From: an uncultured Saprospiraceae bacterium
GTDB taxonomy: Bacteria > Bacteroidota > Bacteroidia > Chitinophagales > Saprospiraceae
Assembly: GCA_938018185.1 (NCBI GenBank)
Contig: CALIIW010000252.1
Location: 1 to 57,316, forward strand
Length of the DNA stretch: 57,316 bases
Direction of reading: 5' to 3'
In this document: positions 1 to 57,316 of the stretch, one piece after another
How positions within the stretch are numbered: the first letter of the stretch is position 1
Layout of the letters: each line of letters opens with the position of its first letter
Made by a program: the position numbers and the translations under genes
Notes under the pieces: generated by a model
What the model was told of the DNA's origin: nothing
What the model saw: only the letters and a program-made list of their open reading frames with translations
The model's database searches: none

Positions 1-252
1 TAATCTTTGTCTGAATATCCCTAAAAATATCGGTTCAAAAAAGGAAGGAATGAGGACTTCAGAGAAGTCCACTTATGTTAAAACGAAAAGGCATCAATAA
101 TATCCCACTCGCAAAGTGTCCTGCCGGGTGTTAATTCCCGACTAACGTAAGGTGATCCCGATGGGATCATTTTTTATCCTAAAGGATAGAATGCAAATTT
201 TATGTCGGGTTATTAAGAAGTAAGCCCAAAAACGCCAGAGACGTGACATTAT
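1..252. repeat. Structured intergenic repeat, copy A (left end outside window)
   Basis: Positions 1-118 are identical to 428-545 (offset 427), and homology continues to about 252. The unit is a string of short hairpins: GGACTTC/GAAGTCC near 54-70, GATCCC/GGGATC near 152-167, TATCC/GGATA near 176-189 and ACGCC/GGCGT-like near 230-243. No open frame runs through it. The serial hairpins, the high identity between copies and the position beside a gene end suggest a non-autonomous, REP-like mobile repeat. That interpretation is inference; the duplication itself is seen directly. Confidence 0.85.
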
Positions 253-427
253 TACAGCCAGTGTGTAAACACTGGGTACAAGAAATGTGCTGAATTCATT
301 TGGCGTGATTTTTAAAAAAAAATCATGAAAATGGCTTTCGAGTAATGCCCTGTTTTACGAGTACTATTGCTTAAAACAAGGTAAAAGATTTATTTCGATA
401 TTCATCAAAGTTTGATTTTCAATGATT
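253..427. other. Spacer between repeat copies, hairpin-rich, no gene
   Basis: This spacer holds no credible gene. It contains the inverted repeat CCAGTGT-GTAA-ACACTGG near 259-276, an A/T hairpin near 306-325 and an imperfect pair CCCTGTTTTA / TTAAAACAAGG near 348-381. Near 398-445 the motif GATATTCATCAAAG is mirrored by CTTTGTCTGAATATC. This suggests that the repeat unit of copy B begins before 428. Confidence 0.5.
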
Positions 428-727
428 TAATCTTTGTCTGAATATCCCTAAAAATATCGGTTCAAAAAAGGAAGGAATGAGGACTTCAGAGAAGTCCACT
501 TATGTTAAAACGAAAAGGCATCAATAATATCCCACTCGCAAAGTGCTCTGCTTTAAATTTAAAAAATTTTAAAGCAGGGCACTTTGCGAGTGGCCTGCCG
601 GGTGTTAATTCCCGACTAACGTAAGGTGATCCAGCTGGGATCATTTTTCATCCTAAAGGATAGAATGCAAATTCTATGTCGGGTTATTCAGAAGTAAACC
701 CAAAAACGCCAGAGGCGTGACATTATT
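428..727. repeat. Structured intergenic repeat, copy B
   Basis: This is the second copy of the repeat, identical to copy A over the first 118 bases and then similar to about 727. It differs by an extra 47-48 bp block (about 546-593) that completes a long hairpin absent from copy A. Inside the shared part the hairpin near 628-643 differs between copies (core CGAT in A, AGCT in B) but can still pair. The unit ends only a few bases from the stop codon of the minus-strand gene at 734-3559. Confidence 0.85.
532..593. repeat. Long near-perfect inverted repeat inside copy B
   Basis: Two 26-base arms (532-557 and 568-593) pair with one mismatch around a 10-base A/T loop. The left arm begins CCACTCGCAAAGTG, which is part of the shared repeat. 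The right arm and loop are the extra block found only in copy B. This looks like a local inverted duplication of the repeat's own sequence, or an insertion that used it as target. Confidence 0.85.
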
Positions 728-733
728 TATATG

Positions 734-3559
734 TTATTCTACAATCAACTTGCCAACTAAACTTTCCTTATCACTCTGTAACTCAATAATATAAAGTCCA
801 GAAACAAACTTGCTTACATCTAAAACATAAGAAGATGAAATGGTGATATCATTGCTAATGATTCTGCCATCAATACTTTTTACAAGCATACTATAATCCT
901 CTGAATTGTTGATTTCAATTTTTGTGAAACCAGAGCTAGGATTTGGATAAATATTTACATGATCAACTTGATCAATTTGTGCTACGGAAACAACTTCAAG
1001 AGTGACATTTACTTCTCCAGCTTCAGAGGTGCAAGTTGTAGAAGGTCCTTCAATTTGCCAGTCATAAAAATAATAATAAAAATCTGTTCCAAAATTAGAG
1101 TCCGTTATTTGAATCAAGTTTTCAACAAGGTATGGATAGGAAACTTGCCCTTCAAAATCAATCGTATTTCGTTTCAATCTAGGAGAGTTAACACCAAATG
1201 TTTCCACATTAACTAAATTATCCGTAGTTATTTGATAGAATCCAATATCTAAATTCCAATTCAGGTCGATGGTTGTAATACCTGCCCCAACCATGACATT
1301 GGTTGATTGCAGCACAATTCCTTCCATGTCTAAAAGTTGTATGCTTCTTTCTCCTTCAAAATCTGTTTCTACATTAACGCTTTTAAAAACACAAGCATCG
1401 TAAACTTCAAAAAGTGTGGCAGCATTAAAATTATCGCCGTTATAATCTGAAGATCCAGTGTGTGTTAATTCTCCAACTGAAATTGGAGGATTTATATAAT
1501 CCTTATAATCAATAATATAATAAGTAGCATCATCTTGAAGTACCTCCGTAGTATAAGTATTTCCAGTGGCTAATACATTTCCATTCATTGGAGCATCATA
1601 CCAAATTGGATTTTCACCAGTACAAGTCAATGTTGTTGACTCAACAGCAGTTAAAGTTACATCCTCCGCAACAGGAACTTCAGGAGCATCAAGCATGAGC
1701 AGTTCTAAAGTGTTTGATGTTATATCAACGCAGGTTCCCACTGCTGTTGCTGTTACAAAACCACCTTGAGTCCAATCTACCTGGTTTCCAGTTGCCCCAT
1801 TTGACCAGGTAACATCTCCTTCAAAATCTGTGGACAAGCTAATACTTGAACCTTGGCAAAAGGTAAGATCTTCATCATTATATATTTGGAAAAATTCTTC
1901 AGGATCAACAATAACTTCTACTGATATTGAGCTACTTGAACAATTTGATCCATCGCCTACTTCAACAGAATAAAACCCAGCTTGACCTACTGTGATACTT
2001 TGAGTCGTTTCTCCTGTGCTCCAAACATAATTAAAGCCTGATGGTGCAGAAATAGTTACATTATCTCCTGAACAAAAGGTTGTTGGTCCACTAAGTGTTA
2101 AATTAGTTGGTGGTGTAATGCATAAACCTTCTACAGCCGTGATGGTTTGATTTGCATCTAGGTCTGTATAAGTTTCGACCAATCCTGATGGCCACTTAAT
2201 TATCAATGTCTCAACAGCTGTAGCAGTACCTAGACCGAAATTTTGTCTAGCTGAATGTGTGATTCCATAAGACTCACCTGCTCGCACCTCTCTGACCATA
2301 AGCCCCCAATCACCGTAAATTTCTATTCTAGCACCGATGGCATCTTGATTACTTTGAACCCCTTCTAAATTTACAGCAAAGAAATTATTAGTATTTTTCT
2401 TATTAATAAAAAGCTTATCTGGTTCTCCAGTAGAACCATTAAATCCAGTTCCATAACCAGCAAAAATATCTTCAAAACCATCATTATTTAAATCCCCTAC
2501 CGCAAAAGAATTCATTCCTTCTTGAAAACCTACTGGTGTTTCTGTAAAAGTTTTATCTCCATTGTTAAAGAACATTTGCCCATTTGTTCCAGTAACTAGA
2601 ATATCAACAAAACCATCATTGTCATAATCTTTCATAGCCGCTTGAACAGGCAAGCCATTTACCACAACTCCAGATTGGTCAGTAATGTCAACAAAATTTG
2701 TATTATTGATATTTTCTAGAAGCATGCTTTGGAAATCATGATTGGTTATGAAGGCATCAAAATCTCCATCGTTGTCAATGTCTTGAAATTCAGCCGTCCA
2801 TGATTGCCATCCTATATTCAAACCAAAAGCAGCAGCCCCTTCTGTGAAGTTTCCATTTCCATCGTTCAACCACAATTGGTTGATACGTCTAACATCTTTT
2901 GGATCATTAGTACCTTGACGACATTTTGCAATATAATAATCTAAGTCTCCATCTGAATCTATATCTGTCCAAACGTTTCCATAATTTCCTGAATTTTGCT
3001 CTGCACCTCCAGGGTATAATGAAAGATTGAAAGCAGAATTATTGTAAGCCAAATTTCCAGCCCCATCATTAAAATAAACAGAATTGGGACCATCATCATG
3101 ACAAGCAATTGCATCAAGAAAACCATCATTATTTATATCTGCGTAACTTACTGCTTGAACAAATATACTCGGTCCATCTAAAATAGAACTTAGCATTCCA
3201 CCAGCTTCATCCACACTTATCTTTTTGATATCATCATAAGCTCCACCGACAAAAATATCCGACCATCCATCGTTGTCGATATCAGCAATTGTCATTCCCC
3301 AAGCATAGCCACCTATGTTGCCATAGTCAATAGTATTGTAAAGATTTTGATTTGTTTGATAATGAACAACTAATCTATTTGTGCCCGTTAAAGCAACAAT
3401 GTCATCCAATCGATCTCCATTAACATCACCGATTCCCACAGGGGCGCCTGTAAATGTCTCAAAATTCCCAATTTTATCCGTTCTATCTAAAAATGAGACT
3501 TGGCAAATTGAGAGATGATAACAAAATGCTAAAATGAACAAGGGTAGTATTCTAGGCAT
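734..3559 (-). CDS. T9SS-exported VCBS/FG-GAP and ASPIC/UnbV (CRTAC1-like) protein
   Basis: This is a 941-residue secreted or cell-surface protein. A signal peptide (MPRILPLFILAFCYHLSICQ) is followed by about seven FG-GAP/VCBS calcium-binding-type repeats (residues about 45-375, motifs such as DIDNDGWSDIF and DLNNDGFEDIF). These repeats form a beta-propeller in known relatives. An ASPIC/UnbV domain follows (about 390-473, motif GARIEIYG...IKWPSGLVE). After it come Ig-like segments with WSTGETTQSITV, and a type A T9SS sorting domain (about 868-941, beginning VNIYPNPSSGF). The order propeller-ASPIC is that of the CRTAC1 family; a ligand cannot be assigned. Export through the T9SS is inferred from the C-terminal domain. 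Repeat copy B abuts its 3' end, and no conventional terminator is visible there. Confidence 0.9.
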   Translation of the reverse strand: MPRILPLFILAFCYHLSICQVSFLDRTDKIGNFETFTGAPVGIGDVNGDRLDDIVALTGTNRLVVHYQTNQNLYNTIDYGNIGGYAWGMTIADIDNDGWSDIFVGGAYDDIKKISVDEAGGMLSSILDGPSIFVQAVSYADINNDGFLDAIACHDDGPNSVYFNDGAGNLAYNNSAFNLSLYPGGAEQNSGNYGNVWTDIDSDGDLDYYIAKCRQGTNDPKDVRRINQLWLNDGNGNFTEGAAAFGLNIGWQSWTAEFQDIDNDGDFDAFITNHDFQSMLLENINNTNFVDITDQSGVVVNGLPVQAAMKDYDNDGFVDILVTGTNGQMFFNNGDKTFTETPVGFQEGMNSFAVGDLNNDGFEDIFAGYGTGFNGSTGEPDKLFINKKNTNNFFAVNLEGVQSNQDAIGARIEIYGDWGLMVREVRAGESYGITHSARQNFGLGTATAVETLIIKWPSGLVETYTDLDANQTITAVEGLCITPPTNLTLSGPTTFCSGDNVTISAPSGFNYVWSTGETTQSITVGQAGFYSVEVGDGSNCSSSSISVEVIVDPEEFFQIYNDEDLTFCQGSSISLSTDFEGDVTWSNGATGNQVDWTQGGFVTATAVGTCVDITSNTLELLMLDAPEVPVAEDVTLTAVESTTLTCTGENPIWYDAPMNGNVLATGNTYTTEVLQDDATYYIIDYKDYINPPISVGELTHTGSSDYNGDNFNAATLFEVYDACVFKSVNVETDFEGERSIQLLDMEGIVLQSTNVMVGAGITTIDLNWNLDIGFYQITTDNLVNVETFGVNSPRLKRNTIDFEGQVSYPYLVENLIQITDSNFGTDFYYYFYDWQIEGPSTTCTSEAGEVNVTLEVVSVAQIDQVDHVNIYPNPSSGFTKIEINNSEDYSMLVKSIDGRIISNDITISSSYVLDVSKFVSGLYIIELQSDKESLVGKLIVE

Positions 3560-3639
3560 GATATTTTGTGTTTAGGATAGTATTAATCCAATAATAAGAC
3601 AAATATTCTGCCAAGAAACTAAAAAAAAGGCTGAAAATG

Positions 3640-4233
3640 CTAAAATTGCCACCATTTTTTGTCGTTAGATTGCTCCTTAGCTGATTTCTCTTTCTCTTTT
3701 GCTTTTAATCGTTTCTTTTTCTTCTTAGCCCTGTCTTTTTTACGTTTTTCTTGATTTTTCTCCCGATCCTCAAATAACTTCTTTTTGTCGAAAATATACC
3801 TCAAACTAAGACCCGTTTCAAAGGTAAAATCTTGCTCTCCACCAACAAAATTGTAAGCTGGAAGTAAATCGTAAGAGATGTTTAATCTGGCAATTGAAAA
3901 TTCTGCTCCTACAATCACAACTGCTGCTAAAGGATCTTCATATGTTGGATTGACATTAGTTGTAAATCCTTTTGAAGCTCCAGCTCCAACAAAGAAGTTG
4001 AACCCTTTAGTTATCAAAGCATTATGCCTTGCTACCAATGCTGTAATTTGGATTTCATCTTTTTGTAAAGAAGAGGCTACAATTGCTTCTAAGGTGGTTT
4101 TCTTGAATGGTTGATATTTAAAGGTAAATCCTATTCCTGTACCAAATCTTATCCCTCCAGCAAAATCATAGGATTGTGCGTCCATAGAAATATAACAAAT
4201 AGCCAAACTTAAAATTAAAATTAATCTCTTCAT
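3640..4233 (-). CDS. Small outer-membrane beta-barrel-like protein with Lys-rich tail
   Basis: I do not recognise a named family. I chose the ATG at 4233 because it gives a normal signal peptide (MKRLILILSLAICYISMDAQ). An in-frame ATG at 4257 would add eight residues before it. The mature part has alternating hydrophobic and polar strands rich in Gly and aromatic residues (GGIRFGTGIGFTFKYQPF, GFNFFVGAGASKGF, FTFETGLSLRYIF), as in eight-strand outer-membrane barrels. After the last strand comes an unusual 45-residue tail made almost entirely of Lys, Glu and Arg, ending KKWWQF. It lies 80 bp upstream of the 734-3559 gene on the same strand and may be co-transcribed with it. The tail would be periplasmic if the barrel has an even strand number. 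Confidence 0.7.
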   Translation of the reverse strand: MKRLILILSLAICYISMDAQSYDFAGGIRFGTGIGFTFKYQPFKKTTLEAIVASSLQKDEIQITALVARHNALITKGFNFFVGAGASKGFTTNVNPTYEDPLAAVVIVGAEFSIARLNISYDLLPAYNFVGGEQDFTFETGLSLRYIFDKKKLFEDREKNQEKRKKDRAKKKKKRLKAKEKEKSAKEQSNDKKWWQF

Positions 4234-4359
4234 GATTCCAAAACGATTATCAAACAATAATAATTATGTTTTATTCCTATTATCAAGAATTCAACAAATA
4301 TACATCTTGAACTACATTATAAAAGAAGATTGATACCTTTAAGCTTTAATTAAGAAAAT

Positions 4360-5184
4360 GTGGATTTATTAAATAACATAAAAGCTTTTCTGCAGTACTA
4401 TTTAGGAGCAAAGACCTATTACAATCTCCATTCTCCCCGTATTTATGAATTTATCACTAATACCTTAGAAGATGATCGTTCTTATTATGCTTTTGACAAG
4501 ATTGAAGAAATAAGAACTCATTTGCTCCAAGACAACACTAGTCTACAGATTCTCGATTTAGGTGCTGGCTCAAAAACAAGTAAGGAAAAAACGAGAACTA
4601 TCAAAGAAATTGCCTCTTCTGCCCTTTCTCCAAGCTATCAATGTAAGTTGCTTTTTAGAATTGTCCAATATTTAAAGCCAAGGCATATTCTGGAATTAGG
4701 TACCTCCCTAGGAATTTCTACTATGTATTTGGCTGAAGGAAATACAAAAGCAAAATTGACAAGCATAGAAGGCTCTCAGGCTATCGCAGATATTGCCTTG
4801 AGAAACTTTAGCTACTTAAAACAAACTCAAATAAAATTGAAGGTTGGAAATTTTGATGAAATCTTGCCAAATATTTTGCCTCAAATTGAAAATCTGGACC
4901 TTGTCTACATTGATGGGAATCATCAATACGAACCTACCATCAAGTATTTTGAAATGATTTTACCCTATTTAAACGAAAATAGTTTGGTAATTTTTGATGA
5001 CATCTACTGGTCTAAAGAAATGAGCCAAGCTTGGCAAGAAATAAAGGCTTCAAATTCGGTTAGCCAAACTATTGACCTATACTTTTTTGGATTGGTAATG
5101 TTCAAGCAAGATTTTAAAGAAAAACAAGATCATAAAATCACTTATTCTACTTTAAAACCTTGGCAAAAATATATTCCTTCTTAA
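4360..5184 (+). CDS. Class I SAM-dependent methyltransferase
   Basis: This is a 274-residue methyltransferase of the O-methyltransferase-like (Methyltransf_24) type. It carries the SAM-binding motif I (ILELGTSLGISTMYLAEG, about 109-126), the acidic loop motif VYIDGNHQYEPT (about 181-192) and IFDDIYWS (about 213-220), which matches the metal or substrate-side acidic motif in that group. The N-terminal stretch with NLHSPRIYEF resembles Bacteroidota relatives that carry an HSPF motif. The reading frame must start at GTG (4360), since a TAA lies in frame at 4351. An ATG at 4358 overlaps the GTG in another frame and encodes only four residues. The substrate is unknown. It converges with the kinase-like gene at 5181 and overlaps it by four bases. 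Confidence 0.85.
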   Translation: MDLLNNIKAFLQYYLGAKTYYNLHSPRIYEFITNTLEDDRSYYAFDKIEEIRTHLLQDNTSLQILDLGAGSKTSKEKTRTIKEIASSALSPSYQCKLLFRIVQYLKPRHILELGTSLGISTMYLAEGNTKAKLTSIEGSQAIADIALRNFSYLKQTQIKLKVGNFDEILPNILPQIENLDLVYIDGNHQYEPTIKYFEMILPYLNENSLVIFDDIYWSKEMSQAWQEIKASNSVSQTIDLYFFGLVMFKQDFKEKQDHKITYSTLKPWQKYIPS

Positions 5185-5879
5185 ACTGACATTGTATTGC
5201 CAATAGCTTGCTCGGCATACTCCCATTGATATCCTATCTGAGGTGCATGCAGACAAGGTAAACTTACATAAAAAGTTGAGCCACAGCCTTGACCTATAGA
5301 TTGAACCCATATTTGGCCATCATGATTTTCGGTGATATACCTACAAATTGTCAAACCTAGACCTACTCCTTTACATTCATTCTTAATTATCCCTCTATTA
5401 AAGGGTTTAAAAATATCTGTTTGTTGAGACTTTGCTATTCCGATTCCATTGTCTTGAAAACTAAAAACAATCTTTCCATCACCTTCCTCAGCAGTGATGA
5501 TTATCTCTGGTTGGTTTGAAGATCTATAAAGGCAAGCATTCGTGATAATTTGTTTAAACAAATGTTTGAGTTGATTACGATCTCCTCTAACATTTGGCAA
5601 ATTCCATAAATGGAATTTAATCTGTCTAAATTTATCTTGAACTCTTAAGTCATTTAAAACTTCATGGACTAATTTTTCCGTGTTGACTTCACACTTTGAA
5701 ATTCTTTCTGTTGAAAGACCCATTTCATCTAAAGTCATTTTTAAGAGCCTATTCATCACAGTATCCTTACTGCTAGATTCAGCTCGGCCAGGTTTCATGA
5801 TGTTTTTAGACTTGATCTGCTTAAAATTCTTTAATAATGATTTGTACTCAAATTGATTTTGACCGAGTATTCTACCCAT
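5181..5879 (-). CDS. Histidine-kinase-type ATPase without a recognisable phospho-acceptor domain
   Basis: This is a 232-residue GHKL ATPase. The ATP-binding motifs are present: N-box (HLFKQIITNACLYR, about 105-118), G1 (DNGIGIA, about 142-148), F-box (IFKPFNRG) and G2 (GVGLGLTICRY, about 171-181). The sequence before the N-box (LPNVRGDRNQL) is like that of phytochrome-type kinases. The expected dimerisation/His domain is missing: no H-E/D-x-R/K motif precedes the ATPase, only about 85 residues of helical sequence. No receiver or sensor domain and no membrane segment is seen. It may be a truncated kinase remnant, or may act on or dimerise with another kinase. The hybrid kinase at 6098-8815 lies just upstream on the same strand. 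The stop codon overlaps that of the convergent methyltransferase. Confidence 0.75.
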   Translation of the reverse strand: MGRILGQNQFEYKSLLKNFKQIKSKNIMKPGRAESSSKDTVMNRLLKMTLDEMGLSTERISKCEVNTEKLVHEVLNDLRVQDKFRQIKFHLWNLPNVRGDRNQLKHLFKQIITNACLYRSSNQPEIIITAEEGDGKIVFSFQDNGIGIAKSQQTDIFKPFNRGIIKNECKGVGLGLTICRYITENHDGQIWVQSIGQGCGSTFYVSLPCLHAPQIGYQWEYAEQAIGNTMSV

Positions 5880-6097
5880 TAAACAAGTTTTAGTGAATTA
5901 ATAAAAGCAATACGCTTTATTGTTAAAAGTTCGCTCGATTGTGTATGCTTGTTAGAAACGATCTGAATTAGATCGAGAGGATATGTCTGCAAGGGAAGAT
6001 TATTTGTATAAATACTACACATTTAACCAAATGTGTTGAATTTGCCTATAATTTAAATATTTTATATGTAAATGTCAACTATTTAACATATTTAATT

Positions 6098-8815
6098 CTA
6101 TATAGTTAGTGGCAAGTTGGTTTCGATGTTACCTACATGATTGCATATCACAGAAAACAATTCATCTGGTCTAAATGGTTTTCCAACATGAGCATTCATA
6201 CCTACAACAAACACCTTAGAATCTACTGCAGATAAAATTGATGCTGTGAGTGCAACAATTGGAATATTTGCTTTAATAGGATCTACCATTTCTCTTATTT
6301 TTCTCGTTGCAGAGTAGCCATCCATATTGGGCATATTTATATCCATCAGAATCAAATCAAAATCTTCTGTTTCCATATATTTTACTGCTTCAACTCCATC
6401 ATTTGCAACAGTAACCTCAATGTTCCATTTCTTTAAAATCTTTGTAGCCACGAGTTGGTTTATCTTATTGTCTTCTGCCAAAAGGATTTTCTTGCCAGCA
6501 AGCCCTGTTCTTGAAATAGGAATTACTTCGATCACCTCATCTACATTTCCTAAAATTTCACCCAAGTCAAAACTCAAACAAAACTGAAATATCGACCCCT
6601 TACCTACTTCAGATAAGACTTCCACTTTACCTCCTTGTAATTCAACCAAGCGTTTAGTAATTGCCAAACCCAAACCAGTCCCACCAAACTTTCTAGTGGT
6701 CGAGCTTGAAGCTTGAGTAAAACTCTCAAAAATGGCATCTACCCTATCTGCTGGAATTCCAATTCCAGTATCTTCAACTCCAAAATAAATATCAACAACA
6801 CCGTCTTCTATTTTTTGGACTTTGCAAATCAGTTTGACATATCCATGTTCGGTAAATTTAATCGCATTACTGAGAAGATTTATAACTATTTGTGAAATTC
6901 TAGTTGGGTCCCCTATAACTTGCTTGTTCAATTCATCTATTTGAAAGTCTAAAAGTAGTTCTATGTCTTTACGTTTAGAAGTTACTTTTAAGGTTTCCAT
7001 TAAGTTCTTTACAAGGCTTTTAAGGTTAAAAGGTGTTTTTTCAATTTCAATTTTACCTGCTTCGATTTTTGAAAAGTCTAGAATATCATTTATTAAACAG
7101 AGTAAATTGTTTGCAGAAAACTGCAAGGTCTGTAGATTCTCAATTTGATCTTGTCTTGGTTCTTCATCTATTAAAATATTAGTCATCCCAATAACAGCAT
7201 TCATAGGAGTCCTAATCTCATGGCTCATTGTTGAAAGAAATTCTTCCTTAGCTTTTGCAGCTGCTTCCGCCATTTCTTTTGCAACTTTAAATTTTTGATT
7301 TGTTTCTTTTAAAGAAACATTTTGATTCTCTATTACTGAATTTTGTTCATTAAGTTGAATGTTCATCTTCTTGGTTCTGATTCCAAAAAGCAAAAGAATT
7401 AAGGACAATAATGAAAGACAGCCTAGAGCCATCATCAAATTTTTTGTTTGAGATGCTTTTAAAATCTTTTCAGAATTAAGAACCGCAATTTCTTTTTCTT
7501 TTTGACGTGTATTCACCTTGTCCTCGTATTCCTGCTGAAGTTTTAGGACTGAAGCCTGAGCTTCGGCCGAAGACAAACTATCGTTTAACTCCTGATGTTG
7601 CTTCTTATAAAAATAGGCTTTCTCAAAATCACCTACATTAGAATAAGCAAGAGATAAGTTATCTAGCAAAGATTGAAGGCCTATGAAATTTGGATTTTCA
7701 GAACAAAATTCTTTCCCTTTTAACAGAAAGCTAATTCCTGTTTCCCATTGACCTATACCACCATATGCTTGGCCCAATTCAATGCTTGATTTTGCAACAC
7801 CATATTTATCTTCTATCTTTTCATAAATGCCTAAAGCTTCTGTTAAATTTGCGATGGCTTTTTCATTATCTCCAGCATCTCCAAAGGTCGCCCCTATGGT
7901 AAATAAAAATTGAGCAATATTAGATTTTGAATCTATAGCAATTGCTTTTTCCAGCCCTTGGTCTAAATATTTTTGAGCTTTTTCAAAATTTTCTTTTGTT
8001 CTATATATACTCGCTATATTATTATAAAAAGTAAGAATTCTTATTTGATCATTAAGCTCTATAGCAACTGCTAGGCCTTTTTTGTAATAGTCCATGGCCA
8101 CATGGAGCTTGTCATACTTTTTATTAAGAACACCAAGGTTATTATAACTTAGCATTAATAAACGTGAATGATTTAATTGTTCTCTAAGATTTACAGACTT
8201 GAGATAAAATTCAGATGCAAGTGCATAATTGCCTTGATTAAAATAGACAATTCCTAAATCATTATAATTTACTGAAATCAAAATTGAATCATTCAACTGT
8301 TTTGATGTCACCAAGGATTTTTCAAATTCTGTTTTCGCTTCAGAAAACTCTCCTTTTGAAAGGTATAGATTGCCTAATGCATTTATTACATTAGCTCGTT
8401 TTTTAATGATACTCTTACTTGATTCTAAATCTTGGTAAGTATTTATAGCATCATGAAATGAAATTTCTGCAGCTGGGAAATCTCCAATCCTTTTTAATAT
8501 TCTTCCTTTGACATATTGGAATGCTGCCAGGTATTTTTTGTTTGTAGCAGTAGCAGCTAAGTCCAAACCTTGATCTGCATAAGTCAGCGCCTCACCCGGA
8601 TTGATTGTTCTCAATCTGTAGGCAATTCGATAAGCGATTTTCATTTTACTAGTATCCGTATCTGCTATCGCCAGCTCCTTTTTTAACGCTTGAACTTTAT
8701 CTTCTGTCTCCGCATTTATTGTAAATGCACCAAAAATTAAGGCGATAAAAAGGCAAAGCCTAATGCATCGAATATGCAAAAATAATCTAGTTTCTTTGTT
8801 GTACAATTTTCTCAT
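6098..8815 (-). CDS. TPR-containing hybrid sensor histidine kinase/response regulator
   Basis: This is a 905-residue membrane hybrid kinase. An N-terminal hydrophobic segment (about 12-35) precedes a periplasmic array of tetratricopeptide repeats (about 45-420, recurring ALGNLYLSKGEF and NDLGIVYFNQGNY types), then a coiled stretch. A membrane helix (about 461-481, LSLLSLILLLFG) and a second coiled coil come next. The HisKA domain has the acceptor His at residue 532 (MSHEIRTPMN). The HATPase domain (NLLSNAIKF, DTGIGIP, GTGLGLAI) follows, and the receiver domain has acceptor Asp at residue 825 (LILMDINMP). This is a common Bacteroidota sensor layout. The signal is unknown, and a downstream target would need a separate His-containing phosphotransfer protein or direct phosphotransfer. 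No output domain follows the receiver. Confidence 0.93.
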   Translation of the reverse strand: MRKLYNKETRLFLHIRCIRLCLFIALIFGAFTINAETEDKVQALKKELAIADTDTSKMKIAYRIAYRLRTINPGEALTYADQGLDLAATATNKKYLAAFQYVKGRILKRIGDFPAAEISFHDAINTYQDLESSKSIIKKRANVINALGNLYLSKGEFSEAKTEFEKSLVTSKQLNDSILISVNYNDLGIVYFNQGNYALASEFYLKSVNLREQLNHSRLLMLSYNNLGVLNKKYDKLHVAMDYYKKGLAVAIELNDQIRILTFYNNIASIYRTKENFEKAQKYLDQGLEKAIAIDSKSNIAQFLFTIGATFGDAGDNEKAIANLTEALGIYEKIEDKYGVAKSSIELGQAYGGIGQWETGISFLLKGKEFCSENPNFIGLQSLLDNLSLAYSNVGDFEKAYFYKKQHQELNDSLSSAEAQASVLKLQQEYEDKVNTRQKEKEIAVLNSEKILKASQTKNLMMALGCLSLLSLILLLFGIRTKKMNIQLNEQNSVIENQNVSLKETNQKFKVAKEMAEAAAKAKEEFLSTMSHEIRTPMNAVIGMTNILIDEEPRQDQIENLQTLQFSANNLLCLINDILDFSKIEAGKIEIEKTPFNLKSLVKNLMETLKVTSKRKDIELLLDFQIDELNKQVIGDPTRISQIVINLLSNAIKFTEHGYVKLICKVQKIEDGVVDIYFGVEDTGIGIPADRVDAIFESFTQASSSTTRKFGGTGLGLAITKRLVELQGGKVEVLSEVGKGSIFQFCLSFDLGEILGNVDEVIEVIPISRTGLAGKKILLAEDNKINQLVATKILKKWNIEVTVANDGVEAVKYMETEDFDLILMDINMPNMDGYSATRKIREMVDPIKANIPIVALTASILSAVDSKVFVVGMNAHVGKPFRPDELFSVICNHVGNIETNLPLTI

Positions 8816-8896
8816 CTATTAGATAAGAAATATAGGCTAATCCAAAAATTATTAGTTTAGGATTTAGCTACAAGTGTGACATACGTAGATAGTGCC

Positions 8897-9760
8897 TTAA
8901 AACACCGTTGTCTTATTTTTATAAGGCAGAATTTTGTGTTGAAGTTGTAACCAAATAGCCTGAGATAATACAGTTTTTTCTAAATCTTTGCCTTTTCTAA
9001 TAAGGTCTTTAACAGAGTCTTTATGCGTCACTCTTTCCACATCTTGGGCAATGATTGGCCCAGCATCGAGGTCAGTTGTGACATAGTGACTTGTAGCTCC
9101 TATTATTTTTACACCTCTTCTATGTGCTGAGTGATACGGTCTCGCTCCTGGGAAGGCTGGTAGGGAGGAATGATGAATATTAATGATTTTTGAAGGGTAA
9201 TGATTAATGAAATTCTCCGTCAATACTTGCATATATCTTGCTAAGACAATAAAATCAGGCTTGTGTTCATCTAGTAAGGCTAATTCTTTTGCTTCTTGTT
9301 CTATCTTATTTTCCTTAGTAATAGGAATAACATAATAAGGTATGTCAAACTGATTGGCGATATACTCGAGATTTGGATGATTACTGATAATGAGCGGAAT
9401 CTCTACATTCCATTCTTTAGATTTATATCGCTGAAGGATATCGTACAAACAGTGAGAAAATTTACTGACAAAAAGTGCCATTTTCAATTTCGCATCTTTG
9501 AAATGAAATCTCCATTTCATTCCAAAGTGAATACCTACCTTATTGGAGAAAACGTCAACAATTTCGTCTCTAGGAATCTCGAACTGACTAATATCCCAAC
9601 GGACCCTCATAAACAAATGATTTTCGTCCGGGTCAACATGCTGATCCATTTCAAGGATGTTGCCTTTGTAATCGAAAATGAATTTAGATACCGCTGCCAC
9701 CACACCTTTTGTATTTGGGCAATGTATCAATAAAATCGCTGAATCAACTTGATGGCTCAT
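8897..9760 (-). CDS. purU: Formyltetrahydrofolate deformylase PurU
   Basis: This 287-residue protein hydrolyses 10-formyl-tetrahydrofolate to tetrahydrofolate and formate, balancing one-carbon pools and, in known bacteria, feeding formate to PurT. An N-terminal ACT domain (about 7-85, beginning LLIHCPNTKGVVAAVSKF) is followed by a formyltransferase-fold domain (about 90-275). The catalytic region is intact: INIHHSSLPAFPGARPYHSA with the conserved His near residue 196, and DAGPIIAQD with the conserved Asp near 233. Length and domain order are typical. It stands alone between the kinase gene and the divergent small gene at 10053. Confidence 0.96.
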   Translation of the reverse strand: MSHQVDSAILLIHCPNTKGVVAAVSKFIFDYKGNILEMDQHVDPDENHLFMRVRWDISQFEIPRDEIVDVFSNKVGIHFGMKWRFHFKDAKLKMALFVSKFSHCLYDILQRYKSKEWNVEIPLIISNHPNLEYIANQFDIPYYVIPITKENKIEQEAKELALLDEHKPDFIVLARYMQVLTENFINHYPSKIINIHHSSLPAFPGARPYHSAHRRGVKIIGATSHYVTTDLDAGPIIAQDVERVTHKDSVKDLIRKGKDLEKTVLSQAIWLQLQHKILPYKNKTTVF

Positions 9761-10052
9761 AATATTTAAAATTGGTTTTGGTCACAGATTTCTTTCAAAT
9801 GTACTTTATCAAATGATCTTTTTTGCAACATTGTTAGACCAAAAAGCAGCACAACAAATTTGTTTCTAATTATAAATAGCTACAGCTCTGATCAATACAT
9901 ATAAAATCAAACAAAAATCTCTCATTTACCTATAATAAACAGATGATGAAAAACTTGCTATTTAAACTTTACATGTTACAAAAGGACGAACAAATTTATG
10001 CTTTATTTTTATCTAAGCAGCATATTAACTTTGATATTAAAACAGATTAACA

Positions 10053-10394
10053 ATGTACGCTGAAGCGGAAGAAGAAAGAAAAAAAGCAATTATAGAGAAT
10101 ATTTACAGTATTGTTGATACAAAGATTCAATACTCAAAATATAACCTGAAGCAGGGTGTTGCTAAATTACAAACTGAAAGTTCTAGGATACCACATTCTC
10201 CTTTTAGGTCTTTAGATTGGTCTACTAAATTAGACAATTTACTGAAGACTCTTGAAAAGAATACAATTGAAGTTCAAAAACTTTTATTAATTCGCACAAA
10301 GGTAAATCATGTCAATGCAGATCAAATCTATGATTTGGTTTTAAACGAAAATATAGAAGAACTTTCATTGGAAAAACTAAAAAACATCATATAA
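10053..10394 (+). CDS. Small helical protein of unknown function
   Basis: I do not recognise this 113-residue protein. It is highly charged and predicted helical throughout, beginning MYAEAEEERKKAIIENIY, with heptad-like hydrophobic spacing (LDNLLKTLEKNTIEVQKLLLI). It has no signal peptide, membrane segment or Cys. A promoter -7 element TAACTTTG lies at 10026-10033, 20 bases before the ATG, and a strong terminator follows at 10441. It therefore looks like a genuine single-gene unit rather than a chance frame. Confidence 0.6.
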   Translation: MYAEAEEERKKAIIENIYSIVDTKIQYSKYNLKQGVAKLQTESSRIPHSPFRSLDWSTKLDNLLKTLEKNTIEVQKLLLIRTKVNHVNADQIYDLVLNENIEELSLEKLKNII

Positions 10395-10440
10395 TAAAGC
10401 CCAAAAATTTAAAAGACCAATTCTTAATGTTTTTATAAAT

Positions 10441-10480
10441 AAGCTTGCTCGGTATTCATTACCAGCAAGCTTTTCTTTTT
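10441..10480 (+). terminator. Rho-independent terminator after the 10053-10394 gene
   Basis: Stem AAGCTTGCT(C)GGTA pairs with TACCAGCAAGCTT (one bulged C, loop of five bases) and is followed by TTTTCTTTTT. Confidence 0.88.
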
Positions 10481-10624
10481 GGGAGAAAGTGTACTAATTA
10501 TATAAATTGAATTCTGAAAATCGTGTATCAAAAGTAATATTGCAATATTACGTTTGGATTTTACTTAGCCAGTAATTATACCATTTCTGGTTTAAGATAT
10601 TACTTTAGATATTGAAAAGAATTA

Positions 10625-10693
10625 TTCAAAATCAAGGCGAAAAACGCAGCAATAGCCGTAGCTATTGTGAGTATTTTTAAGGCAGAGTTTGAT
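10625..10693. repeat. Imperfect palindromic intergenic element
   Basis: The core CAATAGC-CGTA-GCTATTG (10650-10667) is perfect. The flanks mirror one another imperfectly for about 25 bases each side (AAGGCGAAAAACGCAG against GAGTATTTTTAAGGCAG). It sits in the 416-bp gap 10395-10810 between two terminators and encodes nothing convincing. The form resembles short extragenic palindromic repeats seen in other Bacteroidota; family membership is inference. Confidence 0.6.
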
Positions 10694-10752
10694 GGATTTT
10701 GTCGAAATATTATTGATAGCCTTAAAACCAATCCTAATCTTGTTTGAAGCAT

Positions 10753-10792
10753 AAAAAAAGTAGCTGCTCGACTCATCGAACAGCTACTTTTT
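10753..10792 (-). terminator. Rho-independent terminator of the giant adhesin gene
   Basis: A 16-bp stem with one mismatch (AAAAAGTAGCTG... around loop ATGAGT) is followed on the minus strand by seven T residues. It lies 19 bp after the stop codon at 10811. Confidence 0.9.
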
Positions 10793-10810
10793 AATCTTTC
10801 TTTAATCTTG

Positions 10811-13800
10811 CTATCTATACATTTCAAAGAACCCGGATAACACCCGATTATCTTCGTCATTTAATTCTAAGACATAATAATAAGTTCCATCAGGCAAATC
10901 TTTTCCATTCCATCTACCTTCAAAATCATTCTTATAACCTCTTTGTTGTAATACTTGATTACCCCATCTATTAAAGATGCACAACCTATTGTTTGGATAA
11001 AAATCAATTCCACCTATGTGGAAGAAATCATTAGCTCCATCACCATTTGGCGAAACTGCCGTATAAATTACTATTTCTCCTTGACAGTCTATGAAGATCG
11101 AAATAGTCGCCGTATCACAACCAAACTGATTGCAGATGGCATAATCAAACTCATCAACTACATCACAGAAGTCGTCGTAAGGGTCATATGTTAAAGAACA
11201 GTCTAAATTGATTGTTGCTTCTCCGTAAATAGGATCTGTAACCAAGAACACGGTGTCTAAGACTCCAAATATCGAATCATTCGTTTTGAAGTTTATGACC
11301 TTAGGTGTATTGATACTCGTTGTATCAATGTCATTTACTGCGATTGGTGGTCCATCTACATCCCCAACAACTATGCAGAACAAGGTAGTATCACAATAAC
11401 CTAGATCATCACAAATAACAACACAGGCCGAATCAACACCAGATTCAATTCCAGAATATTCCACACAATAAGCTATTTCATCCAAAAAGAAATCTACATT
11501 TTCATTAGATTGATCAGGACAAGAATTTTCAATTGTTAGCATACTCCCGGCAAAGAAACTTGTGTCTAAACAGAAAGTTACTATCTCTCCTGGGAATATA
11601 GTGTCTTTGACAAGCTCTGAGTCATGAATTACAGTGATCACAAAATAGGTAGTATCACAAATACCCATATCATCACAAATTTCAATACATGCTGTATCCA
11701 CACCCAATGCTATTCCAGTATAAGTTACGCAGTAGTTGGAATCTAACTCAAAAATAACAGACTCCCCACTTAGGCTATCGCAAATATTTTCTATAGAGAC
11801 AATATTGCCCAATGCAGTTAAACTCATGGTATCAATACAAAACTCTACGGTATCCATTGGCATAATGGTATCAAACACATAATTACATTGCAACATCGCC
11901 GGATCGGCAAATACTATAATAGTATCTGAACAACCAGTAATCGGATCAGCAAAAATAACTTCATGATAACCAGTATCAACTAAAATAAATCCTGCTTGTG
12001 GATTAAGATTTAATTGAACAGTTAAAGTAGACTCAACCCCAAATGAAGTTGCAACTACTAGCATATCACCATAATCATTCTCTTTAAGACCTCCATCAAT
12101 CCCTGGGCCATTTGGAGATAAGCCCCAATTTCCATCTGGATCTAACATGTTCATTAAGTCTATTAGCTCAGCAATGGTATTAAAGTTTCCTGTAAAAATA
12201 GTATCGTTAACTTCCCATGATATAATCTCATATGGTCCAGACTCTCCCTGACCTAAAAGTGGTGTGTAAGGATAAGTTGATGTACTGTCAAATGCACAAT
12301 TTCCTATTAGATCCATGTAAACTTCTTGGTCTACAAAAATGTCCAAATAGTTTAAAGTATCGTCATCATAACCTTCAATACAAAATTGTTGTAGGCCGTC
12401 ACAATTATCTGCAAAAAATGCAAGCGAATCTAAGCCACCAAAGAACTCACATTCGTCTGGCAAACATCTGACTTCTACTATAACAGTATCCGAACAATTG
12501 TTTAGGGTATCTGTAACTATGATCTCATGAAAACCTGTATCCAATTGAATGGTAAACCCTTGAGGATCGAAGCCAAAGTTATAAGGTAAGTCTGAACTTA
12601 CATTTAAAGGAGTTTGTATAATCATTAGTTGACCATACATGATCGAAGGATCTCCACCATCTAAAAATTGGTTATCACTATCCAAAATCCAGTTTCCTGC
12701 TGGATCCCATTGAACCATAAGGTCAATCAAATCTTCTATCGTATTGAAAGTACCTGTAAAGGTCGTATCATTTACCGTCCAACCGACTAATTCATAAGGT
12801 CCTAGTTGGCCTTGACCAAATACAGGTGCATAAGAATAGCCTCCTGAGGTATCTATTCTGCATTCTCCAATAGTTCCATCATAAATGCTTGCGTCTAAAA
12901 GGATTTCATAATTCCCTAATTCTTCAAACAAAATATCTATACAGAAACCTGTTTCTCCAATACATGCTTCTGCATTTTCAATAAGAACTTCAGATTCTCC
13001 ATTGAAGTAATCACAAGCAGGACATTCTACTAACACGGCTAAAGTATCAGAGCAATTAATAGTTGTATTTGTAACAACAACTTCATGCATCCCTATAGGA
13101 ATACTGATGGACAGGCTGTTAACTCCTTCAGGGCAAGGCACTATATCACCCATGAAAGGTACTCCATCCAATTCAATGGTATATTCAGTCAAAACAGTAC
13201 TATCTATCGTAATACATATAGAACCTTCTCCTGTTTCACAGACATCAGTTGAGCTTATAGTAACTTCTTCTTGCCCATCAAAGTAATCACATTCATCACA
13301 TATCACTTCTACAGATAAAGTATCTGAACAGTTTTCGATGTTGTTTACTATGACTACTTCATGATTTCCTTGAGCAAGTTGTATCGCTAGATTATTTGGA
13401 TCTGTATCGCAATTAAGCAATAAACCCGTATAGGCAACATCATCAACAAAAATGCTAAAGTTATTTGCATCAGCTTGCAAAATTCCAGTACAAAGTAAGC
13501 CTTCATCATCACAGGCTTCAACACTATTAATGGTGGTGGTAGTCTGACCTGTGAAATAATCACATGGCTCGCAAACTACTTCTACTGTTATTTCATCTGA
13601 ACAATTGTCTGCATTGTTAGTCAATGTAATAATATTTGTACCGAGAGGTAATTGCATAGCAATTAAATCTTGATCAGCCGGACAAGCAACAAATGCACCC
13701 GTATAAGCTGAACCATTTAATTCAATTATGAAATTACCTGCTTCAATAGCTGTTAAATCAACACAGAAAACCCCAAGGTTATCACAGGCTGCTGCAGAAG

Positions 13801-16800
13801 TTATTGTTGTATTTTCTAGGCCAAAGAAATAATCACATTCAGCACACTCAACGATTACATTTAAAGTATCTGAACATGCTTCGATGTTATTTTCTACAAT
13901 AACTTGATGCATTCCAACTGCTAGTTGAATAGAAATAGCAGCAGGATTATTTGAACAACCTAGGACCGCTCCTCCATAAGGAACATTGTCAACAATTATA
14001 TTATAATTTGCTATGTCAGCTACTGGAACGTCAATACATAATTCGCCTTGATCCATACAAGCTTCCACACTACTAATAGTTTGAGTTGTTTGGCCAAAGA
14101 AGTAATCACAAACTGGAATACAATTAACTGTTAATATTAATTCATCTGTACAATTCGAGAATGTATTTGTTATCGATAAGGTATAGGTACCTACTGCAAA
14201 ATCTAAGGACAAGCTTGCTGGGTCTGAGGCACAAGTATTCGTTGGACCTGTGTATTCAAAACCATCAATCATTATTGTATAATTACCAATATCTGCTAAA
14301 GGAACATCTACACAGTATGTAGCCATTTGATCACAAGCCGCAGCATCTATTGTCTCAGCCGTCTGACCAAAGAAGTAATCACAGTCAGTCTGATCACAAA
14401 CTGGTACAACGATATTATTTTCAAAAATTGAACAATCGTTTTGATCTACTACAGTCAAAGAATAAATCCCAGCCGTAAGCCCAAATCTGTTTTGATCATC
14501 ATTTGTATTTGGAAGGTCGGCCCAATCAAAAATAAAGTTTGGTGTTCCACCATTTACCATTACTTCTACAGAACCACCATTTTCACAAGCTGGTTGAATT
14601 ACAAACATCATTTCCAATGCTTCTGGCTCTTCTATGGTAAAACAAGCCTCACCAGAGTAACAACCTTCTGAATCCAAAATCGCCATACAGTAATTTCCTG
14701 CTGGTAAGAATCCATTTTCATAGAAATAAAACCCATCAGAAATAACCGTATCAGCAGGTTCTGAAAATCCTACAGGATAAGTTACTGTATAAGTTATTGA
14801 ACCATCAGACAAGCCATAACAACTCACGTCCATGACTTCTTGGATCGAGACATTAGCTTGTGGAACTGCTTCCGTTAAGACAAATAAGAATGGTAACTCA
14901 CAGCCTGTTTGTCCTAGGTCTGTTATAGTAACTACATAATAGCCACCTGCAAGATCAGATCTTGAATCCAATGTTGATCCATCTGGCCATGCAAAAGCAT
15001 AAGGCCCTGAAGTTCCAGAAGGGACTATCGTTACCGAACCATTAGATTCTCCACAATCTGGGTTTTGATTTACATTTGCTATGGCTAGCAATGGGTTATC
15101 TTCTTGTATAATTACTTCAATATAATTTTCACAAGTTGGATTAGCAGGATCTCTAACTTCCACCACATAAGATCCACTTTGCAGATCAAGTCTTATGTTT
15201 CCAGTTGTTCCATCTGGCCATAAATAATCAAAGGTTCCAGGTGATAGATCAGCAGAACCATCTGCAGCATTACATGTTGCAGGAGTACTTGTATAAGTCG
15301 CATCAGGTCCATCAGAATTTGTTATTACAAAATCAACAACCTCATCACATCTATTTGTAGAAGGATCTTGAATGGTCACAAAATATTGGCCAGCTGCCAA
15401 AGCAGTTCTTTGATTGTCATTTGCTCCTGTTGTTCCGGCATTTGGTGACCAGCTGTATATATAATCCGCAGGGTTTCCAATCAAATTGATGATTGCTTCA
15501 CCTTCAGCATTGCCACAAGTAGATTCAATTATTGAAATACTACTTACCTCAACCACCGTACATGGACAAGTCTCTATATTAACTGGATTCATATTCAGCA
15601 CACAACCGTTTGCATCTATGATAGTCAATGGATAAACCCCAGCAACCAAGTTTTGTCTAAAACTACTATTATTTGTTCCAGGAATATCTCCCCAATCAAA
15701 TGTATACAATGGAGTACCACCGATAACAGTAGTTGCAATTGTTCCATTGCCACCGCAATCAGGACTGGTCTCGATATATGCTATTAGCTCCTCTGGCTCT
15801 TCAATGGTAAAGCAATCTCCACCAGCTACACAGCCATTTGCATCTGTTATTTGGATGCAATAAGAACCTGGAGGTAATGCATCATTCGCAAAAGTTGCAA
15901 AACCATTAGAAAACATAGTATCTGCTGGACTTGTAAATAAAGGATCGTAAACTACATTGTAATTTACTCCTCCATTATCAGCTCCATAGCAAGAAATATG
16001 ATTAACATTATCAATCGTAACTGTTCCTTGAGGCACATCGTCTGTCAAAATAAATATAAATGGCAATTCACAAGCAGAAGTATTATCTGTTATTGTTACT
16101 GCATGGATTCCGGCCATTAGATCTGACCGCGTATCACTTGTAGAACCATCTGACCAAAGGAAACTATAGTTTCCTGAACCGTTTGCAGGTACTACTTGAG
16201 CAGAACCATCTGAAGCACCACAAGCAGGATTATTTAATATTGTCGCTGTTGCTTCCAAAGGATTATCTTCTTGAACAAGAACTAAAATTACATTTTCACA
16301 ACCAGGTTCTGCTGGATCAGTAAAGGTTACAAAGTGTACACCACTCGTTAAATCATTTCTTGTATTAGTTGTTGTTCCATCTCCCCAAACATAGTTATAA
16401 TTTGCTGGACTTAATACTGCTGTGCCATCTGCAGCATCACAAGAAGCTGGTGTTGTACTCATACTAGCTTCCGGTCCATCTTCATTAGTTACAATTGCAA
16501 ATGCTTCTGTTAAACAAGAGGATGATTCATTACTAATTATTTCTATAGTATATCCTCCAAATGGGAGATCTGATCTGACGTTTCCACTTCCTTGAGGAAT
16601 CCCTGCCATTGGTGTCCAATTATAAGAATATCCACTCGGGTCTCCTGTAATATTTATCGTTACTTGTCCATCAGTATTACCACAAGTAGCCATTACAGAT
16701 ACTATTGAGCTTACAACTGCTGCTTCACATGGACACTCTGCTTGATCAACATCTATAGTAATCGTTTCCGTGCTAGAACAACCATTCAAACCAATTCCTT

Positions 16801-19800
16801 CTACAGTATAAGTTGTGTTAGATGTTGGATTAACAGAAATACTTGCTCCTGTACCTATTTGAACTCCTCCTTCAAACCATGTATATGTATCTGCATTTTC
16901 AGCTGTAAGTACAGCTGTAAAACCAGCACATACCGCCATGGCATCTGAACTAACTGTTATCGCTGGCGGAGCACCCACTGTAAGAACAATTGAATCTCTA
17001 GAAGTACCACAATTTGGTCTTGTCGTTGTTAATACATATATCAACTCAGTTGCGGTTTGACTATCCATATCCAAACTAAGAACAGGATTAGGAATATCTG
17101 TAGCGCTCAAGTTTATAATATCAGCTGGAGCGATTGCAATCCAATCATAAGTATATGCATTAGGATCACAATCTACTGATCCTAAATTCAAATCAAGTAA
17201 ACCAGCATTTGAACAAATGATTTGATTGCTTCCTGCATTCTCTAATCTTGGAGGGCCAAAGAATATTTCGGTAGCGCCACAATCGTTGTTTAAGATTGTG
17301 GATACATCTACACTTAACACTAAATTACAAACTTGACTAATATCAGAATCAATGGTATGACTAAAAGGAATGCTTCCGTTAGCAGGAATAGGTCCTGACT
17401 CTACAAAGCTTACTATAAAAATATCTGCAGGATCTAAAATCCCGTTGTCATTTGCATCTTCAAAATAATCCACATTAAAAGAGGAAGCTGGAAAATCAAG
17501 CATTCCATTTATTATGTTTCCTTCTATTGTTACTGTTTCACCATTCCCTGCGGAGCAAGTACTTGTGTAATTATTAACATCAAAAGTTAAAGCCCCTTGT
17601 TGTACAACAAATGAATAAGGTGAACCATTATCGGTAGAAGTTATACTCGAGCCATTACAAAATTGACTGTCCGTTTCACATAAGAAATTCTCATTACTCA
17701 ATACAGATAAAAAGCCATCTAGTGTAGTAAATTCACAACCCAAATCTGGTGTATTCACTTGTATATTAAGTGTTGCAATATCATTCATTTGCAAGCCATC
17801 AGGTAAAGGCCATTCCAAAATTTCTTGACCTGCAAGCACTGTTATAGTAGGCTCGCCTGGAGTCCAAGTTCCTGGTTGCACAACAGAAGTTGATCCAGCG
17901 GCGTAAGTCACTCCAGCAGGTAATGTAAATTTTATTCTATCTACTGATGATGAACTTGGTTCATTAGTTAGGTTTTGGGTCGTTATTTCTAAATTAGAAG
18001 TTGATTCAGGAATCAAAACCGAACCTGGTGTAAGACCAATTTGAAAAAGTTTTATTGATCCAGCAAAGGTTCCATTAATAGTAATTGGCAAAGTTTCACC
18101 AGCTTCTAAGTTTGTTAAATCTGTGCAACCTTTCACGCCTTGAAAGGAATAAAAAACAAGTGATCCTGATGTAAAATCACAAGTTGTTGTAAAATCAAAT
18201 CTTAATAAAAATTCATTTTCTACCCCGGGATTTGTTGGATCAAAACCAGGCAATCCATCATTATCTAAGATTGCATTTAAAGGGGCAAAATCTGCATATT
18301 CAAAAATTTCACCTACAGTATTTGATCCGATCAATGTTGGGTCAGTAGGAATAGAAACAAATGCAGCATCAGAAGGATAAGCTATTTCAAAAGTACCCGG
18401 CAAAAAGTCCACACCTTCTGGTAAGTTGATTATACTTTGCATATCAAATACAGCTCCTAAATCATTATTTCTGATTCGAATAGTCACTGAATTTGCTGCA
18501 CATATTCCTAAATTTGGATCTGGTTGAATGTCCACATTTGCATCAATAAAAGGATCTCTAGTACTGATGGATAAATTCAACTCCATATCTTCACATGGTT
18601 CGTAATCCAAAGGAGTCCAAGCTGGATTATCATATGGTATACAACTCCACCCAGCTTTTGCTGTTAAAAATAATTCTCCACATCTGCTAACTGTTGCCTT
18701 TACTCTATAAATATTGCAAATATCTGCGGGATTCGCTAGTCCATCAGCTCTTAACAAACCATCTGTGAATGAAAACACATTATAGCCTGCTGCTCCAAAA
18801 GTATTAAAACTAATGCTTTGAGGATTTGTTGGATCCGATAAATCCTCTATAGAATGAACGACAATGTCATTGTCTGGGTTTTCTATCGAAAACCATGTCA
18901 GACCTGCATCAGAGTCAAAAGAAGTATTACACAATTGGAGGTCCCAAGTTGCAGTATCACCTATCAATATAAAATTAGGATTACTTAATGGGTTGAAAGA
19001 AAATGTCGGTGGTTCTGTATAAGTTATATCATTATCTACATAATCCTGAACAAAATCTACACAGGCTGGATCTCCAATTGAATTAGCATAATATCTATTT
19101 TGGTAGAAAAATTCTGGATCAAAATTAAATTGATTGTCACCATTTGTGGAACCAAATATTGATTCACAATTTGGAATTATTCTTACCCTAAAATTAAAAG
19201 AATAGGATCTAACTTCGTTCAATGAAGGTACTACATTCAAAGTATCAAAATAGGCAACGTAATCGCCATTTGGAAAAACTTCAAATCCAGGAACTGCGAA
19301 AAAGTCGTTTCCATATATTGGATGACCCGGTATCGAAACCATTGGTTCAACCAAAGTAAAAGCATTCAATATTTCAGGGTCAAATGTAAATTTAACCGAA
19401 TCAACTTTAATCGATGGGTAAAATTCGTCATTATAGTAACTAGGAAAATCATTGAAAACGGAAATAACCTGATAATTTAAAAAGGTTTCTTCACAACCAG
19501 TTGGAAAATTATTGCTATTGGGATAAGCGAATAAAGTATTGGTTTTTGCTACAGTAAAGATATCTCCGTAAGTCTCACAAAATTCATCTGTGCCATTTAT
19601 AACAGCAAAACCCCAGGCTCTGAAGTTTGGTACTTTCTTAAACTGAACATCATAGGGTCCATCTGGATTAACTGTGAAGTCTCCAGTGAAAGTTATCTCA
19701 TCAGCTGGGTTTAAAGTAATACCTAAATCAGACAAGCAATTTGGCAGATCAAATCTTAGCACATTCAAGCCATCCACAGGCGCTTCTGTCAAGTCTGCTG

Positions 19801-22102
19801 CTGTAACAGGACAAGTATATGTACTCCCCCCAGATATTATCGTAACTTCTCCATTACTAAAATTAAATATTCCATCCAAGTTTGTTGAACCATCTATGTT
19901 TCCATAATTAACTTCAAATCCTATCGCGCCATTGATAGGTGTTTCTCCTACAACAGAAGTTATCACCATCTCAACAGAGTCACAAGAAACTGCAACCTTA
20001 ACATTTGCATTTGCAGGATTGTATGGTGCAGAATAAGTTGCGTCCGTATAACCAAATGAAGTCCTATAAGCATCAAAACCTGTCGTTCGTAAACCTGTCT
20101 GGCAGATCACATTAGGATCTGGAGGACATGGAGGAACTTCTTTATGAATAAAAGGACCATTGATATCTGCACAGTACCAAAGATGTTCGCAAGTACATGT
20201 TGGGCAAACGAATTCAAATGTAAATGGAAAAACAGAAGGACCAATTTCAGCATCACAATCTGCTTGAAATGCCATGATTAATTCATAATTACCATTTAGG
20301 AAACTATCATTAGTAGCGTCAAAAATTAATTCAAGTGTATTTCCTGTAACAGTATTATTTAGTAAAGTCAAAGGAGTTGATCCCTGATTTTTAAACAAAA
20401 AGCTTTCTGCAATTACAGGACTTATACCATTAGGTAAAGTTACAGTTGCTCTAAAAAATTCACCATCACCACAATTCTTTTCAAATAATCTTACAGATCT
20501 TGACTCTGTATGTGTAACATAGAAAACAGCTCCATCTGCCTGAGCATCAGGATCTGAAAAATCTTCTATATCTGAATTGATGTTTGAAGGCCTTAAGAAA
20601 CCATTTCTAACTTGACTATTATTAGGACCACAACCATCATCATAAATTGTTCTTCCTGTAAAAAAAGTAGAAAAGTCATTTATACAAGCATCATCAAGAG
20701 ATTGTGCTAAACTACAATCAAATTCAAATGTTGCCGCTATTTCTACACTTTCTGTTAATTCTAAATCATCAAAAAATCCATCATTATCAAAATCACTCAA
20801 ACCCCCTGCTCCATCTGGATCGGTAGTAAAAAGTGGATTATTATCTAGCATAAAATTTGGACCAGGCCCTGTCATTGTAACCCCTGCTATCGAATAAGAG
20901 GTAATTGCAAATCCTCCATCCTGATTTTGAAAAGCAGAACCCATACCTATGGCTAGTTCTACATTTATCATTGTTCCAAAACCCGGGTCAAGTTCAACTC
21001 CTTCATTGGTAATTGTTAAAGAGGTAGTACCTTCTTGACAATAGCCAACATCAACATTAGGAACTATTCCTCCAACGGTTATAACCGGATTAGCAGATCC
21101 TTCACCAATTCTTGCAAAGTCAGAAATACTGACCGAGCTACATATTCTATCTAAACAACCCCAAGATGCTTCATGAAGACTTTCTCTTCTTCCTTCACAA
21201 TCTATAATACAAATTGTCTCACTTATTGTTACCGTTTCGTTAGGGTCAATAAACCCGTCACCGTTGCCAGCAGCTTGGCCTACTGTGTTACCTTGAAATT
21301 CTACTCCTCCAATTTCTACTGTAATTACAGTATCTCCAGTTATTGGATCCAAAAGTTTTATTAAGTTCATGGTCGTCCCATTCACAACAATACTTTGAAT
21401 GGTAGCTCCAGCTCCCTGTTGGACGGTGTAAGTTAAATTATCTGTAAAGCCATCCAATCCACTATTCGTTACTAAAACATCTCTTACATAACAATCACCT
21501 GATTTAAATGGCCCCAACTCTGAATCAATCTCAATACTAAAAAATGGAATCGCAAGTGCATCTCTATATTCAGAGGTAATGTCCGTTTCAGTAATATTCG
21601 TTCCTGCTAAATCATAATTTAAATCCCAAGTGTCAAAAACAGATAAATTGTTGTTGACCATAATCGTGTCTAATATTTCACAATTGGCTGTAATAGAGAA
21701 AGTGACCTCAACAGAGGTTACTCCGAAAGGATCAAGATTAGGAATCGAGAATTCAGGCATGCTAAGATTTCCTCCATTGAGCAATGTTACGCCCGCAGAG
21801 GATGCAGCTGCATTAAAACTATCAAATTGGATTCCTTGAAAAAGATTCAAGCTAGCCACAATGTTTTCTCTCGTATCCGTGGAAGTTCCATTAACGCTAA
21901 TCATAACGGTGACTTCTTCAGCATCACCACAAACATTGAGAAAACTCGGAACGGAGGCAGCATTGGCGTAGTTTACCCGCAAATTATCCTGTGCCTGAGC
22001 ACAAAATGAAAATGCCATTAAACCAGCAATAAAAGTCAAGTGTAATAGACGTTGCCTAAACATAGGTATGGATTTATAGGTTTGTTTCACTTTGATTTTC
22101 AT
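10811..22102 (-). CDS. Giant multi-repeat cell-surface protein with T9SS type B sorting domain
   Basis: This is a 3763-residue exported surface protein or adhesin. An ATG at 22063 gives a cleaner signal peptide (MFRQRLLHLTFIAGLMAFS...AQAQ) than the annotated ATG at 22102; both are possible. Residues about 40-1790 are beta-rich DUF11-like segments. Residues 1790-2573 are two copies of a roughly 390-residue block built of SprB-type repeats (motifs NVNHISCYGADNG, CFTIEEPEEL, LFVLTEAVPQ). Residues 2574 to about 3400 are seven CDYF modules. Next come two modules with the motif ICDDMGICDTT, a Big_9/cadherin-like domain (PIAVNDIDTT...FDYAICNQFGCDTA) and the CHU_C/gliding-type C-terminal domain (about 3675-3763, VSPNGDGANDFF...IFNRWGN...GTYYYVLEL). 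SprB-type proteins are mobile gliding adhesins in Flavobacterium; that role here is inferred. Type B proteins usually need a PorP/SprF partner, and one lies at 28245-29246. The many paired Cys suggest disulfides. Confidence 0.93.
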   Translation of the reverse strand: MKIKVKQTYKSIPMFRQRLLHLTFIAGLMAFSFCAQAQDNLRVNYANAASVPSFLNVCGDAEEVTVMISVNGTSTDTRENIVASLNLFQGIQFDSFNAAASSAGVTLLNGGNLSMPEFSIPNLDPFGVTSVEVTFSITANCEILDTIMVNNNLSVFDTWDLNYDLAGTNITETDITSEYRDALAIPFFSIEIDSELGPFKSGDCYVRDVLVTNSGLDGFTDNLTYTVQQGAGATIQSIVVNGTTMNLIKLLDPITGDTVITVEIGGVEFQGNTVGQAAGNGDGFIDPNETVTISETICIIDCEGRRESLHEASWGCLDRICSSVSISDFARIGEGSANPVITVGGIVPNVDVGYCQEGTTSLTITNEGVELDPGFGTMINVELAIGMGSAFQNQDGGFAITSYSIAGVTMTGPGPNFMLDNNPLFTTDPDGAGGLSDFDNDGFFDDLELTESVEIAATFEFDCSLAQSLDDACINDFSTFFTGRTIYDDGCGPNNSQVRNGFLRPSNINSDIEDFSDPDAQADGAVFYVTHTESRSVRLFEKNCGDGEFFRATVTLPNGISPVIAESFLFKNQGSTPLTLLNNTVTGNTLELIFDATNDSFLNGNYELIMAFQADCDAEIGPSVFPFTFEFVCPTCTCEHLWYCADINGPFIHKEVPPCPPDPNVICQTGLRTTGFDAYRTSFGYTDATYSAPYNPANANVKVAVSCDSVEMVITSVVGETPINGAIGFEVNYGNIDGSTNLDGIFNFSNGEVTIISGGSTYTCPVTAADLTEAPVDGLNVLRFDLPNCLSDLGITLNPADEITFTGDFTVNPDGPYDVQFKKVPNFRAWGFAVINGTDEFCETYGDIFTVAKTNTLFAYPNSNNFPTGCEETFLNYQVISVFNDFPSYYNDEFYPSIKVDSVKFTFDPEILNAFTLVEPMVSIPGHPIYGNDFFAVPGFEVFPNGDYVAYFDTLNVVPSLNEVRSYSFNFRVRIIPNCESIFGSTNGDNQFNFDPEFFYQNRYYANSIGDPACVDFVQDYVDNDITYTEPPTFSFNPLSNPNFILIGDTATWDLQLCNTSFDSDAGLTWFSIENPDNDIVVHSIEDLSDPTNPQSISFNTFGAAGYNVFSFTDGLLRADGLANPADICNIYRVKATVSRCGELFLTAKAGWSCIPYDNPAWTPLDYEPCEDMELNLSISTRDPFIDANVDIQPDPNLGICAANSVTIRIRNNDLGAVFDMQSIINLPEGVDFLPGTFEIAYPSDAAFVSIPTDPTLIGSNTVGEIFEYADFAPLNAILDNDGLPGFDPTNPGVENEFLLRFDFTTTCDFTSGSLVFYSFQGVKGCTDLTNLEAGETLPITINGTFAGSIKLFQIGLTPGSVLIPESTSNLEITTQNLTNEPSSSSVDRIKFTLPAGVTYAAGSTSVVQPGTWTPGEPTITVLAGQEILEWPLPDGLQMNDIATLNIQVNTPDLGCEFTTLDGFLSVLSNENFLCETDSQFCNGSSITSTDNGSPYSFVVQQGALTFDVNNYTSTCSAGNGETVTIEGNIINGMLDFPASSFNVDYFEDANDNGILDPADIFIVSFVESGPIPANGSIPFSHTIDSDISQVCNLVLSVDVSTILNNDCGATEIFFGPPRLENAGSNQIICSNAGLLDLNLGSVDCDPNAYTYDWIAIAPADIINLSATDIPNPVLSLDMDSQTATELIYVLTTTRPNCGTSRDSIVLTVGAPPAITVSSDAMAVCAGFTAVLTAENADTYTWFEGGVQIGTGASISVNPTSNTTYTVEGIGLNGCSSTETITIDVDQAECPCEAAVVSSIVSVMATCGNTDGQVTINITGDPSGYSYNWTPMAGIPQGSGNVRSDLPFGGYTIEIISNESSSCLTEAFAIVTNEDGPEASMSTTPASCDAADGTAVLSPANYNYVWGDGTTTNTRNDLTSGVHFVTFTDPAEPGCENVILVLVQEDNPLEATATILNNPACGASDGSAQVVPANGSGNYSFLWSDGSTSDTRSDLMAGIHAVTITDNTSACELPFIFILTDDVPQGTVTIDNVNHISCYGADNGGVNYNVVYDPLFTSPADTMFSNGFATFANDALPPGSYCIQITDANGCVAGGDCFTIEEPEELIAYIETSPDCGGNGTIATTVIGGTPLYTFDWGDIPGTNNSSFRQNLVAGVYPLTIIDANGCVLNMNPVNIETCPCTVVEVSSISIIESTCGNAEGEAIINLIGNPADYIYSWSPNAGTTGANDNQRTALAAGQYFVTIQDPSTNRCDEVVDFVITNSDGPDATYTSTPATCNAADGSADLSPGTFDYLWPDGTTGNIRLDLQSGSYVVEVRDPANPTCENYIEVIIQEDNPLLAIANVNQNPDCGESNGSVTIVPSGTSGPYAFAWPDGSTLDSRSDLAGGYYVVTITDLGQTGCELPFLFVLTEAVPQANVSIQEVMDVSCYGLSDGSITYTVTYPVGFSEPADTVISDGFYFYENGFLPAGNYCMAILDSEGCYSGEACFTIEEPEALEMMFVIQPACENGGSVEVMVNGGTPNFIFDWADLPNTNDDQNRFGLTAGIYSLTVVDQNDCSIFENNIVVPVCDQTDCDYFFGQTAETIDAAACDQMATYCVDVPLADIGNYTIMIDGFEYTGPTNTCASDPASLSLDFAVGTYTLSITNTFSNCTDELILTVNCIPVCDYFFGQTTQTISSVEACMDQGELCIDVPVADIANYNIIVDNVPYGGAVLGCSNNPAAISIQLAVGMHQVIVENNIEACSDTLNVIVECAECDYFFGLENTTITSAAACDNLGVFCVDLTAIEAGNFIIELNGSAYTGAFVACPADQDLIAMQLPLGTNIITLTNNADNCSDEITVEVVCEPCDYFTGQTTTTINSVEACDDEGLLCTGILQADANNFSIFVDDVAYTGLLLNCDTDPNNLAIQLAQGNHEVVIVNNIENCSDTLSVEVICDECDYFDGQEEVTISSTDVCETGEGSICITIDSTVLTEYTIELDGVPFMGDIVPCPEGVNSLSISIPIGMHEVVVTNTTINCSDTLAVLVECPACDYFNGESEVLIENAEACIGETGFCIDILFEELGNYEILLDASIYDGTIGECRIDTSGGYSYAPVFGQGQLGPYELVGWTVNDTTFTGTFNTIEDLIDLMVQWDPAGNWILDSDNQFLDGGDPSIMYGQLMIIQTPLNVSSDLPYNFGFDPQGFTIQLDTGFHEIIVTDTLNNCSDTVIVEVRCLPDECEFFGGLDSLAFFADNCDGLQQFCIEGYDDDTLNYLDIFVDQEVYMDLIGNCAFDSTSTYPYTPLLGQGESGPYEIISWEVNDTIFTGNFNTIAELIDLMNMLDPDGNWGLSPNGPGIDGGLKENDYGDMLVVATSFGVESTLTVQLNLNPQAGFILVDTGYHEVIFADPITGCSDTIIVFADPAMLQCNYVFDTIMPMDTVEFCIDTMSLTALGNIVSIENICDSLSGESVIFELDSNYCVTYTGIALGVDTACIEICDDMGICDTTYFVITVIHDSELVKDTIFPGEIVTFCLDTSFFAGSMLTIENSCPDQSNENVDFFLDEIAYCVEYSGIESGVDSACVVICDDLGYCDTTLFCIVVGDVDGPPIAVNDIDTTSINTPKVINFKTNDSIFGVLDTVFLVTDPIYGEATINLDCSLTYDPYDDFCDVVDEFDYAICNQFGCDTATISIFIDCQGEIVIYTAVSPNGDGANDFFHIGGIDFYPNNRLCIFNRWGNQVLQQRGYKNDFEGRWNGKDLPDGTYYYVLELNDEDNRVLSGFFEMYR
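11895..14383 (-). repeat. Seven tandem CDYF modules within the giant adhesin
   Basis: Modules start at Cys codons at 14383, 14110, 13837, 13564, 13291, 13015 and 12451. The first four are exactly 273 bp (91 residues) each, the fifth is 276 bp, and the last two are about 555-565 bp because of an inserted segment (GPYE...W.VND...DP.GNW). Each opens CDYFxGQ, has a middle Cys pair and ends with NCSDTxxVxVxC. Coding sequence differs among units although length is conserved, so the repeats are old and constrained. Confidence 0.9.
14384..16735 (-). repeat. Tandem duplication of a roughly 1.17-kb SprB-repeat block in the giant adhesin
   Basis: Block A is 15569-16735 (389 codons) and block B is 14384-15568 (395 codons). 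Each starts CPC, then runs through the same ordered set of five sub-repeats (motifs STCGN, ATCNAADGSADLSP, VNQNPDCGESNGSV, DVSCYG, ACxNGGSVEV). The order is the same in both blocks, so the whole set was duplicated as one unit. Confidence 0.88.
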
Positions 22103-22217
22103 GTGAATTCATAATAAATACGATGCCTGTAAACCTAGATTTTCATCAAAATTTACAGTTATCAGTACTAATACATTAGAAAAAATTCTAATTACACAAT
22201 GAAAACTTCTAAAATCG

Positions 22218-22245
22218 TACCAAAAACCAATGTAGACTACATTTT
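22218..22245 (-). terminator. Weak terminator-like hairpin after maf
   Basis: AATGTA-GTC-TACATT on the minus strand (22229-22243) is followed by GGTTTTTGG, 24 bp after the maf stop codon. The stem is short and AT-rich. Confidence 0.4.
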
Positions 22246-22267
22246 AATTAGCATATTTGACTGAATG

Positions 22268-22873
22268 TCAAGAAGAAGTGTTGGATATATCGTCAAAATT
22301 TAAAGATCGTAATGTTTTATAGACATCATTCATTGGCAAACCCATGATATTCGGGTAAGTCCCGTCTATTTTCTCAATTTTACAATGACCTATCCATTCT
22401 TGAATCGCATAAGCGCCAGCTTTGTCAAAAGGCTCAAATTTATCAACATAATACGTTATTTCGTCCTCACCAATAGAAGCAAAATAAACTGTAGCTTCAG
22501 ATGAAAAACTCTTTTTCTCTGTTTTAGTAAGAATGCAAACACCTGTAATAACATTATGCTTACGTCCCTCCAGGGTCTTTAAAATCTCTATAGCATCTTC
22601 CCTATCTTTCGGTTTTCCAAATATTTTCCCATCTTGAATAACTAGTGTATCTGCTGTAATAATCAGATCACATTCCATTAAAAATGATTTTGAAGCTTCT
22701 GCCTTTTTAATGGCCAAAAACTCAGGGACTTCAATGACATCCATTTCTTCAGGGTATGATTCTTCAACATCAGGCATTGTTTTGACAATAAATTCAAAGC
22801 CTGCTTCTGACAATAATTGCTGTCGTCTAGGAGAATTTGATGCTAGTATTATTTTTTTATCTGAAAGAATCAT
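22268..22873 (-). CDS. maf: Maf family nucleotide pyrophosphatase
   Basis: This 201-residue protein hydrolyses non-canonical or pyrimidine nucleoside triphosphates to monophosphates (house-cleaning activity of the Maf/YhdE type) in the cytoplasm. It shows the diagnostic N-terminal loop ILASNSPRRQQLLSEAGF (residues about 10-27), the core ITADTLVIQDGKIFGKP and the motif GRKHNVITGVCI. DKAGAYAIQEW and NIMGLPM follow near the C-terminus. Length is standard. It is the last gene of a tight run kdsC-UbiA-maf with 10-bp gaps. Confidence 0.95.
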   Translation of the reverse strand: MILSDKKIILASNSPRRQQLLSEAGFEFIVKTMPDVEESYPEEMDVIEVPEFLAIKKAEASKSFLMECDLIITADTLVIQDGKIFGKPKDREDAIEILKTLEGRKHNVITGVCILTKTEKKSFSSEATVYFASIGEDEITYYVDKFEPFDKAGAYAIQEWIGHCKIEKIDGTYPNIMGLPMNDVYKTLRSLNFDDISNTSS

Positions 22874-22883
22874 AAGATGGATT

Positions 22884-23786
22884 TTATAAACAAAAAAGAA
22901 GCCCTACTAAGGCTGTGAACATTACAAATTTTATCAAACTAGATACCTGGTGAAAAGCCTCCTTGTTTTTTGCTGTGATCATTTTAAATAATAAAAAAGT
23001 GAGCAAAAGAAGAATACCAGAAGACAATAGAATCAATGGTGTATTTATACTTTGAAGGCCAAAATAAAGGCCAAAAAACATTAAGATCACCAAAAGTACA
23101 GAAAGTAAAATACAAACATTTACCGCTTTTCTTTTTCCTAAAACAATTGGAATTGTTTGGCAGTTCTGCACAGCATCTCCTTCCATATCTTCTATATCTT
23201 TAATAATCTCTCTTATTAAGTTTATTAAAAAGGCAAATCCAATGTATGAGCCAATGATGGCGACTTTTGTTGGTTCAAATAAGGTCAATTTTTTGATTGC
23301 AATTGATTCGCCCAAAATTACAATTCCCGGGACTGCAGCAACAAAAATTGAAATGATAATATTCCCAAATAAAAATCCACTTTTAAAATATTTTGCATAG
23401 GCAAAAAGCAAAAGACAAATTATTGGAGGGATCCATAAAAGCTGGCCACGCTGTTGTACAATAGCTAAATAAATAGAAATCATAATTGACAGCACAACTG
23501 TTAAATAATACAGTTTGTAAGACTGTTTAATTGACAAATGCTTGCTTACAATGACTTTTTCTGCTTTATTGATTTTATCAATTTCTACATCGAAAATATC
23601 GTTGATGATATAGCCACCAGCTGCTATTAAAAGAGTGGACAAACTGAGAAGTGAAAATTCAATAATTGAAAGGGCAATATCAATATTATTATCTGAAAGG
23701 GCTTGGCATAGAAAATACCAAATAACAATTTGGGTAAAAGATATTAATAATAAATTTTTCCACCTTATTAATTGTAAAATTGCCAT
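22884..23786 (-). CDS. UbiA-family membrane prenyltransferase
   Basis: This is a 300-residue integral membrane enzyme with about eight to nine hydrophobic helices. The two Asp-rich prenyl-diphosphate/Mg motifs are present: NDIFDVEIDKINK (about residues 62-74) and KDIEDMEGDAVQNCQT (about 196-211). Relatives in Bacteroidota are commonly called geranylgeranylglycerol-phosphate geranylgeranyltransferase-like, but the acceptor cannot be read from sequence. It sits between kdsC and maf with 10-bp spacers, in one transcription unit. A second, clearly different UbiA-type enzyme lies at 31579-32448. Confidence 0.88.
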   Translation of the reverse strand: MAILQLIRWKNLLLISFTQIVIWYFLCQALSDNNIDIALSIIEFSLLSLSTLLIAAGGYIINDIFDVEIDKINKAEKVIVSKHLSIKQSYKLYYLTVVLSIMISIYLAIVQQRGQLLWIPPIICLLLFAYAKYFKSGFLFGNIIISIFVAAVPGIVILGESIAIKKLTLFEPTKVAIIGSYIGFAFLINLIREIIKDIEDMEGDAVQNCQTIPIVLGKRKAVNVCILLSVLLVILMFFGLYFGLQSINTPLILLSSGILLLLTFLLFKMITAKNKEAFHQVSSLIKFVMFTALVGLLFCL

Positions 23787-23796
23787 ACTGCTTAGA

Positions 23797-24315
23797 TTAT
23801 ACAGTATTAAGTTGCTGGTAAGGCCAATGATTATTCAACTTAAGAACTATTTCAATGATCTCCCTGACACAACCAGAGCCGCCTTTAATTTTACAAATAT
23901 AATTAGAAATGGATTTTACCTCTTGTGTTGCATCAGAAGGACAGACAGCTAGGCCAACTTCATTCATCACCTCAATATCAACGAGATCGTCTCCCATGTA
24001 AAGAATTTCAGAAGGATTGAGTGAATTGTCTTGAACATATTGTTTATATATGGACAACTTATCACTGGCTCCCAAAAAAACATCTTTAATTCCTAAACCT
24101 TGGAGCCTTAGAGCTACTCCTTTTGATTTTCCACCAGTAATAATACATACATTGTAGCCCAGGCTTACTGCTTTTTTTAACGCATAACCATCTCGAGTAT
24201 TCATTACTCGTAGCAACTCACCTGCTTCAGTGACTAATAAATCACTGTTAGTCAAAACTCCATCAACATCAAAAATGAAAGTTTTAATTTGTTTGAATTG
24301 TTTTAATGTATTCAT
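23797..24315 (-). CDS. kdsC: KdsC-like HAD phosphatase (Kdo 8-phosphate phosphatase)
   Basis: This is a 172-residue C0-type HAD hydrolase without a cap domain, predicted to release phosphate from 3-deoxy-D-manno-octulosonate 8-phosphate in lipopolysaccharide Kdo synthesis. Motif I is FIFDVDGVLTN with nucleophile Asp16 and acid/base Asp18. Motif II is CIITGGKSKGV. Motif III and IV features are seen as LGASDKLSIYKQY and MGDDLVDIEVMNEVGLAVCPSDA. Length and motifs fit KdsC closely; other C0 sugar phosphatases are the alternative. It is the first gene of the kdsC-UbiA-maf run. Confidence 0.88.
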   Translation of the reverse strand: MNTLKQFKQIKTFIFDVDGVLTNSDLLVTEAGELLRVMNTRDGYALKKAVSLGYNVCIITGGKSKGVALRLQGLGIKDVFLGASDKLSIYKQYVQDNSLNPSEILYMGDDLVDIEVMNEVGLAVCPSDATQEVKSISNYICKIKGGSGCVREIIEIVLKLNNHWPYQQLNTV

Positions 24316-24368
24316 ACAAAAGCTGTTGCTATTGAAATAAGAAAGGTAGAAAAATAAGAAAAAGTAGC

Positions 24369-24614
24369 CTATTGGTTATCTCTCCATTCATAAACCCATT
24401 TGGCTTGAATCATTTCAAGATGTCCTTCGGAACTGTCTTCTCTTTTCCCAACAAAATTTGGAATTTCGAGGATCCAATCTAGGAGGTCTGTAAATCTTAT
24501 TCTATAAATTTTACCTTCTGTAAATTCATCCCCAAACTTATCATAGAGCTTCATAGCAATATCCTCGTGGTCAGGCCAATTTATTGGAAAGTCATCTATA
24601 TCTTCAAAAGGCAT
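24369..24614 (-). CDS. iscX: IscX-like Fe-S assembly protein
   Basis: This is an 81-residue acidic protein of the IscX/YfhJ family. It is recognised by the order W-D/E-x-x-E/D-I-A-x-x-L-Y-D (INWPDHEDIAMKLYDKFGD), IRFTDLLDWILEIPNF and the C-terminal W.YEW. In known bacteria IscX binds iron and the cysteine desulfurase IscS and modulates cluster assembly. It follows the [2Fe-2S] ferredoxin gene by 11 bp on the same strand, which supports the call, since fdx and iscX also adjoin in classical isc operons. No other isc or suf gene is in the window. Confidence 0.88.
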   Translation of the reverse strand: MPFEDIDDFPINWPDHEDIAMKLYDKFGDEFTEGKIYRIRFTDLLDWILEIPNFVGKREDSSEGHLEMIQAKWVYEWRDNQ

Positions 24615-24625
24615 ATGATTTGTTT

Positions 24626-24967
24626 TTAATGTTCGTGTCCGATTATTCGTTTTTGATCTGGGATTTCAACTTCAAATACTGCATTTTCATCCAATATAAC
24701 ACATTGGCAAGCAAGCCTTGAATCTAAAGTTGGGTTGATGGCTCTATCTATAAAGTCTTCTTCTTGATCCGTTATTTCTTCTAGCTTTTCATTTCCTACT
24801 TTCACATAGATATGACAGGTACTACAAGCGTTTACACCGCCACAGTTATGATTCAAATGTATGTCATGATCTTCTGTAGCTTCTAGAATAGAGTACCCTT
24901 CTTCTACCCCATCGACTTCTTTGGAAGGGATAGATTTATCCTCAAATGTAAATTTTATTTTAGCCAT
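24626..24967 (-). CDS. fdx: Adrenodoxin-type [2Fe-2S] ferredoxin
   Basis: This is a 113-residue electron carrier with cluster ligands Cys42, Cys48 and Cys51 (HNCGGVNACSTCHIYV) and Cys87 (SRLACQC). The CX5CX2C...C spacing and the acidic stretch EEITDQEEDFIDRA place it with adrenodoxin/ISC-type ferredoxins rather than plant-type ones. It lacks a signal peptide and is cytoplasmic. It is co-transcribed with iscX, which suggests a role in Fe-S cluster biogenesis or as a redox donor to oxygenases. Confidence 0.94.
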   Translation of the reverse strand: MAKIKFTFEDKSIPSKEVDGVEEGYSILEATEDHDIHLNHNCGGVNACSTCHIYVKVGNEKLEEITDQEEDFIDRAINPTLDSRLACQCVILDENAVFEVEIPDQKRIIGHEH

Positions 24968-25116
24968 GATTTTATCTTACTGAAACAAATGTAATTTATA
25001 TAGTATTCAAAACAAACTAAAAGAAACGAAGTTTAACTTATTTATGATATAAAGTATTTCTTTAATATGTTCTTATCTAGTTATCTTTATAGAATCTAAC
25101 ACACAAAATATTTGAA

Positions 25117-25503
25117 ATGCTAACTAAACAAAGTTTTACTTCCTTGATTCTATTGCTATTATTGACAGTTTCTTGCAATCAATCCATAAAAGAAAGTAAA
25201 AATTCTAAAATATCACAAGAACAACAAGAAAATACTAGATCCGTAATTAATCGCAAATCTATAGACTTTGTAGAGCATCTAAAGTTAAGCTCTGAACAAG
25301 CGCTCAGTTTTAATGCTGTAAGAGATAAATATAAGCAGCAGATGATGCAATTAAGCAATGAAGATCATACAGACAAGCAATCGCTTACTGAGGCAATACA
25401 GCAGATGAGGAAAGAACAATTTGCTGAGATAAATCAAATTCTTTCTAGCGAGCAATTTGTTCAATATAAAGAGTTGATCAAGGCTAATTCTGAGAATAAC
25501 TAA
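25117..25503 (+). CDS. Small lipoprotein with LTXXQ/Spy-like helical region
   Basis: This is a 128-residue predicted lipoprotein: MLTKQSFTSLILLLLLTVSC gives a signal peptide with lipobox LTVSC and Cys20. The remainder is helical and charged, with two LSSEQ motifs (KLSSEQALSFNAVRDKY and ILSSEQFVQYKELI) spaced as in LTXXQ/Spy-CpxP-type proteins. No conserved catalytic residues are visible. The family call is tentative. It converges on the OmpA-type gene, and the two share a bidirectional terminator. Confidence 0.65.
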   Translation: MLTKQSFTSLILLLLLTVSCNQSIKESKNSKISQEQQENTRSVINRKSIDFVEHLKLSSEQALSFNAVRDKYKQQMMQLSNEDHTDKQSLTEAIQQMRKEQFAEINQILSSEQFVQYKELIKANSENN

Positions 25504-25553
25504 GTGGTGGATTGACCTGAGAATACATCGATTTTAATAAACGTATTGTCTAA

Positions 25554-25596
25554 ACAAAAAAAGCCGTTCCTTTTTAAAAAGGAACGGCTTTTTTAT
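25554..25596. terminator. Bidirectional terminator
   Basis: The perfect palindrome AAAAAGCCGTTCC...GGAACGGCTTTTT, flanked by A and T runs on both sides, lies between convergent genes ending at 25503 (+) and 25614 (-). Confidence 0.95.
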
Positions 25597-25613
25597 TTAT
25601 TTATAAAAAACTA

Positions 25614-28070
25614 TTAGAATGGACATCCTTCACATGGATCTACTCTTGGTGCGTCCTTTGGGTTAGAAAGGATTGGATTGTCTACACAACCTTTACAGCC
25701 TAAGATTCTAAATTCTGTTCTTCTATTTAATTGGTGTTCCTTTTCAGAACAAGGAACTTCGTTTGCACAGTTGTTAACGTTAACATCTTCTCCATAACCT
25801 CTACTTACTAATCTAGTTTTGTCAACGCCTTTATCTTGCAGCCATCTGATAACAGAATCTGCTCTTCTTTGAGACAATCTATTATTGTAAGAATTTGATC
25901 CTCTTGAATCTGTGTGAGAAGCAATCTCAACTATGTAATCCGGATTGCTAGTCATAAGTGTTAACAACTTGTTCAATTCCTCTGAAGCTTCATCTCGTAA
26001 ATAAGATTGATCAAAGTCATAATAAACATGAAGTAGATAGTAAACAGATCCATCAGATTGAGTGGTTGAAGGCCCTACATCAAAACCTCCTGAGCTACCA
26101 CCAACTGGTTGTCCATCTTTATATTCGATGCCACTATAGGTACCTGTATAAGGTTGACCAGTTGCTGCATCTACATAAACTCCATCTTTAGAATAAATTC
26201 CTGTTGGGCTAGTAGTTGAAGTTGATTCAGTTGGCAAAGTAGTTACGATACCAGTATCTGAAGGCTTCGTTAAAGTAAGATCAGCAGTCATTGTTCCGCC
26301 TTCTGTTTTACCTCTTGAACATTTTTGTTGTGAAACAGAATCATAACCATCATAAGTAGCTGTAACTGTATAACAACAATCAGCACTTAGATCAAAGCTA
26401 TATCTTCCGCTTTCAGTTGTAACAAATGATTGTTCTTCTTCATCACAGTCATTAGTCAACGTAACAGTTGCACCAGCCATAGGTAGTTGTGAGTCACCAT
26501 CATAAACAACTCCAGCAAGATCGAAAGCCATGGCCTTCTTCATCGGAATTTCAACAATCAATCTTTCGCTAAGATCAGAAGTTGTACATCCTTGCTTTTC
26601 ATTATCTGAATACATATCTGCAGTTGCTCCAAATGTGCAACATTCATTTATTTTCATATCAATAACAGCCTTGCCATTTGCACCAGTAGTTAAAGTTGCA
26701 CCTGTACAATCATCCACAACAGTTGCTCCTTCAATTGGCAATTTTGTTACTTCATCAAATACATATACTTCAACAGGAACAGCAGTCTTCTTGAAGCTAT
26801 AGATATCATCTCTACCTGCACCACCTGTTCTATCTGATGAGAAATATCCACAAGTACCTTCATCATTAAAGATGATTCCAAAATCATCTGAAATGGTGTT
26901 AATTGGATAAGCCATATTTTCCATAGCTCCAAATTCCCCATTGCCAAGATCTTGCATATAGTATATATCTAAACCACCAAGACCAATGTGTCCATTTGAT
27001 GAGAAATATAATCTTCCATCTTTAGCGTAATATGGAAAAATCTCTTGCCCTTCTGTATTAATCTGCGGTCCTAAGTTCATAGGAGGTCCCCAAGATCCAC
27101 CGTTATAATCTGAGTAGTATAAATCCATACCACCAAATCCACCAGGCATATCAGAAGAAAAATATAATCTGCTATTATCCGGAGTCAAAGATGGGTGGGC
27201 AACTGAATATTCATCAGAGTTGAAAGGCAGGCCTTCAAAATTGCTAACTTCTGTATCGTTAACATCTGCTGAAAATACCTTTAGTTTTATAGTACCATCA
27301 TCTGACTTTCCTTCAAGATTGTTTCTTGTATAAAGAACCATCGTTTCATCAGAGTTGAAAGTTACAACAGCATCATGGTACTTTGTATTAGTAGATGAAG
27401 ACCACTTTTCTGGTCTTCCATATACATAGTTACCACAAACACCTTCTGTTTCAGAAGCTGAATCTTCTTTCTTATCTACATAGTATAAATCAAGAAAAGG
27501 ATTACCAGTCCAAGAGTGCATTCTACTAACAGCAGAGCCTCTATCTCTCTCAGAAGAGAAGATGATACCGTCTTTGTGAAAAGCTGGACTAAAATCATCC
27601 AGGTTGGAATTAAAATCAAGATGAGTAATCTCGTAAATGCTTCCGTTTTTGATCATGAGTTCTTCTTCATAATCGCAAGCACGAACAAGATATTGGCCTC
27701 TAATATCATCAGGCCTAGCTTCGATAAATTTTTCGTACCATTCTTTGGCTAATTCGCATTTGCCATTTTTTTGCAAAGATTGGCCGTAAAAAAGATAGTG
27801 CTCTGATTCCGCTTCTGGAAGTCTCACAACCTGGCCGTACCAGAATTCTGCATTTTCCGAGTCAGAGATTTTTCTGTAGCATTCTGCAATATTAATTTTT
27901 GCATCAGAATTATCACTGTTATCTAGAATTTGGTTGTACAATTCAATGGCACCTACATAATTTAGGTCATCCATATAATTTCGAGCTTTTTTAAGCTTAG
28001 TTGCTTGTGCAAATAAGCCACTCGTTAGAATCGCTACGATCACCACTACGAGTAAAGAACGCTTAGACAT
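25614..28070 (-). CDS. PorE-like protein: TPR, beta-propeller, carboxypeptidase-regulatory fold, OmpA domain
   Basis: This is an 818-residue envelope protein with signal peptide (MSKRSLLVVVIVAILTSGLFA). Residues about 25-130 are TPR-like (YVGAIELYNQILDN, CELAKEWYEKFIEA). Residues about 145-430 are PD40/TolB-like propeller blades (FSSDMPGGFGGMDLYY, FSSNGHIGLGGLDIYY, FSSDRTGGAGRDDIY). Two carboxypeptidase-regulatory-like domains follow (about 435-605). Residues about 670-790 are an OmpA domain (YYDFDQSYLRDEASEEL, ASHTDSRGSNSYNNRLSQRRA) that would bind peptidoglycan. This is the domain order described for the T9SS component PorE. The C-terminal tail carries paired Cys (GCKGC, CEGCPF). It lies downstream of PorP/SprF, after a terminator and a 174-bp gap. 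Whether it serves the core T9SS or only the neighbouring adhesin is inference. Confidence 0.88.
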   Translation of the reverse strand: MSKRSLLVVVIVAILTSGLFAQATKLKKARNYMDDLNYVGAIELYNQILDNSDNSDAKINIAECYRKISDSENAEFWYGQVVRLPEAESEHYLFYGQSLQKNGKCELAKEWYEKFIEARPDDIRGQYLVRACDYEEELMIKNGSIYEITHLDFNSNLDDFSPAFHKDGIIFSSERDRGSAVSRMHSWTGNPFLDLYYVDKKEDSASETEGVCGNYVYGRPEKWSSSTNTKYHDAVVTFNSDETMVLYTRNNLEGKSDDGTIKLKVFSADVNDTEVSNFEGLPFNSDEYSVAHPSLTPDNSRLYFSSDMPGGFGGMDLYYSDYNGGSWGPPMNLGPQINTEGQEIFPYYAKDGRLYFSSNGHIGLGGLDIYYMQDLGNGEFGAMENMAYPINTISDDFGIIFNDEGTCGYFSSDRTGGAGRDDIYSFKKTAVPVEVYVFDEVTKLPIEGATVVDDCTGATLTTGANGKAVIDMKINECCTFGATADMYSDNEKQGCTTSDLSERLIVEIPMKKAMAFDLAGVVYDGDSQLPMAGATVTLTNDCDEEEQSFVTTESGRYSFDLSADCCYTVTATYDGYDSVSQQKCSRGKTEGGTMTADLTLTKPSDTGIVTTLPTESTSTTSPTGIYSKDGVYVDAATGQPYTGTYSGIEYKDGQPVGGSSGGFDVGPSTTQSDGSVYYLLHVYYDFDQSYLRDEASEELNKLLTLMTSNPDYIVEIASHTDSRGSNSYNNRLSQRRADSVIRWLQDKGVDKTRLVSRGYGEDVNVNNCANEVPCSEKEHQLNRRTEFRILGCKGCVDNPILSNPKDAPRVDPCEGCPF

Positions 28071-28196
28071 GTCTCAAGTGTTTAGAAGGTTAATAGGAAG
28101 AGCAAATACTGTTATATTTTGCTTTTCCAGTTTAAAAAAACAATAGTGTTTGGAGTCTTGTAAGATCGTTTTGACCGACTTGGTCAATTATTTTTA

Positions 28197-28233
28197 TAAA
28201 AAGATAGAGGGAAAAATTAAATTCTTCCCTCTA
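28197..28233 (-). terminator. Terminator after the PorP/SprF gene
   Basis: TAGAGGGAA pairs with TTCCCTCTA (28205-28233) and is followed on the minus strand by TCTTTTTAT. It lies 12 bp after the PorP/SprF stop codon, so the downstream OmpA-type gene probably has its own promoter or depends on read-through. Confidence 0.82.
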
Positions 28234-28244
28234 TGATTAATTTT

Positions 28245-29246
28245 TTAGAAGTATCTAGGTGTTACGGTTTTCTTCGTTTCGTAATCAAATTCATATCCTA
28301 GGAATAATTCGAATGAACCTTTAGCTTCAGGCTGTAATTCTGTCAATGTATAATCGTAAGCAGCTCCTATTCTAAATCCATTCTTTAAGAAATAAGATGC
28401 CCATACATCAATTGAATCATCAGAACTTGTATCATCAAAGTTTTCGATTGATGTTCTATAAGAAACACCTAACCAAAATGTTTGATAAAATAATACGGAC
28501 ATATCTACATCAATTTCTGTTGGTGAGCTTACGTTTTGGAATTGAGGATCTTTTCTCAAACCGCTTAATAAACTTACATTTTTAAGTAACATAGAAGGCT
28601 TGAATACGAGATCTTCTCCACTAATTGGAATAGCTCCTCCCATAGAAAAGAAGTAATGTCTGTATTGTCTTGCCCAAGTATTTTCACCAAATTGGCCTGT
28701 TTCTTCTCTTAGATCATATTCTACAAGATGCGGACTAGCAAAACCTGCATAAAACATTTTAGAGTAGTAGTAAATCCCTGCCCCAAAGTTTGGTAACCAT
28801 TTATTTGGATTTACTTCAAATACTGGATCAGAACCATCATCAAGGTCTAACTTATTCCAATCTGCTCTATAGTTTTCAACTCCTGCCTGTAATCCAATAG
28901 CTAATTTTGCACCATTTGATCCAACTGGAATTCTATAAGCATAAGAAAGATTTGCTCCAAATGTATTTGTCGGACCAATTTTATCATTAACTAAAGACAA
29001 TCCAACACCTACTCTTTCATTTTTCAACGGAGTATGGATAGTAAGCGTCTGTGTAGTTGGTGCTCCTTGTATACCCCACCATTGCGTTCTGTGCAACAAA
29101 CCAATAGACATATGGTCTTTTGAACCTGCATAGGCTGGATTAAAAGTCAGACTGTTAAACATGTACTTCGTGTACATAGGGTCTTGTTGACCAAATGCTT
29201 GTCCAACTAAAAAAAGAAGGGCTAAAATCGTTGATAACTTTCTCAT
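28245..29246 (-). CDS. PorP/SprF family T9SS outer-membrane protein
   Basis: This is a 333-residue outer-membrane beta-barrel. A signal peptide (MRKLSTILALLFLVGQAFGQ) leads into the family hallmark QDPMYTKYMFNSLTFNPAYAGS, then HRTQWWGIQGAPTTQTLTIHTP and repeated amphipathic strands to the C-terminal aromatic residue (VTPRYF). In Flavobacterium, SprF-like proteins are needed for surface localisation of specific type B T9SS substrates encoded next to them. The gene immediately upstream (29416-31470) encodes such a substrate, so the pair fits that rule. It could also serve the giant adhesin. Confidence 0.95.
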   Translation of the reverse strand: MRKLSTILALLFLVGQAFGQQDPMYTKYMFNSLTFNPAYAGSKDHMSIGLLHRTQWWGIQGAPTTQTLTIHTPLKNERVGVGLSLVNDKIGPTNTFGANLSYAYRIPVGSNGAKLAIGLQAGVENYRADWNKLDLDDGSDPVFEVNPNKWLPNFGAGIYYYSKMFYAGFASPHLVEYDLREETGQFGENTWARQYRHYFFSMGGAIPISGEDLVFKPSMLLKNVSLLSGLRKDPQFQNVSSPTEIDVDMSVLFYQTFWLGVSYRTSIENFDDTSSDDSIDVWASYFLKNGFRIGAAYDYTLTELQPEAKGSFELFLGYEFDYETKKTVTPRYF

Positions 29247-29415
29247 GTGAGCTAAATTTTTTCTTAATGTTTATTACTATTAGAACTAGAATACAATAAT
29301 TATGCTACTAATAAATGTAAAACTTTAAGAATGTTAAAAATCTTCGTATTTAATTGATAATCAATGAATAAAAATATTAAATATAATTATTTATAAAGTG
29401 TATTTTTCTATAATA

Positions 29416-31470
29416 CTATCTATGAATTTGAACATATCCACTTTTTGTATTATTACTTTCTAATTGCAAAATGTAATAATATGTTCCATCTGCTACAAAG
29501 CCATTCTCCCAAATTCCATTCCAAGTATTGTCATAATCTGTAGCTGAGTATACCTTTACTCCCCATCTATTGAAAATACTAAGCTCGCTTCCAGGGAAAT
29601 TAGCTAATCCAGTAATCTTAAAAGTATCGTTGAATCCATCATTGTTTGGAGAAAATCCTGAAAATATTTTTAAGGCTTCCGGATCTGTTTTTGGACATTC
29701 TACTGTTATATTCACTGTAGCTTCATCACATCCGTCTTCATTACAAATTATATAATCAAAACTATCCTCTCCACAAAAATCCTCACTAGGCGAGTACATC
29801 ACTTGACAATCATTTATCAATTCAATCGTACCATTGTAAGGACCTGATGCTCCTTGATCAATAGATAAAACTGAAAAACTAGTTATATCCAAAGATCCTA
29901 AATCATCATTTCCACATACTTCTATAGTAATATCGGTATTAAAGGCGGTAGATTGTTGATCATCATTGGTAACCGGAGGAAATATATCTGTGTTATCAAC
30001 AACAGTAATTCTATAAAGAATATTGTCGCAAACACCATTGATATCGCAGAAAACAACACAAATTGAATCGGTACCTTCTGCAATTCCTTCAACTTCCAAA
30101 CACAAAGATATGTCATTTATACTAAAAATGGTTGAATTTTGTGTACTAAAAGGACAATCATTATAAATTTCTTGCGGATATCCAAATATCTCAGATATGT
30201 CAAAACAATCTTCATGATAGGTACCTAGGTCTATTGTTAGGTCTATGTATTCTGGCTCAGGGGCTAATACATTAACAATTAACTTGGTATTAAGTATATT
30301 GCCTAAATCATCTTCAAAGGTATAACATACTTCATCTGAACCCAAAGACATCGCTGTAAAGTCAACACAATAGTTCTCGATGTTATTGATGGCAAAATCC
30401 ACATGATTTTCTGGCCCTTCACATGTTAATTCCATAGATACTATGCCTCCAGGTAATAAATCTACTTCAAAACAGTAGGATTCATCTTGATATACCTGAA
30501 TATCCATCTCAATCACTGATACCTGGCTATTGGAAGGTATTACCTCTACAGATATTTTAGTGGTATCACAAAACCCCATATCATCACATGAGACAATGCA
30601 CACAGTATCGATGCCAGCCTCGACTCCAGTAAACTCTAAGCAAGAATTTCCACTAGAAAAACCGTAACTGACAACAGGTTGAGGATCTGGAACAGTAATG
30701 TTACTTACACTTAAGACATTACCAGGTAATTCTGAAAAATCCAAACAATGAGAGCCAGTCTCCCCTACTTCAATGCTGTATGTGAAACTTTCAGATTCTA
30801 TGCAAACCACCTCAATATCTACTGTATCTATACATCCACTTAAATTATTTGTAATAATGAACTCATTTGATCCTGTTTCAAAAGAAAATAAGGTTCCTAA
30901 TGGCTCTAAGCCTAAGTTGAAACCGATAATATTTGGAGAATTGATCAAAATAGTCGTAATATTCATTACACTATAATCATTTGCTGGATTCCCACCTATA
31001 ATCAAAAATGACATAGGTTCTAATTCCCAATTTCCTGTAGGATCCCATACATTCATAGAATCCACAAGCTCAAACATATCCTGAAATTGTGTTGCATATA
31101 CCACACCGTTCACCGTCCAAGAATCTAAAACATATGGCCCTAAAGAGCCCATACCTGGCAAGTTTGCATAACTGTAGGCATAAAGAGTATCAAAGTCACA
31201 GCCGCCAAACATGTTTGTATATGTTATGCCATTGACGCTAAAACTGTAATTAGGCGTGTCGCCCAACGGAATATCTAAGCATATTTCGCCCATTCCATTA
31301 CAATCATCTATAACGATTAGGTAAGAATCTTCTTCTATTATATCATCCAAAAATAAAGCTGAGGCTTCAACTTGTTGATAAGTAAAAAGAAAAATCAGCC
31401 ATATAGAGGCAATTTTGGAGACTTTAGAAAGCTTTAATATCCAAAACTCATTAAAAAGTGTGCAGTTCAT
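29416..31470 (-). CDS. T9SS type B surface protein, compact paralogue of the giant adhesin
   Basis: This is a 684-residue exported protein with a hydrophobic signal segment (about residues 20-37). Residues about 50-222 are one long-form CDYF-type module without the CDYF opening (LGPYVLDSWTVNG, VWDPTGNW, LSGCIDTVDIEVVC). Next are about three modules with the D-x-x-C-x-x-x-C-D-D-x-G motif (CIVSCDDMGFCDTT, CVVFCDINGVCD), then a Big_9-like domain (PVTNDDQQSTAFNTD...FDYIICNEDGCDEA). The type B/CHU_C sorting domain comes last (about 605-684, FSPNNDGFNDTFKI, IFNRWGVKVY, GTYYYILQL). The same modules occur in the same order at the C-terminal end of the 3763-residue protein, so the two are paralogues. 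It is likely the cognate cargo of the adjacent PorP/SprF. Confidence 0.9.
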   Translation of the reverse strand: MNCTLFNEFWILKLSKVSKIASIWLIFLFTYQQVEASALFLDDIIEEDSYLIVIDDCNGMGEICLDIPLGDTPNYSFSVNGITYTNMFGGCDFDTLYAYSYANLPGMGSLGPYVLDSWTVNGVVYATQFQDMFELVDSMNVWDPTGNWELEPMSFLIIGGNPANDYSVMNITTILINSPNIIGFNLGLEPLGTLFSFETGSNEFIITNNLSGCIDTVDIEVVCIESESFTYSIEVGETGSHCLDFSELPGNVLSVSNITVPDPQPVVSYGFSSGNSCLEFTGVEAGIDTVCIVSCDDMGFCDTTKISVEVIPSNSQVSVIEMDIQVYQDESYCFEVDLLPGGIVSMELTCEGPENHVDFAINNIENYCVDFTAMSLGSDEVCYTFEDDLGNILNTKLIVNVLAPEPEYIDLTIDLGTYHEDCFDISEIFGYPQEIYNDCPFSTQNSTIFSINDISLCLEVEGIAEGTDSICVVFCDINGVCDNILYRITVVDNTDIFPPVTNDDQQSTAFNTDITIEVCGNDDLGSLDITSFSVLSIDQGASGPYNGTIELINDCQVMYSPSEDFCGEDSFDYIICNEDGCDEATVNITVECPKTDPEALKIFSGFSPNNDGFNDTFKITGLANFPGSELSIFNRWGVKVYSATDYDNTWNGIWENGFVADGTYYYILQLESNNTKSGYVQIHR

Positions 31471-31578
31471 ATTGGTATTATATTACAATTTCGTTTAATA
31501 TGTTTTTCATGACTAACAAACCGAAAATCGTGCCAACATATTAGGCATAATAATATATGTGACGAACAGAAGTGCGAA

Positions 31579-32448
31579 TTAATACATAAAATCAAGAATA
31601 ACTAAACCTGAGAATAGGATACTAGCTATGCCATTGGTGGTAAAAAATGAATGGTTTATTCTGGAAAGGTCTTTTGTGGAGATAATGCTATGTTGGTAGA
31701 ACAACAAGCATATAAATAATAGAGCCCCAAGCAGATGCAAGTAATTTAGTTGTTCAAATTCTTGAGAAAGTAAAAAGGCTGTATAAGCAACTAAGGCGGC
31801 TGCCATAATATGTAAGATAGAGGATAGTCGCAAGGCTCCTTCTCTCCCTAAGCTTACTGGTATGGACTTTAATGATAGAGATTTGTCAAAGTCTTCGTCT
31901 TGCAAAGCATAAATGATATCAAAGCCTGATACCCAAAGAAGTACGATGAGGCCGTACAAAATGGGCAAAAGATCAAAAGAACCGGTTACTGCCAAATAAG
32001 AACCCACAGGTGCTAACGAAAGCCCCAATCCTAAGATGAAATGACAAACTGCAGAAAAACGCTTGGTAAAACTATAGCCAAGTATTATTAATAAAGCCAC
32101 TGGAGACAAATAGAAACAGGTCTTATTAATAAGAAAAGTGCAAAGTGTAAATAATAAAGCATTTATAATAACAAAGATCAATGCCTGATGAGGCTTAATG
32201 ATACCTGCTGGAATTTCTCTATTGACTGTTCTGGGGTTTTTCTTATCAATATCTCTATCAATATACCTATTAAAACCCATGGCAGCATTTCTAGCAAAGA
32301 CCATGCATAGTAGAATCAAAGCCAATATTTTAAGATCTGGTGTAATATTGGTATTTGCAATGGCTAAAAAGAAGCCCAATAACGCAAAAGGAAGCGCAAA
32401 GACGGTATGACTAATCTTGACTAAAGAAAAATAATTTTTCATTGGCAT
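31579..32448 (-). CDS. UbiA-type polyprenyltransferase (menaquinone-type, MqnP/UbiA-like)
   Basis: This is an integral membrane enzyme with about eight helices. It has the signature NRYIDRDIDKKNPRTVNREIPAG (written here as NRYIDRDID and NPRTVNREIPAG) and the second Asp motif ALQDEDFD. These match the UbiA subgroup that attaches a polyprenyl tail to the aromatic ring in quinone synthesis; in Bacteroidota that quinone is menaquinone, often by the futalosine route. I start it at ATG 32448 (or 32442). A longer frame beginning with TTG at 32472 would start inside the terminator hairpin of the upstream gene. No other menaquinone gene is in the window. Confidence 0.88.
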   Translation of the reverse strand: MPMKNYFSLVKISHTVFALPFALLGFFLAIANTNITPDLKILALILLCMVFARNAAMGFNRYIDRDIDKKNPRTVNREIPAGIIKPHQALIFVIINALLFTLCTFLINKTCFYLSPVALLIILGYSFTKRFSAVCHFILGLGLSLAPVGSYLAVTGSFDLLPILYGLIVLLWVSGFDIIYALQDEDFDKSLSLKSIPVSLGREGALRLSSILHIMAAALVAYTAFLLSQEFEQLNYLHLLGALLFICLLFYQHSIISTKDLSRINHSFFTTNGIASILFSGLVILDFMY

Positions 32449-32452
32449 TTGC

Positions 32453-32497
32453 AAAAAAGAAAGCCTGTACAATTATATATATAATGTACAGGCTTTC
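32453..32497 (-). terminator. Terminator of the DUF1573 lipoprotein gene
   Basis: GAAAGCCTGTAC pairs with GTACAGGCTTTC around an AT-rich centre, followed on the minus strand by TTTTTTG. It separates the lipoprotein gene from the prenyltransferase, whose ATG is only about five bases beyond the T tract. Confidence 0.92.
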
Positions 32498-32517
32498 AAA
32501 GCTAGTTAAAAGTAAGC

Positions 32518-33066
32518 TTATTGAGCAGGTGCTGCAGGTGCAGCATCAGCTCCTTCTTTAGGCTTAACTTCTCCTTTCAAATAAATGAATGTTTGAGCAG
32601 GATCTGTATTTGCAGTAATTGTAACCTTCTGATTACGCTTACCTTTCTTATTCTTAGAATTGAATTCTACAGTGATAACACCTGATTCTCCTGGTGCAAT
32701 CGGCTCTTTTGGCCATTTAGGAACTGTACATCCACAGCTACCTTTTGCGTTAGAAAGAATTAATGGTTCAGAACCTGTGTTTTTGAAGTTATAAGTATGT
32801 GATACTTTTTCCCCTTCATCAACCATTCCGAAGTCAAAATCAGTTGCGTCAAATTCCATTACAGTAGTTGGTCCTGTTGGTACCGCTGGAGCAGAAGCAT
32901 CTGCTTTGTTAGCAGCTGGTGTTGCTGTCGCTGCTGGTGTAGTCGCAGCTACATCTGTTAATGTATCAGCTGCTTTTTCTACGTTTGTACCATCAGTAGC
33001 ACATGACACGAAAAATATTCCGAATGCCATTATTAGTAGTCCTGAAAAAATTGATTGCTTCATCAT
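32518..33066 (-). CDS. DUF1573 lipoprotein
   Basis: This is a 182-residue predicted lipoprotein: signal peptide ending FFVSC, then a low-complexity Ala/Thr/Pro linker (about residues 25-68). An Ig-like DUF1573 domain follows (about 70-168, FDFGMVDEGEKVSHTYNFKN, GSCGCTVPKWPKEPIAPGE). It ends with an Ala/Pro tail. The CGC pair inside the domain is typical of the family, whose function is unknown. A well-matched promoter (33112-33142) and a strong terminator make it a single-gene unit with likely high expression. Confidence 0.92.
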   Translation of the reverse strand: MMKQSIFSGLLIMAFGIFFVSCATDGTNVEKAADTLTDVAATTPAATATPAANKADASAPAVPTGPTTVMEFDATDFDFGMVDEGEKVSHTYNFKNTGSEPLILSNAKGSCGCTVPKWPKEPIAPGESGVITVEFNSKNKKGKRNQKVTITANTDPAQTFIYLKGEVKPKEGADAAPAAPAQ

Positions 33067-33111
33067 AAATAATTTTAATTTTTTTTAAATAACGTCCTTG
33101 CTAAGAAGGCA

Positions 33112-33142
33112 CAAAAATAATTGTTTTAATTTATTAATCAAT
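33112..33142 (-). promoter_or_regulatory. Bacteroidota-type promoter of the DUF1573 gene
   Basis: On the minus strand ATTG, exactly 19 bases, then TATTTTTG match the TTTG-N19-TAnnTTTG consensus with one difference. The ATG follows 45 bases downstream. Confidence 0.7.
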
Positions 33143-33317
33143 ATTGTTACGGTAAAGTATTTTATAAATACGTCAAAATCGGTAATTTTTTATTCTCTTT
33201 TACAAATAGTACTATCATCAATTGATATAACAAATGTAAAACATCCCTGTTTATAGTACTCTTAATAGAAATCCAAGCTCTGTTAATAACTTGTTAACAG
33301 CACTTATAAAAAGCAAA

Positions 33318-34943
33318 TTATTTTTCCATTGCCCTTAAAAACCCTTCCACAGGCAGGCTATTTATGCAATCCTTCTTCATTAATCCTGCTTTTGATGCCG
33401 ATAACACACCCCATCGAATGTGCTTTATCCCATCAATACTATGTGCATCTGGATTTATACTAATCGATACACCTTTCTCTACACAATATGGAATCCATTT
33501 CCAATCTAAATCTAAACGGTATGGATTTGCATTCAATTCAATGCTAACATTATTTGCTGCACATGCATCGATAAGCTTTTTATAGTTTATTGGATATGCT
33601 TTTCTTGATAACAATAGTCTTCCGCTTGGGTGGCCCAAAATGTTGGTATACGGATTTTCTACCGCTTTTATTAATCTACTAGTCGCCTTCTCTTCATCCA
33701 TTCTTAAATTGGAATGAACCGATGCAATCACAAAATCTAATTGCTCTAAAATAGTATCTTCATAATCAAGTGAGCCATCATTCAAAATATCCGACTCAAT
33801 TCCTTTGAGCACCTTAAAGTCCTTATATTTAGAATTCAACTTGTCAATGGCTTCCATTTGTTCAAGCAATCTATCCTCGCTCAAACCATTGGCATAAAAA
33901 GCAGACTTTGAGTGATCGGTTATACCTATATATTGATAGCCCATTTCTTTTGCTGCATTGCATAGGTCTTTCAAGCTGTTAATGCCATCACTGTAAGTAG
34001 TATGGCTATGCACCACTCCTAAAATGTCAGATCCTTTAAGTAGCTCTTCTTCTGCTACATCTACCAATTGTTCTAGATCTCTTAATTCTGGTTTTACGAA
34101 AGGTAAACCAGACTCTTCAAATACTTCTGCTTCTGAAGGAGCATCTCTGCTTGTAAAAGATATTTTATCTACCATTGTACCTCCTGTGGTCATGGCAAGA
34201 TTGTAATAAAATTCTTCTGGATCTGAAAAGTAAAACCGTATAGGTATTTTATCTTTAAAAATCACAGTCACTGATTCTTCCTCTTCTGTCTCCTCTTTAA
34301 CAAAATCTTCATCGTAGATTGCCTCTAAACCTTCAAAGTCATCCACAAGTACTTCTATGGCTTCGACTGTGTTTTGAAGTTTTCTAATATCTCCAGTTAT
34401 TTCAATTTGTGCTTCAGGCAACCTTTCATATAAATGATCCAAAACAACAGGGACAAAATCTAAAAGACTTGCTAGGTGAAATTTATTCTTACTTGATAAA
34501 AAGTATTCTAATTTCTGTCTTAGATCTTCTTGTGATTTTAATCCAAAGCCTTTTAATTCAACCAGTCGATTTTCATTGCAAGCATACAGGAGTTCACCTG
34601 CTGTTTCAATTCCTAATCCTTCCCAAACTGTTTTAATCTTTTTTGGACCAAAACCTTTTATTCCTAAAAGATCAACTATCCCGGGAGGCGTAACTTGGGC
34701 ATACTCCTGATAGATACTCAAACTTCCAGTATCAACTAACTCTTTTATCTTAGACAAGATGGCTTTGCCTATTCCTGGAATGCTCGTAAGTTCTTCATTA
34801 TAGAATTCACTGACAGGCTTTTCAATTTTTCTGATAGCTAAATAGGCATTGGAGTAGGATCTTATTTTAAATGGGTTTTCTCCATGGAGTTCCATTATTG
34901 CTGCTAAATTTTTAAAAGCATTAGCAATTTCTTTATTTGTCAT
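33318..34943 (-). CDS. polX: PolX-type protein: HhH and degenerate polymerase domain fused to intact PHP phosphoesterase
   Basis: This is a 541-residue relative of bacterial family X DNA polymerases. Residues about 1-160 are the 8-kDa-like and helix-hairpin-helix part (SIPGIGKAILSKI, LLGIKGFGPKKIKTVW, LKGFGLKSQEDL). The palm region is eroded: where active PolX has GSxRRxxxxxxDxD, this has TGDIRKLQNTVEAIEVLV (from about residue 184), lacking the paired catalytic Asp. The C-terminal PHP domain (about 312-541) keeps all expected metal ligands: HSHTTYSDG, ITDHS, GIESD, ASVHS, GHPSGR and NPDAHS. Polymerase activity is therefore doubtful, while nuclease or phosphoesterase activity is plausible. It is the last gene of the gldA-F-G-DUF4340 run, with a 9-bp gap. 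Confidence 0.88.
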   Translation of the reverse strand: MTNKEIANAFKNLAAIMELHGENPFKIRSYSNAYLAIRKIEKPVSEFYNEELTSIPGIGKAILSKIKELVDTGSLSIYQEYAQVTPPGIVDLLGIKGFGPKKIKTVWEGLGIETAGELLYACNENRLVELKGFGLKSQEDLRQKLEYFLSSKNKFHLASLLDFVPVVLDHLYERLPEAQIEITGDIRKLQNTVEAIEVLVDDFEGLEAIYDEDFVKEETEEEESVTVIFKDKIPIRFYFSDPEEFYYNLAMTTGGTMVDKISFTSRDAPSEAEVFEESGLPFVKPELRDLEQLVDVAEEELLKGSDILGVVHSHTTYSDGINSLKDLCNAAKEMGYQYIGITDHSKSAFYANGLSEDRLLEQMEAIDKLNSKYKDFKVLKGIESDILNDGSLDYEDTILEQLDFVIASVHSNLRMDEEKATSRLIKAVENPYTNILGHPSGRLLLSRKAYPINYKKLIDACAANNVSIELNANPYRLDLDWKWIPYCVEKGVSISINPDAHSIDGIKHIRWGVLSASKAGLMKKDCINSLPVEGFLRAMEK

Positions 34944-34952
34944 TTATTTGTT

Positions 34953-35873
34953 TTAAAACAGAACCTTTAAGTCTTCTGCCAACTTTTTATAGACCCCTGT
35001 TGAATCGCTTAAGAAATATGAGGGAGCATTTTGATTTGAATGGATCACAAATGGTTTGTCTCCGCCTGTATTTTTATAGATCTTAATTTCAACTTGCTCT
35101 TCTCCCAATATATTCAATTTATAAATAGGAGGCGTGGATGCTATTGATGATGGATCCTCATGAAATTCAGCTCCTTCTAAGTTATGCACACTCTTTATCC
35201 AATCGGCAACATCTGTTGAATCTTTTACAGCTCCACCTGAGGTCCAATTTCCTTCCACTAATAGAAGTTGATTCTGCCCATTCAATCCCTCCATTCCAAT
35301 TGATCTAATTTGGTCCTTATCAATATTTACAAGTGTACTTTTTCTAAATCCATTAAAACCAGACTGCAAGGTTAAAGGTAAATAACCATCAACGGCATAA
35401 ACTTCAGGCCCTTCATCTGGTAACCTAACAAAAGAGGTCATTGATTGTTGCTGGGGATTGTATTTGAATCTACCAATTGCCAAATCAGCAATTTGCTTAG
35501 ACCCATCAAAGAATTGTAAACTAGAACCCAATGCCTCATCAATTTCATAATCCTTCCACTTTTCTGCTTTGGTAGCAGCGACTCGTAAAGCTTTGATGTT
35601 AACTATTTGATCAAACAAAGCTTTGACCTTATCTTCCGAACAAGGAACATTTAATTTGGAATTGGAAACATTCCAAACACCATTAGATTTTTTCACTTCA
35701 AATGGCTCTTGATCAAATTTTGTTTTGATCTTTATGGTTTGAATGGCGGAGGTATCAATTGAAAATATATCAGAGTTGAAACTTTTGTTTTTCTTATCCT
35801 TACCTCCAATCTTACTTAAGCCGAATAGGGCCAGCAAAACACATAAAATTATTAATAAGGTTTTATTATTCAT
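34953..35873 (-). CDS. DUF4340 envelope protein in the gld ABC operon
   Basis: This is a 306-residue protein with an N-terminal membrane anchor or signal (TLLIILCVLLALFGLS) and a long extracytoplasmic part of repeated beta-rich DUF4340 units (DTSAIQTIKIK, WKDYEIDEALGSSLQFFDG, YAVDGYLPLTLQSGFNGFR). DUF4340 genes commonly follow GldG-like auxiliary components of ABC transporters. Here it lies 43 bp after gldG on the same strand. A role as an accessory subunit of that transporter is inferred from context. Confidence 0.85.
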   Translation of the reverse strand: MNNKTLLIILCVLLALFGLSKIGGKDKKNKSFNSDIFSIDTSAIQTIKIKTKFDQEPFEVKKSNGVWNVSNSKLNVPCSEDKVKALFDQIVNIKALRVAATKAEKWKDYEIDEALGSSLQFFDGSKQIADLAIGRFKYNPQQQSMTSFVRLPDEGPEVYAVDGYLPLTLQSGFNGFRKSTLVNIDKDQIRSIGMEGLNGQNQLLLVEGNWTSGGAVKDSTDVADWIKSVHNLEGAEFHEDPSSIASTPPIYKLNILGEEQVEIKIYKNTGGDKPFVIHSNQNAPSYFLSDSTGVYKKLAEDLKVLF

Positions 35874-35916
35874 TTTAATTCATTTTAAAAAATATCAAAG
35901 ACTGAACTGTGCAGAC

Positions 35917-37416
35917 CTAATAGGTTTCTGCCATTAACTTTGCTCTTTTTGATCTTCTTCTTTGCGTTCTAATAAAACCAAAAATAGTGATCAAAACCAA
36001 TGGTAAGCCAATATTTAAAATCTTGAGGAATTGCCTCCTACCATCTTCCAATTTGTCTAAGGGTCTTGTTGTAACTCCTTTTGTTCTCAACTCAACCAAA
36101 CCTGTATCATCAGACAACCAATCAATGGAATTCACCATTAGACTGATATTATCTTCTGCTTGTCTTTGTTCTCCTTCGGTTAAGGCAAAATCAGCATCTC
36201 CGATTACTACAATTTTAGATGGAGTCGAATTTGCTAAACCTCCTTCAAGTACACCTCCCAAAACAAGATTAGATAAACCAAAATTAAAGTTGGTCAAATC
36301 TTTGCTAACAGCATCGAAAGTTACGGGAGCTGGTTCTATTCCTGATTGAGCTGAAGTCCTAAGCAATGGTGTAAAAGTAAATCTTTCGTCCCCTAAATAT
36401 CTCATAGGACTGGCAAAAGGCAGCATAATCATATCCAAGCCTTCTGTGATAGGATGTTCATCAAAATTATTAATCATAGGCAAGTAAGGAAAAGGTACTT
36501 GAGAAGGCATCATAAATGGCCCAACCCTTTGCTGGACGGTTACATTCCCACATCTACTGTCAATGACAAAACTATGCTCTATTTCCAAACCTTTGGCCCT
36601 TAGCCAACCTTCCGTTCCTGTAGTTAAAGCCATACCTTTGGAAGTTTGCAAATTGGCAGAAACTGCATTCATGGCAATAAACATATTGCCCCCCTTGTTT
36701 AGGTAGTCATCTAAAATTTGAAAATGACTGAGCGGTATGGAATCCTTAGGTAGGATCATAGCAATGGTTTTATATCTTTCTGGTATTTGAGGAACATTGT
36801 TTAAATCAATATCTTCTACCGCATACAAAATTTCAAGACCTTGATAAGCTTGATTTAGATTTTGCCTAGTCGCTTCTCCATGACCAGTGATCATACCTAT
36901 GGCAGGCTTGTCAATGACGGACATCTTTTTGATCTTGGTAGAAAGGTCATATTCCATATTCATACCTTGTTGTATCAAGGGCATCAATTCTGGATTTTGA
37001 TCTCCTGATTTCAATACAGCACCCATGTAAACTCTTTGCTGTTTGTTTTGATCTTTTTCACGAATGTTAATCATAAAAGGTTGAATCCCATTACTCGCAG
37101 CATCTTGCTTTAATTCATCCGTGTCAGGTGTTATGATCTCATAATTGACCATTCCTCCAGAAATAGCAGAATACTCTTCTAAAATATCTCTAAAGTCCCC
37201 TTTTGCTTTTTCTAATGAAGGGTGTAATTCTTCAGAAAAGTAAGCTGTAACAGTAACAGGGTCTTCAAGATTTTTGAGAATATTATGTGTTGCGCCACTC
37301 AATGTATATTGATTGTCTTCTGTTGTATCAAACCTAAGGCTATAGCTTCTAGACAATAAGTTAACAACAAAAATTATGGCTATTATTAAAATAATTGATA
37401 TCGCTTTTTTTCCCAT
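35917..37416 (-). CDS. gldG: Gliding-motility ABC transporter auxiliary protein GldG
   Basis: This is a 499-residue protein with an N-terminal membrane helix (about 5-24) and a large periplasmic ABC_transp_aux domain (VTAYFSEELHPSLEKAKGDFRDILEEY, here cited as VTAYFSEEL and DFRDILEEY; GMITGHGEA; DDYLNKGGNMFIAMN; VVIGDADFA). A C-terminal helix (about 465-485) is followed by a basic tail RTQRRRSKRAK. It matches GldG, which with GldA and GldF forms a transporter required for gliding in Flavobacterium although absent from some gliders. It lies 7 bp after gldF. Confidence 0.92.
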   Translation of the reverse strand: MGKKAISIILIIAIIFVVNLLSRSYSLRFDTTEDNQYTLSGATHNILKNLEDPVTVTAYFSEELHPSLEKAKGDFRDILEEYSAISGGMVNYEIITPDTDELKQDAASNGIQPFMINIREKDQNKQQRVYMGAVLKSGDQNPELMPLIQQGMNMEYDLSTKIKKMSVIDKPAIGMITGHGEATRQNLNQAYQGLEILYAVEDIDLNNVPQIPERYKTIAMILPKDSIPLSHFQILDDYLNKGGNMFIAMNAVSANLQTSKGMALTTGTEGWLRAKGLEIEHSFVIDSRCGNVTVQQRVGPFMMPSQVPFPYLPMINNFDEHPITEGLDMIMLPFASPMRYLGDERFTFTPLLRTSAQSGIEPAPVTFDAVSKDLTNFNFGLSNLVLGGVLEGGLANSTPSKIVVIGDADFALTEGEQRQAEDNISLMVNSIDWLSDDTGLVELRTKGVTTRPLDKLEDGRRQFLKILNIGLPLVLITIFGFIRTQRRRSKRAKLMAETY

Positions 37417-37423
37417 GAGTCTT

Positions 37424-38152
37424 TTATCGTCTTTTAGATATTTGATTAATGGTCAATAATAATCCTAGAAAAGTAATTGAAAGAAAAAAGATCACATCTT
37501 TTGTATCAATTACCCCTCTTACCATCGGTTCATAATGTGAGAAGAAACTTGCAAAGTCAAAAAATTCAGAGCCTATTCCCTGCAAATTTGAGGCAAGTAC
37601 ACTGAATAATAAAAAGAAACAAATTCCTAGTACCAGAGAAATCACAAAAGCAACCACTTGGTCTTCCGTCAAACTACTTGCGAATAGTCCCAAACTAATA
37701 TAGGCGGAAGATATTAACAGTAAACCAAAGTAGCCGGATAGCGTCCTTCCTAGATCAAGATCTCCAATTTGAGAAATTGTAACTATATAAGGTATGGTAA
37801 AAACCAATGCAGCAACTATCAGTAAGAGGCATGCAAGGTATTTGCCTATGACCAATTGATAATTAGATAGGGACTTTGTAAGCAGTAGTTCTATGGTACC
37901 ACTTTTCCATTCTTTGGCTATCATACCCATCGTTATCGAGGGTATAAAAAGCCCAATAGCGGGAAGTGCGCCATTAATAAAAAATGCCATCAAATCTGCT
38001 TGCCCTCTAATAAAGATATCTTGGACAAATAGGCCGTATAACCAAGTAAATATACCACAGATCAATAAAAATACGATGAGAAATACGTAGGCCACTAAAG
38101 AATCAAAAAAGGAACTGATCTCTTTTCTGGCTACTACCCAAATTGGATTCAT
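37424..38152 (-). CDS. gldF: Gliding-motility ABC transporter permease GldF
   Basis: This is a 242-residue ABC-2 type permease with six hydrophobic segments. The opening (NPIWVVARKEISSFFDSLVAYVF, cited as VARKEISSFFDS) and the conserved cytoplasmic loop EWKSGTIELLLTKSLSNYQLVIGKYLA (cited as EWKSGTIELLLTKSLS) are typical of GldF and related ABC-2 permeases. It lies 8 bp after gldA and 7 bp before gldG, so the three are very likely one transcript and one complex. Confidence 0.93.
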   Translation of the reverse strand: MNPIWVVARKEISSFFDSLVAYVFLIVFLLICGIFTWLYGLFVQDIFIRGQADLMAFFINGALPAIGLFIPSITMGMIAKEWKSGTIELLLTKSLSNYQLVIGKYLACLLLIVAALVFTIPYIVTISQIGDLDLGRTLSGYFGLLLISSAYISLGLFASSLTEDQVVAFVISLVLGICFFLLFSVLASNLQGIGSEFFDFASFFSHYEPMVRGVIDTKDVIFFLSITFLGLLLTINQISKRR

Positions 38153-38160
38153 ATTCAGTT

Positions 38161-39081
38161 CTAATTTAAGGTTAAGTCTCGGAAAATATCTTCCAGTCTT
38201 GTTTCAAAAGGTACCATCTCAAGGAGTACCCAATTATTTTTTACGCAAAGTTTAAAGACATCTTCATTTAAAGTGCCTTCGGAACTTTGTAATTCAAATC
38301 TATTTTGTTCCGCATTAACGATATCTACCATTTTTGCTGAAGCCAAACCACTTAATGCGGCATGAATCTGATTAGAGTCCGCTCCTGAAATTCTCAATTT
38401 CAAAAGTTTGTTTCCAGAAGCTTGTCGTCTCAATGTCTCAGAAGTCCCATTTGCTACAATTTTTCCTTCGTTGATGATGAGGATTCGATCACAAGTTGCT
38501 TCTACTTCAGGAAGGATGTGTGTACTGAGAATTACTGTTTTTTCTTTTCCTAATTGCCTGATTAATGCTCTAATTTCAACAATTTGATTTGGATCTAGAC
38601 CAGTGGTAGGTTCATCTAAAATTAAAATCTCAGGATCATGTATCATTGCTTGAGCTAGGCCAACCCTTTGGCGATATCCTTTTGATAATTCACCAATTTT
38701 TTTGTGTTTCTCATTATTAAGACCACATTGTCTGACCATCTTTCTGATTTGAGTATCAATCTGATTGCTTGGTACTTTTTGCAAAGAGGCACAAAATTTT
38801 AGATAATCCAAAACCGGCATATCGAGATAAAGGGGATTGTGTTCGGGTAGGTATCCAATATGCTTTCGCATATCTTCTTGATCAAAAGTTTTTCCACCAA
38901 TTAAAATTTCTCCACTTCCTTTAGTTAGATAAGAAGTGATCATTTTCATGGTGGTAGTTTTTCCAGCACCATTAGGACCTAAAAAACCTAAGACTTCTCC
39001 CGTTTTAACTTCAAAAGAAATATTATCGACGGCTTTTTGGCTTCCATAATGTTTACTCAAATTCCTAATTAGTATATCCAT
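38161..39081 (-). CDS. gldA: Gliding-motility ABC transporter ATPase GldA
   Basis: This is a 306-residue ABC ATPase with Walker A GPNGAGKTT (about 35-43), Q-loop region YLPEHNPLY, signature LSKGYRQRVGLAQAM, Walker B ILILDEPTTGLDP and H-loop STHILPE. About 80 C-terminal residues form a regulatory extension. It is the first gene of gldA-gldF-gldG-DUF4340-polX, all on the minus strand with short gaps. A -7-like element TATTTTTG lies at 39120-39127 upstream, though its -33 partner is weak. Confidence 0.93.
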   Translation of the reverse strand: MDILIRNLSKHYGSQKAVDNISFEVKTGEVLGFLGPNGAGKTTTMKMITSYLTKGSGEILIGGKTFDQEDMRKHIGYLPEHNPLYLDMPVLDYLKFCASLQKVPSNQIDTQIRKMVRQCGLNNEKHKKIGELSKGYRQRVGLAQAMIHDPEILILDEPTTGLDPNQIVEIRALIRQLGKEKTVILSTHILPEVEATCDRILIINEGKIVANGTSETLRRQASGNKLLKLRISGADSNQIHAALSGLASAKMVDIVNAEQNRFELQSSEGTLNEDVFKLCVKNNWVLLEMVPFETRLEDIFRDLTLN

Positions 39082-39224
39082 TAAGTTTGAATAGTTTGAT
39101 TGTTTTCAAAATTCAGCAACAAAAATATAATTTTTTGGAAAAAGGAAAATATTAAAGCTGATTTTTTAAGTAAAATAGAATCAATATTCTTTTTAATTTC
39201 ACAAGGAAGAAATTTCTTTTTTTC

Positions 39225-39255
39225 TTTGATTTTTTTCCCGAAAACAATAATTTCG
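39225..39255 (+). promoter_or_regulatory. Bacteroidota-type promoter of the MORN lipoprotein gene
   Basis: TTTG (39225-39228), exactly 19 bases, then TAATTTCG (39248-39255) match TTTG-N19-TAnnTTTG with one difference. The ATG at 39286 is 30 bases downstream. Confidence 0.72.
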
Positions 39256-39285
39256 CAAATACGTATCTAAATAAAAACATATATA

Positions 39286-39927
39286 ATGAGACAATTCCTG
39301 CTATTTACACTATTTCTATCAATTATTCTTTCCTGTGGTGGTTCTGCAAGCACTGAAACAGCTGCTCCGGACCCAGGAACTCAAGGATCAGGCGATTTGT
39401 CGGGTTTTAAAATTATTGATGTGCCTGGATCTAATTTGCAAAGGGCAGAAAAAATTGATAATGAAAACAACCTTGCAGAAGAAGGTAATTTAAGCGATGG
39501 CAAAAGAGAAGGTGCCTGGGTAACTTACTACAATGGTAGAGATCAAGGGAAAATCAAAAAAATAACCAACTACTACAACGATGTCAAGAATGGCATTCAA
39601 CTTACCTTTGCAAAAAACGGTACCATTGAAACCAAGTCTAGATTTATCAACAATAAACTCAATGGAGAATATGCCAAATACAAATCAAGCAGAATGCTTG
39701 AATCTACAAACTATTTGGATGGCAAAATAGATGGTGTTTACAAAACATTCTATACTAACGGCAAGATTCAACAAGAAGCTGAATTTAAAAACGGCCAAAA
39801 GCATGGTACATCTACTTACTATAATGAAGCAGAACAAGTAACCATGAAATATGAATATAAAGATGGCAAACAAGTATCTGGAGGCAAGGTAGACCCAGTA
39901 CCGGTGGAAGAAGAAGAGAAGAAGTAA
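39286..39927 (+). CDS. Lipoprotein with MORN-type repeats
   Basis: This is a 213-residue predicted lipoprotein: MRQFLLFTLFLSIILSC gives a signal peptide and lipid-bearing Cys17. After a short linker, residues about 65-200 consist of MORN_2-type units (EGNLSDGKREGAWVTYYN, NDVKNGIQLTFAKNGTIE, NNKLNGEYAKY, DGKIDGVYKTFYTNGKIQ, NGQKHGTSTYYN). These repeats mediate protein or lipid contacts in other systems. Similar proteins are sometimes labelled YwqK antitoxin, but no toxin partner is here. It has its own promoter and a strong terminator. Confidence 0.85.
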   Translation: MRQFLLFTLFLSIILSCGGSASTETAAPDPGTQGSGDLSGFKIIDVPGSNLQRAEKIDNENNLAEEGNLSDGKREGAWVTYYNGRDQGKIKKITNYYNDVKNGIQLTFAKNGTIETKSRFINNKLNGEYAKYKSSRMLESTNYLDGKIDGVYKTFYTNGKIQQEAEFKNGQKHGTSTYYNEAEQVTMKYEYKDGKQVSGGKVDPVPVEEEEKK

Positions 39928-39953
39928 GTATTTTAACTATACCCTATTAATAA

Positions 39954-39995
39954 AACAACAAAAGCCTATTTAATTTTAAATAGGCTTTTGTTGTT
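39954..39995. terminator. Strong hairpin terminator, symmetric
   Basis: A perfect 20-bp stem (AACAACAAAAGCCTATTTAA and its complement) with a two-base loop, ending GGCTTTTG, lies 27 bp after the MORN lipoprotein stop codon. Confidence 0.92.
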
Positions 39996-40026
39996 ATGAG
40001 AGCTTCTATTAAACAAGTTAGAAAAG

Positions 40027-40075
40027 AGCGCCGTGAAACGCCGAGCTTAGCTGTGAAACGTTGTGACCCAAAAAA
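40027..40075 (-). repeat. Remote, inverted, partial copy of the GxxExxY-flanking repeat
   Basis: AGCGCCGTGAA at the left and GTGACCCAAAAAA at the right are the reverse complement of the left part of the repeats at 45248 and 45447 (TTTTTTGGGTCAC...TTCACGGCGCT). The middle is diverged. The rest of the 458-bp gap 39928-40385 holds the terminator at 39954 and AT-rich sequence with no gene that I can support. Confidence 0.7.
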
Positions 40076-40385
40076 CTTATTTGTTTTAATGGACCATAAA
40101 ATCTTTTGAAATTCAGGACGAAAATAGAATTGTTAGACAAAAAAACATAATCCGTTTTAAATTCGGTCGGTTTCATTTTATATTTAGTCAAGTACTATTC
40201 CTTTTCCCATTACACTCACATAACAACTTTCCTTCATAAAAAGACCTTGGCACTATTCTAGCAACACTCCTCTTGCTACCTATTGTTTAATAATAAGCAA
40301 ACGCCCAATGGCAAAAAGCCAATAGCCTGCATACCTACTTCTCCCCGATTTTATTTCCATTTTATTAAATTAAAATTAATCGATC

Positions 40386-42230
40386 TTGAGGAGGCTCTTT
40401 CTTTCCGTGGTATTATTGTTTTGTCTACTATATATGTATGCACAACCTAGCGTTACAGCAAACGACTCCATTCCAAAATATTATAACACCTTTGGCTTAG
40501 GCACCAATATGGGCTGGAATCCACCCTGGTCAGATGAGCAGCTTGCAGATCTTGCTGCTGGAAATCCTGCCGAGGGAATAGATGGCATTGGTGTAAACTG
40601 CATGCGTCCTGCCCTATTTGAATTCTTTCTTGAAAATTGGGGATACGATATCAGAGTCTCAGCTTTTGAACACTATAAGTCTCTCGGTATGCGGGATCAT
40701 GTAGCCTTCATTGGTTATCCTGCCGAATGGCATAGAGATTCTTCTTATTACTGCGACGATAGACAATCAAATGTTTTTAAAAATTTATACGAACCGATTT
40801 GGGATGAAGGAAAAAATGGAACGGCAGTAAATGATGACAATTATTATGCGGTGTATCTGTCCAAAATGGTCCCCTTGTATAAAGACTATATAAAATTTTG
40901 GGAAATCTGGAACGAACCCGATTTCGATCATGGAGGCAATGCCTGGAAGCCAAGAGGCTTGGACGGCAACTGGTGGGAAAACGATCCACCTGCCTGCGAA
41001 CAAGCTTTATCCGCTCCTTTTTACAATTATATTAGAATGCTTCGTATTAGTTATGAAGTTATCAAGAGCATAGATCCTGATGCGATGATTTGCACAGGAG
41101 GATTAGGTTATACTTCATTTCTAGATGCCATCATGAGAAATACAGATAATCCAGATGCTGGAAATGTATCTGTTGATTATCCTTTAAAAGGAGGTGCCTA
41201 TTTTGATGTGCTTTCCTATCATGCTTATCCACATCTAGAAGGCATGCGTACTTGGAACAATGAGATTTTCGACTTTGTATATGACAGACATTCAGACAAG
41301 GCGGTTGAATTGATGATAGATAAAAAAAGAGATTTTGAACAAATTCTTTTTGATTATGGATACGATGGTTTCGAGTATCCTCAAAAGTTTTTTATCAATA
41401 CGGAATGTAATATTCCTAGGAAAGGATTTAATGACAATATTGGCTCTGATGAAGCCCAAAGAAATTTCAATATAAAAGCACTTGTTGCTGCACAAAAAGA
41501 AGGCTTGCTTCAATACCATATTTACAACTTAGCCGAAGAAACAAATCCGGTGTACCAGCATGCAGAATTTAATTTCATGGGCTTATATAAAAAGATACGA
41601 GAATCAGAACCTTATGCACACAGTTATACCCAAGGAGGCGTCGCCTACAAAACAACCATTGCATTCTTGAAAGACCATTATTTTGATTATCAAAATAATT
41701 CTTTTATTGATACCATACCAGAAATAGATGGCGGCCTTTTCAGAGATGGCAATGGCAAAGAGGTTATGGTGTTATGGGCAAAAACCCATCAAGACCTTAT
41801 CGAAAATCCTAAATTTAGATTCAAAATTCCCGAGGACTTTTATAAAGAAGATCTTGTTTATCACAAGTGGGACTTTGCTTTGACAGGTAGAGATTACAAA
41901 ATTAATAGTCCAAGCATTGAGTTGACAGGCTCTCCAATATTTATTACTAAAAAAGAAAGGCCTAATTCAAATATTGACCTGGAAGAGGCCTTGATATTTA
42001 CAGCCAATCCTAATCCTTTCAAAAATATATTGAATATTGAATTTGCCAATCCATACAAAGCCGGTCTTGCAATTAAAATTTTTAGTTCTGCTGGAAATCT
42101 TGTTTTTAAAGATGAGAAGACCAACGCTTCAGAAATGCAAATTGACTTAGCACATCTTGGAACAGGCGTTTATTATGTTCAAGTGATATCGGAGGGTAAA
42201 TCTTATATTAAGAAGGTAGTTAAGTTTTAA
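40386..42230 (+). CDS. Secreted glycoside hydrolase (clan GH-A-like TIM barrel) with T9SS type A sorting domain
   Basis: This is a 614-residue exported enzyme. The start is TTG at 40386: an in-frame TAA at 40377 excludes anything earlier, and the TTG gives the signal peptide (M)RRLFLSVVLLFCLLYMYAQ. The body has a TIM-barrel glycosidase pattern with the putative acid/base Glu177 in KFWEIWNEPDF and the nucleophile Glu340 in FINTECNIPRKGF, as in clan GH-A families such as GH39 and GH5. The exact family and substrate are not assignable. Residues about 535-614 are a type A T9SS domain (ANPNPFKNILNIEF...YYVQVISEGKSYIKKVVKF, cited in parts). It is followed by genes for an SDR, a glycosylasparaginase and a hydrolase on the same strand. 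Confidence 0.85.
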   Translation: MRRLFLSVVLLFCLLYMYAQPSVTANDSIPKYYNTFGLGTNMGWNPPWSDEQLADLAAGNPAEGIDGIGVNCMRPALFEFFLENWGYDIRVSAFEHYKSLGMRDHVAFIGYPAEWHRDSSYYCDDRQSNVFKNLYEPIWDEGKNGTAVNDDNYYAVYLSKMVPLYKDYIKFWEIWNEPDFDHGGNAWKPRGLDGNWWENDPPACEQALSAPFYNYIRMLRISYEVIKSIDPDAMICTGGLGYTSFLDAIMRNTDNPDAGNVSVDYPLKGGAYFDVLSYHAYPHLEGMRTWNNEIFDFVYDRHSDKAVELMIDKKRDFEQILFDYGYDGFEYPQKFFINTECNIPRKGFNDNIGSDEAQRNFNIKALVAAQKEGLLQYHIYNLAEETNPVYQHAEFNFMGLYKKIRESEPYAHSYTQGGVAYKTTIAFLKDHYFDYQNNSFIDTIPEIDGGLFRDGNGKEVMVLWAKTHQDLIENPKFRFKIPEDFYKEDLVYHKWDFALTGRDYKINSPSIELTGSPIFITKKERPNSNIDLEEALIFTANPNPFKNILNIEFANPYKAGLAIKIFSSAGNLVFKDEKTNASEMQIDLAHLGTGVYYVQVISEGKSYIKKVVKF

Positions 42231-42278
42231 GAATTTTTACCAAGCTTAAAAAAACTAAGTAAACAAAAGCTTTACACC

Positions 42279-42294
42279 CAAGAGCATGCTCTTG
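42279..42294. promoter_or_regulatory. Perfect 16-bp palindrome upstream of the SDR gene
   Basis: CAAGAGCATGCTCTTG is a perfect inverted repeat with no loop, 70 bp before the SDR start. It lacks a T tract, so it is more likely an operator for a dimeric regulator than a terminator. This is inference. Confidence 0.45.
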
Positions 42295-42317
42295 ACAAAT
42301 CTTTCCTCATAAATCTC

Positions 42318-42337
42318 CTTAATTTTTAAAAATTAAG
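42318..42337. promoter_or_regulatory. Perfect 20-bp AT-rich palindrome upstream of the SDR gene
   Basis: CTTAATTTTTAAAAATTAAG ends 26 bp before the ATG at 42364. It could be a regulator site or a weak terminator for the upstream hydrolase gene; no U tract follows. Confidence 0.4.
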
Positions 42338-42363
42338 CCTTATACTTAAGGATAATATCATTC

Positions 42364-43119
42364 ATGAGATTTAAAGACAAGACCGTTTTGATAACTGGAG
42401 GCACCAGAGGTATCGGCAGAGCCATTGCCTTGGCTTTTGCAAAAGAAGGTGCTCGCTTGGCATTGACTTATTATAGCAATGAAGATGCTGCACAACAAAC
42501 CACTGCCTTGATCCAAGGCGAGCAGCATATATTTCTTAGATCAGATGTAAGCAAACCAGAGGAAGTCCGTAAAGTTGTCAATGAGGTAGCCTTGCAATTT
42601 GGCCATATTGATATATTAATTAATAATGCTGGAATCTACATCCCTCACTCCATAATTGATCTCCCATATAAAGAGTGGATTTACAAATGGGAAAAAACCA
42701 TGGGTATCAATCTCAATGGACCAGCAAACGTATGCTACTGCGTAGCTAACTACATGATCCATGAAAAAAAAGGGAAGATCATCAACATAACTTCCAGAGG
42801 TGCTTATAGAGGGGAACCAGAACATCCGGCTTATGGTGCGGCAAAAGCAGGTTTGAATTCCTTAACACAATCTCTAGCAAAGAAGTTAGCAAAATACAAC
42901 ATAAGTGTGCTTGGTTTAGCTCCAGGTTTTGTAGACACGGATATGGCTAAACCCTACATCAAAGGTCCAGACAAAGAAAAAATTCTTGCTCAAAGTCCAT
43001 TAAATAGAGCAGCTAAGCCTGAAGAAATTGCCAAGGCTGTTCTCTTGTTATCTGAAGATGGCATTGATTACCTCACCGGTTCTATCATTGATATGAATGG
43101 AGCCTCATACTTTAGATAA
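42364..43119 (+). CDS. SDR-family NAD(P)-dependent oxidoreductase
   Basis: This is a 251-residue classical short-chain dehydrogenase/reductase. It has the Rossmann motif TGGTRGIGRA (residues about 10-19), NNAG, and the catalytic Ser144, Tyr157 and Lys161 (NITSRGAYRGEPEHPAYGAAKAG, cited as NITSRGAY and YGAAKAG). PGFVDTDMAK follows, and the C-terminal DYLTGSIIDMNG is FabG-like. The substrate is unknown and FabG-type acyl reduction is only one option. The stop codon TAA is followed directly by the ATG of the next gene, so the two are translationally linked. Confidence 0.92.
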   Translation: MRFKDKTVLITGGTRGIGRAIALAFAKEGARLALTYYSNEDAAQQTTALIQGEQHIFLRSDVSKPEEVRKVVNEVALQFGHIDILINNAGIYIPHSIIDLPYKEWIYKWEKTMGINLNGPANVCYCVANYMIHEKKGKIINITSRGAYRGEPEHPAYGAAKAGLNSLTQSLAKKLAKYNISVLGLAPGFVDTDMAKPYIKGPDKEKILAQSPLNRAAKPEEIAKAVLLLSEDGIDYLTGSIIDMNGASYFR

Positions 43120-44082
43120 ATGAAACGAAGAAAGTTTATTCAAAAAACCTCCTTGCTTGGTACGGGATTGGCAACCGGCCTAAAGATCCCAGCGGATAGC
43201 TATAGTAAGGAGTCGAAGCCCATCATACTCTCCACCTGGAATCACGGCCTGAGAGCAAATGAAGTTGCTTGGGATATCATCAAAAAGAATGGCAAGGCCA
43301 TCGATGCTGTCGAAGCGGGAGTTAGAGAAACAGAGGCCGACCCGAAAGTAAGTTCCGTAGGTTTAGGTGGTGCGCCAGATCGAGATGGTAAAGTAACACT
43401 AGATGCCTGCATCATGAATGAACTTGGAGATGCTGGGGCAGTCGCATTTTTGCAAAACATTTTGCATCCTATTTCGCTTGCGCGAAAAGTAATGGAAGAC
43501 ACTCCTCATGTAATGTTAGTAGGTCTAGGAGCGGAGAAATTTGCTTATGAAAAAGGATTCAAGAAAACAGAATTGCTTACAGCAAAAGCAAAATTGGCTT
43601 ATGAAGAATGGTTAAAAACTTCTAAATACAAACCAATTATTAATATTGAAAACCACGACACCATTGGGCAAATAGCGCTTGATAAGCATCAGCACTTTTC
43701 TGGAGCATGTACGACCTCTGGCTTGTCTTATAAAATGTCAGGTAGGGTTGGTGATTCTCCTATTATTGGAGCTGGTTTATTTGTAGATCCAGAATATGGC
43801 GCGGCTACCGCTACTGGACTTGGTGAAAAAGTAATGAAGACCCTAGGGAGTTTTTTAATAGTGGAACTCATGAGACAAGGAGCGTCTCCGCAAGAAGCCT
43901 GCGAAGAAGGCATAAAACGCATTATGAAACAAGCCAATAACAAGTTGGATTTTCAAATTGGTTATATTGCTATCGATAAGAATGGTCATCATGGAGCTGC
44001 AGCAGTTCACAAAGGTTTTCAATATGCCATCACACAGGAAGGCGTACATGAACTTCGTGATGCTAAAATCATGGCTGGTTAA
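43120..44082 (+). CDS. N4-(beta-N-acetylglucosaminyl)-L-asparaginase (glycosylasparaginase, Ntn hydrolase)
   Basis: This is a 320-residue Ntn-type amidohydrolase that splits the GlcNAc-Asn bond of glycoasparagine in known relatives. The self-processing site is NHDTIGQIAL with the new N-terminal nucleophile Thr181, splitting alpha and beta chains. Substrate-site sequences GRVGDSPIIGAG and ATGLGE are also intact. The N-terminus KRRKFIQKTSLLGTGLATGL is a twin-arginine-like export signal. The start immediately abuts the SDR stop codon. Glycan-related neighbours (glycosidase upstream) suggest a glycopeptide-degrading set. Confidence 0.93.
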   Translation: MKRRKFIQKTSLLGTGLATGLKIPADSYSKESKPIILSTWNHGLRANEVAWDIIKKNGKAIDAVEAGVRETEADPKVSSVGLGGAPDRDGKVTLDACIMNELGDAGAVAFLQNILHPISLARKVMEDTPHVMLVGLGAEKFAYEKGFKKTELLTAKAKLAYEEWLKTSKYKPIINIENHDTIGQIALDKHQHFSGACTTSGLSYKMSGRVGDSPIIGAGLFVDPEYGAATATGLGEKVMKTLGSFLIVELMRQGASPQEACEEGIKRIMKQANNKLDFQIGYIAIDKNGHHGAAAVHKGFQYAITQEGVHELRDAKIMAG

Positions 44083-44131
44083 TAACTTTAAACTAGAAGA
44101 TTAAATACATCAAATATCTAAAACAAAAACA

Positions 44132-45262
44132 ATGAGGGTCCTTGGAATATTTATGTTTTTATTTTGTTACTCCATCAGCTATTCGCAAAATTACCCGATA
44201 GGTCAATTTTCTTTATTCATGGAAGACCCGGACAGAAACGAGCGTCTCGTCACAGCTGAAATGTTTTACCCTGCTCAAGCAGCTGGAGCTAATCAAATGT
44301 TGGCTGATGGGGAATTCCCACTTCTTGTATTCGGGCATGGATTTGTGATGCCTTACACCTCTTATGAAAACGTAAAAGAACATTTTGTAAATGAAGGCTA
44401 TATCGTAATGTTTATAACCACTGAGGGCAGCATTGCTCCAGACCATCAAGAATATGCTAATGATATTGCTTACATGACAGACTACATTGTTGATCAAGCT
44501 ACTAATCCGCAATCCTTTCTCAATGGACATTTCATTCCTAAAGTTGGATTAATAGGTCATAGCATGGGAGGAGGTGCCTCTGTACTTGCCAGCGATCTTT
44601 CTATGTACTTTGAAACGTACATTGGACTAGCACCTGCTGAAACAAATCCTTCTGCCATTGACTATGCCACAAATATAAATTTGCCTGCTTTGATACTTTC
44701 TGGTTCATCAGACGGGGTAACACCGCCTAGTGAACATCATGTACCAATCTTTGAAAGTCTTGCGTCGGAATGCAAAGTTTTTGTGGACATTATTGATGGC
44801 GCGCATTGTTACTTTGCAAATACAGATTTTGCTTGTGACTTTGGGGAACTGGCTGCTTCTACTGGCATTGAAATATCAAGAGCAGAACAGCAACAAATCT
44901 TTTATGATTATGCGACTGGATGGTTAGACTCTTTTTTGAAAGCGATCCCTGGCGCATTGAACGAATTTATTTTTCCAGAAGGAGATGATAGTCGGGTTAA
45001 TTTGATTAACAATTGCATGCTTTCTTCAAATACAAATACGCCACCTTTTGACAAGATATCTGTGTACCCAAACCCCGGGAAAGACATAATTTTCTTAAAG
45101 AATAATCTGAAGGAACAAAAGTATTTATTGTTTGATAGGAATGGGAGATTAGTAAAAGAAGGAATTGTTTTGGATAGGATTGACATTAGTGATCTTTCAT
45201 CCCAAATGTACTTTTTGCATTTGGAGGGTGGAGCCGTTTTAAAATGTATGGTTTTGGAATAA
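44132..45262 (+). CDS. Secreted alpha/beta hydrolase with T9SS type A sorting domain
   Basis: This is a 376-residue exported hydrolase. The signal peptide RVLGIFMFLFCYSISYSQ precedes an alpha/beta hydrolase core similar to chlorophyllase/PAF-acetylhydrolase-like dienelactone-type enzymes: oxyanion region FGHGFVMPY, nucleophile elbow GHSMGGGA with Ser144, acid loop SGSSDGVTPP and catalytic His in IDGAHCYF. Residues about 300-376 are a type A T9SS domain (VYPNPGKDIIFLKNN, LFDRNGRLVKEG). The last codons (CMVLE) and stop lie inside sequence that is repeated again at 45447, so the repeat touches the gene end. The substrate is unknown. It is likely co-transcribed with the asparaginase gene (49-bp gap). 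Confidence 0.88.
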   Translation: MRVLGIFMFLFCYSISYSQNYPIGQFSLFMEDPDRNERLVTAEMFYPAQAAGANQMLADGEFPLLVFGHGFVMPYTSYENVKEHFVNEGYIVMFITTEGSIAPDHQEYANDIAYMTDYIVDQATNPQSFLNGHFIPKVGLIGHSMGGGASVLASDLSMYFETYIGLAPAETNPSAIDYATNINLPALILSGSSDGVTPPSEHHVPIFESLASECKVFVDIIDGAHCYFANTDFACDFGELAASTGIEISRAEQQQIFYDYATGWLDSFLKAIPGALNEFIFPEGDDSRVNLINNCMLSSNTNTPPFDKISVYPNPGKDIIFLKNNLKEQKYLLFDRNGRLVKEGIVLDRIDISDLSSQMYFLHLEGGAVLKCMVLE

Positions 45263-45409
45263 TTTTTTTTGGGTCACGGTGAGGCAGGGCGAAACTCAGA
45301 GGTTCACGGCGCTGCATTCGGTTTTTATAATGCCATTCCTGTATTAATTCCACCTAAGTTGCCGTGAATCGCATCTTCTCGCTGTGGAACGCTGTGAAAT
45401 AAATTCTTA
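45248..45409 (+). repeat. GxxExxY-flanking repeat, copy 1
   Basis: The copy begins ATGGTTTTGGAAT, overlapping the hydrolase stop codon, runs through TTTTTTTTGGGTCACGG and ends GAAATAAATTCTTA. Positions 45301-45358 are identical to 45501-45558 (copy 2, offset exactly 200). Positions 45361-45409 are identical to 46144-46192 (copy 3). It contains many CGCTGTG/CACGGCG-type GC-rich words unlike the surrounding AT-rich DNA. Confidence 0.9.
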
Positions 45410-45446
45410 CTTGCATATTTCTAACCTTATGCTCCTGATTAACTGC

Positions 45447-45606
45447 ATGGTTTTGAATTAATTATTTTTTGGGTCACAGCGAGGCGCGGCGAAGCACAGC
45501 GGTTCACGGCGCTGCATTCGGTTTTTATAATGCCATTCCTGTATTAATTCCACCTAAGCCGTCGTATAGCCCCCCTTAACGCTTTCTGCCAGTGTGAAAC
45601 AAATTC
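45447..45606 (+). repeat. GxxExxY-flanking repeat, copy 2
   Basis: The left part closely matches copy 1, with 58 identical bases at 45501-45558. The right end has diverged (GTCGTATAGCCCCCC...CAGTGTGAAACAAATTC, cited in parts). It lies 65 bp before the GxxExxY start codon. Together with copy 1 it accounts for most of the 408-bp gap 45263-45670; I see no gene in that gap. Confidence 0.88.
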
Positions 45607-45670
45607 AGCGCCCGGCCATTCTAAAAGTTTTAACTATATTCACATAGCTAAAACAAATTTAAATAAAGTT

Positions 45671-46042
45671 ATGAATGAAAATCAAATTGCAACTCTTGCA
45701 TTAGATGTCGCCTTTGACATCCATCGAAATTTAGGTCCAGGTCTTCTAGAATCGGCTTATCAAAAAATAATGATTCACGAATTAAAAAACAAAGGCCTTG
45801 ATGTCAAATATGAATTATACTTGCCTGTTAAATACAAGGACATCCATATTGATTTGGCATATAGAATGGATCTTGTATTAAATGACAAGGTTGTTCTAGA
45901 ATTAAAAACAGTAGAAGCTATTAGGGATGTACATAGGGCGCAAATATTGACCTATTTAAGATTGGGTGGGTACAATCTTGGTTTGATAATTAATTTCCAT
46001 ACTGCTTTGTTGAAAAATGGAATTAAACGGTTTGTAATATAG
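45671..46042 (+). CDS. GxxExxY protein (PD-(D/E)XK nuclease-like)
   Basis: This is a 123-residue protein of the GxxExxY family (PDDEXK_3). The naming motif is Gly24-xx-Glu27-xx-Tyr30 in GPGLLESAYQK. A nuclease-type core follows with Asp67 (YRMDLVL) and Glu77-x-Lys79 (VLELKTVEAI), consistent with a PD-(D/E)XK active site. LRLGGYNLGLIINF comes near the C-terminus. The family's cellular role is not established. It has no signal peptide. It stands alone, bracketed by two copies of a GC-rich repeat upstream and one downstream, which is the strongest clue that it belongs to a mobile or repeat-associated unit. Confidence 0.92.
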   Translation: MNENQIATLALDVAFDIHRNLGPGLLESAYQKIMIHELKNKGLDVKYELYLPVKYKDIHIDLAYRMDLVLNDKVVLELKTVEAIRDVHRAQILTYLRLGGYNLGLIINFHTALLKNGIKRFVI

Positions 46043-46048
46043 TTAGTC

Positions 46049-46192
46049 GTTTTGGAAATAGATTTTTTTTGGGCACAGAGAGCACGGTTCTTTTTCTTGT
46101 TTTAGAAACAATAAGTACTCTTAATATTAATCCCAACTAAGCCGCCGTGAATCGCATCTTCTCGCTGTGGAACGCTGTGAAATAAATTCTTA
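46049..46192 (+). repeat. GxxExxY-flanking repeat, copy 3
   Basis: The copy begins 6 bp after the GxxExxY stop codon with GTTTTGGAAATAG and TTTTTTTTGGGCACAG. Its middle is diverged, and its last 49 bases (46144-46192) are identical to the end of copy 1. It ends 6 bp before the stop codon of the convergent lipoprotein gene. Confidence 0.9.
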
Positions 46193-46198
46193 TCCAAA

Positions 46199-47425
46199 CT
46201 AATCAGGCACTGCAACTGCAATCACCCCTACTCCATTTGTCAACAAAATACTTTCACCATCATCAGCATACAATCTGCAAGAAGTTTCAACTTCTAGCTT
46301 CATGGTTTTTTGACCTGCGGCATTGGCTAAATAAGGCTCAACGCTTTTGACATCAAAATACGCATCATCCGTTTGCTCTCCTTGAGAGGAGGAATAGAAC
46401 TTTCCTGAATCATCTACATACTGTAAATCAAAAGTTGATAAGGCTAACCTAGATCCTTGCTCAATTTCTTCAACCTCATAATCGTAATCTACTTTAGTGA
46501 ACTCCAGTTCTCCATCTGAATCAAATGAAATGATGGTCCCTAAATCAACAGCTGAGAAAATGGAAGTATTACTCGGATTAAAAAACAAAGGTTGTGCACC
46601 AATTTGAGTCTTTTCCGTAATTTCTAGTTCGATAACATGATCATTACTAGTTACTATGGTTTCTCCAGTTGTTGTATTCAATGGGTCTTTGGTAACATCC
46701 CAAGCAATACTAGGAATTATATCCATCCCATCACCGTCTATCTCCATAGAAATTCTAACTTTATTATCCCCCAAATTTTCAAAATTCATGTGCGCATTCA
46801 CCTTTCCTGGAACCGGCACACCATCAGGTACAATAGTGAGTTGCCTTGATTTCCAAGCTAGCTCTAGCTTATTATCTTCATTGATGAAATTTCTAAATAC
46901 TGGATAAACAAATTCTGCTGGCTTTTTATAAATATGTATTGGATCTGCAACAGTAAAGGTAGTTGTGCCATCACCAAAAATCCAGGCGAAGGAAGGTTTA
47001 TCTTCATTAAATATACTATTAAAATTCACTCGATAAACATCCTCTCCCGCGTCAACCTCTAAATCATTCTTAAACTGAAAAGAGGAAGGTGGTAAGGCCT
47101 TTACCAAATCTGTTTTATCTTGCGTATCATAATCTCTCAAAGCAAATCTAAAGGAACCTTCGCAGATTTCATTACAAGATTCTTCGCCGATGTGGCCAAC
47201 AAATGAACTGATATTAAATTGGTCAACTAACCAATCTGTATGCATAAATTTCTGATCAACGCCAGCTTCTAATTTAGTATTTACTCCTTCCAAATCAGCA
47301 CTAAAATGAAAAACTGGGCTGTTGCTTGTTTCTCCAGGAAGCCCTATCTCTTCTCTTTGACAAGAAGTCAAAATAGATATGCTCAGTACGATATAAAATA
47401 GTCCTTTAAGTAGTTTGTAATTCAC
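46199..47425 (-). CDS. Lipoprotein with PKD-type domain in an ECF-sigma operon
   Basis: This is a 408-residue predicted lipoprotein (signal ending SILTSCQ). Residues about 130-185 contain a PKD-like motif (FAWIFGDGTTTFTVADPIHIY, cited as WIFGDGTTTF and PIHIYKK). The rest is beta-rich and unrecognised, ending VGVIAVAVPD without a T9SS domain. It follows the membrane-barrel gene by 12 bp and the sigma factor gene beyond it. It is probably an envelope protein whose expression is tied to that sigma factor. Confidence 0.75.
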   Translation of the reverse strand: MNYKLLKGLFYIVLSISILTSCQREEIGLPGETSNSPVFHFSADLEGVNTKLEAGVDQKFMHTDWLVDQFNISSFVGHIGEESCNEICEGSFRFALRDYDTQDKTDLVKALPPSSFQFKNDLEVDAGEDVYRVNFNSIFNEDKPSFAWIFGDGTTTFTVADPIHIYKKPAEFVYPVFRNFINEDNKLELAWKSRQLTIVPDGVPVPGKVNAHMNFENLGDNKVRISMEIDGDGMDIIPSIAWDVTKDPLNTTTGETIVTSNDHVIELEITEKTQIGAQPLFFNPSNTSIFSAVDLGTIISFDSDGELEFTKVDYDYEVEEIEQGSRLALSTFDLQYVDDSGKFYSSSQGEQTDDAYFDVKSVEPYLANAAGQKTMKLEVETSCRLYADDGESILLTNGVGVIAVAVPD

Positions 47426-47437
47426 TGTTCACGGAAT

Positions 47438-48820
47438 TTAAAAAATTGACAATTTGGTTTGCAATTCAAAATATAAATGATTTGGCTCAGCCGTTTGAAG
47501 TTCGATCACTTCATTATTGTAAAGATCATTTAATTGATATTTGGCTCTAAGACCTATTTTCAAAGCTTTTGTTAAAGCAAAGTCGTAACCAAATAATAGA
47601 TTATAATTTAATTTGTTGTAGTAATCTGAGTTTAACCAGCCTGAAACAGGATCAGCAATTTCATTGTTATCAAAGCTTTGAGAAAGATTCCCTTTAATAC
47701 CATTTACAAATGATACAGAAGCTCCAAAGTTTACATTGTGTCTTAAGAATCTATCAGCTGTTAGAAAATCTTTTCCAGCATTTGAACCGAAGGCAAAATT
47801 CACAAACAAAGGCAACTCTGTAGAATGAATTTCTTCAGGATTTATTTCAAAATTTGAATCTTGTCTTCCAAAAGAATAAGTAGTAAGCTCCGCTTGATCT
47901 ACAACATTGTACTTATTTCGTAAAACACTATAAAAAAGCTCAGCTTCAAGACTTATGTTTCTATTGAATCTATACCCAAAATTTATTCCGGCATTGTATC
48001 CAACTTTTTGAGCGGGCAAATACAACAGTGCTCCAGCTTTTAGTCCCATGTAAAATTTGGGAACACTGTTGTACGAAGAAGACAGATCATTTGTAAGATC
48101 ACTAGTTCGGAGCAATCCATCTGCAGAAAATTCGGTAAGCTCATAATTGAGCGGCATCAAAGATGCCATACTTAATTTCTGTAGGTTTAAAACATCTTCC
48201 TTTACCCTAGGCTTTTGGGAGGCCATTGCTTGGTTTGATACATTCAAATCGGGACTTTCTTTTCCAATCGATTTGGCATTTGAATTTGTATTTGCAGGCT
48301 TGTTATCAGAGACAACTTGCTTTTGCGCATACAGTTCAGTTTTAGCAATAGAGCTTGTAATAGGGGCAATCGTTTTCTTAGATTCGACTACACTTTGCGG
48401 AATGGCCTCTCCAACTGTAACAAGTTTCTCAGGAGTCTCAAATTCTTGATCTTGTTTTAAAGTTGGGGTGTTATCGGTATTAATAGTTTGGGTGCTTTCG
48501 GTTTGGGTGCTTTCGGTTTGGGTGTTATCGGATTGGGTGTTATCGGTTTGGGTGTTATCGGTTTCAGTTTGGATGCTTTCGGTTTGGGCAATATCTTGTT
48601 CTACAATTGTATTTACCTTTTGTGTACCTAAATAGTATGAAAATGCGGCAATCATCGCTATGGAAGCAATACCTGCGAAGTAAAAAAGAATCATTTTTCT
48701 TTTCTTCTTTTTCTCATCTGCTTCGATCAATGCTTGCGCATTCATCCAATAGCTATCATTGAATTCAAAGGTTCTATTCTCGAACTTTCCTTTTATAAAA
48801 TCATCTAATTGATGCTTCAT
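47438..48820 (-). CDS. Inner-membrane-anchored protein with outer-membrane barrel-like domain, next to an ECF sigma factor
   Basis: This 460-residue protein has a 42-residue cytoplasmic start (MKHQLDDFIKGKFENRTFEF, then a KKKKRK stop) and a single membrane helix (about 43-63). A low-complexity Thr/Gln/Asn stretch made of five-residue units (TQTDN, TQTES; about residues 78-115) follows. A linker and a C-terminal beta-barrel-like region come last (about 255-460, KFYMGLKAGALLYLP, NAGINFGYRFNRNISLEAEL, cited in parts, ending in Phe). The N-terminal part resembles the short cytoplasmic segments of anti-sigma-like proteins. It starts 2 bp after the sigma factor stop codon. A role as its regulator is inferred from position only. 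Confidence 0.72.
   Translation of the reverse strand: MKHQLDDFIKGKFENRTFEFNDSYWMNAQALIEADEKKKKRKMILFYFAGIASIAMIAAFSYYLGTQKVNTIVEQDIAQTESIQTETDNTQTDNTQSDNTQTESTQTESTQTINTDNTPTLKQDQEFETPEKLVTVGEAIPQSVVESKKTIAPITSSIAKTELYAQKQVVSDNKPANTNSNAKSIGKESPDLNVSNQAMASQKPRVKEDVLNLQKLSMASLMPLNYELTEFSADGLLRTSDLTNDLSSSYNSVPKFYMGLKAGALLYLPAQKVGYNAGINFGYRFNRNISLEAELFYSVLRNKYNVVDQAELTTYSFGRQDSNFEINPEEIHSTELPLFVNFAFGSNAGKDFLTADRFLRHNVNFGASVSFVNGIKGNLSQSFDNNEIADPVSGWLNSDYYNKLNYNLLFGYDFALTKALKIGLRAKYQLNDLYNNEVIELQTAEPNHLYFELQTKLSIF
48481..48575 (-). repeat. 15-bp in-frame tandem repeats
   Basis: About six imperfect units of the type GGTTTGGGTGTTATC (plus strand) encode the pentapeptides TQTDN, TQSDN and TQTES in the 47438-48820 protein. 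The unit length is a multiple of three, so copy-number change would keep the frame. Confidence 0.85.
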
Positions 48821-48822
48821 AC

Positions 48823-49386
48823 TTAAATTACTTTTTGCGAATTCACGTTCTTATTAAGTAAATCTATTAGCTTCTTTCTTGCTGAATTTAAATGCCATTT
48901 TGAGGTACCTTCGCTCATGTTTAGAAATGTTGCAATTTCTTTGTGCGCATAACCATCAACGGCGAATAAATTGAAAACTTTTTGTGTTACGGGAGGTAAT
49001 GTTTTAATCATTTCCTCAATGTCACCAGTGTCAAAAAGTATATCAGCTTCATTGTAATCGACAGGATCGTCTATGTCATTTCTTTCGCTAAAATCGGCGT
49101 ACTCAATCAGTTCCTGTACTTTTCTATTCTTTCTAAATTCGTCAATCACATGATTGATCATTATTCTTTTAATCCAAGCTTCAAATGGAATTTTTGGATC
49201 GTATTTATCTAAGTTATTGAGGATTTTTAGGAAGCCTTCATTGACCGAGGAGGCTGCTTCATCATGATCTGTCTTATACCTTACGCATACGCTCATAAGC
49301 GGGCTAAAACAACTTCTGAACATCTGAAATTGTGCCTTACGATCGCCTTTGAGGCAATCTGATATGAGGTTCTTGCTAATCTCCAT
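48823..49386 (-). CDS. ECF-type RNA polymerase sigma factor
   Basis: This is a 187-residue sigma-70 family protein of ECF type. The region 2 core is seen as VNEGFLKILNNLDKYDPKIPFEAWIKRIMINHVIDEFRKN (cited as FLKILNNLDKYD and FEAWIKRIMINHVIDEFR). The region 4 helix-turn-helix is LPPVTQKVFNLFAVDGYAHKEIA and GTSKWHLNSARKKL (cited in parts). The DNA just before the ATG is a terminator-like hairpin and T tract with only three bases between, an unusual leader. Downstream are the membrane-barrel and lipoprotein genes, with 2-bp and 12-bp gaps. Confidence 0.92.
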   Translation of the reverse strand: MEISKNLISDCLKGDRKAQFQMFRSCFSPLMSVCVRYKTDHDEAASSVNEGFLKILNNLDKYDPKIPFEAWIKRIMINHVIDEFRKNRKVQELIEYADFSERNDIDDPVDYNEADILFDTGDIEEMIKTLPPVTQKVFNLFAVDGYAHKEIATFLNMSEGTSKWHLNSARKKLIDLLNKNVNSQKVI

Positions 49387-49389
49387 TTT

Positions 49390-49430
49390 AAAAAAAGCCC
49401 TGCCGGTTTTCCCAATCCGGCAGGCTTTTG
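49390..49430 (-). promoter_or_regulatory. Terminator-like leader hairpin abutting the sigma factor start codon
   Basis: On the minus strand GCCTGCCGG pairs with CCGGCAGGGC (one bulge, A/T extension) and is followed by seven T, then AAA and the ATG at 49386. No minus-strand gene lies upstream within 350 bp, so it has no other transcript to end. It is best read as an attenuator or translational block. This is inference. Confidence 0.65.
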
Positions 49431-49459
49431 ATTAAGGCTTATTTGAAAACAAAATTCAT

Positions 49460-49554
49460 CGGTTAATGGGAATTTAGTCTCATGAAGTAATACGGTTAAT
49501 GGTAGCAATCGGTTATAAGTTGTAAACGGTTTATGGGATGTAATCGCTTATTAA
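49460..49554. promoter_or_regulatory. Direct iterons CGGTT(A/T)ATGG upstream of the sigma operon
   Basis: CGGTTAATGG occurs at 49460 and 49493, CGGTTATAAG at 49510, CGGTTTATGG at 49527 and a weaker CGCTTATTAA at 49545. The spacings are 33, 17, 17 and 18 bp. Regular spacing of repeats in the promoter region of the sigma factor suggests binding sites for a regulator. The rest of the 354-bp gap 49387-49740 is AT-rich with no gene. Confidence 0.55.
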
Positions 49555-49740
49555 TTTTTAATCACTAAAAAATCCCTTACACTTATACACACGCAAAAAA
49601 GAATCTCCTGGTTGGGTCCCTTTTTAAATAAATTTAAACTTTTATTGCTAATTTTACCTTAATTACTGATTATCAACACCTTAGGGCTTAAAATTTTTTA
49701 ATTTATTTTTTTATTTTTTCTAATAAACTACTATTTCCAT

Positions 49741-51015
49741 ATGAATATACCCTTAGCAGAACGAATGAGACCAAGCACATTGGATCAATATATAGGTCAA
49801 AGTCATTTGGTAGGTCCTAATAAAGTGCTCAGAAAGGCTATCGAATCAGGCAATATTCCTTCATTTATTCTTTGGGGCCCTCCTGGAGTTGGTAAAACAA
49901 CACTCGCTAGTATCATCGCAAACACCTTAAATCGCCCCTTTTATAGCCTTTCTGCCATTAATTCTGGTGTTAAAGACATACGAGAAACCATTGAAAAAGC
50001 TAAAAAACAGCAATTCTTCAATAAACCCAACCCTATTCTCTTTATTGATGAAATTCATAGATTCAGCAAATCTCAGCAAGATTCGTTGCTTGCAGCTGTT
50101 GAGAAAGGCATTATCACCTTAATAGGTGCTACCACGGAGAATCCCTCCTTTGAAGTGATTTCAGCGCTTTTGTCTAGATCTCAAGTCTATGTACTAGAAT
50201 ATCTGAGTGAAGAAGAACTTAGGCAATTGGTCCTGCATGCAATAGAGAAAGACCAAGCATTATCAAAATTAGAAATAAAAATATTGGAATGGGATGCCTT
50301 ATTAAGGTATTCTGGAGGAGACGCAAGAAAACTATTAAATGTATTAGAATTGGTTATCACCTCCGTACCGGATGGCAAAATAGCCCTAGATAATGAAATG
50401 GTAGCCTCGGTTATTCAAAATAACATCCTTTTATATGACAAAACGGGAGAGCAGCATTATGACATAATATCTGCCTTTATAAAATCTATGAGAGGCTCTG
50501 ATCCAAATGCGAGTGTATATTATCTTGCTCGAATGCTTGAAGCTGGAGAAGACATAAAATTTATTTGTAGAAGAATGGTCATTTTAGCTGCAGAAGATAT
50601 CGGATTGGCAAATCCAAATGCCTTACTCATGGCTAATACGGCTTTTCAAAGTATACAAAGTATTGGAATGCCTGAAGCCAGGATCATTTTATCTCAAGCT
50701 GTTATTTACTTAGCTACTTCTCCAAAAAGTAATTCAGCCTATCTAGCTATTAATAAAGCACAAGAGGAAGTAAGAAATTCAAGCAACCTTCCGGTACCGC
50801 TTCATTTAAGAAATGCTCCAACAAAGTTGATGAAAAACTTGAATTATGGTAAGAACTACAAATATGCACACGATTTTGATGGCAACTTTATAGATCAGGC
50901 ATTTCTCCCAGAAGAAATTGAAGGCAAGATATTCTATTCCCCGAAAGAGAATCCTACCGAAGAAAAAATTAAAAACATCCTAAAGCAGCAGTGGCACAAG
51001 AGGTATAAATACTAA
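49741..51015 (+). CDS. rarA: Replication-associated recombination protein RarA (MgsA, AAA+ ATPase)
   Basis: This 424-residue clamp-loader-like ATPase acts at stalled replication forks in known bacteria. Walker A is GPPGVGKTT (residues 46-54), Walker B is ILFIDEIHRF (about 100-109), and the family sequences LAERMRPSTLDQYIGQ, GATTENPSFEV and YHDIISAFIKSMRGSDP-like (here YDIISAFIKSMRGSDPN) are present. AAEDIGLANPNAL and the C-terminal MKNLNYGKNYKYAHDF are also seen. Length and order are standard. It is divergent from the sigma factor. Confidence 0.96.
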   Translation: MNIPLAERMRPSTLDQYIGQSHLVGPNKVLRKAIESGNIPSFILWGPPGVGKTTLASIIANTLNRPFYSLSAINSGVKDIRETIEKAKKQQFFNKPNPILFIDEIHRFSKSQQDSLLAAVEKGIITLIGATTENPSFEVISALLSRSQVYVLEYLSEEELRQLVLHAIEKDQALSKLEIKILEWDALLRYSGGDARKLLNVLELVITSVPDGKIALDNEMVASVIQNNILLYDKTGEQHYDIISAFIKSMRGSDPNASVYYLARMLEAGEDIKFICRRMVILAAEDIGLANPNALLMANTAFQSIQSIGMPEARIILSQAVIYLATSPKSNSAYLAINKAQEEVRNSSNLPVPLHLRNAPTKLMKNLNYGKNYKYAHDFDGNFIDQAFLPEEIEGKIFYSPKENPTEEKIKNILKQQWHKRYKY

Positions 51016-51232
51016 TTTAATCACCTCTATCAAGCTTTCTTTTTCTTTTTCAAAGAAAAGCTTCCTCTTAAATGTGACAATTTGACTTTTTCCTGTCATA
51101 AAATTGAGATAAATACTAAAAGGTATTGGTGTAATAAATTGCATCAGGCCCAACTAAATTTCTGAATCTATCAAATAGAATTCATACAGCTATTATATAG
51201 ACCAGAATACAAAACTGCAAAACCTATTAACT

Positions 51233-54200
51233 ATGAGAATTCGCACCTTCAAAACGAAGAAGAGTAAAAAATTCTTCTTTTCTTTTTTAGCTGACAATGG
51301 GGATGTTATTTTAAAAAGTATCCCATTTGAATCAAAAGAAGAAAGAGACGATGCCAAAAGATCCACCCTCAAAGATTTTTCTAAAAATAAAAGCGCCATC
51401 AGTTACAAGGATGGCTTTTCCTATTTTATCAAGTCCGATTACAAAGGAAAAACTATTTTGAATAGTGAAGCATTTGGAAGTATTGAATCTAGAGATGCAG
51501 CAGTAAAAATGCTTTATTCTTTAAGCGCAAAACTTCTACAGGAAGACATTGAAGCAGAGGATAAAATTGAAAAAAATACGAACGCTTACAAAACTGATGG
51601 CAAGGATGACGACTACAAACCTTTAGATTTTTATAAAAAAAATAAAGGCAAAGTAAGTAATGGATTCAGTTCATTCTTTGATGAGGTAAGCTCAGAACAT
51701 TACTTCTCTTACTTATCCAAAGATAAAGTTATTCTCTTAAGCGAAGGGTACAAAACAGATAAAAGCAGAGACAACGGTATCATTTCTGTGAAGAAGAATA
51801 TTTCAATTCCTGAAAGGTATGACCGCCAACAACATCAAAATGGCAAATATTTTTTCAATTTAAAAGCAGGGAATAACCAAGAGATAGCCACAAGTCGTTG
51901 GTTTGATTCTGAAGATGAAATGAATGGAACCATCACAAATTTGCTGTCTGGTTCTTCAAATTTAGAATCTTCTGCCAACAAGGAGTCTGCTGCACCTAAG
52001 GAAACATTAGGCTTTGCAGATTCATCTTCCAAAAACTTGGGAGAAGCTAAAAAAGAAGCTCCAACAAAAAAAGAGAAGAAGCCAAAGAAAGATAAAGGGG
52101 AAAAGAAAATAATCAAAAATGGTAAGTACGCTGTAAACGATCTTGTTTGGCAAATTTTCCAATCTGGTGGCAATAAAAAGTTTTATTACATTATTCGAGA
52201 TACCAAGCAAAAGTCTGTTTACTTTAATGCAAATGTAAAAGGTTACGAAACAGCAGAAGAAGCTGAAAAGAACTTGATACACTCCATGAATTTTTCCCCT
52301 TCAGAAGATAACTTCGAAGTAAAAGTAGCAAAGAATGGAAAGTATTACTTCTATGTTTTAGATAAAGAAAAAAAGCAAGTCGGAAAAAGTTTCTTCTACA
52401 ATAATGAAGCTGATATGAAAGCCGCTATGTCGCTTTTATTCCATGGTAGTGCTGGAGCTTCAGCTAAGACAGTTTCTAATAAAACAACTAGCCAAGATGA
52501 ATATTTGCCTTGTGCTTCTTATGCTGGAGCAGATGGCTTTCATAGATTTAGTACGGAGGGCGAAGAATACTTTGCCTTTAATCTCAATGGAAGAACCTTC
52601 CTAAGATCTGAAGGATATAGCTCCGTTTCAGGAAGAGACAATGGAATTAATTCTGTGATTAAAAATGCACAAAATGATGACAGATGGAAAACTGATTCAG
52701 ATGATGAAGGTCATTATTATTTTTTAAAAGCTGGTAACTCTCAAGAAATTGCTCGCTCTTGTCCTTATCCGAACGAAGCAGAAATGCAAAAAGCTTTGAA
52801 TTGGGTCAGAGGAGAAGAATCTATTTTAGGTAAAGGTGCAAAAGAAGTAGATGGTACTTGGGTCTCTGCTGCTTCTTTAGGACTTTTAGCAAGTACTACT
52901 CTCAGTGCTAAAGCGGAGGAAGAAGCTAGACTAAAAGCGGAAGCAGAGGCAAAAGCCCAAGCAAAAGCTAAGGCCGAGGAAGAAACTAGACTAAAAGCGG
53001 AAGCAGAGGCAAAAGCCCAAGCGAAAGCTAAGGCCGAGGAAGAAGCTAGATTGGAAGCGGAAGCAGAGGCAAAAGCTAAGGCCGAAGAAGAAGCTAGATT
53101 GAAAGCAGAAGCTAAAGCAGTAGCTAAGGCCGAGGAAGAAGCAAGATTGAAAGCGGAAGCAGAGGCGAAAGCCAAGGCCGAGGAAGAACTTGCTTTGAAA
53201 TTGAAAAAAGAAAAAGAACTTGAAGCAAATAAATTAGCAGCATTAGCCGCAACACCAAAAGCAGGGCTGGATGAATATTTGCCTTGTGCTTCCTACGCAG
53301 GACAAAAAGGATTTAATAGTTTTGAAAAAGAAGGATTATTCTATTTTTCTTATGTAAACGATAAAGGAGAAGTTTTACTCAGATCACAAGCCTATAAATC
53401 TGCTGCAGGAAGAGATAACGGGATCGAATCTGTGAAAACCAATTCAAAAATAAAAGAACGATGGGTAGAAACAGAAGAAAAAGGACAACACTTTTATATT
53501 TTAAAAGCTGGTAACAAACAGGAGATAGCAAGATCCTGTGGAACTTCTAATAAAGAAAGCATGAATGCATTATTTGCAGCGGCTGCTTTCACACCTTGGG
53601 CTGCCAAGAAAATAATCACTAAAACTGACACGGTTAAAAAAGAGCCCATCAAGAAAGTTGAAAAAGAAGTTACTCCTATTAAGAAGGTTGAGAAGGTGAA
53701 GAAAGCAAAGCCAGTAGTTGCGAGGAAAAAAGAACCGGTAGTAGTACAGAAAACAACAGAGAGAAAAGCTGCAGCTGCGGCAGTGGCTCAAGACGCCGGG
53801 GCAACTGGTTGTTTGAAGAAGTGGTGGTGGTTAATCTTATTAGCGACTTTGGTCCCATTAATCTTCCTTTTATTGAAAAATTGTAATGGTGATAATATAG
53901 GTACTACTGCTGATTTAACACCTCCAATAAAAAAGGAGATTGTTCCTCCAGTAATTGAGAAAGAGGAAGAAAAAGTTGTTGAGTCAAAACCTAAAACCGA
54001 ACCAGAAGTAAAGAAAGACGTTAAACCAGTAAAACAAGCACTGTGCCCTAACGTTAGCTCAAAGTCTTTAAATTTGAGATCAACGACAAATGCTGGTAAA
54101 ATGGCTGACTATCTTTCCAATCCTGCTTCAACATATCCAAAAAAATTCTCTATGGAATATGCAAACTTTGAATTCAATGAAGCAAGAATGACGCAATCAG

Positions 54201-54505
54201 GAAAAGATGAGATACCAAGAATTGCAAAAGTCCTAAAAGCTTGTAAAAACTGTAAGGTCAAAATCTACGGACATATTGATCAAACAGAAAAAGATAGCTA
54301 TAATGGAGAATATCAAGATGGATCCGGAATTAGCCTTTCTGCCATAAGAGCAAGATGTGCTTATAAAAGATTGATAGATGCGGGAGTCCCTGCTTCTAAG
54401 TTGGAATTTGTCGGCTTAGGTAAAGAATCACAGATTGCAGCATCTGATACAGAATCAAACAGGCGAAAAAATAGACGTGTGGAGCTTGAATTCATTAGGA
54501 AATAA
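51233..54505 (+). CDS. Cytoplasmic DUF1508 (YegP-like) array joined by one membrane helix to a periplasmic OmpA domain
   Basis: This is a 1090-residue protein without a signal peptide. Residues about 14-780 contain ten half-units, in five pairs, of the YegP/DUF1508 type (VILLSEGYKTDKSRDNGIISVKKN, cited as SEGYKTDKSRDNGI; YFNLKAGNNQEIATS-like; SEGYSSVSGRDNGINSV; SQAYKSAAGRDNGIESV). A charged Ala/Glu/Lys coiled-coil of tandem repeats (about 560-666) separates the fourth and fifth pairs. A Lys/Val/Pro-rich linker leads to one membrane helix (about 864-882, WWWLILLATLVPLIFLLL), with positive residues on its N-terminal side. A periplasmic OmpA domain follows (about 974-1090, FEFNEARMTQSGKDEI, GHIDQTEKDSYNG, ESNRRKNRRVELEF). 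The topology N-in/C-out is inferred from charge and from the need of OmpA domains for peptidoglycan. Confidence 0.85.
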   Translation: MRIRTFKTKKSKKFFFSFLADNGDVILKSIPFESKEERDDAKRSTLKDFSKNKSAISYKDGFSYFIKSDYKGKTILNSEAFGSIESRDAAVKMLYSLSAKLLQEDIEAEDKIEKNTNAYKTDGKDDDYKPLDFYKKNKGKVSNGFSSFFDEVSSEHYFSYLSKDKVILLSEGYKTDKSRDNGIISVKKNISIPERYDRQQHQNGKYFFNLKAGNNQEIATSRWFDSEDEMNGTITNLLSGSSNLESSANKESAAPKETLGFADSSSKNLGEAKKEAPTKKEKKPKKDKGEKKIIKNGKYAVNDLVWQIFQSGGNKKFYYIIRDTKQKSVYFNANVKGYETAEEAEKNLIHSMNFSPSEDNFEVKVAKNGKYYFYVLDKEKKQVGKSFFYNNEADMKAAMSLLFHGSAGASAKTVSNKTTSQDEYLPCASYAGADGFHRFSTEGEEYFAFNLNGRTFLRSEGYSSVSGRDNGINSVIKNAQNDDRWKTDSDDEGHYYFLKAGNSQEIARSCPYPNEAEMQKALNWVRGEESILGKGAKEVDGTWVSAASLGLLASTTLSAKAEEEARLKAEAEAKAQAKAKAEEETRLKAEAEAKAQAKAKAEEEARLEAEAEAKAKAEEEARLKAEAKAVAKAEEEARLKAEAEAKAKAEEELALKLKKEKELEANKLAALAATPKAGLDEYLPCASYAGQKGFNSFEKEGLFYFSYVNDKGEVLLRSQAYKSAAGRDNGIESVKTNSKIKERWVETEEKGQHFYILKAGNKQEIARSCGTSNKESMNALFAAAAFTPWAAKKIITKTDTVKKEPIKKVEKEVTPIKKVEKVKKAKPVVARKKEPVVVQKTTERKAAAAAVAQDAGATGCLKKWWWLILLATLVPLIFLLLKNCNGDNIGTTADLTPPIKKEIVPPVIEKEEEKVVESKPKTEPEVKKDVKPVKQALCPNVSSKSLNLRSTTNAGKMADYLSNPASTYPKKFSMEYANFEFNEARMTQSGKDEIPRIAKVLKACKNCKVKIYGHIDQTEKDSYNGEYQDGSGISLSAIRARCAYKRLIDAGVPASKLEFVGLGKESQIAASDTESNRRKNRRVELEFIRK

Positions 54506-54521
54506 GTCAAAAAAGAAATTT

Positions 54522-54570
54522 CAAGTCACTAGAGTGCTAAACACTAGGATTCTGGTGACTTGTTTTAGTT
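54522..54570 (+). terminator. Terminator after the DUF1508-OmpA gene
   Basis: CAAGTCACTAGA pairs with TCTGGTGACTTG (one G-T pair), an inner AGTG/CACT stem extends it, and TTTTAGTTT follows. It starts 17 bp after the stop codon. Confidence 0.8.
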
Positions 54571-54702
54571 TAAATTGCAACAGAAAATTGGTTATTTCGT
54601 CTTATAACGAAGCAAATAACCCCTTAAATAATTAGTCAACGAAAAACAATTAGATTACTACCGATAATATTGGCTTATTTCATTGAAAATAAATACTTTT
54701 AC

Positions 54703-54735
54703 TTTGAGACAAGCACTAAAAAAGGTGTAGTTTTG
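54703..54735 (+). promoter_or_regulatory. Bacteroidota-type promoter of the 54757 gene
   Basis: TTTG (54703-54706), 21 bases, then TAGTTTTG (54728-54735), a full match to TAnnTTTG. The ATG at 54757 is 21 bases downstream. Confidence 0.68.
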
Positions 54736-54756
54736 TCGTTTAATTGAAACTTGTGT

Positions 54757-55695
54757 ATGAGCAACATAGCCTTTCTTGAGCTAAAGTATGGAAATATAAA
54801 CGGTGGTTATCCTAACTATTTCGTTATCAGTGATATATCACTGCTTGTATTTGATACAACCAAAAATAAAATTTTTATTGAAAGCCTAAATGTCAATGAA
54901 GACATAGATGTTGTTTTTGTAAACACAAGAACAGACGAATTAGGGCATACACTTGGTCGGTTAAAATACGTCGTCAACCTCAAAACTAGAAAGAAGCAAC
55001 GCTTTGATGAAGAATTGAAGTTGGAAAAAGACGATTTGGATAAAATCTTCTTTAGATCTAGAAATATCAAAAGATATGTGAAAGGTTTCTTCATGAAAAA
55101 TTTCAGAAAATATCAGATAGATAAGCTTGTCACATTTGATGGAAAAAGAGACATTTTCCTTTGTGAAAGATCTGGTGCCGAATTTAGAAGAATGGAAATT
55201 CTTGATTTACAAACTGCTCTTAATAAGGAATGCAGCTATCTGTTCTCTCTTAATAAACTTGGCGTAATTGTAAACTTTGAGCAAAACCATACAGCTCTTA
55301 AATCAAATAACTTAGAATATTTTCTGCATCCAATCGCTGCTAGACAAGTAAAACCTAAAACAGCCGCTTTTGATGCTGCAAAACTTTTGATGATTCATCA
55401 AGAATTCTTTGAACACAAGGAAGATTTCTTATTGAAAGCAGCTTTGATTCTTAATAAGATTCAGGTCAAACAAAAAGAAAAAGCTGCAGAAAAGAAAGCC
55501 GCAGAAAAAGCACAAAAGAAAGCTGCAAAAGAAGCAGGTGTTGAAGAACCTGCAGAAAAGGAAGTTGCTGTAGAAAAAGAAGTTGCTGTAGAAAAAGAGG
55601 TAGCTGTAGAAAAAGAGGTTGTTGTAGAGAAAGAAGTCTCTACAAAAACGGAAGAAGCTACTGATGCAGATGCAACTGATAAAGCTGACGCATAG
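54757..55695 (+). CDS. Unknown protein, possible degenerate RNase H-fold (DEDD exonuclease-like) domain with Lys/Glu repeat tail
   Basis: I start it at ATG 54757 (MSNIAFLELKYG). A TTG at 54751 would add two residues. The protein has 312 residues. Residues about 1-225 look like a DnaQ/DEDD fold: a first strand FLELKYGNINGGYPNYFVI where active enzymes have DxE, a middle motif LVTFDGKRDIFLCERSG like ExoII, and AAFDAAKLLMIHQEF like ExoIII. The first motif lacks the acidic pair, so catalysis is doubtful. This fold is inference from motif spacing only. Residues about 230-312 are a charged tail with KAAEKKAAEKAQKKAAKE and four EVAVEK-type hexapeptides. It follows the DUF1508-OmpA gene, which has a similar Ala/Glu/Lys-rich stretch. 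Confidence 0.6.
   Translation: MSNIAFLELKYGNINGGYPNYFVISDISLLVFDTTKNKIFIESLNVNEDIDVVFVNTRTDELGHTLGRLKYVVNLKTRKKQRFDEELKLEKDDLDKIFFRSRNIKRYVKGFFMKNFRKYQIDKLVTFDGKRDIFLCERSGAEFRRMEILDLQTALNKECSYLFSLNKLGVIVNFEQNHTALKSNNLEYFLHPIAARQVKPKTAAFDAAKLLMIHQEFFEHKEDFLLKAALILNKIQVKQKEKAAEKKAAEKAQKKAAKEAGVEEPAEKEVAVEKEVAVEKEVAVEKEVVVEKEVSTKTEEATDADATDKADA
55561..55632 (+). repeat. 18-bp in-frame tandem repeat, four units
   Basis: Units begin at 55561, 55579, 55597 and 55615 (first two identical, GAAGTTGCTGTAGAAAAA) and encode EVAVEK three times and EVVVEK once, in the tail of the 54757 protein. Confidence 0.92.
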
Positions 55696-55696
55696 T

Positions 55697-57316
55697 TTAC
55701 TCTAATTCAATTACAAGATCATCTTGTTCTACTAAGCTTTTTTCTTTCAAGTAAATCTTTTTGACAACCCCCTTTGCTGGTGAAGTAATGGTACTTTCCA
55801 TTTTCATAGCTTCTACTATAAATAGAGGGGTATTCATTTCAACCTGATCTCCTTCCATTACCAATAACTGTGCAATAGAACCTTGTAATGGCGATCCTAC
55901 ATCGTTGGCCTTTTGAATTTTTTGATTTTTTACTTCTGTGCTAGTTGCCAAAACATCTAAGACTTCAATGGAACGCATCTGCCCATTCAAATTAAATAGT
56001 ACATGCCTTGTCCCTCGTTCATTTGCCAAAGTCATGTTCATATATTTGATAAGGATATTTTTCCCTTCTCCTAACTTGACCATTATTTCTTCATTTTGCT
56101 TGAGCCCATAGAAAAAAGCCGCCGTTGGCAAATTAACCACATCTCCATACTGATCATAATGCGTCAAATATTGTTCAAACACTCTGGGATATAACTTTGA
56201 ACTTATAAAGTCTTTCTCACTTAGCTCATAGGATTTTTGCTTTTTGAAAAGTTGAAATTCATTTTCAAAATCAATTTCTTTAAGGTGCTGGTTAGGCCTA
56301 TCCGTATAAGCTTCCTCTTCTTTTAAAACAATCTTTTGAATATCACTTGGAAAGCCTCCAGCAATTTGACCCAAGTCTCCTCTCATTAGTGCTTTAACTG
56401 AATCTGGGAAATCTATCTTATGTCCTAAGATAAATATGTCTTCAGCAGTATAGTTGTTAGAAGTCATAAACATGGCTAAATCCCCTACTACCTTTGAGGA
56501 AGGTGTAACTTTTATTAAATTTCCTAGAATCATATTTGCAGCTTGATAATTATGCTTTATCAAATCAAATTTATCTTCAAGTCCCAATCCTCTAGCTTGC
56601 GGTTTTAAATTTGAATATTGTCCTCCAGGAATTTCATGTTCATAAACTTCCGCAGTACCTGACCTGAGTTCCGTTTCAAATGGGTAATAATAGGACCTCA
56701 CTGTTTCCCAATAATCAGAAAATTGATTCAATGCCTTTAAATCAATTTCATTTTCTCTTTCGTGGCCTTCCATCATAGCCACAATAGAATTAAAGTTTGG
56801 CTGGGAAGTCAATCCTGACATGGAAGAAATTGCGACATCCACCACATCAACTCCAGCTTCTATCGCTTTCAAATAAGTTGCAGATTGTATCGAAGAAGTA
56901 TCGTGTGTATGTAGATGAATTGGAATATCAATGGTTTCTTTTAGGGATGTTATCAGCTCTTCAGCGGCCCTTGGTTTTAAAAGTCCAGCCATATCCTTTA
57001 TAGCAAGAATATGTGCCCCCATATCTTCTACTCGTTTAGCTAAATCCAAATAATAATTTAAATCAAACTTGTGTTTGTCTGAATTTGAAATATCACCCGA
57101 ATAACAAATACAAACTTCTGCAATAGCCTCCGTTCTTTCTAAAACGGTTTGAACGGAGGTCTGTAAAGCAACAGGCCAATTTAAAGAATCAAAAATTCTG
57201 AATACATCAATGCCATTTCCACCGTCCCAAGCCCTTTCTATAAAAGCCTTAATCAAATTGTCTGGGTAAGCTGCATAACCCACTGCATTTGAACCACGTA
57301 GCAACATTTGAAACAA
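55697..57316 (-). CDS. pyc: Pyruvate carboxylase, C-terminal half (partial, cut by window end)
   Basis: The visible 539 residues start inside the gene; the first codon in the window is TTG within FQMLLRGSNAVGY, not a start. They cover the carboxyltransferase (HMGL-like) barrel (FRIFDSLNW, AIKDMAGLLKP with the conserved Lys of the metal site, HLHTHDTSS metal-binding His pair). The PYC/OADA conserved domain (EIPGGQYSNLKPQA) and the C-terminal biotin-carrier domain with the biotinylated Lys in VEAMKMEST come next. The enzyme makes oxaloacetate from pyruvate. The biotin carboxylase half lies beyond 57316. The stop codon is one base past the convergent 54757 gene. Confidence 0.95.
   Translation of the reverse strand: MFQMLLRGSNAVGYAAYPDNLIKAFIERAWDGGNGIDVFRIFDSLNWPVALQTSVQTVLERTEAIAEVCICYSGDISNSDKHKFDLNYYLDLAKRVEDMGAHILAIKDMAGLLKPRAAEELITSLKETIDIPIHLHTHDTSSIQSATYLKAIEAGVDVVDVAISSMSGLTSQPNFNSIVAMMEGHERENEIDLKALNQFSDYWETVRSYYYPFETELRSGTAEVYEHEIPGGQYSNLKPQARGLGLEDKFDLIKHNYQAANMILGNLIKVTPSSKVVGDLAMFMTSNNYTAEDIFILGHKIDFPDSVKALMRGDLGQIAGGFPSDIQKIVLKEEEAYTDRPNQHLKEIDFENEFQLFKKQKSYELSEKDFISSKLYPRVFEQYLTHYDQYGDVVNLPTAAFFYGLKQNEEIMVKLGEGKNILIKYMNMTLANERGTRHVLFNLNGQMRSIEVLDVLATSTEVKNQKIQKANDVGSPLQGSIAQLLVMEGDQVEMNTPLFIVEAMKMESTITSPAKGVVKKIYLKEKSLVEQDDLVIELE

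Follow-up and report, generated by a model that had tools for sequence, protein, structure and literature searches.

A small nuclease-like gene of the GxxExxY family and the short words repeated around it probably form a mobile unit, in which a Cas4/RecB-like nuclease gene is enclosed in inverted, subfamily-specific word arrays and is accompanied by gene-less derivatives; binding and cutting of the words by the protein are inferred. The locus lies in a 57,316-nt stretch of DNA from an uncultured Saprospiraceae bacterium (the window) and exemplifies a general pattern. Whole units come and go at conserved sites, with arms that match the protein. Derivatives without the gene, with paired arms or in some cases only one arm, are dispersed through the same genome. 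Furthermore, among 246 genomes of the phylum, an excess of dispersed word pairs over background is confined to those with the GxxExxY family.

The GxxExxY gene (45671–46042, forward strand) codes for a 123-amino acid protein and sits between a secreted hydrolase gene on its left (44132–45262, forward strand) and a convergent gene on its right (46199–47425, reverse strand). Its identification in a first-pass annotation as GxxExxY nuclease-like is upheld by matches to TIGR04256 (130.7 bits, cut-off 35) and PF13366 (129.5 bits, cut-off 22), both covering nearly the whole protein. PF13366 is the sole match to the enclosed gene, with no Y1_Tnp, and no cas genes adjoin it. We also considered and rejected a phage origin because a PHROG search produced no match and a scan of viral contigs recovered no relative.

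The protein model (pLDDT 97) meets the expectations for a PD-(D/E)XK nuclease fold with the D...ExK residues, although nuclease activity is only predicted. A Foldseek search with the model returned nothing at an E value of 0.001 or better; its best matches were SSO0001 (Cas4), lambda exonuclease and the Holliday-junction resolvase Hjc, and a second structural comparison to SSO0001 gave a Z score of 9.7. No solved structure of the GxxExxY family was found by sequence. Residues E27, D67, E77, K79, Q91 and Y95 do not vary across a diverse alignment and include the motifs E77-x-K79 and Q91-xxx-Y95, an arrangement that we take to resemble the RecB/Cas4 QxxxY group. PADLOC also reported a weak Cas4 match.

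The repeats around the gene are arrays of 7-nt words, mostly spaced by 10 bp and pointing at the gene from both sides. Sequence comparison delimited three of them on the forward strand: a gene-less bipartite unit (repeat A, 45264–45409), a left arm adjoining the gene (repeat B, 45460–45610) and a copy 3' of the gene (repeat C, 46051–46192). The left arm of repeat A has words at 45275, 45285, 45295 and 45305 (10-bp spacing) and its right arm has inverted words at 45380 and 45390. The left arm of repeat B reads TTTTTTGGGT, followed at exact 10-bp intervals by CACAGCG (45475), CGCGGCG (45485), CACAGCG (45495) and CACGGCG (45505); its right arm is degenerate. Repeat C has a diverged, degenerate left part with one CACAGAG (46074) and an inverted right arm (words at 46143, 46163 and 46173). 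The segment 45256–46195 contains 10 CRCRGCG words, whereas 500 dinucleotide shuffles averaged 0.17 and never exceeded 3, consistent with the initial impression of a repeat rich in GC-rich words unlike its surroundings. A single further CRCRGCG word in the rest of the window (40029) marks a gene-less single arm of the same type (40027–40075, reverse strand).

Repeats A (45265–45406) and B (45465–45606) align without gaps at an offset of exactly 200 bp, with 82% identity over 142 nt and an identical run of 58 bp starting at 45301 and 45501, respectively. The last 49 bp of repeat C (46144–46192) are identical to 45361–45409 of repeat A. These figures reproduce the offset and identical runs of the first-pass annotation, which had described A and B as a direct tandem repeat. 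The repeat is not a plain direct one: each copy is an inverted unit in two parts, a left arm and an inverted right arm separated by a spacer. The similarity in repeat C also starts slightly farther from the stop codon (46042) than the 6 bp originally given, at about 8 bp. Repeat A is a mosaic whose left half resembles B and whose right half resembles C, the composition that a gene-less derivative would have. The stretch of approximately 25 bp that surrounds the hydrolase gene's end is also duplicated in A/B.

The source genome carries four intact GxxExxY genes and one remnant. The repeat had been thought private to its locus, yet window-type gene-less arms are dispersed at about 10 further places in the genome and similar arms flank a second GxxExxY gene. 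The latter, on contig C277, encodes a close paralogue (89% identical protein) and has words of the window type on either side, outer ends that resemble those of the window unit (TTTTTGGGTCAC and GTGAAATAAA(A)TTCTTA) and unrelated neighbour genes. Words of the CGCAAAG type lie just outside its CACGGCG arm (L002, 1290–1390), and the site looks as if a newer unit had entered or replaced an older one. Inverted CACAATAGG words bracket the gene on contig C257, and GGATTTTA words bracket the remnant on contig C161. Both the source genome and genome G056 have more than one GxxExxY subfamily, with arms that differ. In genome G022, a GxxExxY gene with CGGAT-word arms (L064/L065) is part of a stretch of approximately 1.3 kb duplicated at two sites; the copies are 90% identical overall, identical across the gene and arms, and run into a downstream open frame.

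Most of the GxxExxY genes sampled elsewhere also lie between inverted word arrays. We collected 80 loci from titled genome records, all limited to the LGPGLLES subfamily, from Bacteroidota, Verrucomicrobia, Planctomycetes, Acidobacteria, Chloroflexi, Gemmatimonadetes, Cyanobacteria, Proteobacteria and a Methanothrix MAG, with the caveat that MAG contigs may be misassigned. Inverted flanks were significant (upstream versus inverted downstream match beyond all 40 shuffles) for 40 of 75 GxxExxY genes but only 3 of 102 neighbouring control ORFs from the same loci; an earlier, smaller sample in 60 relatives had yielded 12 of 29. The common word is CRCNRAG (for example, CACAGAG, CACAAAG and CGCAAAG), of which the CRCRGCG of the window is a variant. 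Runs of CRCNRAG pointed at the gene in 47 of 75 upstream and 56 of 75 downstream flanks; the opposite orientation was seen in 13 and 14, respectively. A word run in any orientation was near 15 of the 102 control genes. Some GxxExxY copies have no recognisable arms.

The word type follows the protein subfamily. Arms of CRCNRAG words were present at 91 of 131 genes of the GPGLLE type versus none of 21 of the GFQE type (p = 4e-10). Conversely, a TGTCTGRA tag, often followed by RGATT-like words, marked 10 of the 21 GFQE-type genes, only about half, versus 2 of the 131 GPGLLE-type genes (p = 1.5e-8). CGGAT words accompanied 3 of 5 GYGFLE-type genes versus 2 of 131 of the GPGLLE type. These p-values are optimistic because part of the same loci had served to define the tags and words, and the sample contains a disproportionate number of GPGLLE genes. 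The matching of words to subfamilies is the strongest sign, as far as sequence can tell, that protein and repeat belong together.

We identified occupied and empty alleles of GxxExxY units at the same site at three loci: the window, a second locus of the same genome and a site in another genus. The stretch 45263–46198 of the window is missing in the congener G001, where the orthologues of the neighbouring genes are separated by 31 bp rather than 936 bp. This could be a gain in the source genome or a loss in G001, and the polarity is undecided because neither a target duplication nor a recent insertion was seen. The C277 site is clearer. It is empty in G003, G004 and G005, whose flanking deaminase and YigZ-like genes are adjacent (approximately 30 bp apart), and it has a GxxExxY gene in both G000 and G001, from different lineages and with different words. 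In the other genus, a G083 unit (AAAC-CACAGAGGTCACAAAG-gene-CTTTGTGCCCTCTGTG-GTT) occupies the same site in G110, G156 and G219, and partly in G094, but is absent from G231, G121 and G125, which have contiguous flanks. Together with the flanking arrays and the subfamily-matched words, the empty sites support the early proposal of a candidate mobile unit. Both findings that the first-pass annotation had named as refuting it, an absence of the repeats from other GxxExxY genes and a vertically conserved locus that lacks empty sites, are contradicted.

A gene-less element of G083 and G110 is likewise missing in G125. No target duplication was readable at this site or at the other compared sites, where empty and filled sequences are too diverged. 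Other loci are common to congeners, so some units are old; the collection used for these comparisons had one genome per species. In G156 (L302), the site that corresponds to L277 has, in place of a word element, another inverted repeat (AATCCTGACAGGTTAG...CAAAACCTGTCAGGATT). Relatives were rare on plasmids (8 of 72,556 records, all with less than 60% identity), and the one inspected, from Bacteroides finegoldii, had ordinary genes on either side.

Twenty sampled sites in G056 illustrate the gene-less elements. They are approximately 105 bp long, some of them partial, and the complete ones read AAC-W-N2-W-N5-W-N2-W-loop-inverse-GTT, where W is CAC(A/T/G)AAG. The GxxExxY gene of the same genome (L046) has the same four-word arms. 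In gene elements, the variable word letters agreed between arms at 0.77 versus 0.52 for random pairing, and the spacers at 0.46 versus 0.41. Gene-less elements had values of 0.73 versus 0.72 for word letters and a spacer agreement of only 0.21, although both samples were small (34 gene and 26 gene-less elements). Hence the word, and not a perfect stem, is preserved. We rejected a perfect hairpin or RNA element, as spacers and the fourth word letter had not kept complementarity between arms; an Rfam search gave sub-threshold matches only. A preference for convergent sites was also rejected, with 14 gene-less elements in tandem, 6 in divergent and 5 in convergent positions and 4 inside ORFs.

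The abundance of word pairs tracks the GxxExxY family across genomes. We counted pairs with the pattern CCRCRRAGNNCRCRRAG in 246 genomes of the phylum that were at least 95% complete. The mean was 7.4 (0.2 for the reversed control) in the 120 genomes with GxxExxY versus 1.0 (control, 1.0) in the 126 genomes without it, and at least 10 copies were present in 26 genomes with the family and in none without it. None of 5000 family-stratified permutations of GxxExxY presence reached the observed difference, though stratification corrects only partially for relatedness. As each gene contributes at most about two copies through its arms, the copy numbers of genomes such as G239 (45 copies, one gene) cannot be explained by gene arms. 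Some genomes have the words but no detectable GxxExxY gene.

We infer that the GxxExxY protein would recognise its own words as sequence and cut the DNA that bears them. Movement of the unit may follow directly from cutting, or the resulting breaks may be repaired with another copy as template. Break-and-copy between word elements is the likeliest, if inferred, route of transfer, because it would explain the mosaic repeat A, the tandem copies and the two GxxExxY lineages at one site. The protein could also transpose the unit directly or be assisted by a Y1 enzyme. Evidence against a mobile unit includes the lack of biochemistry, the failure to see a target duplication or recent insertion, the old shared units, the armless genes, the untagged half of the GFQE-type genes, the gene-free words and the frequency of Y1 enzymes.

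Y1 transposases are common in the same set of genomes, and the elements could be moved in trans by an enzyme other than GxxExxY, with a Y1 (IS200/RAYT-like) transposase as the likeliest candidate and GxxExxY as an accessory processing nuclease or a passenger. The mean of 8.1 word pairs in genomes with both families compared to 3.1 with GxxExxY only is consistent with such help, although the latter group has only 17 genomes and the comparison is weak. Yet Y1 alone brings no excess (0.7 pairs in 71 genomes versus 1.4 with neither family) and the word type tracks the GxxExxY subfamily, which makes this explanation unlikely.

We regard as quite unlikely that GxxExxY is a chromosomal nuclease for defence, repair or end processing whose arms are sites of binding or regulation that ordinary recombination has spread. 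Its fold near Cas4, lambda exonuclease and Hjc would suit such roles, as would a gene-less element of G083 (L282) located where L299, L300 and L301 have terminator-like hairpins between two genes. However, units of gene plus arms are missing as wholes from conserved sites, and the gene-less copies are dispersed without preference for convergent sites. A chance or passive association of small genes with repeat-rich intergenic DNA could draw on the scattering of word runs between genes and on the 15 of 102 control genes with a run nearby in some orientation. It is contradicted by the inversion and orientation of the words relative to the gene, the subfamily matching and the co-occurrence across genomes, and we consider it highly improbable. 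The mobile GxxExxY unit with its own words remains our preferred reading.

We also observed inverted arrays of tandem short words around four-helix-bundle genes (TIGR02436; L092–L121, for example, L117, L094 and L112), with words of another style (CTAGCNN, GGTTTCA and AGGTTAG). The flanks matched beyond all shuffles in 21 of 29 genes (22 of 29 in another run), with few scorable control ORFs (0 of 3 and 0 of 7). Judged from their sequences, these genes and arrays look like a sister system. Among 60 relatives, word counts correlated with both GxxExxY (rho 0.40) and four-helix-bundle genes (rho 0.35), and the two gene families are intercorrelated. More tentatively, GxxExxY genes could represent a widespread class of mobile elements in which a small Cas4-like PD-(D/E)XK nuclease, reading subfamily-specific short words, is the sole enzyme. 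The gene-less offspring of this class would then include many of the word repeats found between genes in environmental bacteria, and TIGR02436 would be a parallel class with the same architecture and other words.

GxxExxY is a common family of unsettled function. Its association with cognate words assigns it a definite role that can be tested and provides a possible source of the many short repeats found between genes. Should the nuclease move the unit on its own, a further chemistry would join those of the mobile-element enzymes. Three papers mention GxxExxY by name or accession, and we found none on its function in the open-access literature (subscription papers and preprints were mostly outside the search), and no description there, including work on RAYTs and MITEs, of a system of GxxExxY genes and word arrays. 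The matching words, the gene-less copies and the clean absence of whole units from some relatives point to an undescribed kind of mobile element.

Several known systems share some of its features. Like autonomous insertion sequences and their MITEs, GxxExxY units comprise a gene-bearing element and gene-less derivatives with common ends, but they lack a DDE, HUH, serine or tyrosine recombinase gene, and no target duplication could be read at their diverged sites. Homing endonuclease genes are also lone nuclease genes in units present or absent among relatives, but GxxExxY units have inverted word arms, dispersed gene-less copies and unrelated sites. The fold and motif layout are those of Cas4/RecB-like nucleases (SSO0001, Z 9.7; weak PADLOC match to Cas4), yet the GxxExxY protein is much shorter and the window gene has no cas genes beside it. 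The TAACTGA heptamers of Bacteroidetes and Cyanobacteria are, like the GxxExxY arms, short intergenic words, tandemly repeated and of unexplained origin (PMC4679880). Unlike these arms, they are nearly all direct repeats, and the abstract reports no associated nuclease (PMC4679880); a link between the two is our inference. Word arms (AACTCTGTGTTCTCTGTGGTG) are also present in PCR primers that lie next to an invertible promoter of Bacteroides fragilis, which makes it probable that an arm is located there (PMC3090145).

The closest parallel is with REP/REPIN sequences and RAYTs (TnpA-REP). REPs are short inverted repeats scattered over a genome; a single dedicated gene lies between copies of them, many further copies have no gene, and the pairing of protein and repeat is family-specific (PMC3733652, PMC3116915, PMC8266576). 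GxxExxY units share the dedicated enzyme gene, the dispersal of its flanking repeats without the gene and the pairing. However, RAYTs are described in those sources as Y1/HUH enzymes and REPs as 20–40-bp palindromes with a GTAG or CGTC tag (PMC3733652, PMC3116915, PMC8266576), whereas the GxxExxY unit has a predicted PD-(D/E)XK nuclease and arms of approximately 7-nt words with unconserved spacers. By analogy, the best reading is that GxxExxY units are organised like REP/RAYT systems but built from unrelated parts.
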